Assembly (NCBI GenBank): GCA_008933835.1
Contig: WBUG01000024.1
Coordinates: forward strand, 1-45,824
Direction: 5' to 3'
Source: Bacteroidota bacterium
GTDB lineage: Bacteria; Bacteroidota; Ignavibacteria; UBA10030; UBA8401
DNA length: 45,824 nt
In this document: one piece after another, positions 1-45,824 of the stretch
How the letters are laid out: the number at the start of each line of letters is the position of its first letter
Numbering within the stretch: the stretch's first letter is position 1
Notes under the pieces: model-generated
Told to the model about the DNA's origin: nothing
What the model saw: only the letters and a program-made list of their open reading frames with translations
Database searches by the model: none
Position numbers and translations under genes: made by a program

Positions 1-73
1 GTTGTGCATAAAGAGCTGCTATCGTGTCACGCTCTTCCTGCGTTAGCTGGTTGTAACTTCGGGATTGTGCCAT
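1..73 (-). mobile_element. IS30-family transposase, N-terminal fragment cut by the window edge
   Basis: The minus strand opens at an ATG at 73-71 and reads MAQSRSYNQLTQEERDTIAA up to the edge, 24 codons in all. The pattern YxQLTxEERxxIxxL is the helix-turn-helix start of IS30-family transposases. The family identity is recognition of this short motif. The catalytic DDE core lies outside the window. The ATG lies only about 60 bp from the start of the next gene, so the end of the element must lie between 74 and about 135. Whether the element is intact cannot be seen. Confidence 0.7.
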
Positions 74-135
74 GCTCTAATTGTAATACTTCTTTTAGAG
101 CGTTGCACTTCCTTGTAGAACTCATAAGGTTAAAT
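74..135. other. Probable IS30 terminus and junction with the secreted beta-helix gene
   Basis: These 62 bp separate the oppositely oriented transposase start and the beta-helix gene start. They should contain one terminal inverted repeat of the element, probably around the stretch GTTGCACTTCC at 104-114. The repeat cannot be delimited because the other end is not in the window. A weak ribosome-binding sequence, AAGGT, lies at 126-130, six bases before the ATG at 136. IS30 ends can carry outward promoter elements, so the insertion could drive the downstream gene; this is inference. Confidence 0.35.
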
Positions 136-3100
136 ATGAAGACTAAATTATTATTATACTTACTTATTATTTTAGGCGAAATTGCTCACACGCAAATTGG
201 AAGCATGATCCCAAGCAATCACAGAGTCGATTGGCGAAATCCCGGATATGAAGGAAATATTCCAAGACAAGCACAAAACTATGTTAATGTTAAAACACAA
301 TATATAGATGGTGAGGGACTAAATGCTACAGATGCATTTGTGACTGCAATTGCAGATGCAAATACATGGAACTCGAATCATCCTGGTGAACTATCTATGC
401 TATATTTTCCTGAAGGATATTATGCATTGTCTTCCGATATTAATTTGCAGAGTAATATTATTATCAAGGGAGACGGTTCCGATAGGACTTTATTTTCCTT
501 TACTGACAATGGATTAAAAATTACTGGGAGTTCAAATCCTTCGTATGCAAATATTCAAAACTATACACAGGCTACTAAAACATTGGTTATATCTGGTGAC
601 ATAGGTGTTCAAAATGGTCAATTAATTGAAATCACTGTTCCCAACGGATGGTGGCACAAACCCGATGAAGACGGGAATGAATATGTAGGACAAATAGTTA
701 AAGTGCAAAACGCAAATGGCGAAACGCTTGTTTTAGAAGACGATATTTATTTGGTTTGGTTAATGGAAGGATCAGCCAACAAAGCAAAAGTCCGTATATT
801 TACTCCAATTCAACAAGTTGGAATAGAGGATATAAAAATTGTTTCAAGCGGATTAAATAATACCCATATAAGTATTAATAGTGCTGCAAATTGCTGGATA
901 AGTGGAGTTGAGAGTCAAAATCCGGGATTGCATCACATTGGTATTCATAGTAGTTATAGGATCGAAGTTAGAGGCTGTTATTTTCGCGAGGCAAAAAAAG
1001 TATGCGTAAATGGACAAGGATATGGTGTCCATATAGGATATCATTCTACTAACTGCTTAATAGAAGATAATATTTTTAGAAAACTAAGACATTCCATGAT
1101 AGCTTACGCAGGAGCAACAAGAAATGTTTTTGGATTTAACTATTCAGGAGATAGACGAGCGGATGATCCAGATGGAATTACAGGCAGTTGTGTAGAAATG
1201 AATGGTGTGGAAGCAGATTTATTGTTCCACGGTAGATATCCAATTGCGAATTTAACCGAAGGAAATGTTGTTGATTATATAGCAGGAGAAGTAATTCATG
1301 GTATTAATGGGCAATATAATACTGTTTTCAGAAATAGAACTGCTTGCAACGATGTATCCCTGTCAAGAGCGTATGGCGGAATTCGTTTTTATGAATATGA
1401 GAGCGGTGGGTGTCAACTTTTTAATTCTTACGGCAATACACTAACCGATATAGATGATCAAGATTACTGCTGCGGGGTATCTGACGGTTATAATGGTCAA
1501 AATAGTATGGGGGATAACGCCTATTCTGATATTTCATATTATTATGAATCTCAACCTCAATTTCTTGCTGCTTCTGGTTTGTCATGGCCTCCCGTTGGAA
1601 CTAGGGTCGGACCATTATTAAGCCAAACAAATCCTGCGGAAATGCGCTGGTGGGGTGGTAATAGTAAAAAGACAGTGCAAGCATCTTCCCCATACTATTT
1701 ATTGGAGCTGCATCCGAGTCAATGTGTAGAAGATGGTAGTGTTCAATCAGCTATCTATCACGTAAACAATATCCCAACCAATTCGATTTATTTAAGTAAT
1801 GCAATTTTAACAGTGACACCCCCGGATGGCTATGGATTTCATCGATGGTCAGATGGAAATGAAGATAACCCTCGTCAAATCGTTCTCTCTGGAGCAACCA
1901 CCCTGTATGCAGAACTCAAACAAGCGGCAAAGTCAACCGACGTTGATGGATATAAACAGCATGGCAACAGGAAAGTTGTCAAAACAACGAACGGCGTATT
2001 ACACAATGTCTACGAAAGCTTGGGAAAAGTATGGTATGAATATAGCTCGAATAATGGCGTTTCGTGGAGTATCGCCGATAAATACTTCGTCGGAAAGGGT
2101 AATGGTTCATCCATTGCTGCCGTGAACAGCAATGCAGTGATCGTCGCATATTATACATCAAACCTGCAAGATGGTGGAATACATTTCAAACTATTCCAAG
2201 ATGGGCACCGCGTAGATTTACCCATTCCAAGCATACCAACAAACTATGCGAATCGTCGTCTTTCTCTCGCTGCAGTACGTGATAATGCTACTACATATCC
2301 CAAATACCATAGCGTATTAGTGGGTATATGCGGTGATGATCCGGGAAATCAATCAGGAATAATCCTGAAAACATTTTCGTTGAAAGAAGAGGCCGATCAA
2401 AGTATCTCGTTATGGGATGGTCAAGGAGTTGTAATCATCGGCGATCAATATGCTGACAATCTATCTATTGATGGTATTGCAGGATATGACCATAACTCAT
2501 CCGATCCGAAGTATATGCTCGCATGGGAGCGCACGATAGAATCGAACATCTATTTTGTTAACATTTCAATTGTTGCGGATAAGGATAATTCGCAATTGGT
2601 AAACAAGGAAATATATGCACCGTACCAACCAATCAATATATCAAATGGATCTGGATACTATTATAACACGATGCCCAGTATCATTTACTTTCATCCTGGG
2701 CCAAACTCACATCAAGCAAGAATAAGTTGGATAGGTCGGAGATGGATTCCGATAGAGGAATGGCTAGAAAAAACTAACGGTGGAGGTGATGAAGGATACT
2801 GGGAAGAGGTTATGGTGACAAAGCATGTACATCCGACGACGCCGGGTACTTTTTCAGTTTATGGAGATGCAGTTGTTGCTAATGATATCCAAAAAGTAAC
2901 ATTAAGCGGAAGCATATTCACAAGTGACTATATAATAGCCACCTCCTCCTCTCTCGGCGGGAATGCTTATGTATGTAATTATGTCGGGAGTAATGCCACC
3001 AATGTTCTTGGAGTATTTAGCAACCAAGGACCCAATATTCGTCCGATCAATGATTATCCCGTTACAGATCCGAAATCAATGGTGTACACCTCCGCTACAC

Positions 3101-3960
3101 CATATAACCTGTTATTCACCGGGAAATCAATGAACCAGAATAAATCGAACGGAGGATTATTCTCAGGCCGGGAATTGATTGTGACTAAAGACAGTGCTTC
3201 GATCTACTTTTCTGTGAACAACATTAAGGTGCGGTCGAATAATATTGCATTAAAGGAATGCGATGATACGAACACTATTCGGCATCCATATTATGGAGTT
3301 GGTATAATAGAATCAGGCCCAATATTTTTATCAGATGTCAATGATTTGTCACTCAACGTATCGTATGGAATTACGGACTCTATCAGAACCGCAACGGTAT
3401 TAAGGCAGGGAGATACAATCAAGTTCAGTCTGATCATCGCCGATTATGAGACAAAGGCGATACTGGGTGAATTAGGGGAAATTATTTTCGCCAAGAATGA
3501 CTTCTACAAATATTCAAGCGTTGAATACCAATATGATATTGCTAAACAAGGCGGTCGGAATGTGATAATAGTAGTCTCTGAAAAGGATAATATAGGCGGT
3601 CTTCTAACAGGAGCCGTTAGAATACTGAATGACAAAATATTAGAGAAGAGGAATAGCAAGCACAAAAAAGTGATACGAGTTGGCGAAGGAAGAATATCGG
3701 AGTATAGTTTGGAAAGCAACTTCCCCAACCCCTTCAACCCCTCCACCACAATATCGTACGCTCTTCCGCAGGACGGCTTGACCACCCTGAAGGTGTACGA
3801 CGCGCTCGGACGAGAGGTGGCTGAACTGGTGAACGAGTTCAAGCCGACCGGACGGTATACCGCCTCGTTCGATGCTTCACGGTTGTCGAGCGGGGTGTAT
3901 GTCTACCGGTTGGTATCGGATAAATATTCAGCGGTGAAAAAGATGCTTCTGCTCAAATGA
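136..3960 (+). CDS. Secreted right-handed beta-helix protein with T9SS sorting domain
   Basis: This is a 1,274-residue exported protein of unknown substrate. The start at 136 is chosen because MKTKLLLYLLIILGEIAHTQ is a clear signal peptide; the open frame continues upstream to base 4 without one. Residues about 45-450 resemble the pectate-lyase-3 type parallel beta-helix (YFPEGYY, NIIIKGDGSDRT, then short repeated strands such as NCLIEDNIFRKL). Around 570-610 there is an InlB-B-like repeat (TPPDGYGFHRWSDGN). From 620 on, a sialidase/BNR-like region includes an Asp-box-like SSNNGVSW. Residues about 1,193-1,274 are a T9SS C-terminal sorting domain (NFPNPFNPSTTISY, LGREVAELV, SGVYVYRL). The body is AT-rich and the sorting domain GC-rich: hand counts give 21/60 G+C at 361-420, 25/60 at 2401-2460 and 36/60 at 3781-3840. 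This suggests a foreign passenger joined to a host-type tail. Polysaccharide binding or cleavage is likely but not shown. Confidence 0.8.
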   Translation: MKTKLLLYLLIILGEIAHTQIGSMIPSNHRVDWRNPGYEGNIPRQAQNYVNVKTQYIDGEGLNATDAFVTAIADANTWNSNHPGELSMLYFPEGYYALSSDINLQSNIIIKGDGSDRTLFSFTDNGLKITGSSNPSYANIQNYTQATKTLVISGDIGVQNGQLIEITVPNGWWHKPDEDGNEYVGQIVKVQNANGETLVLEDDIYLVWLMEGSANKAKVRIFTPIQQVGIEDIKIVSSGLNNTHISINSAANCWISGVESQNPGLHHIGIHSSYRIEVRGCYFREAKKVCVNGQGYGVHIGYHSTNCLIEDNIFRKLRHSMIAYAGATRNVFGFNYSGDRRADDPDGITGSCVEMNGVEADLLFHGRYPIANLTEGNVVDYIAGEVIHGINGQYNTVFRNRTACNDVSLSRAYGGIRFYEYESGGCQLFNSYGNTLTDIDDQDYCCGVSDGYNGQNSMGDNAYSDISYYYESQPQFLAASGLSWPPVGTRVGPLLSQTNPAEMRWWGGNSKKTVQASSPYYLLELHPSQCVEDGSVQSAIYHVNNIPTNSIYLSNAILTVTPPDGYGFHRWSDGNEDNPRQIVLSGATTLYAELKQAAKSTDVDGYKQHGNRKVVKTTNGVLHNVYESLGKVWYEYSSNNGVSWSIADKYFVGKGNGSSIAAVNSNAVIVAYYTSNLQDGGIHFKLFQDGHRVDLPIPSIPTNYANRRLSLAAVRDNATTYPKYHSVLVGICGDDPGNQSGIILKTFSLKEEADQSISLWDGQGVVIIGDQYADNLSIDGIAGYDHNSSDPKYMLAWERTIESNIYFVNISIVADKDNSQLVNKEIYAPYQPINISNGSGYYYNTMPSIIYFHPGPNSHQARISWIGRRWIPIEEWLEKTNGGGDEGYWEEVMVTKHVHPTTPGTFSVYGDAVVANDIQKVTLSGSIFTSDYIIATSSSLGGNAYVCNYVGSNATNVLGVFSNQGPNIRPINDYPVTDPKSMVYTSATPYNLLFTGKSMNQNKSNGGLFSGRELIVTKDSASIYFSVNNIKVRSNNIALKECDDTNTIRHPYYGVGIIESGPIFLSDVNDLSLNVSYGITDSIRTATVLRQGDTIKFSLIIADYETKAILGELGEIIFAKNDFYKYSSVEYQYDIAKQGGRNVIIVVSEKDNIGGLLTGAVRILNDKILEKRNSKHKKVIRVGEGRISEYSLESNFPNPFNPSTTISYALPQDGLTTLKVYDALGREVAELVNEFKPTGRYTASFDASRLSSGVYVYRLVSDKYSAVKKMLLLK

Positions 3961-3981
3961 CGACCGTCATTTGAGCAGAAG
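3946..3981 (+). terminator. 17-bp hairpin spanning the stop codon of the beta-helix gene
   Basis: The arms 3946-3962 and 3965-3981 are perfectly complementary over 17 bp with two bases between them (an effective loop of about 6). The left arm contains the last codons LLLK and the TGA. No T-run follows, so it is not a textbook intrinsic terminator. It may stabilise the 3' end or act as a bidirectional transcription barrier. A hairpin that recruits the coding end itself is unusual. Confidence 0.6.
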
Positions 3982-4131
3982 TCCCGCCTTGTGTGCGGGG
4001 ATGCTGGTGAAGTAGGCGTAAGGGAAGAGAAGAGAGATCACAAATCACAGTTCGAGTAGGCGATGTGCTCGCTTGACCACGCTCTGCCCCGCACGGCGAG
4101 CGCATCGCTGAACGAACAGAAAATGTCTCCC

Positions 4132-4189
4132 GCAGATCTCGCAGAAAAAGCCGCAGATGATTTCTTGAGCATGGATTCTTCTCTGCGTC
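4132..4189. repeat. CGCAGA-type intergenic repeat
   Basis: CGCAGA occurs three times (4132, 4141 and 4153) and TCTGCG, its complement, occurs at about 4183-4188. The unit can therefore fold back on itself. Similar CGCAGAT...TCTGCG repeats are scattered in intergenic DNA of many Bacteroidota and related genomes, from general memory. No function is apparent. Confidence 0.5.
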
Positions 4190-4226
4190 CATCGGCCGAA
4201 TTTGCAGGAAATTAAGTTATAGTATC

Positions 4227-4246
4227 GGCGACCAAGAATGGTCGCC
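4227..4246. repeat. GGCGACCA-AGAA-TGGTCGCC hairpin repeat
   Basis: This is a perfect 8-bp stem with an AGAA loop. Related half-sites follow at about 4263-4272 (GGCCGACCAT) and 4281-4290 (AGGCGACCAT), and another (GGGCGACTAT) at 4442. It looks like a degenerating family of small mobile hairpins. No downstream gene uses it as a terminator in this orientation. Confidence 0.55.
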
Positions 4247-4317
4247 CCACTTCACATAGAGTAGGCCGACCATTCCCGGTAGGCGACCATCCATCACTCC
4301 AGATCTATTCTTCAATG

Positions 4318-4429
4318 CGTCATGCTGAACCCCGCCATGTTGCTGCTCTCCGCGGGGATTCAGCATCTTCCGCTAAAGAAAGATGCTGAATCGGTCGCAG
4401 AGCAACGCCGGGGACCGTTCAGCATGACG
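4318..4429. repeat. Long imperfect palindrome, GTCATGCTGAA family, copy 1
   Basis: The element begins with CGTCATGCTGAAC (4318-4330) and ends with its exact complement GTTCAGCATGACG (4417-4429). Inside it, GATTCAGCATCTT (about 4358-4370) faces AAGATGCTGAATC (about 4380-4392). The left half also forms its own stem through CCCCGC and GCGGGG. The whole can fold as a cruciform or cloverleaf of about 112 bp, like a REP/BIME or a small non-autonomous transposable element. Confidence 0.65.
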
Positions 4430-4460
4430 ATTATTTAGGGTGGGCGACTATACTTCTGTA

Positions 4461-4569
4461 CGTCATGCTGAACACCGCTCATGCGTTGCTCATAGCGGTG
4501 ATTCAGCATCTTCTCGTAAAGAATATGCTGAATTCCCGCCGGGGGCTGTCAGAGAGCGGGATTCTGACA
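4461..4569. repeat. GTCATGCTGAA-family repeat, copy 2, decayed
   Basis: The copy begins with the same CGTCATGCTGAAC (4461-4473) and has GATTCAGCATCTT at 4500-4512 and ATGCTGAATTC just after. The stem bases differ from copy 1 but complement each other (ACCGCT at 4473-4478 with AGCGGT at about 4494-4499). Such compensating change would fit selection on the fold. The right end is replaced by a different palindrome, CCCGC...GCGGG. Confidence 0.5.
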
Positions 4570-4611
4570 GTGGAACAAGAAGCGGCAAACCTGAGACGAC
4601 CGCTCTACACT

Positions 4612-4664
4612 CAGATTCCTCACCCCTCACAGATGAAAACGATGGCTCGGGGTTCGGAATGACA
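4612..4664. repeat. AGATTCCTC...GTTCGGAATGACA intergenic repeat
   Basis: CAGATTCCTCACCCC at 4612-4626 and GGGTTCGGAATGACAT at about 4649-4664 match the two ends of a repeat that I recall as widespread in Bacteroidota-like genomes. The core words GATTCC and GGAATGAC are partly complementary. It is one further family in this repeat cluster. Confidence 0.4.
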
Positions 4665-4758
4665 TAGAGAGCAAGTGATATGCTCGCTCATCTGTAAAAC
4701 GATGACGGCGCGGAACCCCCGCCCGCGCCGTCCGTGCGTACCGCAGAACGTCTGCCAT

Positions 4759-6156
4759 TCACATCTCGAACATCTCCAGCCGCTGCGGGATGTGGACCCG
4801 CGAGAACTTCCGCTCCGTCAGCGCCGCCTGGAACTTGGCGGACTGGTCCTCGTCCCCGTGCACCAGGAAGATGTCGTGCAGCGCCGCGCGGTCGAACTTC
4901 CCGACGTACTCCAGCAGCTCGTTCCGGTCCGCGTGCGCGCTGAAGGAGTTCATCACCGCCACCTCGCACTGCAGCGGCTTCACCTCGCCGAAGATGGAGA
5001 CCTCCGGGTTGCGCTCCACGATCTTCCGTCCCAGCGTGTGCTCCGCCTGGTACCCGACGATCATCACGGTGTTGAGCGGGTTCCCGATGTTGTTGTACAG
5101 ATGGTGCACGATGCGCCCCGCCTCGCACATTCCCGAAGCGGCGATGATCATGCAGGGGCCCTTCCGGTCGTTGAGCGCCTTGGACTCCTCCGCGTCCCGG
5201 ATGTACGTCAGCCGGTCGAACCCGAACACGTCGTCGTCCTTCTTCATGACCGCCTGCGTCTCGGCGTCGAAGCACTCGGTGTGCTTGCGGAACACCGCGG
5301 TGGCGTTGGTGGAGAGCGGACTGTCCACGAACACCGGAATGTCCGGCAGCTGCCCGGCGTTCTTCAGGTTGTTCATCTGGTAGACGATGTCCTGCGTCCG
5401 TCCCACGCTGAACGACGGGACGATGATCTTCCCGCCCCGCTCCGCCGTCCGTTTCACCACCTCCAGGAAGCGGTCCGGCATCTCGTCCGTCGCCGCGTGC
5501 ACCCGTCCGCCGTACGTGCTCTCGCAGATGAGCGCGTCCACGTTCCCCATGAACTCCGGGTCGCGCAGGATGGGCATGTTCGGCCGTCCCACATCGCCCG
5601 TGAAGCCGAGGTGCTTCTCTCGTCCCGACGATTCCCTCACCGTGAGATGCACCGACGCCGAGCCGAGGATGTGTCCCGCGTCGAAGTACGTCGCGCTCAC
5701 CCCCTCCGCCGGTTCGAACGCCGTATGGTACGGCACCTCGGTCAGCTGCGCCAGGGTCCGCTCCGCGTCCTCCGACGTGTAGAGCGGCTCCACCGGCGGC
5801 TGCTTCTTCTTCGCGTGCCGTTTGCTCACGAACTCCGCATCCTTCTCCTGGATGTGCGCACTGTCCATCAGCATGATGCGGCAGAGGTCCGCCGTCGCCG
5901 GCGTGCAGTAGATGGGTCCCGTGAACCCCTGCTTCACCAGGTTCGGCAGGTTGCCGGCATGGTCGATGTGCGCATGCGAGAGGATGACGGCGTGGAGGGA
6001 CGAGGGCTCGAACGGGAAGTTCCGGTTGCGCTGATAGGTCTCCGCCCGGCGCCCCTGGAACAGGCCGCAGTCGAGGAGGAGGGTCCGGCCGTTCACCTTC
6101 AGCAGGTGCATGGAGCCGGTGACGGAACGGGCGGCGCCGATGAACTGTACGATCAT
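4759..6156 (-). CDS. Metallo-beta-lactamase/beta-CASP family RNase-like protein
   Basis: This 465-residue cytoplasmic protein belongs to the metallo-beta-lactamase fold with a beta-CASP insert, the family of RNA-processing nucleases related to CPSF73/Ysh1. Zinc-site motifs are complete: SHAHIDH (H61, H63, D65, H66), GHILGS (H162), FTGDVGR (D188) and LVHGD (H434). The beta-CASP region has CESTYG (211-216), ASGMCEAGR (340-348) and SAHAD (406-410). No KH domain precedes the catalytic fold, unlike archaeal homologues. It probably cleaves or trims RNA endo- or exonucleolytically; the substrate cannot be told from sequence. It is convergent with the accessory region and divergent from yicC, another RNA-linked gene. 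Length and motifs are normal. Confidence 0.9.
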   Translation of the reverse strand: MIVQFIGAARSVTGSMHLLKVNGRTLLLDCGLFQGRRAETYQRNRNFPFEPSSLHAVILSHAHIDHAGNLPNLVKQGFTGPIYCTPATADLCRIMLMDSAHIQEKDAEFVSKRHAKKKQPPVEPLYTSEDAERTLAQLTEVPYHTAFEPAEGVSATYFDAGHILGSASVHLTVRESSGREKHLGFTGDVGRPNMPILRDPEFMGNVDALICESTYGGRVHAATDEMPDRFLEVVKRTAERGGKIIVPSFSVGRTQDIVYQMNNLKNAGQLPDIPVFVDSPLSTNATAVFRKHTECFDAETQAVMKKDDDVFGFDRLTYIRDAEESKALNDRKGPCMIIAASGMCEAGRIVHHLYNNIGNPLNTVMIVGYQAEHTLGRKIVERNPEVSIFGEVKPLQCEVAVMNSFSAHADRNELLEYVGKFDRAALHDIFLVHGDEDQSAKFQAALTERKFSRVHIPQRLEMFEM

Positions 6157-6274
6157 ACTTTAACTCGTATTTCTAAATTGTTAGTATTCACACCCGATGA
6201 ATATGGGCTTAATTTGTCTCATTTTCCAGAGAACGGGTGTGGATAACTCGTGGACAACGGTGGAAAGGTTTTTC

Positions 6275-6304
6275 TTGTATGCCCTGACGTTTTTTCGTAA
6301 TTTG
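6275..6304 (+). promoter_or_regulatory. Candidate Bacteroidota-type promoter for the yicC operon
   Basis: TTG at 6275-6277 is followed after 20 bp by TAATTTG at 6298-6304. This is close to the Bacteroidota sigma consensus TTTG-N19/21-TAnnTTTG. Transcription would start near 6311, just ahead of the leader hairpin at 6317-6344 and about 55 bp before the yicC ATG. Confidence 0.4.
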
Positions 6305-6316
6305 ATGAAAATTCGG

Positions 6317-6348
6317 AACCTTTAGGGCATGTGTTCTAAAGGTTTTTT
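6317..6348 (+). terminator. Terminator-like hairpin in the yicC leader
   Basis: AACCTTTAG (6317-6325) and CTAAAGGTT (6336-6344) form a perfect 9-bp stem with a 10-base loop, followed at once by TTTT (6345-6348). It has the form of an intrinsic terminator but sits between the candidate promoter and the first gene of the operon, with no plus-strand gene before it. It could be an attenuator or an insulator against upstream readthrough. Confidence 0.55.
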
Positions 6349-6366
6349 CGTCAATACGAAGGGCTT

Positions 6367-7245
6367 ATGATCGAAAGCATGACCGGCTACGGGAAGGGGG
6401 AGGTCACTGAACAGGGACTCACCTTCACCGTGGAACTGCGGAGCGTCAACAACCGGTTCCTCGAGGTCTCCTCGCGCCTCCCCCGCTCCCTGCAGCAGCG
6501 CGAGAACGAGATCCGCGACATCATCCGGGCGAAGATCGCGCGCGGCAAGGTGACGCTGAACGCCTCGAAGGAGGAGAACGCGGACGAGGCGGCCGCACTG
6601 ACGGTGGACAAGCAGCGTACGAAGGCGGTGGCGAAGGCGCTGAACGACCTCCGGAAGGCGGCGAAGGTGAAGGAACCGGTGAAGCTCGAGCATCTGCTCC
6701 ACTTCTCGGACATCTTCACGGCGAAGGAGGAGGCGGACGACGAGACGGAGTGGACCGTGTTCCGCAAGGCGCTGGAGAAGGCGGTGGACGGGCTGAAGAC
6801 GATGCGGATGAAGGAGGGGAAGGAACTGGCGGCGGACGCGACGAAGCGCATCAACGGCATCAACGCGGTGCTGGACACCGTGGAGGCGCTCTCGAAGAAG
6901 CGCATCCCCGAGGAGCGCGTGCGGCTGCAGGAGCGCATCGCCGCGCTGGTGGAGGACAAGAGCGTCATCAACACGCAGCGGCTGGAGCTGGAGATCGCGG
7001 TGCTGTCCGACAAACTGGACGTCACCGAAGAGTGCGTCCGGTTCCGGAGCCACAATAAGTTCTTCCTCGAGGCGCTGAACGCGAAGGAGTCCGAAGGCCG
7101 GAAGCTGAACTTCCTGCTGCAGGAGATGAACCGCGAGGCGAACACCATCGGCTCCAAATGCAACGACGTGCAGATCTCGCACCTGGTGGTGGGGCTGAAG
7201 GAGGAGCTGGAGCGGGTCCGCGAGCAGCTGCAGAACTTCGAGTGA
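6367..7245 (+). CDS. yicC: YicC family endoribonuclease
   Basis: This 292-residue protein has the family signature at its start, MIESMTGYGKG, then FTVELRSVNNRFLE, and the typical C-terminus with NREANTIGSKCND. YicC proteins are ring-forming endoribonucleases linked to RNA decay; that role comes from family knowledge. The ATG at 6367 is preceded by GAAGGG (6358-6363), a plausible but close ribosome-binding site. It leads a gene row yicC-gmk-rpoZ-coaBC that is conserved in many bacteria, and gmk follows after 4 bp. A terminator-like hairpin lies in its leader. Confidence 0.93.
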   Translation: MIESMTGYGKGEVTEQGLTFTVELRSVNNRFLEVSSRLPRSLQQRENEIRDIIRAKIARGKVTLNASKEENADEAAALTVDKQRTKAVAKALNDLRKAAKVKEPVKLEHLLHFSDIFTAKEEADDETEWTVFRKALEKAVDGLKTMRMKEGKELAADATKRINGINAVLDTVEALSKKRIPEERVRLQERIAALVEDKSVINTQRLELEIAVLSDKLDVTEECVRFRSHNKFFLEALNAKESEGRKLNFLLQEMNREANTIGSKCNDVQISHLVVGLKEELERVREQLQNFE

Positions 7246-7249
7246 CGCC

Positions 7250-7813
7250 GTGCCGACGCCCTGCTTGATCGTCATCGCGTCCCCGAGCGGCGGAGGGAAG
7301 ACCTCCATCATCCGCGCCCTGCGGGAGCGGCATCCGGAGTTCGAGTTCTCCGTCTCGGCCACCACCCGCACGAAGCGGCCCGGCGAGGAGCACGGACGGG
7401 AGTACTTCTTCCTCACCACGGAGGAGTTCGAGCGGCTCATCGCGGCGGACGAACTGGCGGAGCACGAACATTTCTACGACACGTACTACGGAACGCTGAA
7501 GCGCGAGGTGGACCGGGCCCTGGCGGCCGGCCGCTCGATGATCTTCGACGTGGACGTGAAGGGGGCCCGCTCCATCAAGGAACGGTACCCGCGCGAGACG
7601 GTGCAGATCTTCATCGCCCCGCCGAGCATGGAGGTGCTGGAGCGCCGCCTGCGCGACCGCGGCACCGAAGACGACGAGAAACTGCGGCGGCGCCTGGCGC
7701 GCCACCCGATGGAGATGGAGGCAGGACGGACGTTCGACCACATCGTGGTGAACGACGACCTGCAGCGCGCGGTGGACGAGGTGGACGCCATCGTCACGAC
7801 GAATCTGCAATAA
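7250..7813 (+). CDS. gmk: Guanylate kinase
   Basis: The enzyme phosphorylates GMP to GDP with ATP in the cytoplasm. The 187-residue length is normal. The P-loop SPSGGGKTS (11-19), the GMP-binding start of the next segment (SATTRTKRPGEEHGREYFF) and VDVKGARSIK are all present. The start codon is GTG at 7250, 4 bp after the yicC stop, which implies translational coupling. It makes the precursor for GTP and (p)ppGpp, and RpoZ, whose E. coli homologue binds ppGpp, is encoded next. Confidence 0.96.
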   Translation: MPTPCLIVIASPSGGGKTSIIRALRERHPEFEFSVSATTRTKRPGEEHGREYFFLTTEEFERLIAADELAEHEHFYDTYYGTLKREVDRALAAGRSMIFDVDVKGARSIKERYPRETVQIFIAPPSMEVLERRLRDRGTEDDEKLRRRLARHPMEMEAGRTFDHIVVNDDLQRAVDEVDAIVTTNLQ

Positions 7814-7847
7814 CCGACACACAATCATCCAACACAACGAGGCAGGA

Positions 7848-8156
7848 ATGGCAATCAAGACGCTCGAGATCAAGGAACTGGAGTCGAAGGCCGCGAACGT
7901 GTACGAGGCGATCGTCGTCCTCTCCAAACGCTCGCGCCAGATCAACGAGGAGACCAAGCAGGAGTTCTCCCAGCGCATCGAGAGCCTGGTGACCCTCCCG
8001 GCGAGCCCGGACGAGGTGGAGGACGTGGCGAACCCGGACCAGCTCAAGATCTCGCTCGAGTTCGAGAAGCGCCCGAAGCCGACCGAAGAGTCCATCGGCG
8101 AGCTGATGGCCGATAAGCTGGAGTTCCGCTACAAGGAAGCCGACGAGAAGAAGTGA
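7848..8156 (+). CDS. rpoZ: RNA polymerase omega subunit
   Basis: This 102-residue protein contains the omega/Rpb6 core NVYEAIVVLSKRSRQIN at residues 17-33. The C-terminal half is acidic and extended, as in Bacteroidota and Chlorobi members. Omega helps assemble and stabilise RNA polymerase. A GAGG sequence lies shortly before the ATG at 7848. Its neighbours gmk and coaBC are the usual ones. The TGA overlaps an in-frame GTG (8153) of the following gene, but the coaBC start is probably further downstream. Confidence 0.9.
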   Translation: MAIKTLEIKELESKAANVYEAIVVLSKRSRQINEETKQEFSQRIESLVTLPASPDEVEDVANPDQLKISLEFEKRPKPTEESIGELMADKLEFRYKEADEKK

Positions 8157-8168
8157 AGCGTTCCCGGC

Positions 8169-8190
8169 GGGACCGGAGCGTTCCGGTCCC
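8169..8190 (+). other. Perfect 9-bp hairpin between rpoZ and coaBC
   Basis: GGGACCGGA (8169-8177), loop GCGT, TCCGGTCCC (8182-8190). It is very GC-rich and not followed by a T-run, so an RNA-stability or processing role is more likely than termination. Its presence supports placing the coaBC start at 8213 instead of at the in-frame GTG at 8153. Confidence 0.55.
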
Positions 8191-8212
8191 CCGTTCCATC
8201 CTCCGCTCCCCC

Positions 8213-9418
8213 ATGCTGGCCGACAAACATATCGTCCTCGGCGTCACCGGCGGCATCTCGGTCTATAAGATGTGCACGGCGGTCCGCCTCCTCAAGAAGG
8301 CCGGCGCGCAGGTGCGCGTGCTGATGACGCGCGCCGCCACCGAGTTCGTCACCCCGCTCACCTTCTCCACCCTCTCGCAGGAGGAGGTCACCGTCTCGCT
8401 CTGGCCCGCGGACCCGCACGGCTCCACCGACCGCGGCGTGAAGCACATCGACCTCGGCCTGTGGGCGGACGCCATGCTCGTCGCCCCGGCCACCGCCAAC
8501 ACCATCGCCCATCTCGCCCACGGCGCCGCAGAGGACGTCATCACCTCCACCGTGCTCGCCCTGCGCGCCCCGCTCGTCATCGCCCCGGCGATGGACGTGG
8601 ACATGTGGGAGCACCCCGCCACGCAGGCGAACATCGCCCTGCTGAAGGAGCGGGGGCACTTCATCATCCCGCCGGAGAGCGGCGAGCTCGCCAGCGGCCT
8701 CACCGGCGCGGGGCGCCTGCCGGAACCGGACGTCATCGTCGCGTACCTCAACGACGTGCTGGAGCGGACGCCGCGCGACCTGACCGGACGCCGCATCCTC
8801 ATCACCGCCGGACCGACCCACGAACCGATCGACCCCGTCCGCTTCATCGGCAACCGTTCCTCCGGCAAGATGGGCTTCGCCCTCGCCAACGCCGCCGCCC
8901 TGCGCGGCGCCGACGTGACCCTCGTCGCCGGACCGGTCGCCCTCGGCACCCCGAAGAACGTCCGCCGCATCGACGTCGAAACGGCGCAGCAGATGCACGA
9001 TGCGGTGATGGACGAGCTGCCGCGCCACACCGTGCTCATCATGGCCGCCGCGGTGGCGGACTACACGCCGGTGCAGGTGGCGGAGCACAAGATCAAGAAG
9101 CTCGGCTCGCACGCGCACGGCATCTCGCTGGAGCTCCGCACCACGCTCGACATCCTGCACGACGTGGCGGAACGGAAGACGGAGCAGACCGTCATCGGCT
9201 TCGCGCTGGAGACCGCCAACGAGCTCGAGCACGCGAAGCAGAAGCTGGAGAAGAAGAAGCTCGACCTCATCGTGCTGAACTCGCCGAACGACCCCGGCGC
9301 GGGCTTCGGCACCGACACCAACGTGGTCACGCTCATCACCCGGGAGGGGAACGTCACGAAACTTCCCCGCATGCCGAAGTTCGACGTGGCGTGCGCCATC
9401 CTGGACCGTCTCCGGTGA
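8213..9418 (+). CDS. coaBC: Bifunctional phosphopantothenoylcysteine decarboxylase/phosphopantothenate-cysteine ligase
   Basis: This 401-residue enzyme catalyses two steps of coenzyme A synthesis. The N-terminal flavin domain begins [18 protein letters not shown]. Its decarboxylase motif reads APAMDVDMW where the textbook form is PxMNxxMW, so Asn is replaced by Asp; I believe this occurs in Bacteroidota relatives, but it deserves a check. The C-terminal CTP-dependent ligase has [30 protein letters not shown] and HKIKK. The ATG at 8213 gives the family's usual length. A GTG at 8153 overlapping the rpoZ stop would add 20 basic residues across a hairpin and seems less likely. udg follows after 3 bp. 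Confidence 0.93.
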
Positions 9419-9421
9419 ACC

Positions 9422-10162
9422 GTGGACGGCCTTGAAAAGATCCTGTCCGACGCCGAAACGCTCCTCCGTCAGGAGCGCGAACTCTACGGCGGCACCATCT
9501 ACCGTGAACCGATGAAGAAGCAGCGCACCGCTCCCGCACCTCCGGCGGCACCCGTCCCGTCCGCGGACGTCCCCGCGGCCGCCGCGGCTCCGTGGCAGAG
9601 CGCGCCGGACCTCGCCGCGATGAACCGGATGATCTGCACGTGCACGCAGTGCGCGCTGGGGAGCACGCGGACGAAGTTCGTCTTCGGCGTCGGCGATCCG
9701 AACGCGGACCTGATGGTCATCGGCGAAGCGCCGGGGGCGGACGAGGACGCGCAGGGGGAACCGTTCGTCGGGCGCGCGGGTCAGCTGCTCAACAAGATCC
9801 TCGAGGCGGTGCAGTTCAGGCGCGAGGAGGTCTACATCGCCAACATCCTGAAGTGCCGTCCGCCGGGCAACCGGAAGCCGGAACCGGGCGAAGTGGAGCA
9901 GTGCGAGCCGTACCTGTGGCGGCAGATCGAACTGGTGAAGCCCAAGTTCATCCTCTGCCTCGGCCTCACCGCGGCGCAGACGCTGCTGCGCACCACCGAA
10001 TCCATGGGCCAGCTCCGTCTCTCGACGCACCTGTACCGGAACACGCCGGTCATCGTCACGTACCACCCCGCCGCGCTGCTGCGCAATCCGAACTGGAAAC
10101 GCCCGACGTGGGAGGACGTGCAGCGCCTCCGGAAGCTGTACGACGAAGCGCGCGCGACCTGA
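9422..10162 (+). CDS. Family 4 uracil-DNA glycosylase (4Fe-4S)
   Basis: This 246-residue enzyme removes uracil from DNA to start base-excision repair. Four cysteines suited to the 4Fe-4S cluster are present in the family's spacing: C74-x2-C77, C145 and C161. The active-site segments [20 protein letters not shown] (101-120) and [11 protein letters not shown] are intact. Residues about 35-60 are a low-complexity Pro/Ala linker, common in this family. The start codon is GTG at 9422, 3 bp after coaBC. In many bacteria priA occupies this place in the operon. Confidence 0.92.
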
Positions 10163-10204
10163 TCTCTTTCTCTTTTCTTTTTTCTTTTTTCTCTTTTCTT
10201 TTTT
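10163..10204. repeat. Pyrimidine heptamer array (CTTTTTT type) between udg and dnaB
   Basis: Six successive heptamers fill the gap directly after the udg stop: TCTCTTT, CTCTTTT, CTTTTTT (twice), CTCTTTT, CTTTTTT. The period of 7 is exact. The all-pyrimidine strand could act as a T-rich termination or slippage zone. It is one of the window-wide heptamer arrays. Confidence 0.8.
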
Positions 10205-10214
10205 TGTTAGCCCT

Positions 10215-11612
10215 ATGCCCGACGTTCGACCCGAATCCTCCGGCCGCATCCCGCCCCAGGCGGTGGACGTGGAGATGTCCGTTCTCGGCGCCATGCTGCT
10301 CGAGAAGGAGGCGATCGCCCGCGCCGTGGAGGTGCTGGACGAGACCGCGTTCTACAAGCCGTCGCACCAGGAGATCTTCAAGGCGCTCGTCGCCCTCTTC
10401 GAGAAGAACGAGGCGGCCGATTCCATCACCGTGGTGGAGGAGCTGCGGCGCGCCGGCAAGCTGGAGGCCGTCGGCGGTCCGCTGTACATCTCGGACCTGA
10501 CGATGCACGTCACCTCCGCGGCGAACGTGGAGTACCACGCCAAGATCGTGCTGGAGAAGGCGCTGCTGCGCAACCTCATCTCCGCCAGCACCGAGATCAC
10601 CAGCCGCGCGTTCAACGAGAACGACGACGCGCTGGACCTGCTGGACGAGGCGGAGAACAAGATCTTCCAGATCTCCGAGAAGCGGCTGAAGAAGTCCTTC
10701 ACCTCCATGAAGGAGGCGGTCTTCACCACCATGGAGATGCTGGAGAGCATCCACGGCAAGCACAGCGGCGTCACCGGCGTCCCCTCGGGCTTCACCGCGC
10801 TGGACTCGATGACCGGCGGCTTCCAGAACTCGGACATGATCATCGTCGCCGCGCGCCCCTCCATGGGGAAGACGGCGTTCGTCCTCTCGCTGGCGCGCAA
10901 CGCGGCGGTGGACCACGGCAAGCCCATCGGCTTCTTCTCGCTCGAAATGTCCGCCCAGCAGCTCGTGATGCGCCTCATCTGCGCCGAGGCGCGGGTGGAC
11001 GCGCAGAGCGTCCGCACCGGCCGCCTGCCGGACGACCAGTGGCGGAACCTCAGCACCCGCATCGGCAAGCTGTACAACGCGAAGATCTTCATCGACGACA
11101 CCCCCGCCCTCTCCATCCTGGAGCTGCGCGCCAAGGCGCGGCGGCTCAAGGCGGAGCACGACATCAGCATGATCATCATCGACTACCTGCAGCTGATGTC
11201 CGGCCCGAAGAACGTGCAGAGCCGCGAGCAGGAGATCTCGCAGATCAGCCGCTCGCTGAAGGCGCTGGCGAAGGAGCTGAACATCCCGGTCGTCGCCCTG
11301 TCGCAGCTCAACCGCGCGGTCGAGACCTCGTCCGACAAGCGCCCCATGCTCGCGAACCTCCGCGAATCCGGCGCCATCGAGCAGGACGCGGACGTCGTCC
11401 TCTTCATCCACCGCCCGGAGAAGTACGGGCTGACCCGCGACGACGGCTCCTCCGCCGAAGGGATCGCGGAGATCATCATCGGCAAGCAGCGGAACGGTCC
11501 CACCGGCGAGGTGGAGCTCGCGTTCATCAACCAGTACGCCCGGTTCGAGAACCTGGCCCTGCCGACCTTCGACGAGTACGCCCCGGCGGGCGGGAACGAA
11601 CCGGCGTTCTAA
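10215..11612 (+). CDS. dnaB: Replicative DNA helicase
   Basis: This 465-residue protein is the ring helicase of the replication fork. An N-terminal primase-binding domain (QAVDVEMSVLGAMLLEKEA) is followed by the RecA-like core, with Walker A ARPSMGKTA (213-221) and Walker B IIIDYLQLM (D323). LSQLNRAVE and a DNA-binding loop near LRESGAIEQDADVVLF are also present. Length and motifs are standard, with no intein. A 52-bp gap holding a heptamer array separates it from udg, and paired heptamer arrays follow its stop. Confidence 0.97.
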   Translation: MPDVRPESSGRIPPQAVDVEMSVLGAMLLEKEAIARAVEVLDETAFYKPSHQEIFKALVALFEKNEAADSITVVEELRRAGKLEAVGGPLYISDLTMHVTSAANVEYHAKIVLEKALLRNLISASTEITSRAFNENDDALDLLDEAENKIFQISEKRLKKSFTSMKEAVFTTMEMLESIHGKHSGVTGVPSGFTALDSMTGGFQNSDMIIVAARPSMGKTAFVLSLARNAAVDHGKPIGFFSLEMSAQQLVMRLICAEARVDAQSVRTGRLPDDQWRNLSTRIGKLYNAKIFIDDTPALSILELRAKARRLKAEHDISMIIIDYLQLMSGPKNVQSREQEISQISRSLKALAKELNIPVVALSQLNRAVETSSDKRPMLANLRESGAIEQDADVVLFIHRPEKYGLTRDDGSSAEGIAEIIIGKQRNGPTGEVELAFINQYARFENLALPTFDEYAPAGGNEPAF

Positions 11613-11613
11613 C

Positions 11614-11706
11614 AAAAATGAAAAGTGAAAAAAGAAAAGAGAAAAGAGGAAGCACCGCGTAACGAAGGTGCATCGTTTCATTTTTCTCTTTTCATTTTTC
11701 TTTCTT
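11614..11706 (+). repeat. Paired heptamer arrays forming a long hairpin after dnaB
   Basis: Purine heptamers (AAAAATG, AAAAGTG, AAAAAAG, AAAAGAG, AAAAGAG) fill 11614-11648. Pyrimidine heptamers (TTTCATT, TTTCTCT, TTTCATT, TTTCTTT) fill 11676-11703. The two arrays are inverted relative to each other: 11614-11634 pairs with 11679-11699 at 19 of 21 positions. A small GCACC/GGTGC stem (11652-11656 and 11667-11671) sits at the tip. The RNA would form a long A-U stem ending in a U-rich strand, so it could terminate dnaB transcription. Confidence 0.7.
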
Positions 11707-11743
11707 GCCGTTCGCATACTTCCATCACCGTGGAGAGCCCCCT

Positions 11744-12637
11744 ATGATCCGCCGCCATTTCCTCTCCTCCGCCGCGTGCGCCTCCGCCGCGACCCTCATC
11801 CCGTCCACCCTCTTCGGAGCCTTCATGCAGGAGACCGGTCTCTCGGACGAGCAGATCTGCCGGCTCAAGTTCGACCTGGCGGTGTCGAAGGACCTTGCCG
11901 CCCGCCCCATCAGCGAGATCGTCGCGGAGATCGGGAGGTCGTTCATCGGCACGGAATACGCCGGCCACACGCTGGAGGACGACGGCGAGGAGAAGCTCGT
12001 CGTGAACCTGCGCGCGCTGGACTGCGTCACCTTCTACGAGAACTGCGTCACCCTCGCCCGCTGCATCAAACTGAAGAAGACCACGTTCGAAGAGTACAAG
12101 GCGCAGCTGCAGTTCCTGCGGTACCGCGACGGCGTCATCGACGGCTACCCGAGCCGGCTGCACTACACCAGCGACTACTGGTTCAACGCCGAGAAGAAGG
12201 GGATCCTCAAGGTCGTGACGGCGGAGCTGTTCGGCGAGAAGAACTGCGTCCCCATCCCGAAACCGGTCAACTTCATGTCCGAGAACCGAGACAAGTACAA
12301 GCACCTGAAGACGAACGACGCGAACCTCGCGAAGATCAGGGCGCAGGAGGAGGCCATCAACGCCCGCACCACCCTCTTCCTGCCGAAGGGGAACCTGCAC
12401 ATGTTCGCGGACAAGGTGCCGCACGGCAGCGTCATCGGCATCACCACCAACATCAAAGGGATGGACGTCACCCACACCGGCGTGGCGGTCCGCATGCCGA
12501 ACGGCGCCCTCCACTTCATGCACGCCCCCAACGTCGGCTACAAGGTGCAGATCACCGATGTGCCGATGCATGACTACCTGGCGAAGAACCAGAAGCAGAC
12601 GGGGATCATCGTAGCGAGCGTGATGGAAATTGGGTGA
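11744..12637 (+). CDS. DUF1460 (N-acetylmuramoyl-L-alanine amidase-like) exported protein
   Basis: This 297-residue protein matches the DUF1460 family, whose solved members have an NlpC/P60-like cysteine peptidase fold acting on peptidoglycan. The likely nucleophile is C94 in ALDCVTFYENC; the likely base is H244 in VTHTGVAVR. The N-terminus MIRRHFLSSAACASAA resembles a twin-arginine signal (RRHFLSS), suggesting folded export to the periplasm. The start at 11744 is chosen for that signal; an in-frame ATG at 11705 would lie inside the heptamer region. It stands between two repeat arrays, apparently as its own transcription unit. Confidence 0.85.
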   Translation: MIRRHFLSSAACASAATLIPSTLFGAFMQETGLSDEQICRLKFDLAVSKDLAARPISEIVAEIGRSFIGTEYAGHTLEDDGEEKLVVNLRALDCVTFYENCVTLARCIKLKKTTFEEYKAQLQFLRYRDGVIDGYPSRLHYTSDYWFNAEKKGILKVVTAELFGEKNCVPIPKPVNFMSENRDKYKHLKTNDANLAKIRAQEEAINARTTLFLPKGNLHMFADKVPHGSVIGITTNIKGMDVTHTGVAVRMPNGALHFMHAPNVGYKVQITDVPMHDYLAKNQKQTGIIVASVMEIG

Positions 12638-12675
12638 TTGGAAGATTGAGTGATTGGATGATTGGAAGATTTGGA
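12636..12675. repeat. Octamer array (GATTGGAA type) overlapping the stop codon
   Basis: Five 8-bp units follow one another: GATTGGAA, GATTGAGT, GATTGGAT, GATTGGAA, GATTTGGA. The first unit begins within the TGA of the DUF1460 gene. The period is 8, unlike most arrays here. Confidence 0.75.
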
Positions 12676-12711
12676 GAGGGATTAGGCATTATCATTAATA
12701 GAAGGTGTTTT

Positions 12712-12732
12712 TTTATGTTTTGTGATTTGTGA
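12712..12732 (+). repeat. TTTGTGA-type heptamer array before the YjdF-like gene
   Basis: Three units, TTTATGT, TTTGTGA and TTTGTGA, lie 26 bp before the chosen start of the next gene and in the same direction. It is the start-proximal array type seen repeatedly in the window. Confidence 0.65.
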
Positions 12733-12758
12733 TGTACCATGCAGTTCCGTCCATCACC

Positions 12759-13391
12759 ATGCCCGCTTCCCCCTTTCGATATGGCGTTTTCGTTCTGACC
12801 GCGGCGGTGTTCGTCTGGTCCGGTCTGGCGCCGAAGGACCGGTTCACCTGGTTCCTGGAGGTGCTGCCGGCGGTCATCGCCGCCGTGCTGCTCATCGTCA
12901 CCTATAAACGCTTTCCTCTGACGGACCTCGCCTACCTCCTCATCGGCGTTCACATCTCCATCCTCTGCGTGGGAGGCCACTACACGTACGCCGAAGTGCC
13001 GCTCTTCGACTGGATCCGTGACGCGTTCCATCAATCGCGGAATAACTACGATAAGGTCGGACACTTCGCGCAGGGGTTCATCCCCGCCCTCGTCGTGCGC
13101 GAGCTCTTCATCCGCCGGAACGTCGTTCCCTCCGCACCGTGGCGGAACTTCCTCACCGTCGCCCTCTGTCTCGCCTTCAGCGCGGGGTACGAGTTCTTCG
13201 AATGGGGCGTGGCGGTATGGACCGGCGAGGCGGCGGACGCGTTCCTCGGCACGCAGGGATACGTCTGGGACACACAGTCCGACATGCTCTACGCGACCGC
13301 CGGCGCGGTGCTCTCGCTGCTCCTCCTCTCCCGGGCGCACGACCGGCAGCTGGCGCATCTTCCGGAACACGCCTCACCGGCCGCACGCTAA
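12759..13391 (+). CDS. DUF2238 / YjdF-like inner-membrane protein
   Basis: This 210-residue polytopic membrane protein has the DUF2238 signatures GGHYTYAEVPLFDW, NYDKVGHFAQGFIPAL, EFFEWGVA and WDTQSDM. The role of the family is unknown. At least five hydrophobic helices are visible. The start at 12759 gives a short cytoplasmic lead into the first helix; ATGs at 12729 and 12732 are alternatives, and no ribosome-binding site decides. The downstream CPBP gene starts 2 bp after the stop, so the two are coupled. Confidence 0.82.
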   Translation: MPASPFRYGVFVLTAAVFVWSGLAPKDRFTWFLEVLPAVIAAVLLIVTYKRFPLTDLAYLLIGVHISILCVGGHYTYAEVPLFDWIRDAFHQSRNNYDKVGHFAQGFIPALVVRELFIRRNVVPSAPWRNFLTVALCLAFSAGYEFFEWGVAVWTGEAADAFLGTQGYVWDTQSDMLYATAGAVLSLLLLSRAHDRQLAHLPEHASPAAR

Positions 13392-13393
13392 AA

Positions 13394-14110
13394 ATGCTCC
13401 ATCCTCTCTCCCGTCCGGCCTCTCTGTTCCTCTTCGGTCTCCCGTCCGCGTGGTTCATCGTCGTCGCCTATGCGATCATCCCCCGTCTCACCGGTGCGGG
13501 TGTTCATCCCGCCATGGCGTGGTTCATCGGCGGAACGGCGGTCTTCGCCCCGCTCTTCATCGCCGCGTTGACGCTGTCGTATCAGGATGGGTATCGGGGC
13601 AGGGGCGCTCTGTTCGAACGGCTGCGTCTGCGTCCCCTCTCCCGTTCGGACCGGCGCACGATCGTGGCCGCTACGCTCGTCATCGGTGCGGGGACCGGCG
13701 TCATAATGGGCGGGGCGGAACTGCTGCACCGGTTCGCCGGAACGCCGGCGATGGAGAGCTCTCCGCCATTCATGCGGATCGAACCGTTCGCTCCCTCCGA
13801 GCGGTGGATGCTGCTGGTGTGGAGCGTGATGTTCTTCTTCAACATCTTAGGGGAGGAACTCCTCTGGCGGGGGTACATCCTTCCGCGGCAGGAGGCGTCG
13901 GAAGGAGGCCGGGCGTGGGCGTTCAACGCCGCGGGATGGATGCTCTTCCACCTCTGCTTCGGTCCCGCCCTCATGCTCACGCTCCTTCCCATCATCATCG
14001 TGCTGCCGTACGCCGTGCAGCGCACCGGCAACACCACGGTCGGCGTCGCCCTGCACGCGCTGCTGAACGGTCCCGCCTTCATCCTCATCGTTCTCGGCGT
14101 CATCGGCTGA
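13394..14110 (+). CDS. CPBP family intramembrane glutamic endopeptidase
   Basis: This 238-residue multi-pass membrane protein carries the three motifs of the CPBP/Abi (CaaX-like) protease family: EELLWRG (E154, E155, R159), FH in GWMLFHLCFG (H186), and HALLN (H221, N225). All catalytic residues are therefore present. Members cleave membrane-associated peptides or proteins; here the target is unknown. The gene starts 2 bp after the YjdF-like gene and probably shares its transcript. The frame is open upstream within the YjdF gene, but the first hydrophobic helix begins only after this start. Confidence 0.85.
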   Translation: MLHPLSRPASLFLFGLPSAWFIVVAYAIIPRLTGAGVHPAMAWFIGGTAVFAPLFIAALTLSYQDGYRGRGALFERLRLRPLSRSDRRTIVAATLVIGAGTGVIMGGAELLHRFAGTPAMESSPPFMRIEPFAPSERWMLLVWSVMFFFNILGEELLWRGYILPRQEASEGGRAWAFNAAGWMLFHLCFGPALMLTLLPIIIVLPYAVQRTGNTTVGVALHALLNGPAFILIVLGVIG

Positions 14111-14223
14111 CCGTACCGCCGCGGCGCGCTTCGCCTCACCGTCCGCACGATCCGTCCCGCCGGCATTGACCGGAGCGCTTCCTTTTCGTACGTTCGGTCA
14201 TCACCACATTCGAACGGATCACG

Positions 14224-14946
14224 ATGCTCCCGACCGCCCCTCCCTTCTTCTCCGCCATCCGGCGGAACGTCTTCGAGTTCTTCATGCTCTTTCTGGCCGT
14301 CTGGCTCGCCTTCGCGACGGACTACCTCCGCGAAGAGACGGAGAAGCAGGACCGGGAGGAGCGCTACATGCGGTCGATGCGGAAGGACCTGATGCGCGAC
14401 ACGGTGCAGCTGTCCGAACTGACGGCACGGTTCGACTGGAAGCGGAGGGGGCTCGATTCGCTCCTCGTCCTGTTCGGAACATCGGCGGAACGCTTCCCGG
14501 CGGCGGGGTACGGAATGATGCAGCGGCAGCTCTCAGGTTTCCCCGATTTCATACCGGCGGACGCGACATTGCGGCAGTTGAAGGAGGCTGGGGGACTCCA
14601 GCTCATCGACGACGAGGAGTGCGTGAGCGGCATCCTGCGGTACGACGCGGCGGTGCAGGGAGAGCTGATGCATCAGGAGGCGATGAACGAGTTCCTGCTG
14701 GGCCGGCTCTGGGAACGTCACGCGCGTTCGCTGGACCTGCTGGCGATGGCGGACGCCGCACGCCGGAATTTCGCACCGCCGCTGCCCCGCATCCTTCTCT
14801 CCTCCGCTCCGGACGAGCACATCCGCTTCCGGAACGACGTGGTGCAGTACCGGACGCTCGTCCTTCTTCAGCTCAACATCATCGGGGCGCTGAAGGCCGA
14901 CGCGGCCGCGTTGCTCACGCTGCTCCGCGAACGGTATCCGGAGTGA
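14224..14946 (+). CDS. Single-pass membrane protein resembling DUF6090
   Basis: This 240-residue protein of unknown function has one N-terminal membrane helix (residues about 17-33, VFEFFMLFLAVWLAFATDYL). It is followed by a charged region EETEKQDREERYM and a mainly helical soluble part. The layout, a helix followed by REE..., resembles the Bacteroidota DUF6090 family, which is a tentative match. It stands alone between the CPBP gene (113 bp upstream) and a convergent flavin-binding gene (25 bp downstream). Confidence 0.6.
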   Translation: MLPTAPPFFSAIRRNVFEFFMLFLAVWLAFATDYLREETEKQDREERYMRSMRKDLMRDTVQLSELTARFDWKRRGLDSLLVLFGTSAERFPAAGYGMMQRQLSGFPDFIPADATLRQLKEAGGLQLIDDEECVSGILRYDAAVQGELMHQEAMNEFLLGRLWERHARSLDLLAMADAARRNFAPPLPRILLSSAPDEHIRFRNDVVQYRTLVLLQLNIIGALKADAAALLTLLRERYPE

Positions 14947-14971
14947 CACCGCTCCCCCGCTCCCTTCCGGA

Positions 14972-15628
14972 TCATTTCGTTCTCGTGTATCGCCGTACGT
15001 ATTCCGGCACCGACGTGCCGTTCTCCATCCGTGGGTCCGGTTCCGGCGTTCCCGGCGTCAATGACAGCGGCAGCACTCCCGCCCAGACCGGAAGCGCGTA
15101 ATCCTCCTCCTCGTCGTTCGCCCCGCCGGTCCGCACCTTCGCCGAGGCGCTTTCGATCTCCACCGCCACGACGGCGGTCGTCTTCGTCTCGACCTCGTTC
15201 GGCACCCGCGCGTCGTTCCACCGTCCTTTCGCGATGTGCTCCGTCAGCGCCTCGAACGCTTTCCATTTCTCCTCCGGGTCCGTCACGGCGCGGCCGGTGC
15301 CGAAGAGCATGGCGGAACGGTAGTTCATGCTGTGGTGGAACACCGAGCGCGCGAAGACGATGCCGTCGATGAGCGTCATGGTGAGGCAGACCGGCACGCC
15401 GGAGGCGATGACCGAGAGCATCCGGTTCGCCGGGGCGCCGTGCAGGTACACGGTGCGTCCCGTGCGCACATGGATGGTCGGCATGACGAACGGACGGCCG
15501 TCGTGCACGAATCCGGCGTGACAGATGAGCGCTTCGTCCACGATGGCGTGGACGGTCGCCTCGTCGTACACCCCCCGTTTGGCGAGGCGCCGGACGGTGT
15601 TCAGGTCGGTTTTCGGGTAGTCGGGCAT
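14972..15628 (-). CDS. Pyridoxamine 5'-phosphate oxidase family (FMN split-barrel) protein
   Basis: This 218-residue protein resembles the NimA-like branch of FMN-binding split-barrel proteins (LAKRGVYDEATVHAIVDEAL, FVHDGRPFVMPTIHVRTG, VYLHGAPANRML). Members bind FMN, F420 or haem and reduce small molecules, in some cases nitroimidazoles. The substrate here is unknown. The start at 15628 is decided by a strong GGAGGA a few bases upstream; an ATG five codons earlier lies before that site and is rejected. The gene is convergent with its left neighbour and divergent from the phosphatase. Confidence 0.85.
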   Translation of the reverse strand: MPDYPKTDLNTVRRLAKRGVYDEATVHAIVDEALICHAGFVHDGRPFVMPTIHVRTGRTVYLHGAPANRMLSVIASGVPVCLTMTLIDGIVFARSVFHHSMNYRSAMLFGTGRAVTDPEEKWKAFEALTEHIAKGRWNDARVPNEVETKTTAVVAVEIESASAKVRTGGANDEEEDYALPVWAGVLPLSLTPGTPEPDPRMENGTSVPEYVRRYTRTK

Positions 15629-15753
15629 CGTTCCTCCGTTCACTGATGATGGTCGAACCGCGGTCGTTCAAGATACGAACTCCACCGTCCATCCGCACCG
15701 TGTCATCCCCGAAAATGCACAACATTTCCCATCATTTTCCCGTATCTTTGGGC

Positions 15754-16896
15754 ATGCCCGACTCCCCGGAAACCCTCTACGACCAGATGAAGCGCGAACT
15801 CCGCACCGCGTCCGAGACGCTGCGGAGCGAGTGGCGCGAGATGCGCGCCTCGTTCGACGACCCGAACCACTGGGGCCGGTCGGTCCGCACCGGCACCGGC
15901 GAAGTGACCGATTACTACCTCACCGCGGAGCAGCGGGAGCGGTTGAAGACGATGCGTCCCGCAAAAGCGCTGCTCTACCGGACCGGCTGGGTCTTCCGCG
16001 CGCTGTTCGAACGGCTCGCACCGGAACGGCGCGTCGTGGCCATCATCGGCGTGCTGCTCATCCTCATCTCGCACAAGGACAATTCGTACGACATCGTCGG
16101 CGGTCTCTTCCTCCTCGTGGTCATCATGCTCGAACTGAAGGACAAGCTCACCGCGCACGACGAGCTGGCGGAGGGACGGCGCATCCAGGAGATGCTGATG
16201 CCGGAACGTTCGCCGGCGGTGCCCGGCTGGTCCGTCTGGCTCTCCACCCGTTCCGCGAACGAAGTGTGCGGCGACCTCATCGACGTGCTGCGGATGGAGG
16301 AGGGGCGCGTGCGGGTGACGATCGCGGACGTCGCGGGAAAGGGACTGCACGCCGCGCTGCTCACCACCAAGCTGCAGGCGACCGTCCGGGCGCTGGCGTC
16401 GGAGCACAGCGCGCTCGACGCGCTCGTCGCCCGGGTGAACGCCATCTTCCACCGCGACAGTCCCTCGCACATCTTCGCTTCGCTCTTCGCCGCCGAGTTC
16501 GTTCCCGGCGCCTCCGGCATCCGCTATGTGAACGCCGGCCATCTCCCCGCCATCGTCCGCCGCGCCGGGGCGCTGCACGAGACCGGCAAGGGGGATATGG
16601 CGCTCGGGCTCAGCACGAAGGCGGAGTTCCATGCACAGACGGAAGAGCTCGCGCCGGGAGACCTCTTCGTGCTGTACTCGGACGGTCTCACCGAGGCGAC
16701 GAACCTCGCCGGCGAGTTCTTCGGACGGGAGCGGCTCCTCTCGTTCCTCCGGGACGCCTCCGGCCCCTCGGACGCCATCGGCCGCGCACTGCTCCGCCGC
16801 GTGGACGAGTTCGCCGGTACCGCGCGCGCCACGGACGACCTCTCGCTCATCATCCTGCAGCGTCTCCCGGACCCTCCCTCCAGCGACGCACCATGA
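15754..16896 (+). CDS. Membrane-anchored SpoIIE/RsbU-type serine phosphatase
   Basis: This 380-residue protein has two adjacent membrane helices (about residues 93-107 and 113-127), a linker, and a PP2C-like phosphatase domain (about 158-370). Metal-binding residues are present: GDLID (D174, D177), ADVAGKG (D192), YSDG (D310) and TDDLSL (D361). NAGHLP is also typical. Such phosphatases dephosphorylate anti-sigma antagonist proteins in partner-switching cascades; no partner gene is adjacent, although a distant STAS-like gene lies at 32335. The start follows TATCTTTG (15743-15750), a -7-box-like sequence only 3 bp away. If that promoter is real, the mRNA would start at or after this ATG. The stop overlaps the next gene by ATGA. 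Confidence 0.88.
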   Translation: MPDSPETLYDQMKRELRTASETLRSEWREMRASFDDPNHWGRSVRTGTGEVTDYYLTAEQRERLKTMRPAKALLYRTGWVFRALFERLAPERRVVAIIGVLLILISHKDNSYDIVGGLFLLVVIMLELKDKLTAHDELAEGRRIQEMLMPERSPAVPGWSVWLSTRSANEVCGDLIDVLRMEEGRVRVTIADVAGKGLHAALLTTKLQATVRALASEHSALDALVARVNAIFHRDSPSHIFASLFAAEFVPGASGIRYVNAGHLPAIVRRAGALHETGKGDMALGLSTKAEFHAQTEELAPGDLFVLYSDGLTEATNLAGEFFGRERLLSFLRDASGPSDAIGRALLRRVDEFAGTARATDDLSLIILQRLPDPPSSDAP

Positions 16897-17768
16897 ATCC
16901 CGCACGGACCGGCATCCGCACCACGCTGATCGGACTCATCGTGAACTTCGGGCTCGCCCTCGTGAAAGGGGTCGCGGGGTTCGCCGGGAACTCGTACGCC
17001 CTCGTCGCCGACGCCATCGAATCGGCCTCCGACGTCATCAGCTCCCTCATCGTCGTCGGCGGACTCCACATCGCCTCCAAACCGCCGGACGAGGACCATC
17101 CGTACGGACACGGCAAGGCCGAGCCCATCGCCGCGATGATCGTGGCTCTCTCCCTGATGGGGGCCGCCGTGACCATCGTCGTGCAGAGCGTTCATGAGAT
17201 CGTCACGCCCCACCATGCGCCCGCCCCCTTCACGCTCGCCGTGCTCGTGGCGGTGGTCGCCGTGAAGGAAGGGCTCTTCCGGTTCGTGTTCTCCGTCGGC
17301 GAACGGGTGCAGAGCACGGCGGTGAAGACCGATGCGTGGCACCACCGCAGCGACGCCGTCACCTCCGCCGCGGCCTTCGTCGGCATCGTCATCGCCCTCC
17401 TCGGGGGACCGGGATACGAGAGCGCGGACGACTGGGCCGCCCTGTTCGCGTCGGCGGTCATCCTCTACAACGCGTTCCTGCTCTTCCGTCCCGCCCTCGA
17501 TGAAGTGATGGACGCCGCTCCCCCGCCGCACATCGAAGAGGAGGTGCGCCGCATCGCACTGGCGGTGCCCGGCGTGCTGTCGCTGGACAAATGTTACGTC
17601 CGCAAGATGGGGCTGGAGTACTTCGTGGACCTGCACGTCGTCGTACGGGGCGGCATCACCGTCCGGGAGGGACACCGCATCGGCCACGACGTGAAGGACG
17701 CCGTCTGCGCCTCGCGGTCCCGCATCGCCGACGTCCTCATCCACATCGAGCCGGACACTCTTGCCTGA
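16893..17768 (+). CDS. Cation diffusion facilitator (CDF) metal transporter
   Basis: This 291-residue inner-membrane transporter has about six helices and a cytoplasmic C-terminal domain. It would export divalent metal ions in exchange for protons. The metal site appears as ADAIESASD in helix 2 (E43 in the place often taken by His, D47) and WHHRSD in helix 5 (H150, D154). HPYGHGKAE (69-77) is the conserved loop. The E/D plus H/D combination leaves the metal open (Zn, Fe or Mn). The ATG overlaps the phosphatase stop by 4 bp, so the two are made together. Confidence 0.9.
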   Translation: MNPARTGIRTTLIGLIVNFGLALVKGVAGFAGNSYALVADAIESASDVISSLIVVGGLHIASKPPDEDHPYGHGKAEPIAAMIVALSLMGAAVTIVVQSVHEIVTPHHAPAPFTLAVLVAVVAVKEGLFRFVFSVGERVQSTAVKTDAWHHRSDAVTSAAAFVGIVIALLGGPGYESADDWAALFASAVILYNAFLLFRPALDEVMDAAPPPHIEEEVRRIALAVPGVLSLDKCYVRKMGLEYFVDLHVVVRGGITVREGHRIGHDVKDAVCASRSRIADVLIHIEPDTLA

Positions 17769-17832
17769 ACTCGAGAACAGAGAAATCGGGAGAACGGGAA
17801 ACTGCGGAACTGTGGAATTGCAGCGATTGAGG
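17769..17832. repeat. Octamer array (GGAACTGT type) after the CDF gene
   Basis: From the CDF stop codon, about eight degenerate 8-bp units follow (GAACAGAG, AAATCGGG, AGAACGGG, AAACTGCG, GAACTGTG, GAATTGCA and similar). The period of 8 is clear although units vary. It is purine-rich on the plus strand, like other stop-proximal arrays. Confidence 0.65.
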
Positions 17833-17845
17833 ATACCTTCTCGAC

Positions 17846-17880
17846 ATTGTGATGTGTGAGTTGTGTTTTGTGTTTTATTC
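17846..17880 (+). repeat. TTTGTGA-type heptamer array before the class V PLP gene
   Basis: Five units: ATTGTGA, TGTGTGA, GTTGTGT, TTTGTGT, TTTATTC. It follows the octamer array and precedes a gene in the same direction. A looser 7-bp rhythm of pyrimidine-rich sequence continues to about 17930. Confidence 0.7.
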
Positions 17881-17944
17881 CCATTGCCCCATCATTCGTT
17901 TATTGCCCCTTCCTTCTTTTCCTCCCTTTTCGTAGTTTGAATCC

Positions 17945-19411
17945 ATGAGCACCGAGTCCTACTTCCGTCCCTTCCGCGAGAACATCGTCGGCATCGGCCA
18001 GACGTTCGATTCCCCGTACGGCATGCAGACCATCGTGTACGCGGACTGGACCGCCAGCGGACGCCTGTACGCCCCCATCGAGCGGCGGCTGCTGGAGTCG
18101 TTCGGCCCGTTCGTCGGCAATACGCACAGCGAGTCCACCGTCACCGGCGGCCTGATGACGCATGCGTACCACCACGCGCACGAGGTCATCAAACGGCACG
18201 TGAACGCCGGCCCGGACGACGTGCTCCTCTTCGTCGGCACCGGCATGACCGCCGCCGTCAACAAGTTCCAGCGCATCCTCGGCGTGAAGGTGCCCGAGCG
18301 GTACCGCGCCTCGTTCGCCATCCCGCAGAACGAACGTCCCGTGGTCTTCGTCACGCACATGGAGCATCATTCCAACCAGACGACGTGGTACGAGACGGAG
18401 GCGGAGGTGGTCGTCATCGCCGCGACGGAGGAGGGGCTGGTGGACACGGAGGACCTGCGCCGCGCGCTCGAACGGTACAAGGAGCGTCAGTTCAAGATCG
18501 GCTCCTTCAGCGCCTGCTCCAACGTCACCGGCATCGCCACGCCGTACCACGAACTGGCCGGCATCATGCACGACCACGGCGGCATCGCGGTGGTGGACTT
18601 CGCCGCCAGCGCGCCGTACGTCGCCATCGACATGCATCCCGCCGGCCGCCGGCAGCGGCTGGACGCGGTCCTCTTCTCCCCGCACAAGTTCCTCGGCGGT
18701 CCCGGCACACCGGGCGTGCTGCTGTTCGACCGTCACCTGTACCATCTCGAATCGCCGGACCAGCCCGGCGGCGGCACCGTGCTCTGGACCAATCCGTGGG
18801 GCGAGCACAAGTTCTCGCCGGACATCGAAGTGCGCGAGGACGGCGGTACGCCGGGGTTCCTGCAGGCGGTGAAGGCCTCCCTCGCGGTGCAGCTGAAGGA
18901 GGAGATGGGGGTGCGGAACATCGCCGCGCGCGAGCAGGCGCTGCGGGAGATGATGTTCGACGGCATGAAACGGATACCGCGCCTGGCCATGCTCGCGGAA
19001 CAGGTGCGCGACCGGCTCGGCATCTTCTCGTTCTACTTCGACGGCATCCACTACAATCTCGTGGTGAAGCTCCTCAACGACCGCTTCGGCATCCAGTCCC
19101 GCGGCGGCTGTTCCTGCGCCGGTACGTACGGCCACTACCTGCTGCACGTGGACAAGCAGCACTCCAAGTCCATCACCGACAAGATCGACTCCGGCGACCT
19201 CTCCGAGAAACCGGGATGGGTCCGGCTGTCGGTCCACCCCACCACGACCGACGCCGAAGCGGAGTTCATCCTCGACGCGCTCGCGCAGATCGAACGCAAC
19301 ATCGGGACATGGCGGGACGATTACGTGTACGACCAGCATTCCAACGAGTACCATCACCGGCGCGAGAACGGAACGCTGCGGCGCCTGACCGAACGCTGGT
19401 TCGCGCTCTGA
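17945..19411 (+). CDS. Class V aminotransferase-fold PLP enzyme, cysteine desulfurase-like
   Basis: This 488-residue cytoplasmic enzyme has the fold of cysteine desulfurases and selenocysteine lyases. The PLP lysine is K248 in FSPHKFLGG. HMEHHSNQ (138-144) and the VDFAASAPY aspartate region are typical. A cysteine-rich active-site loop, RGGCSCAGTYGH (386-397; C389, C391), takes the place of the single-Cys loop of SufS. It probably mobilises sulfur from cysteine or a related compound, but no suf or isc genes are nearby, so the acceptor is unknown. No ribosome-binding site is seen; CGTAGTTTG lies just before the start. Confidence 0.82.
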   Translation: MSTESYFRPFRENIVGIGQTFDSPYGMQTIVYADWTASGRLYAPIERRLLESFGPFVGNTHSESTVTGGLMTHAYHHAHEVIKRHVNAGPDDVLLFVGTGMTAAVNKFQRILGVKVPERYRASFAIPQNERPVVFVTHMEHHSNQTTWYETEAEVVVIAATEEGLVDTEDLRRALERYKERQFKIGSFSACSNVTGIATPYHELAGIMHDHGGIAVVDFAASAPYVAIDMHPAGRRQRLDAVLFSPHKFLGGPGTPGVLLFDRHLYHLESPDQPGGGTVLWTNPWGEHKFSPDIEVREDGGTPGFLQAVKASLAVQLKEEMGVRNIAAREQALREMMFDGMKRIPRLAMLAEQVRDRLGIFSFYFDGIHYNLVVKLLNDRFGIQSRGGCSCAGTYGHYLLHVDKQHSKSITDKIDSGDLSEKPGWVRLSVHPTTTDAEAEFILDALAQIERNIGTWRDDYVYDQHSNEYHHRRENGTLRRLTERWFAL

Positions 19412-19440
19412 CACCGGTCCTCACCGCTCTCGGAGGTCCC

Positions 19441-20292
19441 ATGTTCCGTCCGTTCGTCATCGCGCTCTTCCTGTTCATCGCACCGCTGGCCGCCCAGACC
19501 GATTCCGCCGACCGCCCCCTCGTCCGGCTGACACTGCGGGACGGTTCCGAGCTCATCGGCACCGTCATCGCCCGCGATTCGCTGACCCTCTCCTTCACCA
19601 CCGCCGGAGGGGTGCCGCTGACGTTCCCCGCCTCGCAGGTCGCGACCGTCGACGCGTTGAGCGGCTCCGTCCGGAAGGGACGCTACTTCCGCTCTGATCC
19701 CAACGCGACCCGTCTCTTCTTCGCCCCCACGGGACGCTCGCTCGGCGCCGGACGCGGATACTTCTCCGCGTACCAGATCTTCTTTCCGTTCATCGCCGTC
19801 GGCGTCGGCGATCATCTCATCCTCGCCGGGGGGATGACGCTGTTCCCCGGCGCGTCGTCGCAGCTCCTCTACTTCGCTCCGAAGGTCACCCCCCTCCGTT
19901 CGGAGAACTTCAGCCTGGCGACCGGAATGCTCTACATGACCGCCGGCGGAAACGATGACGGGACCGGTATCTACTACACCGTCGCCACGCTCGGCTCGGA
20001 CCCGTTCGCGCTGACCCTTGGAGCGGGATGGGGATTCTCGGGAGACCGCATCGCGGAGGAACCTGTGCTGCTGCTCGGCGGAGAACTGCGCCTGTCCAAC
20101 AGCACGAAGCTCATCTCCGAGAACTGGTTCATCCCCGGTTCGTCGACGAACATCGTCTCGTTCGGCATCCGCTTCTTCGGGGACAACCTGGCGGCGGACC
20201 TGGGTTTCATCAACCTGCCCGGTTCGGAGATGGCCGGCTTCCCCTTCATCCCGTGGCTCGGATTCGCGTACAACTTCGGAAAAACGCCATGA
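19441..20292 (+). CDS. Exported protein, probable outer-membrane barrel
   Basis: This 283-residue protein has a signal peptide (MFRPFVIALFLFIAPLAAQ). A small beta domain follows, about residues 28-75 (VRLTLRDGSELIGTVIARDSLTLSF), of a kind common at the start of Ignavibacteria envelope proteins. Alternating hydrophobic strands run to a terminal aromatic-rich strand, LGFAYNFGKTP, which suggests a small beta-barrel. Function is not recognised. A good GGAGG lies before the ATG at 19441. Its last bases overlap the next gene by ATGA, starting a three-gene coupled chain. Confidence 0.7.
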   Translation: MFRPFVIALFLFIAPLAAQTDSADRPLVRLTLRDGSELIGTVIARDSLTLSFTTAGGVPLTFPASQVATVDALSGSVRKGRYFRSDPNATRLFFAPTGRSLGAGRGYFSAYQIFFPFIAVGVGDHLILAGGMTLFPGASSQLLYFAPKVTPLRSENFSLATGMLYMTAGGNDDGTGIYYTVATLGSDPFALTLGAGWGFSGDRIAEEPVLLLGGELRLSNSTKLISENWFIPGSSTNIVSFGIRFFGDNLAADLGFINLPGSEMAGFPFIPWLGFAYNFGKTP

Positions 20293-20639
20293 CCCCGAAA
20301 GAACTCGTCCAAGCTTGGGTCGACGCCTTCAACCGGGCGGACGCCAACGCACTGGCGGCGCTGTACGCCCCCGATGCGGTGAACCACCAGGTGATGTTCG
20401 AACCGGTGAGCGGCCGCGACGCCATCCGCGCGATGTTCCTCCGGGAGTTCGCCGCGACGGAGATGATCTGCATCCCGGAGAACCTGTTCGAGGACGGCGA
20501 ATGGGCCATCCTGGAATGGCGCGACCCTAAGGGACTCCGCGGATGCGGATTCTTCCGCGTGATCGGCGGCCTCATCCTCTTTCAGCGCGGGTACTGGGAC
20601 CGGCTCTCGTTCATGGAACAGCAAGGAAGTCGCACATGA
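20289..20639 (+). CDS. SnoaL/NTF2-like small protein
   Basis: This 116-residue protein begins TPKELVQAWVDAFNRADANALAALYAPDAV, the typical first helices of the SnoaL-like NTF2 fold. It ends with strands such as WAILEWRDPKGLRGCGFFRV. Such proteins are small cone-shaped enzymes or binding modules; the ligand cannot be told. It overlaps the genes on both sides by 4 bp (ATGA), so it is translationally coupled to the barrel protein and to the DUF1697 gene. Confidence 0.82.
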   Translation: MTPKELVQAWVDAFNRADANALAALYAPDAVNHQVMFEPVSGRDAIRAMFLREFAATEMICIPENLFEDGEWAILEWRDPKGLRGCGFFRVIGGLILFQRGYWDRLSFMEQQGSRT

Positions 20640-21181
20640 GATACCTCGCTCTGCTCCGCGGCATCAACGTCGGCGGACACAAGATCATCCCGATGGCGAA
20701 GCTTCGCGGAATCTTCGAGGAGGCGGGCTATACGGATGTTGCGACGTACATCCAGAGCGGCAACGTCGTCTTCTCCTCCCCCGCCAAGAGCGTGACGAGC
20801 GTTCGGGCAGCGGTCGAATCGGCGCTCCGGACGGCGCTCGGGTATGACGTGCCGGCGCTCATCCGCACCGCGAAGGAGATGGAGGCGGTCGTCAACAGGA
20901 ATCCGTTCGCGGAGGAGCACGCCAAAGGAAGAACGAAAATGTACGTCGCCTTTTTGGAACGCGGTGCGTCCAAACAGGAGATGGAGGCGCTCCTCGCCGC
21001 CCAGGTGAAGGGGATGCGGTTCCACGCCGGCACGGCGGAGGTGTACTGTCTGCTGGACGCGAAGTTCACCGGCAACGATTCCCCTTTCTCCAACACATTG
21101 CTGGAGAAGCTGCTCGGTCAGCGCGCCACCACCCGCAACTGGGCGACCACCACCACGCTGCTAACGTTGATGAATCCGTGA
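20636..21181 (+). CDS. DUF1697 family protein
   Basis: This 181-residue protein begins MRYLALLRGINVGGHKIIPM, continues with YIQSGNVVFSS, and ends with TTRNWATTTTLL, all hallmarks of DUF1697. The biochemical role of the family is unknown. It overlaps the SnoaL-like gene by ATGA and closes the three-gene chain. A long heptamer array starts 20 bp after its stop. Confidence 0.9.
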   Translation: MRYLALLRGINVGGHKIIPMAKLRGIFEEAGYTDVATYIQSGNVVFSSPAKSVTSVRAAVESALRTALGYDVPALIRTAKEMEAVVNRNPFAEEHAKGRTKMYVAFLERGASKQEMEALLAAQVKGMRFHAGTAEVYCLLDAKFTGNDSPFSNTLLEKLLGQRATTRNWATTTTLLTLMNP

Positions 21182-21201
21182 TCCGGCCATACTGAGCCGT
21201 G

Positions 21202-21285
21202 TTCATTGCCCATTGATGATCGTTCATCGATCATTGTCCACTGATTCCTGTTTACTGTTTACTGTTTACTGTTCACTGTTCATTG
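21202..21285 (+). repeat. Twelve-unit heptamer array (TTTACTG type)
   Basis: Twelve consecutive 7-bp units run without slip: TTCATTG, CCCATTG, ATGATCG, TTCATCG, ATCATTG, TCCACTG, ATTCCTG, TTTACTG (three times), TTCACTG, TTCATTG. Every unit ends in TG or CG and the consensus is TTYAYTG. It fills almost the whole gap and ends 5 bp before the next start codon. It is the longest and cleanest array in the window. Confidence 0.9.
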
Positions 21286-21290
21286 ATCGC

Positions 21291-22145
21291 ATGCGTTCTC
21301 TTCTTCTCCTCCTCCTCCTCACATGTTCCCTCTCCGCTCAGGAGAAGGGAAAGATCGGCGGGTTCGACGACGCGGCGAAGAAGGCGCCGCGCGATACCGC
21401 CGCCGCCCCGTCGGCCACGGCGGTTCCGGCAGCGGTCCTGACGGAGTCCGGCGGTGAGTTCGACATCGTCGCGTTCTTCGAGTTCCTCGAAGTGACGGCC
21501 GATATCGTGCAGGCGGCCGCGCTGGTGACATCGTCGGTCTTCCTTCAGGCGCCGGGGGAGGATTCGCTCCGTTACGGCGGCACGTTCTGGACCCGCGGGT
21601 ATGCGCCGTATCCGTACGCGATCCCCGAAACGGGGGTGCTCTCCCCGCGGTCGGCGAAGCCGTACATGCTGCGGTTCGAACTGGAGCGCTTCTCCGACTT
21701 CGCCGGACTGACCGGTCTCGGCGGAACGCTCCGCGGCGCGGTGCACCCCGCCTTCGCGCTCGAGGCGTCGTTCCAGGACCTGACGGAGAATCTCACGACG
21801 CGCAGCGACCACATCCGTTTCTACCGCGCCGGGTTCAACTATCACCGTATCCGGGCGGAAACGGCGCTCCTGTGGTGGGGACTCGGCATCAAAGGAATGA
21901 GCGCCACCACGGTGCACAGCGCCGGGCTCGACTTTCACACCGGGGCGGAGTTCTACCCCGCGGCCCCGGTCTCGTTCCGTCTGGAATACAGCGTCGGCCG
22001 CATCAACGGGAACGGTTTGCACGAATTCTTCACCGGGGTGCGGTTCCACTATGAGCGGTTCGCCCTCGCCGCCGGGTACCGGTATTACGGTATCGGCGGC
22101 GCCTCCCTGTCCGGCATGACGGCCGGTGTTCTTCTGCATTTCTGA
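21291..22145 (+). CDS. Exported protein of unknown function, outer-membrane barrel-like
   Basis: This 284-residue protein has a leucine-rich signal peptide (MRSLLLLLLLTCSLSAQ), a low-complexity Lys/Ala/Pro stretch (about 18-50), and then amphipathic beta strands ending in SLSGMTAGVLLHF, an outer-membrane barrel-like terminus. The start at 21291 is chosen for the signal peptide; the open frame upstream is translated heptamer array. No family is recognised. With the array ending 5 bp before its ATG, there is no ordinary ribosome-binding site. Confidence 0.68.
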   Translation: MRSLLLLLLLTCSLSAQEKGKIGGFDDAAKKAPRDTAAAPSATAVPAAVLTESGGEFDIVAFFEFLEVTADIVQAAALVTSSVFLQAPGEDSLRYGGTFWTRGYAPYPYAIPETGVLSPRSAKPYMLRFELERFSDFAGLTGLGGTLRGAVHPAFALEASFQDLTENLTTRSDHIRFYRAGFNYHRIRAETALLWWGLGIKGMSATTVHSAGLDFHTGAEFYPAAPVSFRLEYSVGRINGNGLHEFFTGVRFHYERFALAAGYRYYGIGGASLSGMTAGVLLHF

Positions 22146-22166
22146 CCCTTCCCCCCTCCTTTCCCG

Positions 22167-22196
22167 TTGCTTTTCTCCCCGCCGATTGGCACTTTG
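22167..22196 (+). promoter_or_regulatory. Candidate promoter of the first hybrid kinase
   Basis: TTG at 22167-22169, then 19 bp, then GCACTTTG at 22189-22196. The spacing and the TTTG fit the Bacteroidota form TTTG-N19-TAnnTTTG, but TA is replaced by GC. A start near 22203 would leave a short leader carrying the strong GGGGGAG ribosome-binding site. Confidence 0.3.
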
Positions 22197-22225
22197 GGTG
22201 CAGCCTATTCTCAGGGGGAGCTTCC

Positions 22226-25200
22226 TTGCGCACCGACGGTCTTCTGCACGCCATCGTACGTCCGTTCCTTCCTCCCGTCCGTTCCGAATCCGAGGACGGT
22301 CACACCCAGCTGCCGAGGGTGATCTACGCCACCACCGTCGTCACGCTCGCGGTGAGCGTCACGTTGTTCGCGATGTTCCTGTGGGAGTCCATGATGCCGG
22401 CCATGTCGGTGGTCTCGGCCGCGGTGCGCATCGTCGGCTGCCTGGCGGTGCTCGTGCTCCTCCAGCGGGGGAGGACGGAAGCCGCCTCCTTCACCTTCGT
22501 TGTCATCATCTGGCTCACGTTCGCCTTTTCGATGCCGTACACCGGCGGCGTGTACTCGTTCGGGTACCGGTCCGGATTCCTCGTGCTCATCTTCGTGGCG
22601 GCGCTGCTGGTGAACTTCCGGGCGGCGACCGTCGTGGCGGCCGTCTCCATCGCCTACGGGCTCTACCTTGCGCTCACCTTCCCCTCCACCGAATTCCTGC
22701 GCGTCGAATTCTTCCGTCATCCGGTGCGCGTGTGGATGCTCAACGCCTTCATCTTCACCATCGCCATCGTCTTCATCCGTTTCTCCATCTCCACCATCAA
22801 GGAATCGCTCGACCGCGCACGAAAGGAGCTCCGCGAACGCCTGAAGACGGAAGAGTCGTTCCAGCGGAGCGAACAGAACTACCGCGAGGTCTTCAACGCG
22901 ACGAACGAGGCCATCTTCATCGAAGAGCCCGGCACCGGCACCATCGTCGACGCGAACGACACCGCGGTGCGGATGTACGGCTATCCGTCCAAGGAAGCGC
23001 TCCTCCGCCGCAGCATCGGCGACCTGAGCGTGAACACCGGGGCGTACACGCAGAACGAGGCGATGGCGTTCCTCGACCGCTCCGGCGAAGGGACGCCGCA
23101 GGTGTTCCGGTGGCAGGCGCGGCGGTTCGACGGGAGCCTCTTCTGGACGGAGATCTCGCTGCGGAGCGCGGTCATCGGCGGACATTCCCGCATCCTGGCG
23201 GTGGTCCGCGACATCACCGAGACGCTCGCCGCCGAGGACGAGGCGCGGGAGAACGCGCACCGGCTGAAGCTCCTGTCCGAGTCGGCGTTCGAAGGGATCG
23301 GCATCTCCGCCGCCGGGGTCATCATCGAGTCCAACGACCAGCTGGCCGCCATGTTCGGGTACACGCGGGGCGAGATCATCGGGCGCTCCGTAGCGGACTT
23401 CATCGCGCCCGTTTCGGCCGACATCGTACGTGCGAAGATCGCCTCGGGCAGCGAAGAGCCGTACGAGCACCTCGCCCGGCGGAAGGACGGTGCGGAGTTC
23501 TGGGTGGAGGTGCGGGGACGGAACACGGTGATGGACGGACGGGAGGTGCGCATCACCGTCATGCGCGACATCGACCTGCAGAAGCGGCAGGCCGCGCTCA
23601 TTTCGCAGAAGAACCGGCAGCTCGGCAACATCATCAACGCCGCGTCGCGCTCCGCCTTCATCACCACAGACCTGCAGGGCATCATCACCGGGTTCAACCC
23701 CGGCGCCGAGTTCATGCTCGGGTACCGTCCGGAGGAGCTGATCGCCCTCCGGACGCCGCTGTCGTTCCATGTGGACCGCGAAGTGGCCGAGCGCGGACGC
23801 GAACTGACCTCCCTCTACGGCCGGACCGTGGAGGGGTTCGAGGTGTTCGTGCACACGGCGCGGAACGGCGAATTCGAGGAGCGGGAATGGACCTTCGTGC
23901 GGAAGGACGGGACGACGCTGGTGGTGTCCATGGTTGTGACGCCGGTGTACGGCGACGACGGCGTGATGGCCGGATTCCTCGGAGTGGCGCGCGATGTGAC
24001 CGAGCGGAAGAACGCCGAAGAGCGCCTCAAGAAGAGCGAGGAGCTCTTCTCCACCGCGTTCAGCAACGCCCCGCTGCTGATGACCATCAGCACGTACGAC
24101 GACGGGCGCTTCCTGGAGGTGAACGACCGCTGTTTCGAGTACTCCGGCTACCGGCCGGCGGAGGTCATCGGGCGCACGACCGTGGAGCTCGGCTGGATCT
24201 CGGCGGAGGAACGCGGGCGCCTGCTTCGTCTGCTGGAGGAACAGGGGCGCATCACCGACCTCGAGCTCGACCTGCACCGGAAGGACGGCACGGTCATCCA
24301 CCGGCTCTACAACGCCGAGCCCATCGTCATCGACGGCGTCCGCTGCCTGCTCTCCATCTCGATGAACATCACGGACCGCCGGCGCACCGAACGGCGGCTG
24401 CAGGAGAACGAGGAACGGTACCGGAGGCTCTTCGAGACGGCGGGCGACGCCATCTTCATCATGGACGAGGGGCGGTTCCTGGACTGCAACCGACGGACGC
24501 TGGTGGTGTTCCGCTGCCGCCGCGAGGAGATCCTCGGCCGTCATCCGTACGAGTTCTCGCCGGAGTTCCAGCCGGACGGACGTCCTTCGGAAGAAAAAGC
24601 GCTCGAGCGCATCCGTGCCGCCGTGTCCGGAGCACCGCAGCATTTCGAATGGATGCACATGCGTCCGGACGGCACCACGTTCATGGCCGAGGTGACCCTC
24701 ACCACCATCCACCCGGACACCCCGGGCATGCTGCAGGCCATCGTCCGCGACATCTCGGAACGCAAATCGTCCGAGGAGCGCATCCGCCTGCTCGCGCACG
24801 CGGTGGCGAGCGCCCGCGAATGCATCTGCATCATCGCGCTGGACGACACGGTGCTGTACGTGAACGACGAGTTCCAACGCACGTACGGCTTCGCTGAAAA
24901 GGAGATCGTCGGCCGTTCCATCGCGCTCGTCCGCTCCGCGAAGAACGCCGTGAAGGTGACGGAGGAACTGCGGCGCGACGACTTCCGCGGCTCGTGGCAG
25001 GGGGAGCTGCTCCACGTGCGCCGCAGCGGCGAGGAGTTCCCCGTGCACGTCTCCGCCTCGGCCGTCCGGGGCCCGCACGGCCGGCCGGAGGCGCTCATCG
25101 GCGTCATCACCGACCTCACCGAACGGAAACGCGAGGAGGAGCAGCGCAAACGGCTGGAGGACCAGCTCATGCATTCCCAAAAGATGGAGTCCTTCGGACG

Positions 25201-26311
25201 TCTCGCGGGGGGGATGGCGCACGACTTCAACAACATGCTGACCCCCATCATCGGCTACGGCGACATCCTCCATCGGTCGTTCGCCGAGGGGGACCCGCGC
25301 GCCGCGAAGGTGCGGCAGATCATCCACGCCGCCGAGAGCTCCAAGCAGCTCGTGACCAAGCTGCTCACCTTCGCCCGCAAGCAGACGATGGAGCGGCGGC
25401 GCATCGACCTGAACCGCGTCATCGCCGAGTTCCAGAAGATCCTCTCGCGCACGCTCCGCGAGAACATCGCGGTGTCGCTCGAGCTCTCCCCCGGTCCGGC
25501 CGTCGTCCGCGGCGACGCCGGCCAGATGGAACAGATCGTGCTCAACCTCTCCGTCAACGCGATGGACGCGATGCCGCACGGCGGTCGGCTCGTCATCACC
25601 ACAAGCACCGTGGACGTCGCGCAGCGGCAGACCCTGACGAACGAGGACGAGGAGATGGCGGAGGGACGGTACGTGGCGCTCACCGTGCGCGACACCGGCA
25701 CCGGCATCCCGCCGGAGGTGCTGCCGAAGATCTACGAGCCGTTCTTCACGACGAAGGAGCAGGGGAAGGGGACGGGACTGGGACTCTCGACGGTGTACGG
25801 CATCGTGCGGCAGCACGGCGGGTACATCATGGTGCGGAACGCTTCGGACGGCGGGGCGGTCTTCACCATCTACCTTCCGTGGTACGACGGGCCGGCCGAC
25901 GCCGATCCGGTACGGAGCGCCGCGCCGGCCTCCCTCCGCGCCGAACGGCCGGTCATCCTCGTCACCGAGGACCAGCCGCAGATCCTCGAACTCATCCGCG
26001 ACATCCTCACGGAGCTCAACGCGGAGGTGCACACCGCCGCGTCGGTCTCCGAAGCGCTGGCGCTCTACCGCACGCACAGTGCCGCCGTGGACGCGCTCAT
26101 CACGGACATCATCCTGCCGGACGGCAACGGCAGGACGCTGTACGAGTCCATCGCGGCGGAACGGCCCGGACTGCGCGTGCTCTTCATCTCAAGCTACGCG
26201 GAGAACATCCTGGCGGACGGCTCGTACCTGCCGGAGAAGGCGCTCTTCCTCCCCAAACCGTTCACGCTCGCGGAGTTCTCGGAATCGCTGGAAAAACTGC
26301 TGGCGAAGTGA
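22226..26311 (+). CDS. Membrane multi-PAS hybrid sensor histidine kinase
   Basis: This 1,361-residue protein starts with TTG, supported by GGGGGAG at 22214-22220 six bases upstream. Residues about 30-190 form about six membrane helices with a QRGRTEAA turn. Six PAS domains follow in tandem (about 205-990), each ending in a DITE- or DVTERK-like coil. The histidine is H999 in GGMAHDFNN. An ATPase domain (NLSVNAMDAMPHGG, GTGLGLSTVYGI) and a C-terminal receiver follow, with D1294 in ITDIILPDGNG and a lysine in LFLPKPF. All phosphorelay residues are present. It has no DNA-binding output, so it must pass the signal to a partner not seen here. It is convergent with a related kinase, 9 bp apart. Confidence 0.93.
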   Translation: MRTDGLLHAIVRPFLPPVRSESEDGHTQLPRVIYATTVVTLAVSVTLFAMFLWESMMPAMSVVSAAVRIVGCLAVLVLLQRGRTEAASFTFVVIIWLTFAFSMPYTGGVYSFGYRSGFLVLIFVAALLVNFRAATVVAAVSIAYGLYLALTFPSTEFLRVEFFRHPVRVWMLNAFIFTIAIVFIRFSISTIKESLDRARKELRERLKTEESFQRSEQNYREVFNATNEAIFIEEPGTGTIVDANDTAVRMYGYPSKEALLRRSIGDLSVNTGAYTQNEAMAFLDRSGEGTPQVFRWQARRFDGSLFWTEISLRSAVIGGHSRILAVVRDITETLAAEDEARENAHRLKLLSESAFEGIGISAAGVIIESNDQLAAMFGYTRGEIIGRSVADFIAPVSADIVRAKIASGSEEPYEHLARRKDGAEFWVEVRGRNTVMDGREVRITVMRDIDLQKRQAALISQKNRQLGNIINAASRSAFITTDLQGIITGFNPGAEFMLGYRPEELIALRTPLSFHVDREVAERGRELTSLYGRTVEGFEVFVHTARNGEFEEREWTFVRKDGTTLVVSMVVTPVYGDDGVMAGFLGVARDVTERKNAEERLKKSEELFSTAFSNAPLLMTISTYDDGRFLEVNDRCFEYSGYRPAEVIGRTTVELGWISAEERGRLLRLLEEQGRITDLELDLHRKDGTVIHRLYNAEPIVIDGVRCLLSISMNITDRRRTERRLQENEERYRRLFETAGDAIFIMDEGRFLDCNRRTLVVFRCRREEILGRHPYEFSPEFQPDGRPSEEKALERIRAAVSGAPQHFEWMHMRPDGTTFMAEVTLTTIHPDTPGMLQAIVRDISERKSSEERIRLLAHAVASARECICIIALDDTVLYVNDEFQRTYGFAEKEIVGRSIALVRSAKNAVKVTEELRRDDFRGSWQGELLHVRRSGEEFPVHVSASAVRGPHGRPEALIGVITDLTERKREEEQRKRLEDQLMHSQKMESFGRLAGGMAHDFNNMLTPIIGYGDILHRSFAEGDPRAAKVRQIIHAAESSKQLVTKLLTFARKQTMERRRIDLNRVIAEFQKILSRTLRENIAVSLELSPGPAVVRGDAGQMEQIVLNLSVNAMDAMPHGGRLVITTSTVDVAQRQTLTNEDEEMAEGRYVALTVRDTGTGIPPEVLPKIYEPFFTTKEQGKGTGLGLSTVYGIVRQHGGYIMVRNASDGGAVFTIYLPWYDGPADADPVRSAAPASLRAERPVILVTEDQPQILELIRDILTELNAEVHTAASVSEALALYRTHSAAVDALITDIILPDGNGRTLYESIAAERPGLRVLFISSYAENILADGSYLPEKALFLPKPFTLAEFSESLEKLLAK

Positions 26312-26320
26312 GGAGGAGGG

Positions 26321-29188
26321 TCACCGCCCGACCGCCGTGCGGACGAGGGTGATGAACTGTTCGGCGGTGAAGGGCTTCTGCAGGAATCCCGCGGCGAGGT
26401 CCACGTCCACATTGCGGACGAGCTCGGGCGGAACGCCGGAGGAGAGGATGACCGGAAGGGAGGGAACGGCGGTGCGGATGCGCTCCATCGTCGTGCGGCA
26501 CGCCTCGCCGGGAATGTTCACGTCCAGCAGCACCGCATCGATGCCCTCCGGCCGTTCGGCCAGCAGACGCAGCGCCTCCGCTCCGCTCATCGCCGTCAGC
26601 GCCTTCATCCCTTCCGATTCCGCCACGTCCTCCAGCAGCATCAGGTTCAGTTCCTCGTCGTCCACCGCCAGGATGGTCACCGGACGCGTTTCGGCGGGAG
26701 ACGCGGGTGCGGGGGTGGCCGCCGGGAGGATGACCGACACAGCGGTCCCTTCCCCGGGCACGGAACGCACCCGGATGCCGCCGTCATGGCCGCGCAGGAT
26801 GCCGAGCACGGCGGAAAGGCCCAGTCCGCGGCCGATGAACTTCGTGGAGAAGAACGGGTCGAACATCCGCTCCATCACCTCCGCCGTCATCCCGGCACCG
26901 CGGTCCTCCACCTCCAGACAGGCGTACGGTCCCGCCGTGAGCGCAGTGCCGGTATGCCGCTGCCACTCTTCGGTCTCCCCCGCCGTGAGCGTGCGGAGCG
27001 TCGTGCGGATGGTGACGGACGGCCGTCCTCCGGAGTACGATTCGACGGCGTTGCTGACGAGGTGTATCACAAGCTGCCGCGCCTGCTGTACGTCCGCATG
27101 CACGGAGAGGGAGGGTTCCGCGAGGTCGAGCCGGAACTCCGGCGGGACCGCGGCGCTCACCGTATGGAGATGCTGCCGGATGATGTCGTTGAGGTCCACG
27201 GTCCGCACCTCGAACTTCGACCGGCCGGAGTACGCCAGCAGTTCGCGCGTGAGCTGGGCGGCCCGCATCGCCGCCTGTTCGATCTTCGCGAAGGCGGCGT
27301 GCATGGAGGAGCCGGGGTCGGTCCGCGTCATATGGAACGACGCCCGCCCGAGGATGGTGGTGAGCAGGTTGTTGAACTCGTGCGCCGCGCCGCCGGCGAG
27401 CACCGAGAGGCTCTCCGCCTTCTTCGCGCTCTGCAGCGCCTCTTCGATCTGCCGCCGCTCGGTGATGTCGCGCTGGATGGAGAGGTACCCCTGCAGTTTC
27501 CCGTTCCGGTCGATGATGGGGGTGATGGAGCTCTCCACCTCCACCCGCAGTCCGGCCTTGGTGCGGTTGACGAAGGTGGTGGTGATGACGTTGGACCCCC
27601 GCAGGTCGCGCCAGAGCGATTCGTCCGTGACGGCGTCGTTCGGTTCCAGCTGCAGGATGCGGGGGGACTGCGCGCCGACGATCTCTTCGGGGGCGTAGCC
27701 GTACAGCTGTGTGAAGCGGGGATTGACGTACAGGAAGAACCCGCGCAGGTCCACCATGAACGCCACGTCGGACGAGAGCTGCATGGCGCGGCTGAACATC
27801 TCCAGCTGCTGTTCCGCCAGTTTCCGTTCCGTGATGTCCAGGACGAACCCGTCCACGATCACCGACCCGCCCGGCATCCGGAACGGCGTCCCGCTGTTCT
27901 TCTGCCACCGCACCCGTCCGTTGGCGTCGATGATGCGGTACTCGTAGTCGAACGGCTGCGGGTCCTCGACGAGCCGCCGCAGCGTCTGGATGTCCTGCTC
28001 CGCGTCCATCCGGTAGATGGACCCCATGAACTTCCGGATGTCGTGCATCAGTTCGTCGGAGGTGTATCCGAACAGTTCCTTCGCCCCTTCGCTGATGAAG
28101 AGCGGATGGATCATCCTCCCCTTCCGCAGTTCCACGCGGTAGATGACCGCCTTCAGGTTGGAGGTGATGCCCGAGACCTGCTCGCGCCGCATCAGCAGTT
28201 CCTCCTCCACCTTCAGCTGTCCGGTGATGTCGTTGAACGAGACCACCGCCCCTTCCGCCGCCCCCGCTTCCCCGACGATGGGGGCCGCGTTCAGCGCCAC
28301 CACTTTCGTTCGTCCGTCGGGGAAGCGGACGGTGTAGGTCCGCCGGAAGAGCGCCGCCCGCTCGCGCTGCACCTCGGCGAACGGCGACTGATCGCCCGCC
28401 GCCAGGCTTCCGTCCACCGCGATGAGGCTCCATTCCGGCTCGCGCGGCACGCCGTCGTTCACCGTCCCGAACACGTCGCACGCGGTCCGGTTGGCGTACG
28501 TGATGCGCCCTTGCGCGTCGAAGAGCATGATGCCGCTCGGCGTGGTGTCCAGCACCGACCGCAGCCGCCGGTCGCTGTCGCGGAACGCCTCCTTCGCCGT
28601 GAGCGCCTCGCGGATGCCGCGCTTCATCGCGTCCGCCAGGATGTACGTGCCGGCCGCCGAAACGATGTTGATGATGAACGTATCGATGAGGTCGGACCGC
28701 ATGTCCGCCGGACTGACCGACGAGAGCTTCGGCGCGTCGTACTCGAGGCGGTACAGGAGACCGATGATGCCGAACTGCATCAGGACGAAGACGAGGTACG
28801 AGCGGCGTGAGAGGAAGATGGCGGCGATGAGGAACGCCGTGCCGAAGAGGTACATCCCGACGTCGTGCACCCCCATGGAGGAGGAATAGATGACGGAGGG
28901 GATGAACACGGTGAGACTGTAGGTGAAGATCAGCGCCGCCTCTTCGGTCCGGCCCCGCTGGTTCAGGACGTAGCTGGCGGTGATGCCGGCGAACTGAAGG
29001 ATGTACGCCGCCGTGCTGAGACGGAACGACGAACTCCCCTCCGCGATCTGCAGCAGGTGCGCGAGGAACGGATGCAGCAGGCCGAAGAATCCGATGAGAC
29101 ACAGGTACCGGATGATGCGGTCCTTGTTCGGAATGTCTTCGCCCGGCTGATACGGGGCCGGTATGAATCGTCGGAAGAAGCGGTGCAT
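26321..29188 (-). CDS. Membrane PAS hybrid sensor histidine kinase, relative of its convergent neighbour
   Basis: This 955-residue protein has about six membrane helices (to residue about 175) containing NQRGRTEEAA. Three PAS domains follow (about 200-330, 345-460 and 465-585). The phospho-acceptor is H603 in GGAAHEFNN. The ATPase domain has SNAVESYSGG, GAGM and GLGLSAVLG. The receiver has D889 in LLDVNIPG and QKPF. The start at 29188 (MHRFFRRF) gives a short basic lead into the first helix; an ATG 25 codons upstream is possible. The shared sensor motif and domain order with the 22226 gene suggest an old duplication, with fewer PAS units here. Confidence 0.92.
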   Translation of the reverse strand: MHRFFRRFIPAPYQPGEDIPNKDRIIRYLCLIGFFGLLHPFLAHLLQIAEGSSSFRLSTAAYILQFAGITASYVLNQRGRTEEAALIFTYSLTVFIPSVIYSSSMGVHDVGMYLFGTAFLIAAIFLSRRSYLVFVLMQFGIIGLLYRLEYDAPKLSSVSPADMRSDLIDTFIINIVSAAGTYILADAMKRGIREALTAKEAFRDSDRRLRSVLDTTPSGIMLFDAQGRITYANRTACDVFGTVNDGVPREPEWSLIAVDGSLAAGDQSPFAEVQRERAALFRRTYTVRFPDGRTKVVALNAAPIVGEAGAAEGAVVSFNDITGQLKVEEELLMRREQVSGITSNLKAVIYRVELRKGRMIHPLFISEGAKELFGYTSDELMHDIRKFMGSIYRMDAEQDIQTLRRLVEDPQPFDYEYRIIDANGRVRWQKNSGTPFRMPGGSVIVDGFVLDITERKLAEQQLEMFSRAMQLSSDVAFMVDLRGFFLYVNPRFTQLYGYAPEEIVGAQSPRILQLEPNDAVTDESLWRDLRGSNVITTTFVNRTKAGLRVEVESSITPIIDRNGKLQGYLSIQRDITERRQIEEALQSAKKAESLSVLAGGAAHEFNNLLTTILGRASFHMTRTDPGSSMHAAFAKIEQAAMRAAQLTRELLAYSGRSKFEVRTVDLNDIIRQHLHTVSAAVPPEFRLDLAEPSLSVHADVQQARQLVIHLVSNAVESYSGGRPSVTIRTTLRTLTAGETEEWQRHTGTALTAGPYACLEVEDRGAGMTAEVMERMFDPFFSTKFIGRGLGLSAVLGILRGHDGGIRVRSVPGEGTAVSVILPAATPAPASPAETRPVTILAVDDEELNLMLLEDVAESEGMKALTAMSGAEALRLLAERPEGIDAVLLDVNIPGEACRTTMERIRTAVPSLPVILSSGVPPELVRNVDVDLAAGFLQKPFTAEQFITLVRTAVGR

Positions 29189-29426
29189 AGGTCTCGTCCG
29201 GAGGGTGGGGACACATCCCCGCCCTTCCCGGATATTTTGCGTAACATCGTGAAAATCCGTCACAATCCAAATACGCGGAACCGCGTAGAGTACATCTTCA
29301 GCGGTACGGTGTGGATTTTCCCGTTCCGTGCCGATACATATTCTTTACGGTGTGACGCGGTTTCCCATTATTTTTCCCTATATTTCAACGGCACACTTCT
29401 TTTCCGGACTCACCCACAACTCCAGC
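29189..29426. promoter_or_regulatory. Divergent control region between kinase and dehydrogenase genes
   Basis: These 238 bp serve two outward genes. They contain a perfect inverted repeat TACGCGG-AA-CCGCGTA at 29272-29287, a plausible dimer-binding operator or small hairpin. CTATATTTC at 29378-29386, a -7-box-like sequence, faces the plus-strand gene. No heptamer array is present, in contrast to the co-directional gaps. Confidence 0.45.
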
Positions 29427-30284
29427 ATGACCGCACCGATCGCCTTCATCGGCCTCGGCCTGATGGGGACGCCCATGGCGTCCCGCCTGCTCGCCGCCGG
29501 ATTCCCGCTCCGCGTCTATAATAGAACGCCCGGAAGGGACGACGCTCTCGTCCGCGCCGGTGCCGTGCGCGCTTCATCGGTGGAAGGCGCAGCCGCCGAC
29601 GTCTCCGCCGCTGTCACCATGCTGACGAACGATGAGGCGCTGCGGAGCGTCTCTCTGCAGGTCCGCTCCGCGCTCCGGTCCGGCGGACTTCACCTGGACT
29701 GCAGCACCGTCTCCCCCGCGCTGACGGAGGAACTGGAACGGGAGTACACCGCCTCCGGCAGGCTCTTCCTGCACTCGCCGGTGCTCGGCAGCGTACCGCA
29801 GGCAGCGGAGGGCTCCCTTCTCCTCTTCGCCGGAGGGAGCGATGCGGCGTTCGAGGCGGCGGAACCGCTCCTGCGCGTGCTCGGCTCACGGCTCTGGCGT
29901 TTCCCCTCCGCCCCGCCGGCCACGCACATGAAACTCATCCTCAACTCCTTCATCGCCGGGATGATCGCCACGCTGTCGCAGGGATTGCGCTACGCCCAGC
30001 GCAACGGCGTGGAGGGGGCGACGCTGCTCGAAGTGCTCTCCCACTCCGCCCTCAACGCGCCGATGTATCAGACGAAAGGGAGGTCCATCCTGGAAGAGAA
30101 TTATACCCCGCGATTCTTCCTGCAGAACCTGCTCAAGGACACGAACCTCTTCCGCAACGCCGCTCTCGCCTCCGGCGCCGAGGTCCCCGTGGCGGACATG
30201 GCGAAGCAGCTGCTCGAACGCGCCGTGGCGCAGGGACTGGGGATGGAGGATTACTCGGCGGTCATGAAGAGCCTCAACGGCTGA
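29427..30284 (+). CDS. Beta-hydroxyacid dehydrogenase family NAD(P) oxidoreductase
   Basis: This 285-residue enzyme belongs to the 3-hydroxyisobutyrate dehydrogenase/succinic semialdehyde reductase family. The Rossmann motif is FIGLGLMGTPMA at the N-terminus, and the Rossmann arm ends in YNRTP (an Arg at this position favours NADP). The substrate loop reads SPVLGSVPQAAEGSLLL. The catalytic lysine lies in HMKLILNSF. It reduces or oxidises small beta-hydroxy acids or aldehydes; the substrate cannot be assigned. The start at 29427 follows family length; the frame is open upstream but AT-rich and uncharacteristic. Confidence 0.9.
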   Translation: MTAPIAFIGLGLMGTPMASRLLAAGFPLRVYNRTPGRDDALVRAGAVRASSVEGAAADVSAAVTMLTNDEALRSVSLQVRSALRSGGLHLDCSTVSPALTEELEREYTASGRLFLHSPVLGSVPQAAEGSLLLFAGGSDAAFEAAEPLLRVLGSRLWRFPSAPPATHMKLILNSFIAGMIATLSQGLRYAQRNGVEGATLLEVLSHSALNAPMYQTKGRSILEENYTPRFFLQNLLKDTNLFRNAALASGAEVPVADMAKQLLERAVAQGLGMEDYSAVMKSLNG

Positions 30285-30354
30285 ATGAACATTGGAAAAC
30301 GGATAATGGAAAATGATGAATGATGAACGATTGACGATGAACGATACTGGATAC
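30285..30354 (+). repeat. Heptamer array (ATGATGA/ATGGAAA type) after the dehydrogenase
   Basis: Ten units in exact 7-bp register begin at the base after the stop codon: ATGAACA, TTGGAAA, ACGGATA, ATGGAAA, ATGATGA (twice), ACGATTG, ACGATGA, ACGATAC, TGGATAC. It is the first of three consecutive arrays in this gap. Confidence 0.85.
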
Positions 30355-30380
30355 TGAAAAATCATAAACAGCAAGTTACA

Positions 30381-30451
30381 TGATGCATGGTACAGGATGC
30401 AGGAAAGAAGACAGAACGATGCAAGATGCATGATACAGGATGCAGGATACA
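30381..30451 (+). repeat. Heptamer array (GGATGCA type)
   Basis: Ten units: TGATGCA, TGGTACA, GGATGCA, GGAAAGA, AGACAGA, ACGATGCA (one extra base), AGATGCA, TGATACA, GGATGCA, GGATACA. Its consensus GGATGCA differs from the array before it although the period is the same. Confidence 0.85.
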
Positions 30452-30458
30452 GAATCGT

Positions 30459-30493
30459 GTGTTTTGTGATTTTTGATTTGTGATTTGTGAATT
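30459..30493 (+). repeat. TTTGTGA-type heptamer array before the M19 dipeptidase gene
   Basis: Five units: GTGTTTT, GTGATTT, TTGATTT, GTGATTT, GTGAATT. They end a few bases before the strong ribosome-binding site GGAGG (30499-30503). Position and orientation match the other start-proximal arrays. Confidence 0.8.
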
Positions 30494-30507
30494 ACCCCGG
30501 AGGTATC

Positions 30508-32139
30508 ATGTCCATGTTCCGTTTCCCGTTGATGTTCGCAGCGCTGGCCCTTCTGTCGTCGCCGGCGTATTCCCAGTCCTTCACGCTCGGCGGAACGGTG
30601 AAGGATTCGGTGACGGCGCTCGGCATCGATTCGGTGAAGATCGAGATGTTCGATCCGGTGCAGCCCGCGTCGGTCTGGACCGCGTACACGAACGCGTCGG
30701 GACAATGGTCGTACACCGTCACATCGGTCCATGAGGACGAAGCGGTCCCGCAGGGCTTCGCGCTCCATCAGAACTATCCGAACCCGTTCAATCCCTCCAC
30801 GATGCTCGCCTTCTCGCTCTCGGCGGGGGGGGCAGTGACCGTCTCCGTCCACACCGTGCTCGGACAGCGCATCGCAGAGCGGACGTTCGACCTCGCCCCC
30901 GGCGCATATCGGGTGCCGTGGAACGGCGCCGGCGCGGCGGGAACGTACTTCTATACCGTCCGGTACGGCGGCCGCTCGTACACGCGGAAGATGGTGCAGC
31001 TGGACGGCGCGCACGCCGCCGGAGGGTTCGGTGAACCGGTGCAGAGCGGCTCGTTCCTCTCCGCGCCGCTCGGTAAGCGGGGCATCACCGACGTCACGCT
31101 CCGCTTCTCGCGGCTCGGTTATGAACCGGATTCCCTCACCCTTCCCGCCGCATCGAACCAGGCGCTGGCGCAGACGCTCACCACCGTGCACCACCGTGCG
31201 CTCGTCTTCGACCTGCACAACGACATCGCGGAACTGATGGTGGACGGCTACCAGATGGGGACCCTCCACACCAGCAACCAGAGCGACATCCCCCGCTTCC
31301 GCACCGGCGGAGTGGACGCGCAGATGTTCGTGCTGTGGCCCGATCCGAACTCCTTCCCCTCCGGATTCGCCCGCACCAAACAGATGTACGATACCGTCAT
31401 GGCGCAGGTGGCCCGCAACGCCTCCGCCATCGCCGTGGCGAAGAACACCGCCGAACTCCACTCCGTGCTCGCCTCCGGCCGCATCGCCGCTGTGCTCTGC
31501 GTGGAAGGAGGGACCGCCATCGACGAGAGCCTGGAGAAGCTCAAGACGCTCTATTCCTACGGCGCGCGGTACATGACCATCACCTGGAACAACAGCTTCT
31601 CTTGGGCCGTCGCCGCGGCGGACGCACAGAGCGCCACGAAGGGACTGAGCGACTTCGGAAAGGACGTCATCCGCACCATGGACACGCTCGGCATGCTCAT
31701 CGACGTGTCCCACACCGGCATCAAGACCATCGACGACATCCTCACGGTGACGAAGAATCCCATCATCGCCAGCCACTCCGGCGCCCGCACGCTCCGGAAC
31801 CATACACGCAATCTCACGGACGCGCAGCTCCAGGCCATCGCCGCATCGGGCGGCGTGGTGGGGGTGGTGTTCCACCGGACGTTCATCACGAGCACCTCCA
31901 CCGCCACCATCGACACGGTGATGAAGCATATCGACTACATCAAGAACCTCGTCGGCGTGGACCATGTCGCGGTCGGGTCGGACTACGACGGCGGCATCAC
32001 TCCCCCCGTCGGTCTGGAGAACGTCTCGAAACTCCCCGCCCTCACCATGGCGATGTTCCGGAGAGGATACACGAAGGAGGAGGTGAAGAAGATCCTCGGG
32101 GGGAATTACCTTCGCGTGTTCACACAGGTGTGCAAGTGA
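30508..32139 (+). CDS. Secreted M19 (renal-type) dipeptidase with an internal T9SS-like sorting module
   Basis: This 543-residue protein has a signal peptide (1-23), then half of a carboxypeptidase regulatory-like domain (about 26-72). A T9SS sorting-domain-like module follows (about 84-165: LHQNYPNPFNPSTM, VLGQRIAE, GTYFYTVRYGG, YTRKMVQL). The remainder of the regulatory domain comes next (about 193-225, DVTLRFSRLGYEPDSL), then the M19 peptidase. Zinc ligands are complete: H237 and D239 (DLHND), E333 (CVEGG), H402 (DVSHTG), H423 (ASHSG), and D492 (GSDYDG). It should hydrolyse dipeptides, including D-residue dipeptides, outside the cytoplasm. The sorting module is normally the C-terminus; here it lies inside and the protein ends without one. 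The start at 30508 has GGAGG five bases upstream. Confidence 0.88.
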   Translation: MSMFRFPLMFAALALLSSPAYSQSFTLGGTVKDSVTALGIDSVKIEMFDPVQPASVWTAYTNASGQWSYTVTSVHEDEAVPQGFALHQNYPNPFNPSTMLAFSLSAGGAVTVSVHTVLGQRIAERTFDLAPGAYRVPWNGAGAAGTYFYTVRYGGRSYTRKMVQLDGAHAAGGFGEPVQSGSFLSAPLGKRGITDVTLRFSRLGYEPDSLTLPAASNQALAQTLTTVHHRALVFDLHNDIAELMVDGYQMGTLHTSNQSDIPRFRTGGVDAQMFVLWPDPNSFPSGFARTKQMYDTVMAQVARNASAIAVAKNTAELHSVLASGRIAAVLCVEGGTAIDESLEKLKTLYSYGARYMTITWNNSFSWAVAAADAQSATKGLSDFGKDVIRTMDTLGMLIDVSHTGIKTIDDILTVTKNPIIASHSGARTLRNHTRNLTDAQLQAIAASGGVVGVVFHRTFITSTSTATIDTVMKHIDYIKNLVGVDHVAVGSDYDGGITPPVGLENVSKLPALTMAMFRRGYTKEEVKKILGGNYLRVFTQVCK

Positions 32140-32270
32140 CGGAACGGTAGTTCGCAGGGGGACGGCGGGTGAAGGATGTACGGTGCGGGACGACCGGCAC
32201 GGACGGAGATAGGACCTTCTCCGTTCATCCGATAAGAATTCAACGAAATGTCATTTAATTCAGACATTGG

Positions 32271-32300
32271 TTTGTGTTTTGTGATTTCTTTTTTATCTTG
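32271..32300 (+). promoter_or_regulatory. Promoter of Bacteroidota type within a heptamer array
   Basis: TTTG (32271-32274), 19 bp, TATCTTG (32294-32300). This is the best consensus match in the window (TTTG-N19-TAnnTTTG less one T). The -33 box is part of the TTTGTG array at 32270-32297 (GTTTGTG, TTTTGTG, ATTTCTT, TTTTATC). The predicted start near 32307 leaves about 28 bases of leader, including AAGGAAG, before the ATG at 32335. Confidence 0.5.
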
Positions 32301-32334
32301 AAATCCGGCTTTTTAAGGAAGTAGGCGTTCCACC

Positions 32335-32727
32335 ATGGATGTATCCGTCACCATCGAACGAAAAGAGCAGTACCTTCGCGTCATCGTCAGCGGCGAAAAT
32401 ACGCTGACGAACGTGCTCGCGTACATGGACGAGATCTATAAAGCGTGTCTCACACAGAACGTGAACCACGTCCTCATCGAAGAGCGGCTCACCGGACCGA
32501 ACCTGGACACGTTCGACGTCTTTGAAGTGGTCATCAAGAACTTCGGCCGGGCCCGCACGCTCGGTCTCCGCATCGCGTACGTGGACCTGAACGCGGACCA
32601 CAGCAAGCGGGGACTGAAGTTCGCCGAGAACCTCGCCCACATCCGCGGCGTCAACGTGGCGGTCTTCACCGACACCGAGACCGCCAACCCCTGGCTGCTG
32701 CAGGATCTTCCCGGCTGTGCCGCATGA
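32335..32727 (+). CDS. STAS/SpoIIAA-like small protein
   Basis: This 130-residue soluble protein has alternating strands and helices (MDVSVTIERKEQYLRVIVSGENTL at the N-terminus; NVNHVLIEERLTG; LGLRIAYVDLN). These resemble the SpoIIAA-like/STAS fold of unassigned Bacteroidota proteins. A clear phosphorylatable serine motif is not visible, so a role as an anti-anti-sigma factor is only possible. It starts a tightly coupled row: its stop overlaps the YdeI-like gene (ATGA), followed by the LytS/LytR pair. A signalling or stress function would fit this context. Confidence 0.6.
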   Translation: MDVSVTIERKEQYLRVIVSGENTLTNVLAYMDEIYKACLTQNVNHVLIEERLTGPNLDTFDVFEVVIKNFGRARTLGLRIAYVDLNADHSKRGLKFAENLAHIRGVNVAVFTDTETANPWLLQDLPGCAA

Positions 32728-33287
32728 AGCCCGCCCCTCTCCTCATCGTGAAAGACCGGACCGCCTGGCGCTCCTGGCTCGCCAAACACCACCGTACCGC
32801 AAAAGAGATCTGGCTCGTCTACTATAAAAAAGAGAGCGGTCTCCCGCGCATCCCCTACACCGACGCGGTGGAAGAGGCGCTCTGCTACGGCTGGATCGAC
32901 AGCACGATGCGTCCGCTGGACGCCCGCTCGTTCGCCCAGCGCTTCTCCCCCCGCCGTCCCAAGAGCGACCTCTCCGAGCTGAACAAGGAGCGCATCCGCC
33001 GGCTCATCCGCTCGAAAAAGATGCGCAAGGCGGGACTGGACGCCGTGCGGCACCACATGGACGCCATCACCGGCACGCCGAAGGAGTTCCGCTTCCCGCC
33101 GGACATCGTCGCGGCCATCCGTCGGCATCCGAAGGCCTGGAAGCATTACCGCGCCTTTCCCCTCTCCTACCGCCGTATCCGCATCGGCTGGATCGACGGC
33201 GCACGCGCCCGTCCCGAAGAGTTCGACAAACGCCTCCGCTACTTCATCGCCAAGACGGAGAAGAACGTCAAGTTCGGAATGAAGTGA
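32724..33287 (+). CDS. YdeI/OmpD-associated family protein
   Basis: This 187-residue protein begins with WRSWLAKHHRTAKEIWLVYYKKESG and contains EEALCYGWIDS and RFSPRRPKS, all diagnostic for the YdeI/OmpD-associated family. Some members are linked to resistance to antimicrobial peptides or to bacteriocin protection, but the mechanism is not known. It overlaps the STAS-like gene by 4 bp. A GTG of the kinase frame overlaps its TGA at 33284, although the kinase more likely starts later. Confidence 0.9.
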   Translation: MKPAPLLIVKDRTAWRSWLAKHHRTAKEIWLVYYKKESGLPRIPYTDAVEEALCYGWIDSTMRPLDARSFAQRFSPRRPKSDLSELNKERIRRLIRSKKMRKAGLDAVRHHMDAITGTPKEFRFPPDIVAAIRRHPKAWKHYRAFPLSYRRIRIGWIDGARARPEEFDKRLRYFIAKTEKNVKFGMK

Positions 33288-33329
33288 ACGGACCGGCCGG
33301 AAGCCGGCGCATGGCACCGCCGGACCTTC

Positions 33330-33360
33330 TTGAACTCTTCTCCAACTTCCCCTACATTGC
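33330..33360 (+). promoter_or_regulatory. Candidate internal promoter of the LytS/LytR pair
   Basis: TTG at 33330-33332, 20 bp, TACATTGC at 33353-33360. The spacing fits the Bacteroidota type and the -7 box is one base off TAnnTTTG. If used, transcription would start around 33366, almost at the GTG start codon at 33368, giving a leaderless mRNA. Confidence 0.35.
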
Positions 33361-33367
33361 GTCACCC

Positions 33368-35077
33368 GTGAGGCGACCCCTTCCGCCATATTTCCGCTTC
33401 GGCGCGCTGTTCTTCGTTCTCACCGCCGCACACCTCCGCGCAGCCGATCCGGACACGGTGGACGCGGCGGCGGACCGGCTCACCGAACTCCGGCATTGGA
33501 GCGTCACCCGCGACACCGCGCCGCATTCCCCGCTCGTCGCCGTGCACGACACGCTCCGGCTCCCCCTCACCGAAGCCGTTCAGAGCGACACACTGAACAA
33601 GGGGAATTGGCTCGTCGCGACGGACATCGTGCTCGACCGGACACCGGAGGCACCCTGGGCGTTGTTCCTCTCCAACATCACGACGGCGTACGACGTGTAC
33701 TGGGACGGCGTCCGCATCGGACGGAACGGCCTCATTGGCACCGGCGAATCCTCCGAGACGCCGGGCCTGCTCCATGTCCGCACCCTCATCCCCGCGCATC
33801 TGCTGACCGCCGGACGCCACACCGTCCTACTCCGTCTTTCCCATCACCGCACGCTGTACGGGTGGGAATGGTACAACGGCCGTTCCGCGCTCGGTCCGTA
33901 CGATGCCGGCGTCGATGAGCTCTTCCGGACGTACGGCCGGACCTTCTTCACCCTCGGGATCCTCTTCATCCCGCTCGTGCTGAACCTCTTCCTGTTCTTC
34001 TCGCGGGAGAACGCCGCCGGACACCTGCTGTTCAGCCTGGTCTGCATCGTCGTCATGCTGGATGCCGTGACGAGCCTCGTTCCGGCGTTCGCCGATGTTC
34101 CCTCCACCTTCGTTCAATGGCAGGTGGTCATCTACCATACCCTCACGCTCGCGTTCACGATGCTTCTCCCGGCGTTCCTGCTCCGATTCTTCTCCTTCCC
34201 GACGGCGTGGAACGTCCTCATCCTGGCCGTGACGGCGGCCGTCTACCTGTTCATCGCCGACACGACGCACCTCTTCGGAGCGATGTCCGTCACGGTCCTT
34301 CTCCTCAGCAGTGCCGTCACGGCGGCGGCGCTCCGGGCGAAGCGGGACGGCGGTCTTCTGATGGCGGCAGGGCTCGCTGCCGGACTGGCGGCGTACATCC
34401 TCGGCGCGGCGTTCACGGGACTGGCCGCGGTGATGGTGGTCTGTACGAGCATCTCCATCGGACGGGAGTTCGTCGTGACGGAACGGGCGCAGCGCGAGGC
34501 GAGGCTCCGCGCCGCGCATCTGGAGAACGAACTGCTCCGCACGCATGTCAATCCGCACTTCCTGCTGAACACGCTCACGTCGGTCATCGTCTGGCTGCGG
34601 CGTGAACCGGCGTCGGCCGTCGTCCTCGTTGAAGCGCTCGCAGACGAGTTCGCCCGCGTGCTCGGCATGTCCGGACGGAACGAGGTGACGCTGCGCGAAG
34701 AACTGGAGCTCTGCCGGACGCATCTGAAGATCATGAACCTGCGGAAGGGGGCCGCCTTCACGCTGGAGACCGAGGGGGTGGACGAAGAGGATCGGGTGCC
34801 GCCGCTGCTGTTCCACACGCTCATCGAGAACGGTCTGACGCACGGATACGAAGGACGGAACGAAGGGCGCTTCCGGCTGCACCGTACGCGCACCGAGCGC
34901 AGCGTCCGCTACGTGCTCAGCAACGACGGCGGCGGCTCCGGCGATACGTCCGGGAACGGATTCGGCTTTCGGTACGTGCGGAGTCGCCTGGAAGAACGTC
35001 ATCCCGGCCGCTGGTCCTTCCGCTCCGGCACGACACCGCAGGGATGGGAAACGGTCATCGACATCACGGACGCCTGA
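33368..35077 (+). CDS. LytS-type sensor histidine kinase with extracellular jelly-roll and 7TM sensor
   Basis: This is a protein of about 569 residues. The GTG at 33368 starts a good signal sequence (MRRPLPPYFRFGALFFVLTA, then HLRA). ATG 33311 or GTG 33284 would add a non-signal lead, so the start is uncertain. A beta-rich periplasmic domain follows (about 30-190; ALFLSNITTAYDVYWDGVRIGRNG), like the 7TMR-DISM extracellular domain. Then come about seven membrane helices (about 200-375) and a short kinase of the His_kinase (LytS/YpdA) type. The phospho-acceptor lies in RTHVNPHFLLNTL and the ATP site in LIENGLTHGYEG. Its stop overlaps the response-regulator start (TGATG), so it and the next gene form one two-component system. 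Confidence 0.88.
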   Translation: MRRPLPPYFRFGALFFVLTAAHLRAADPDTVDAAADRLTELRHWSVTRDTAPHSPLVAVHDTLRLPLTEAVQSDTLNKGNWLVATDIVLDRTPEAPWALFLSNITTAYDVYWDGVRIGRNGLIGTGESSETPGLLHVRTLIPAHLLTAGRHTVLLRLSHHRTLYGWEWYNGRSALGPYDAGVDELFRTYGRTFFTLGILFIPLVLNLFLFFSRENAAGHLLFSLVCIVVMLDAVTSLVPAFADVPSTFVQWQVVIYHTLTLAFTMLLPAFLLRFFSFPTAWNVLILAVTAAVYLFIADTTHLFGAMSVTVLLLSSAVTAAALRAKRDGGLLMAAGLAAGLAAYILGAAFTGLAAVMVVCTSISIGREFVVTERAQREARLRAAHLENELLRTHVNPHFLLNTLTSVIVWLRREPASAVVLVEALADEFARVLGMSGRNEVTLREELELCRTHLKIMNLRKGAAFTLETEGVDEEDRVPPLLFHTLIENGLTHGYEGRNEGRFRLHRTRTERSVRYVLSNDGGGSGDTSGNGFGFRYVRSRLEERHPGRWSFRSGTTPQGWETVIDITDA

Positions 35078-35787
35078 TGCGCATCCTCATCGTGGAAGAC
35101 GAACGGCCGACGGCGGAGGACATCCGCGCTCTGGCGGAACGGCTGTTGAAGAACGATCGTCCTTCGGTCCGCATCGCGACGACGCTCGGCGAGGCGCTCG
35201 CGGCGCTGGACGAGGAGCCGGCGGACGCGGTACTGCTGGACCTGAACCTCCACGCAAAGGACGGTTTCGACGTGCTGCAGCACATGACGAGCGAAGCCTT
35301 CCAGACCATCGTCATCTCCGCCAACATCCACCGCGCCATCGAAGCGTACGAACACGGCGTGCTCGATTTCATCCCCAAGCCGTACACGATGGAGCGGCTG
35401 AAGACCGCCTTCGACCGTCTGAAGAAGGGACGGGCGCCGGAGGCCGCGCCGTTAAAGTTCCTCTCCGTGAAGAGCGGCCGCGGCATCCAAGTCGTACCGC
35501 TGGCCGACGTCCGCTTCTTCCGTTCCGCCAACGTCTACGTGGAACTCCACCTCGCCGACGGCCGTACGCTGCTCTACGGCAAGCCGCTGAAGTCCCTTCT
35601 CCCGCTCCTTCCGCCGCGGTACGTCCGTCTCCACAAGTCGTACGTGGCTGACGCGGAGTCCATCGTGCGGCTCGAAAGCCATGGCGGCGGCGAATACCGC
35701 GCCGTGCTGAAGAGCGGCGACGTCCTGCCGGTGAGCCGCCGGGAGGTCTCCGCACTGAAATCCAAACTCGGTCCCGCCTTCGGCTGA
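35077..35787 (+). CDS. LytTR-family response regulator
   Basis: This 236-residue protein has a receiver domain (residues 1-115; acidic VEDE, phospho-acceptor in LLDLNLHAKDG, and FIPKPY) and a LytTR DNA-binding domain (about 130-236: LKFLSVKSGRGIQVVPLADVRFFRSANVYVELHL, PPRYVRLHKSYVADAESI). It is the partner of the upstream kinase, with a 1-bp overlap of stop and start. Targets are unknown. The start at 35077 (MRILIVEDE) is certain from the receiver fold; an ATG 11 codons earlier is spurious. Confidence 0.95.
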   Translation: MRILIVEDERPTAEDIRALAERLLKNDRPSVRIATTLGEALAALDEEPADAVLLDLNLHAKDGFDVLQHMTSEAFQTIVISANIHRAIEAYEHGVLDFIPKPYTMERLKTAFDRLKKGRAPEAAPLKFLSVKSGRGIQVVPLADVRFFRSANVYVELHLADGRTLLYGKPLKSLLPLLPPRYVRLHKSYVADAESIVRLESHGGGEYRAVLKSGDVLPVSRREVSALKSKLGPAFG

Positions 35788-35971
35788 CCTCCGCTCCCCG
35801 GGAATGTGATCGCGGACTTCCGGCTCCCGTTCATTCATTCCTTCCCGCAGACCTTCCGGTGCCGTACACCAATCCGCAGTGCCGTTCACAAAGAACGGAC
35901 GAACCTTCCGCAGCGGTCTCCGTTCAGTGATGCGACGATATCCTATCGACATCACTCTCCGGAGAACGACC

Positions 35972-37441
35972 ATGCGACCATTCCGCCTCCTGTCCCTCTT
36001 CGCTTTTCTTGTGTTCCATTCACCGGACGCACCGGCACAGCCGGTACCGGCGGACAGTCTGTATCTGGGGCAAACGCCTCCCGGAACAGCTCCGGCCGTC
36101 TTCAGACTTCCGTTCACAGGCGGACTCCGCCCTGTGGAGCGCATCGCCATTTCGTCCGACGGTACGGAGATCTACTTCGGCGAGTTGAACACCTATCCTC
36201 CCAACATTCAAAAGGTGCGCTTCCTCCGGTACGCGGAGGGACGCTGGCAAGGACCGTCGCTGCTCTTCGACGGATTCGCCGCGCCTCGTTTGTCGGCGGA
36301 CGACAGCGTGATGTACGTGCAGTCCAACATCAACGATTTCTCGACGACGTACATCTCGCACCGCACCGCGCAGGGATGGAGCGCCCCGGTCCGGCTCTTC
36401 GACACCGATCAGCAGACGCATTATTTCCAGACCACCGGAGCCGGGAACGGCTACCTTTCGTCCAATCCTCCTTCTTCCCCCGCCAAGCGCGACATCTGCC
36501 GGCTCATCGTCAGCGGAACGGACTCGCTGATCAGTACGCTGGGAGCGCCCATCAACACCCCGGCGGACGAGAACGATCTCTTCGTCGCCGGGGACGAATC
36601 GTACCTCCTCTTCAGCCGCAATCTTTCACCGGGCGGGGATATCTATCTCAGTTTTCGGACCACCGACGGACGATGGACCAATCCGAAGCGGCTCCCTTCC
36701 CCCATCAACAAGAGCGGCGCCTCCTGGGAGTACGGACAGTTCGTCACGAAGGACGGCCAATACCTGTTCTACACCAGCGGAGGGACGACGATGAGCTCCT
36801 ACAACACGTACTGGGTGCGCATCGACGGCATCATCGACAGTCTGCGGCACACGAACTTCGTTCCGTACGTCCGGACGGCCGTTCCGGCGCTCACCACCGG
36901 CGGCGGTTCCTTCACCTACACGGTACCGGAGAGCACGTTCACGGACGACGACGGGAACGGAACGCTCGCGTATTCCGCCTCGCTGAACGGCGGCGAACCG
37001 CTCCCAGCCTGGTTGTCGTTCGATCCGGCGTTTCGGCGCTTCTCCGGAACCCCGCCGCAGAGCGTCACGCTCAACCTTCAACTCACCGCGACCGACCCCG
37101 CCGGCGCCAAAGCCGCCTGCACGTTCACGCTCACGGCCGTTGTGACGGGAGCGAACGAACGACGGCGTCCGGCGCCGGAACGGATGCAACTCCATCAGAA
37201 CCATCCGAATCCGTTCAATCCGGTGACGACCATCGGGTTCTCGATTCCGGAGAGGTCCGACGTCACCCTGTCGGTGCACGACGTACTGGGACGGGAGCTC
37301 GCCGCATTGCTTCGAGAGGAGCGTCCGGCCGGCACGCACACGGTACAATGGAGCGGCGAAGGGAACTCCGGCGGCATCTATTTCGCACGGCTCCGCTCCG
37401 GAGCGCACACGCAGGTGATCCGTATGGCATTGGTGAAATGA
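35972..37441 (+). CDS. T9SS-exported protein with PD40-like propeller and cadherin-like domain
   Basis: This 489-residue protein has a signal peptide (MRPFRLLSLFAFLVFHSPDAPA). Residues about 40-300 hold repeats such as ERIAISSDGTEIYFGEL, APRLSADDSVMYVQSN, and GQFVTKDGQYLFYTSGG, typical of PD40/TolB-type propeller blades. Residues about 310-390 (VPALTTGGGSFTYTVPESTFTDDDGNGTLAYSASLNGG) form a dystroglycan-type cadherin-like domain. The last 80 residues (QLHQNHPNPFNPVTTIGF to IRMALVK) form a standard C-terminal T9SS sorting domain. GGAG lies 7 bp before the ATG. It is probably surface-attached or secreted; its ligand is unknown. Confidence 0.85.
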   Translation: MRPFRLLSLFAFLVFHSPDAPAQPVPADSLYLGQTPPGTAPAVFRLPFTGGLRPVERIAISSDGTEIYFGELNTYPPNIQKVRFLRYAEGRWQGPSLLFDGFAAPRLSADDSVMYVQSNINDFSTTYISHRTAQGWSAPVRLFDTDQQTHYFQTTGAGNGYLSSNPPSSPAKRDICRLIVSGTDSLISTLGAPINTPADENDLFVAGDESYLLFSRNLSPGGDIYLSFRTTDGRWTNPKRLPSPINKSGASWEYGQFVTKDGQYLFYTSGGTTMSSYNTYWVRIDGIIDSLRHTNFVPYVRTAVPALTTGGGSFTYTVPESTFTDDDGNGTLAYSASLNGGEPLPAWLSFDPAFRRFSGTPPQSVTLNLQLTATDPAGAKAACTFTLTAVVTGANERRRPAPERMQLHQNHPNPFNPVTTIGFSIPERSDVTLSVHDVLGRELAALLREERPAGTHTVQWSGEGNSGGIYFARLRSGAHTQVIRMALVK

Positions 37442-37478
37442 AATGAACGGACATCAAACATCGGCGACGGAGGATACC

Positions 37479-38405
37479 ATGAAAGCGGTGATGTATGAAC
37501 GGTACGGCGGGCCGGACGTGCTGGAAGTGCGCGACATTCCGGTCCCGCAGCCCGGACCGGGCGAAATGCTCGTGCGGGTCCGCTCTTCCATGGTCGCGTA
37601 CGGCGACTACCGCATGCGGAGTTTGAACCTTGAGGGAATACCGGCGGTAGAGCGGTTCCTGGCGCGCCTTGCGCTCGGGTTCCGCCACCCGAAGCGGCGC
37701 ATCCTCGGCATGGGGATCGCCGGCGACGTGGTGCGGCGCGGCGCGGGGGTGACCGGATTCATCGAGGGGGACAGCGTGGTGGCCGGACTGTGGCACCGGA
37801 TGCGGTTCGGGGGATATGCGGAGTACGTCTGTGCGGCAGCGGACGGTCCGGTCGAGGTCAAACCGCTGAACCTCGGTTACGACGAATCGCTCGCCGCCAT
37901 CGGCGGCATCGCGGCGCTGAGCCTGGTACGGAGGGCGGCGGTCCGGGCCGGTGAACATGTGGTAGTCTACGGAGCCTCCGGCGCGGTCGGCACCACCGCC
38001 GTACAGCTCGCGAAACACGCCGGCGCGGTCGTCACCGCGGTGTGCAGCGGACCGAACGGTGCGATGGTGCGGGCGCTGGGAGCGGACCGTGTCGTGGACT
38101 ATACGAAGGAGGATTTCACCGATTCCGGTGAACGATACGACGCCGTGCTGGACGCTGTCGGAAAACTGACGGCGGCGAAGAGCACAAGGGCGCTGAAGCC
38201 GAACGGCCGCTCCCTCTCCGTGCTGACGAACGGTCATGCCTCCAGCGGCAGGCCGGAGATGTCCTATCTGCTCTCGCTGGCGCAGCACGGGGCATTAACG
38301 CCGGTCATCGACCGGACCTATCCGTTGGAACGAGCCGCGGAAGCGCACCGGTACGTGGAAAGCGGCCGGAAGCGCGGTAACGTTCTGCTGCATTGCGATC
38401 GATGA
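37479..38405 (+). CDS. Medium-chain dehydrogenase/quinone reductase-like NAD(P) oxidoreductase
   Basis: This 308-residue enzyme is a zinc-independent member of the MDR superfamily. The catalytic domain begins MKAVMYERYGGPDVLEVRDIPVP, a start supported by CGGAGG eight bases before the ATG. The nucleotide-binding motif is VVVYGASGAVGTTAVQLAK, followed by GADRVVDYTKEDF. The cysteine set for structural zinc is absent. It probably reduces quinones or enones with NADPH. It lies 37 bp after the T9SS cargo gene and 22 bp before a small exported-protein gene; co-transcription is likely. Confidence 0.9.
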   Translation: MKAVMYERYGGPDVLEVRDIPVPQPGPGEMLVRVRSSMVAYGDYRMRSLNLEGIPAVERFLARLALGFRHPKRRILGMGIAGDVVRRGAGVTGFIEGDSVVAGLWHRMRFGGYAEYVCAAADGPVEVKPLNLGYDESLAAIGGIAALSLVRRAAVRAGEHVVVYGASGAVGTTAVQLAKHAGAVVTAVCSGPNGAMVRALGADRVVDYTKEDFTDSGERYDAVLDAVGKLTAAKSTRALKPNGRSLSVLTNGHASSGRPEMSYLLSLAQHGALTPVIDRTYPLERAAEAHRYVESGRKRGNVLLHCDR

Positions 38406-38427
38406 ACATCATATACAAAGGACGACC

Positions 38428-39075
38428 ATGAACACGACCATCATCACTTCCATCTTTCTCTGCCTCCTCATCGCCGTGCCGGCGGAGGGTCAGGACGTTC
38501 CGCCGTCATCCGGGGATCCCGGAGAGCATCTCTTCTCCTCACGCCGCTTTTCGGTGAGCACGTCGTACCTCTCCCTCATGAACTTCGGCGAGGAGAAGAC
38601 CAACACGCACCATTACGAGGTCCACATCAAGTATCATCTCACGCCCAAGGACAAGATCGGCATCAAGGCGGCGACGTGGAAGCTCTTCGCGCCGATGGGG
38701 ATCCAGTTCTGGGAACCCGAATTCCTGCAGGAGGGCTCGTTCTTCCCAGGACGGCTCCGCGAGAGCGGTATCGGGGTGTCGTATCAACGGCTCCTGTGCG
38801 GCGGACTGTTCGCTTCGGTGGAGGTGCTGCCGCTCTACAAGACGTATCTGGACGAAGGGAACAACATCGTCGGGCACGGCTTCAAGCTCTACACGACCGC
38901 TCATCTTGGATACCATTTCTTCCTGCTCGACGGTGCGATGTTCATCGAACCCCAGGTGCATTGCAACTACTGGCCCATCGATACGAACGTTCCGCCGGCG
39001 TTCAAGGAGGCCGAGAACCGTTGGGGGAATATCTTCCTCTTCGAACCGAACATCTATCTTGGATTCAATCTCTGA
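38428..39075 (+). CDS. Exported protein, probable small outer-membrane barrel
   Basis: This 215-residue protein has a signal peptide (MNTTIITSIFLCLLIAVPAEGQ). Amphipathic strands follow, with aromatic ends (STSYLSLMNFGEE, HHYEVHIKYHLTPKDKIGIKAA, FKLYTTAHLGYHFFLL), and a C-terminal strand IYLGFNL. These features fit a small outer-membrane barrel. No family is recognised. It may belong to the transcript that begins with the oxidoreductase upstream. Confidence 0.7.
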   Translation: MNTTIITSIFLCLLIAVPAEGQDVPPSSGDPGEHLFSSRRFSVSTSYLSLMNFGEEKTNTHHYEVHIKYHLTPKDKIGIKAATWKLFAPMGIQFWEPEFLQEGSFFPGRLRESGIGVSYQRLLCGGLFASVEVLPLYKTYLDEGNNIVGHGFKLYTTAHLGYHFFLLDGAMFIEPQVHCNYWPIDTNVPPAFKEAENRWGNIFLFEPNIYLGFNL

Positions 39076-39123
39076 ATAGAAAAATCTCATTCTTCTTTTT
39101 CACCTTTCTTCCATTCGATCCTT

Positions 39124-39834
39124 ATGTCTTTATCAAAACGCATCTGCATCATCGGCGCCTCCGGCAAGCTCGGCCGGTACATGGTCGCTCATGCCTTGGA
39201 GCGGGGGTACAAGGTGGTCGGGGTCTGCCGCGAGAAGAGCGTACCGAAGCTCGACCGGTTCAAGGGACGCATCACCATCCTCCCCGGCGCGACGAACGAC
39301 TGCGAGGTGATCCGGAAGGCGGTGAAGGGATGCACCGGCGTGCTGACGGTGGTGGTGCCGTGGGGACGTGCACGCTATGCGACTGGCACGGTGCAGGCGG
39401 TGCTGGACTTTGCCGAGCGCGATGCGCGGCTCATCTTCTCCTGCGGCTGGCATATCACGCGGGACGGGCAGGACCGCTTTTCCCGCCTGCTCCGCTTCCA
39501 GGAGCATCTGGCGCGGTGGCTCGGCTCCTTCACGCGCCTGCTGGACATCGACGACCAGATCGCGGCCTTCCGCCTCGTCTTTGCGAGCGATGCGAGATGG
39601 ACCGTCGTGCGCGGCAGCGACCTGGAAGAAGGGGAAAGCCAGGGCCTGCCTGTCTGGAGCCGTCATGTTGGAGATCCCGTGCTGGCGAGCAACCTCACCC
39701 GCCGCACAGATTTCGCCCTCTTCATGGTCTCCGCGCTGGAGATGGACGAGCTCATTCGCGAAGCCCCCGCCATCGTCGGTTGCGCGACGCCGTCCGCCGT
39801 TGCCCATGCGGTGCAGGGGCAGAATCCCGGGTGA
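39124..39834 (+). CDS. NAD(P)-binding Rossmann protein (atypical SDR, NmrA-like)
   Basis: This 236-residue protein has an N-terminal dinucleotide motif, ICIIGASGKLGRYMV (residues 7-21), followed by a basic residue region VCREKS that favours NADPH. LIFSCGWHITRDG occupies the place of the SDR catalytic segment; no YxxxK is evident, as in atypical SDRs. It could be a redox-sensing regulator or a reductase. The start at 39124 gives the proper Rossmann register. It stands 48 bp after the barrel gene and before a 303-bp gap. Confidence 0.85.
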   Translation: MSLSKRICIIGASGKLGRYMVAHALERGYKVVGVCREKSVPKLDRFKGRITILPGATNDCEVIRKAVKGCTGVLTVVVPWGRARYATGTVQAVLDFAERDARLIFSCGWHITRDGQDRFSRLLRFQEHLARWLGSFTRLLDIDDQIAAFRLVFASDARWTVVRGSDLEEGESQGLPVWSRHVGDPVLASNLTRRTDFALFMVSALEMDELIREAPAIVGCATPSAVAHAVQGQNPG

Positions 39835-40137
39835 TTGTCATATTCCAATCTCTGCCTTCTCTCCCCTCGTTCACCATGGTGTGATGTCCGATGCATCCCG
39901 TCCTCGTCTGAACGTATAGACATCATCCGCGAAAGACGCATACGTTCCCTCCCTCCCACTTGCACTTTCCGTTCTATTTTGATATTTAGATTCTTGCAAC
40001 ATCCGTTGCACGGCGATTCCATGCTTTCATTTCCAATGATGACCTTCCCGGCAAAGACTGACTGGATGTGGGGAAAAGTGCGTACGGGATACTGACCATC
40101 ATCGATCTTCACCACGATCATTCCTTCACGGAACGAA
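39835..40137. other. 303-bp gap with a weak promoter and a small hairpin
   Basis: No gene is credible here. A candidate promoter is TTG (39960-39962), 20 bp, TATTTAG (39983-39989). A small hairpin TGCAAC-ATCC-GTTGCA lies at 39995-40010, just downstream, and might act on the leader of the DUF2200 gene. Short open frames in this gap lack coding character. Base composition is lower in G+C than the flanking genes. Confidence 0.4.
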
Positions 40138-40488
40138 ATGGACAACACCCGCGTCTACCGAATGCCGTTCGCCAGCGTCTACCCGCATTATGTCGCGAAG
40201 GCGGAGAAGAAAGGACGCACCAAGAAGGAGCTGGACACGCTCATCTTCTGGCTCACCGGGTATGACGCGAGATCCCTGAAGAAGCACCTGGATGCGAAGA
40301 GCGACTTCGAGACCTTCTTCGCGGAGGCGCCGCGTTTCAATCCCGACGCCGCAAAGATCACCGGCCTCATCTGCGGCTACCGGGTGGAGGAGATCAAGGA
40401 ACCGCTGATGCAGAAGATACGGTATCTGGACAAGATCGTGGACGAACTGGCGAAGGGGAGAACGATGGAGAAGATCATGAGAAAGTGA
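40138..40488 (+). CDS. DUF2200 family protein
   Basis: This 116-residue soluble protein begins NTRVYRMPFASVYPHYVAKAEKKGRTKKEL and continues FWLTGYD, the diagnostic pattern of DUF2200. Function is unknown. Nearly its full length is family-conserved, so it is intact. A heptamer array follows its stop codon. Confidence 0.92.
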   Translation: MDNTRVYRMPFASVYPHYVAKAEKKGRTKKELDTLIFWLTGYDARSLKKHLDAKSDFETFFAEAPRFNPDAAKITGLICGYRVEEIKEPLMQKIRYLDKIVDELAKGRTMEKIMRK

Positions 40489-40498
40489 GAACACCGAT

Positions 40499-40557
40499 TA
40501 TGGAGAATGGTTGAAGGGAAATGATGAACGATGAACGAAGGATGATGCATGAGAACG
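40499..40557 (+). repeat. Heptamer array (AATGATG/AACGATG type) after DUF2200
   Basis: Units such as AATGATG, AACGATG, AACGAAG, ATGATGC and ATGAGAA follow one another with period 7 and one slip. The words are the same as in the arrays at 30285 and 42641. No TTTGTGA array follows here; the next gene begins 24 bp later. Confidence 0.6.
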
Positions 40558-40580
40558 GTGTGTGACAAGGGGCGGCGACG

Positions 40581-40829
40581 ATGGCGGGCGGTCCGATGAA
40601 CAAGAAGACATTCCCTTCTTTCATCAGATTGCCGGCGGAGCGCAATCCGCTGGGATATCTCGGTCTGCTCGGCTTCCTCGGAGTGCTGGGAGCGGTGTAC
40701 GACAATCCGGACCTGTACGACATGTACGGATTGTTCTCGCTGTTCGGACTGTTCTGGTATCGACGGAAGCGCAGCGAGGATGGGGAGAACGAGCGTTCCG
40801 GGACGTCGGCGATGAACGAGGAAGGATGA
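40581..40829 (+). CDS. Small membrane protein (DUF3796-like)
   Basis: This 82-residue protein has a hydrophobic double-glycine-rich segment (NPLGYLGLLGFLGVLGAVYD, about 22-41) and a second one (YGLFSLFGLFWYRRKR, about 49-64), then a charged tail. The pattern resembles small DUF3796-type membrane proteins. AAGGGG lies 8 bp before the ATG at 40581; a second ATG at 40596 is possible. Its stop overlaps the propeller-protein start by ATGA, so both are coupled. Confidence 0.65.
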   Translation: MAGGPMNKKTFPSFIRLPAERNPLGYLGLLGFLGVLGAVYDNPDLYDMYGLFSLFGLFWYRRKRSEDGENERSGTSAMNEEG

Positions 40830-41887
40830 AGAGGGTTTCGATGGTGTTGGTGCTCTCGGCGCTCATGTTGACCGCCCTGCCGACTTCTCCGGTCATGGCG
40901 CAGGATGGGCGTTCGTACCTTCCGGTCATCGCGCCGCGCGGCAGTGCGGTGACGTCGCTGGGAACGGAACTCAGTGCGATGCTGCGGGACCGCCATGGAC
41001 GCTACTGGTTCGTCTCGAACGGCAACGGAGTCTACCGGCGCGACGGAGCGTCCCTCGTCCGCTTCACGGTCCGGGACGGTCTGCTCAGCGATTTCATCCT
41101 TTCCGTTCAGGAGGATGTGCGCGGCGACCTCTGGTTCGGCACCCGGGAGGGACTCTGCCGATACAACGGCCTGACCTTCTCGGACTACTCCGACACCGTC
41201 GCCCGCGCACCCAGGGGAACGATCCGGTACCGTTCCGGCGGACTCTTCTTCCCCCACCGTGACGGCGTCTGCTACTACGATGGTACGTCGTTCACGAACA
41301 TCGTGTACCATGCAGATACCCTCCGACACCGCTATGGCACGATGGCGCGTCCGTTCAGCGTCTACAGCACCGTGGTGGACCGCTCCGGCATCGTCTGGTT
41401 CGGTACCCAGGAAAAGGGGGTGTGCCGATTCAACGGAACAACGTATACCTATCTCACGGAAAAGGGGCTCGCCGGTCCCGCGGTACGGACGGTCTTTCAG
41501 GATTCCAGGGGGACGATGTGGTTCGGCAACAACGGGCGCGGTCTGTTCCGCTATGACGGGAAACGGCTCGTCAACGTCACGGATGAGAAGGGATTGGAAA
41601 ATCCGGAGTACCTCAAGACCGGCCGGTTGGACGGTCCTCCCGGCACGCTCTCACGCGTCTGGGCCGTCAATGAAGACGACGACGGTGTTCTGTGGATCGG
41701 CACCATCGACAACGGTCTTTGGAAGTACGACGGAACGACCCTGACGAACTACACGGTGAAGGAGGGACTCCCCGGCAATGCCGTCTGGTCCATTTACAAA
41801 GACCGCGGGGGAGTCCTCTGGTTCATCACGAACGGTAACGCGGTGAGCCGGTTCAACGGCAGGACGTTCGTGCCGTTTCCGAACTGA
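40826..41887 (+). CDS. Exported two-component-regulator-type beta-propeller protein
   Basis: This 353-residue protein has a signal peptide (KRVSMVLVLSALMLTALPTSPVMAQ, residues 2-26) and about seven propeller repeats of the Reg_prop type (DVRGDLWFGTREGLCRYNG, RSGIVWFGTQEKGVCRFNG, SRGTMWFGNNGRGLFRYDG, DDGVLWIGTIDNGLWKYDG). Such propellers form the sensor domain of hybrid two-component systems, but here no kinase or T9SS tail is attached. It is therefore a free periplasmic or surface propeller, perhaps a ligand-binding partner. GGAAGG lies immediately upstream and the ATG overlaps the stop of the small membrane gene. Confidence 0.87.
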   Translation: MKRVSMVLVLSALMLTALPTSPVMAQDGRSYLPVIAPRGSAVTSLGTELSAMLRDRHGRYWFVSNGNGVYRRDGASLVRFTVRDGLLSDFILSVQEDVRGDLWFGTREGLCRYNGLTFSDYSDTVARAPRGTIRYRSGGLFFPHRDGVCYYDGTSFTNIVYHADTLRHRYGTMARPFSVYSTVVDRSGIVWFGTQEKGVCRFNGTTYTYLTEKGLAGPAVRTVFQDSRGTMWFGNNGRGLFRYDGKRLVNVTDEKGLENPEYLKTGRLDGPPGTLSRVWAVNEDDDGVLWIGTIDNGLWKYDGTTLTNYTVKEGLPGNAVWSIYKDRGGVLWFITNGNAVSRFNGRTFVPFPN

Positions 41888-41986
41888 ACGGAGAGGAAGC
41901 ACGGGGAGCCAGAGGGTGGGTACGTGGTGCCCGGCGCCGGATTCACAGTTCAGGATGCAGAGTTATTTACGTCATCTCTGAAGTGC

Positions 41987-42021
41987 GTTGTGTTTTGTGA
42001 TGTGTGATTTCCATTTGTGTT
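41987..42021 (+). repeat. TTTGTGA-type heptamer array before DUF4256
   Basis: Five units: GTTGTGT, TTTGTGA, TGTGTGA, TTTCCAT, TTGTGTT. It lies 30 bp before the ATG of the DUF4256 gene, in the same direction. Confidence 0.7.
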
Positions 42022-42051
42022 CCATATGATCAATATTGAGGAGCCGCTTCG

Positions 42052-42633
42052 ATGGCGAAGAAAACAGAAAAGAAGGAGACGAAGAACGCCGCTTCATCCG
42101 GTGACCTGATGCCGGTCCTGGAACAGCGGTTCGGAAAGAACATGGCGCGTCACAAAGGAATGACGTGGGAGGCGGTCCGGAAAGCGCTGGAGAAGAGTCC
42201 CGCGGTGGTCAAGGCGCTGGAGGAGATGGAACGGAGCGGTGGCGAGCCGGACGTCGTGTCACTCCCCGCGGCGAAGGGGGTGCTCGTCTTCGCGGACTGC
42301 GCGGCGGAGAGTCCCGCCGGGCGCCGGAGCATCTGTTTCGACCGCACCGCACGGGTCAACCGCAAGGAGCATCCGCCGAAGAACAGCGCGGAGGAGCTCG
42401 CCGCGGCCATGGGGATCGCGTTGATGACCGAAACGGAATACCGCTCGCTGCAGGAGTTCGGCGAGTTCGACCTGAAGACCTCCAGCTGGGTCGCCACGCC
42501 GGACGACGTGCGGGAACGGGGAGGCGCCCTCTTCTGCGACCGCCGCTACGGAAGGGTCTTCACCTACCACAACGGAGCGGATTCGTACTATGCGGCGAGG
42601 GGATTCAGGGGGATCGTGAAGGTGAAAAGCTGA
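42052..42633 (+). CDS. DUF4256 family protein
   Basis: This 193-residue soluble protein contains LMPVLEQRFGKNMARHKGMTW, CAAESPAGRRSICFDR and YFGEF-like segments (LQEFGEFDLKTSSWVATP), followed by GALFCDRRYGRVFTYHNGADSYYAARGFRG, all typical of DUF4256. Function is unknown. GAGGAG lies before the ATG at 42052. The N-terminal Lys/Glu-rich stretch (1-14) is probably disordered. A tandem repeat zone follows its stop. Confidence 0.9.
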   Translation: MAKKTEKKETKNAASSGDLMPVLEQRFGKNMARHKGMTWEAVRKALEKSPAVVKALEEMERSGGEPDVVSLPAAKGVLVFADCAAESPAGRRSICFDRTARVNRKEHPPKNSAEELAAAMGIALMTETEYRSLQEFGEFDLKTSSWVATPDDVRERGGALFCDRRYGRVFTYHNGADSYYAARGFRGIVKVKS

Positions 42634-42640
42634 TGGAGAA

Positions 42641-42861
42641 TGGAAAATGGATAATGGATGATGGATAATCGGAATGATGAACGATGAATGAAGAACGGAT
42701 GCAATGCGGTTCTAGAAACAGTATAAAGCGAGAACGAAAGATGCTTCAAATGGAAAATGGATGATGGATAATGGATATTGAGGAATGATGAACGACGAAT
42801 GAAGAACGGATGCAATGCGGCTCTAGAAGCAGTATAAAGCGAGAACGATAGATACTTTAAA
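42641..42861. repeat. Tandem duplication of a 110-bp unit built from heptamers
   Basis: Copy 1 (42641-42750) and copy 2 (42751-42861) are head-to-tail and differ at only a few bases plus a 1-bp shift. Each starts with TGGATAA/TGGATGA heptamers, then TGATGAA/CGATGAA/TGAAGAA heptamers, then a non-periodic stretch with TCTAGAA and AGTATAAAGCGAGAACG. The heptamer part has diverged more than the unique part. Confidence 0.85.
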
Positions 42862-42877
42862 AGCTGCGTTTTACAGA

Positions 42878-42905
42878 GTGTGATTTGTGATGTGTTGTTT
42901 GTGAT
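42878..42905 (+). repeat. TTTGTGA-type heptamer array before the RibD-like gene
   Basis: Four units: GTGTGAT, TTGTGAT, GTGTTGT, TTGTGAT. It lies 35 bp before the GTG start of the next gene and in its direction. Confidence 0.7.
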
Positions 42906-42940
42906 TCATCTTTTAATTTCTCTCATAATCGCGGGGTTTT

Positions 42941-43501
42941 GTGAGGAAGATCGTTTTCGCCATCAACATCAGTGCGGACGGGTTCTGCGGTCATGAGGAC
43001 ATCGCCGCGGACGACGAGTTGCATGCGTACCACACGGAGGTGCTGCGCGCAACGGACACCATCCTCTGCGGACGGATCACCTATCAGCTGATGGTACCCT
43101 ACTGGCCGGAGATCGCGCGGACGCAGTCCGAAGACCCCGCCTCCAACGAGTTCGCCCGCGTGTTCGACGCGCTGGAGAAGGTGGTCTTCTCCGCATCGAT
43201 GAAGCAATCGGACGACCCTCACACGCGCATCGCGCGCCTGCCGGTCGCGGACGAGGCGCTCGCATTGAAATCGCAGAACGGAAAGGATATCGGCGTCGGG
43301 GGGCTGAGCATCGCCTCGCAGCTCTCGGAACGCGGACTCATCGACGAGTACCGCTTCGTCGTCCACCCGGTCATCGCCGGCAAAGGTCCGCGTCTGTTCG
43401 AGAAGGTCACGCCGCTGAGTTCGGTCCCCCTGGAGCTTGTCGGTTCCACGACGTTCCGTTCCGGAGCCATCGCGATGCACTACCGGAAGGCGGAGCGATG
43501 A
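42941..43501 (+). CDS. Dihydrofolate reductase/RibD C-terminal family protein
   Basis: This 186-residue protein begins MRKIVFAINISADGFCGHED and has ILCGRITYQLM, VVFSAS, IGVGGLSIASQLSERGLIDEYRFVVHPVIAGKGPRLFE, the full RibD-C/DHFR fold. Members reduce NADPH-dependent substrates in riboflavin or folate-like chemistry; this stand-alone branch has no assigned substrate. The start is GTG at 42941 with only a weak GCGGGG upstream. The next gene begins 30 bp after the stop. Confidence 0.9.
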   Translation: MRKIVFAINISADGFCGHEDIAADDELHAYHTEVLRATDTILCGRITYQLMVPYWPEIARTQSEDPASNEFARVFDALEKVVFSASMKQSDDPHTRIARLPVADEALALKSQNGKDIGVGGLSIASQLSERGLIDEYRFVVHPVIAGKGPRLFEKVTPLSSVPLELVGSTTFRSGAIAMHYRKAER

Positions 43502-43531
43502 GCAGGGAACGGTATCCGGTGAGAGCGTACA

Positions 43532-44356
43532 ATGACGGCGACTGAACGATTCTTGACATCCCCGCCCGTGTTCCGCACCGTCGTACTGTCGGGTGCGGCG
43601 GTGTTGCTCGCCCTGCTGGCGGCGCTGCAGGACCGTCTGGAGGCGCATCTGCAGCAGAGCGGATTCTATTGGTCGGAATCGCTCCTCTTCAGCGCGGTGT
43701 GGTGGCTCTTCGCGCCGCTGGCGGCGGGAACGTTCGTCCTCCTCATGCGGACACGGCGTCCCCTGCACGCGATGCCGGTCGCCGTCATCGGTGTGTCGGC
43801 GCTGCACCTGCTCCTCTTTCCCCTCATCGTCCTGACGGTCTCGGCGCTCTTCTACGAGACGACCTTCAGCTATGGACGGACGCTCCGGTACGCATTGCAG
43901 GAATACGCTCTCACCGTCCCGCTCATCTACACCGCCGTCTCGGTATCCTCCGTCATCGTCGCGCTGAAACGGCGCGCGCCGGGTACGGCCGCCGTTCCGC
44001 CTCCGGCACTGGTGGTGACCGAAGGACGGAAACGCATCCGGCTCTCCGCCGGTGAGATCCAGCATCTGTCGGCCGATCCGCCGTACGTGCGGATCCATGG
44101 AGCCGGACGAACGCTGTTGCACACCGCGACCCTCCGCGAGATGGAGTCACTCCTCTCCGCCGCCGGGTTCGTCCGCATCCATAAATCGTCCCTCATCAAT
44201 CCTTCGCGGGTCATATCGTACGTCTCGCGGCTCAACGGCGATTACGACGTCACGATGGCGGACGGCAGCGTGCTGCGGGTCAGCCGCCACTATGCGGCGG
44301 CGTTCAAAGCCGCCTGTGCTCCTCGGGACGCCGCAGCATCTCCTCGTCTTGGCTGA
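43532..44356 (+). CDS. Membrane-bound LytTR DNA-binding regulator
   Basis: This 274-residue protein has four predicted membrane helices (about residues 13-33, 48-72, 77-103 and 120-145) and a C-terminal LytTR domain (about 165-262: RKRIRLSAGEIQHLSADPPYVRIHGAGRTLLH, FVRIHKSSLINPSRVISY). It has no receiver or kinase. It would bind promoters while anchored in the membrane, possibly sensing a membrane signal directly. It is separate from the LytS/LytR pair at 33368-35787. The downstream dioxygenase gene begins 49 bp later and could be a target or operon partner. Confidence 0.88.
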   Translation: MTATERFLTSPPVFRTVVLSGAAVLLALLAALQDRLEAHLQQSGFYWSESLLFSAVWWLFAPLAAGTFVLLMRTRRPLHAMPVAVIGVSALHLLLFPLIVLTVSALFYETTFSYGRTLRYALQEYALTVPLIYTAVSVSSVIVALKRRAPGTAAVPPPALVVTEGRKRIRLSAGEIQHLSADPPYVRIHGAGRTLLHTATLREMESLLSAAGFVRIHKSSLINPSRVISYVSRLNGDYDVTMADGSVLRVSRHYAAAFKAACAPRDAAASPRLG

Positions 44357-44405
44357 AATCCCTTGTTCCCGCGGCGCCGGGAGCGTATCATTCCGGAAAA
44401 ACGCC

Positions 44406-45536
44406 ATGACGACCTCCGTATCGCTCTGCCTTCTCCTCCTCCCCTTCGCCGCCGCGGCGGACGTGACCGTGTCCGACACACCTCCGCTCCGTGCCGTCGC
44501 GGCGCATGACACCAGTCCCGGCTGGCATCAGCGCGGACAGCGGGTGCTCATCACCGGCACGGTGACCCGTGCGGACGGCCGAACGCCGGTCCCCGACGTG
44601 CTCATCTATTACTACCACACCGACATCGACGGCCGGTACCGTCACCGTCCCGGCGAACCGCGCTCTATGCCGCCGAACGCGCAGGGACAGACGCACGGCT
44701 CCATCCGCGGCTGGGTTCGGACGGACCGGAACGGACGGTACCGCATCTACACGGTGCGTCCCGGCACGTATCCGTCGCGGGACTTTCCGGCCCACGTTCA
44801 CATGACCGTCAAGGAACCGAACGACGTGCCGGAGTACTACATCGACGACGTCGTGTTCGATGACGATCCGCTCCTCACCTCCCGGTACCGCCGCTCCATG
44901 GAGAACCGCGGCGGAAGCGGCGTCGTGCGTTTGTCCGGCGGCGGCGCCTTGAAGACCGGCGAACGGAACATCATCCTCGGCAAGGGGATCCCCGGCCATC
45001 CAGACCGCCGGTCCGCCCCCCGTTCCGGGAAGGACATCGGCGAGGAGGTCCTCTCCTTCACGCCGTTCCATGCCTGGGGACCGGACAAGGGGAAGCGCAC
45101 CTGTCCCGTCTGCGCGTACGGCCGTTACCACGGCATCCTGTATTTCTCCGGCGATGCATCGGCATCGGATGAGACTCGGACGTGGCTGCGCTTCCTCGAG
45201 CAGGAGAGCGCCGCCCGCGGCGAACATCTCAAAGCGTACTACATCCTCGGCGATGAGCGCTCGTATGAACACCGGAAGCGTGAACGCTCCCTCGCGTCGG
45301 TCGGAGCGGAGCTCGGTCTGACCCGCGTCGCGCTGACCTTCGTTCCCTCCTTCTCTGATACGGAGTCCGACGTACATCTCCAGCACATCGATCCGCACGT
45401 TCGGAACACGGTCATCCTCTACCGCCGCAGCCGCATCATCGGCTCCTTCACGGACGCTCCGGCCTCCGAAAGCACCTTCGCCGCGCTCCGGGAACTGCTG
45501 GACCGTACGGCGGATGAGTACATCTTCTCAGAATAG
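44406..45536 (+). CDS. Exported intradiol dioxygenase-like protein fused to a CxxC thioredoxin-like domain
   Basis: This 376-residue protein has a signal peptide (MTTSVSLCLLLLPFAAAA) and an intradiol ring-cleavage dioxygenase domain (about 45-165). All four iron ligands are visible by motif: Y78 (DGRY), Y122 (RPGTYP), H130 and H132 (PAHVH). The second part (about 215-376) begins FTPFHAWGPDKGKRTCPVC, giving C233-P-V-C236, and has strand/helix order like a redoxin (GILYFSGD, LKAYYILGD, NTVILYRRSRIIGSF). This fits a thioredoxin-like fold. The first domain would oxidise catechol-like substrates outside the cytoplasm; the second may be a redox or metal-handling module. The start at 44406 is set by the signal peptide. 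Confidence 0.82.
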   Translation: MTTSVSLCLLLLPFAAAADVTVSDTPPLRAVAAHDTSPGWHQRGQRVLITGTVTRADGRTPVPDVLIYYYHTDIDGRYRHRPGEPRSMPPNAQGQTHGSIRGWVRTDRNGRYRIYTVRPGTYPSRDFPAHVHMTVKEPNDVPEYYIDDVVFDDDPLLTSRYRRSMENRGGSGVVRLSGGGALKTGERNIILGKGIPGHPDRRSAPRSGKDIGEEVLSFTPFHAWGPDKGKRTCPVCAYGRYHGILYFSGDASASDETRTWLRFLEQESAARGEHLKAYYILGDERSYEHRKRERSLASVGAELGLTRVALTFVPSFSDTESDVHLQHIDPHVRNTVILYRRSRIIGSFTDAPASESTFAALRELLDRTADEYIFSE

Positions 45537-45545
45537 ACACCGGAT

Positions 45546-45573
45546 CTGTTGTTATCTTGTGATTTGTGATTTT
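45546..45573 (+). repeat. TTTGTGA-type heptamer array near the right end
   Basis: Four units: CTGTTGT, TATCTTG, TGATTTG, TGATTTT. It lies 10 bp after the dioxygenase stop. A looser array with TTGTTGT, TTACTGT and TCACCGA follows at about 45702-45722. Confidence 0.55.
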
Positions 45574-45679
45574 CTCTAACCTGGGTTGCTGTTGTTCAAA
45601 TGCAGTCGTTGTTTCATACGATAGGTCGGTGATCCACCTGCGTTCGTCCCGCGGAACTCCTGAATAACCGAACTTCGGT

Positions 45680-45697
45680 GGACGGGTGACACCGTCC
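45680..45697. repeat. GGACGG...CCGTCC hairpin repeat
   Basis: GGACGG (45680-45685) and CCGTCC (45692-45697) form a 6-bp stem with a 6-base loop, followed by CTAC. It resembles the short GTAGGGACGG-type hairpins scattered through many genomes, and is comparable in style to the hairpin at 4227. Confidence 0.45.
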
Positions 45698-45807
45698 CTA
45701 CTTGTTGTTTACTGTTCACCGATTCGTCAATCCTCAAGATTCCATCCCTCCCCCCTCTCTTTTCTTTTCCTGTTCAGTATATTGCCGGTGACAATTCAGG
45801 AGCGCTC

Positions 45808-45824
45808 ATGGTCCGCCGGACCTT
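45808..45824 (+). CDS. Start of a further gene, cut by the window edge
   Basis: ATG at 45808 opens a frame MVRRT... that runs off the end. AGGAG (45798-45802) lies 5 bases upstream as a ribosome-binding site. TATATTG at 45778-45784 is a possible -7 promoter box. The product cannot be recognised from five codons. Confidence 0.45.

What the first reader, a model, noticed from the sequence alone, without database searches (positions are those of the whole stretch)
30730..31080. T9SS sorting module inserted inside another domain of a secreted dipeptidase
Residues about 75-191 of the M19 protein hold a full sorting-type module (NYPNPFNPS to YTRKMVQL). Both halves of a carboxypeptidase regulatory-like domain flank it (TNASGQWSYTV before, DVTLRFSRLGYEPDSL after). 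In known T9SS cargo this module is C-terminal and is removed or anchored there. An internal copy cannot work in the usual way unless the protein is processed or the module serves as a structural insert. The encoded protein ends without a sorting tail.
Basis: partly seen in the sequence, partly recalled or inferred. Interest (0 to 1): 0.75.

Follow-up and report, generated by a model that had tools for sequence, protein, structure and literature searches.

The report
Nested secretion tag before secreted enzymes
A protein tag known in this group of bacteria almost only as the very end of exported proteins sits here folded inside another domain near the front of a secreted dipeptidase, and the same nested arrangement recurs in front of other unrelated enzymes, which makes it directly testable whether the tag must be at the end to work.

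Summary
The 543-aa M19 dipeptidase (30508-32139) carries a type IX secretion (T9SS) type A sorting module at aa 90-163, 380 aa before the stop, and has no C-terminal module. Of 147 such modules in this genome, 145 end within 21 aa of a stop, one is FlgD-like, and only this one is internal. It is not an assembly error: about 60 M19 orthologues from Ignavibacteria, KSB1, Neomarinimicrobiota and Delongbacteria share the same order. Structure prediction places the two flanks in one transthyretin/CnaB-like domain, with the module folding like the PorU CTD as an insert in one of its loops. The arrangement is not confined to M19. The same N-terminal layout (signal peptide, half domain, sorting module, half domain) precedes GH30 xylanases, FISUMP, beta-propeller-like and unknown proteins, and none has a C-terminal module. 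Within GH30 the module occurs nested (14), C-terminal (2) or absent (5). Nested modules keep the motif-E lysine needed for T9SS export but lose the terminal Lys/Arg. I favour a non-terminal T9SS signal, probably uncleaved (0.5), over a retired structural domain (0.37). No secretion experiment exists. Novelty: new variant of a known kind.

The parts
30508..32139 (+). M19 dipeptidase gene, 543 aa plus stop
   Evidence: ORF, translation, Pfam PF01244 331 bits, renal dipeptidase fold Z 43
30508..30576 (+). predicted Sec signal peptide, aa 1-23 (no lipobox Cys)
   Evidence: read from the sequence (MSMFRFPLMFAALALLSSPAYSQ); all orthologues start with a similar hydrophobic stretch; no signal-peptide program was run
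30577..30723 (+). first half of the carboxypeptidase-regulatory-like (transthyretin/CnaB-fold) host domain, aa 24-72
   Evidence: PF13620 in 51 of 60 orthologues; predicted strands; structural matches over model 1..204
30724..30774 (+). entry linker, aa 73-89, low confidence in the model
   Evidence: pLDDT < 50 at aa 74-84
30775..30996 (+). nested T9SS type A sorting-type module, aa 90-163
   Evidence: TIGR04183 over cut-off; PorU CTD match Z 9.1
30988..30990 (+). motif-E lysine, Lys161
   Evidence: K in 58 of 60 M19 nested modules, R in the other 2; invariant in the 21-sequence alignment
30997..31083 (+). Gly-rich exit after the module (QLDG..AGGFG, aa 164-192), replacing the terminal Lys/Arg and stop of ordinary modules
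   Evidence: D in 56 of 60 nested M19 modules versus K/R in 145 of 151 C-terminal modules at that column
31090..31179 (+). second half of the host domain, aa 195-224
   Evidence: predicted strands; structural matches; joined halves match PF13620 1-82/82 in an orthologue
31186..32127 (+). M19 metallopeptidase domain, aa 227-540, with His237, Asp239, Glu333, His402 and His423 conserved
   Evidence: the assignment as zinc ligands follows the known M19 pattern (own knowledge)

Best explanation
Shown: this is a conserved N-terminal cassette made of a signal peptide and then a transthyretin/CnaB-like (carboxypeptidase-regulatory-like) domain whose loop between its fourth and fifth strands carries a complete T9SS type A-like beta-sandwich (fold by prediction). 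The cassette precedes several unrelated passengers (M19, GH30, FISUMP, propeller-like), none of which has a C-terminal sorting module. Inferred: after Sec export and folding in the periplasm, the nested module protrudes from the host domain, is recognised by SprA/PorV like an ordinary CTD through its folded surface and motif-E lysine, and leads the protein out module-first, with the passenger trailing from its C-terminal side. Because a PorU-type cut on the N-terminal side of the module would only nick the host domain and could not free the passenger, the enzyme would stay joined to its signal, plausibly giving an uncleaved, surface-held enzyme.
For: Only internal module among 147 in this genome, so position is not loosely controlled. 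Layout conserved in about 60 M19 orthologues across Ignavibacteria, KSB1, Neomarinimicrobiota and Delongbacteria. The module keeps the CTD fold and the motif-E lysine: 79 K and 2 R of 81 in the M19, GH30, propeller-like and unknown sets, against 118 K and 25 R of 151 C-terminal modules. That lysine is the one near-invariant, functionally important surface residue of type A CTDs (PMC10994853, PMC10202324). 98 proteins with an internal module, 0 with a second C-terminal one. GH30 in the same class places the module either nested (14) or C-terminal (2), including both kinds about 8 kb apart on one contig (L269, L286); GH30 xylanases are expected to meet polymeric substrate outside the cell (own knowledge). 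All 43 carrier genomes examined have SprA. CTDs tolerate C-terminal extension by His tags (PMC11285876).
Against: No secretion data. The terminal Lys/Arg of ordinary modules is replaced by Asp/Gly or others, and the last residues of CTDs matter in P. gingivalis, although loss of only the last residue of RgpB was tolerated (PMC11285876). Known tolerated extensions are His tags of about eight residues, not 300-900 residues. Five of 21 complete GH30 proteins have no module at all, so these enzymes may not need one. SprA is near universal in the class (194/197 over cut-off) and in the phylum of the Neomarinimicrobiota carrier (145/149), so co-occurrence proves nothing. The 0-of-98 exclusivity rests on only about 6-8 independent passenger families.
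Confidence: 0.5

Rival explanations
1. Retired sorting module: an ancient T9SS CTD was inserted into the host domain and kept as a purely structural Ig-like insert (spacer, stabiliser or contact surface) in periplasmic or otherwise exported enzymes; it no longer meets the T9SS.
For: The C-terminal signature K/R-stop is lost and replaced by a conserved Gly-rich exit (QLDGGxGGG). The M19 nested modules form one clade apart from the 145 C-terminal modules (support 0.95; 0.77 without the end columns). Ig-like folds are common spacers, and some GH30 relatives do without any module.
Against: Motif-E lysine is kept at least as strictly as in C-terminal modules. The nested layout recurs with different passengers in at least three module clades, and none has a replacement C-terminal signal.
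Confidence: 0.37
2. Surface-binding use: the protein crosses the outer membrane by another route and the module serves to bind a carrier or partner such as PorV or a shuttle-like protein, holding the enzyme at the surface.
For: Type A CTDs bind PorV loops directly (PMC10994853), and a nested module could remain bound because it cannot be cut away from the passenger.
Against: No other outer-membrane export route is indicated by the sequences; the idea needs two systems where one suffices.
Confidence: 0.1
3. Assembly chimera or mis-called gene.
For: The contig belongs to a 163-contig assembly with 3.4% contamination.
Against: Same order in about 60 independent assemblies, including single-contig genomes (G119, G165).
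Confidence: 0.01

Closest known systems
T9SS type A C-terminal domain (TIGR04183; CTDs of RgpB, PorU, PorZ, RemZ)
   Same: Beta-sandwich fold (PorU CTD Z 9.1), NYPNPFNPST start, conserved G-x-Y/F and motif-E Lys, Sec signal peptide on the protein, SprA-positive genome
   Different: Not C-terminal: 380 aa follow; nested in a host domain; terminal Lys/Arg replaced by D/G and a Gly-rich exit
Uncleaved CTDs of PorU, PorZ and PorA
   Same: Precedent for a CTD that stays on the exported protein (PMC11285876)
   Different: Still at the C-terminus; [quoted passage not shown]
Carboxypeptidase regulatory-like domain (PF13620/PF13715), transthyretin/CnaB fold
   Same: Fold and PF13620 matches of the joined halves
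   Different: Split by a ~115-residue insert carrying the sorting-type module
M19 membrane/renal dipeptidases (e.g. Sco3058, 3id7)
   Same: Catalytic domain, Z 43, conserved metal-site residues
   Different: N-terminal cassette added
FlgD Ig-like domain (PF13860)
   Same: Related beta-sandwich that is used without T9SS; 24 of 60 nested regions match it
   Different: Own FlgD-like protein lacks the NYPNPF start and motif-E lysine; the nested module scores as TIGR04183

Membership tests
T9SS type A sorting domain (TIGR04183) | profile score over the curated cut-off | tested here: met
   36.9 bits, cut-off 23
T9SS type A sorting domain (TIGR04183) | CTD beta-sandwich fold | tested here: met
   predicted strands 62-142 of the model; PorU CTD Z 9.1, rmsd 2.2, 86 residues
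T9SS type A sorting domain (TIGR04183) | motif-E lysine | tested here: met
   Lys161; 58 K and 2 R of 60 orthologues
T9SS type A sorting domain (TIGR04183) | C-terminal position ending in Lys/Arg near the stop | tested here: not met
   380 aa follow; D at the terminal K/R column. It is therefore a sorting-type module, not filed as an ordinary T9SS CTD
T9SS cargo | SprA-dependent export across the outer membrane | not testable with these tools
   SprA present, but no export assay
Carboxypeptidase regulatory-like domain (PF13620) | profile match across both halves once joined | tested here: inconclusive
   orthologues: 1-82/82 at 29.7 bits versus 18.4 for half 1 alone; L170 38.7 bits over cut-off 32.3; but the window protein itself only weakly (PF13715, 18 bits, below cut-off) and one of ten orthologues without any match
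Carboxypeptidase regulatory-like / transthyretin fold | flanks form one domain | tested here: met
   79-86 aligned residues spanning model 1..204 to single domains such as CnaB2 8bdw (95 aa, Z 10.9) and transthyretin (Z ~9)
Peptidase family M19 | profile and fold | tested here: met
   PF01244 331 bits; 3id7/3itc Z 43.3
Peptidase family M19 | metal-site residues conserved | tested here: met
   H237, D239, E333, H402, H423 invariant or nearly so in 21 orthologues; their role as ligands is from family knowledge

The most novel reading that the evidence does not exclude
A previously undescribed, transferable N-terminal T9SS signal cassette: a sorting module nested in a transthyretin-like domain directs diverse enzymes through SprA/PorV without a C-terminal signal, so the 'C-terminal' domain need not be C-terminal and the passenger follows from the other side.
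Probability: 0.45. Interest if true: 0.85.

Novelty: new variant of a known kind. Interest (0 to 1): 0.62.

Why it matters
T9SS cargo is predicted and annotated on the assumption that the signal is the last domain. A recurrent nested N-terminal version would mean a class of exported enzymes is overlooked or mis-described, would bear on how the translocon threads a passenger and how PorU-type processing decides release or anchoring, and would give a ready test of whether CTD position matters. If the module is instead retired, the cassette shows how a secretion signal is turned into an internal domain.

Tried and rejected
Misassembly: rejected by conservation in about 60 assemblies. Chance profile match: rejected by score, fold and conservation. 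T9SS co-occurrence as evidence: tried and dropped because SprA is near universal in the groups compared. Foldseek alone gave only weak mixed Ig-like matches, with no hit at E <= 0.001; VIA-align on the same model was informative. The full-length model search was filled by M19 hits and said nothing about the N-terminus. Single origin of all nested modules: the tree does not decide (support 0.116); M19+unknown, GH30+part of the propeller-like set, and FISUMP-type sets are separate clades. HH comparison joins the M19 and FISUMP cassettes over the whole length (202 columns) but the M19 and GH30 cassettes only through half 1 and module (149 columns). The motif-E column could not be counted automatically in the FISUMP set (misaligned); by eye all 13 have K before L or I. 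Literature searches found no description of an internal or N-terminal T9SS module; the library is open-access only.

Full report
Observation. The gene at 30508-32139 (+) encodes 543 aa. M19 peptidase covers aa 227-540 (331 bits) and models as a renal-dipeptidase fold (Z 43). TIGR04183, the T9SS type A sorting domain, matches aa 90-163 at 36.9 bits against a cut-off of 23; Pfam's version is below its cut-off (15.9 of 27). The protein starts with a signal-peptide-like stretch and ends in TQVCK without a sorting module. I searched the whole genome (G000, 3.57 Mb, 163 contigs) with TIGR04183 and found 147 places, fetched them and measured the distance to the stop. 145 are within 21 aa of it, one FlgD-like module is 47 aa away, and only the M19 module is internal, with 380 aa to go.

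Conservation. A class-wide search of 197 genomes found the close M19 orthologue in some 22 genomes of eight families. Their proteins share signal peptide, half domain, NYPNPFNPS module, KMIQLDGGxGGG linker, half domain and M19. In named genomes the same layout is seen in Ignavibacteria, KSB1, Neomarinimicrobiota and Delongbacteria records. All complete relatives at about 45% identity or more have the module; the exceptions are cut or broken ORFs. More distant M19 proteins of Acidobacteria, Gemmatimonadota and others (<=37%) lack it. Within the module PNPF and two glycines are invariant over 60 sequences.

Structure. A model of aa 23-226 built on 60 sequences has mean pLDDT 86, with low values only in the linkers, and pTM 0.54, so the relative orientation of the two domains is uncertain. 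VIA-align matches single transthyretin- or CnaB-like domains over the range 1..204 with only 79-86 residues aligned in most (Z 9-11.4), meaning both flanks together make one domain, while the PorU CTD (6za2 1055-1158) matches 59..145 with Z 9.1. By sequence, PF13620 is seen in 51 of 60 members, and joining the halves raises and lengthens the match in several (29.7 versus 18.4 bits, 1-82/82). For the window protein itself the domain match is weak.

Beyond M19. A search with the cassette profile and then with half 1 plus module start brought up other proteins. After fetching they show the same front end before GH30 XynC-like xylanases (14), FISUMP proteins and their relatives in one family (13), propeller-like or similar proteins (5, passenger type judged by eye) and two unknowns. 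Among 34 such proteins and 64 M19 proteins with an internal module none has a C-terminal one. In GH30 of this class 14 are nested, 2 have the ordinary C-terminal module and 5 have none. G058 has a nested and a C-terminal version about 8 kb apart (L286, L269). Two small proteins, in L255 (177 aa) and L263 (227 aa), consist of signal peptide, half 1 and module and end KKLLFLK or KKMLLLK, the ordinary C-terminal form. HH comparison aligns the M19 and FISUMP cassettes over 202 columns including half 2, and the M19 and GH30 cassettes over 149 columns. The M19 nested modules are one clade against the own C-terminal modules (support 0.95), joined by the two unknowns when all are analysed (0.989). Whether all nested cassettes have one origin is open.

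Function. Known type A CTDs are bound as folded domains by SprA and PorV; the one near-invariant surface residue is a lysine near the C-terminus (PMC10994853), part of motif E, whose lysines are needed for efficient secretion (PMC10202324). Adding His tags after the CTD of PorU, PorZ or PPAD does not block export, while replacing the last residues (PorU, PorZ) does (PMC11285876). Nested modules keep this lysine (79 K, 2 R of 81; C-terminal modules 118 K, 25 R of 151) but not the terminal Lys/Arg. That the motif-E lysine counted here is the same one as in those papers is by motif position, not by a structure alignment of mine. With a signal peptide, no other export signal, and the GH30 alternation, a working non-terminal T9SS signal is my preferred reading at 0.5. 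All 43 carriers examined have SprA, but SprA is nearly universal in the groups compared, so its presence is not evidence. The main rival is a retired structural domain (0.37). The order of events in export and the idea that the passenger stays attached are inference.

Verdict. Architecture: well supported by sequence and prediction. Mechanism: open but directly testable. Filed as a sorting-type module in a new position, not as an ordinary T9SS CTD, because C-terminal position was tested and not met.

Noticed in passing
L205, L237, L239-L245, L247-L249, L251: GH30 XynC-like xylanases of several families of the class carry the same nested sorting module at the N-terminus and none at the C-terminus.
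   Followed up: yes
L269 and L286 (G058 contig C56): Two GH30 paralogues about 8 kb apart, one with the module at the C-terminus (519 aa) and one with it nested at the N-terminus (642 aa).
   Followed up: partly
L201-L204, L252-L258, L261, L262 (family f8, genus g29): Expansion of nested-cassette proteins in one genus, many with FISUMP domains; several per genome.
   Followed up: partly
L255 (ORF matched at 1577, 177 aa) and L263 (227 aa): Short proteins of signal peptide, first half domain and module that stop right after the module with terminal Lys: possible ancestor or by-product of the cassette. The L255 one lies just upstream of a full-cassette gene.
   Followed up: no
L260 and L264 (G195): Two 750-aa proteins of unknown function whose nested module belongs to the M19 clade, so the M19 type of cassette has been shuffled to another passenger.
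   Followed up: partly
window 30368-30461: Degenerate direct repeats (ACAGGATGCAGGA-like, three overlapping copies) in the intergenic stretch just upstream of the M19 gene.
   Followed up: partly
G000:C73:31663-31827 (L071): A FlgD-like Ig domain scores over the T9SS TIGR04183 cut-off (25.8 bits) though it lacks the NYPNPF start, so weak TIGR04183 hits can be FlgD.
   Followed up: partly
window 3721-3948 and 37205-37423: Two further T9SS type A modules in the window, both at the C-terminus of their ORFs.
   Followed up: yes
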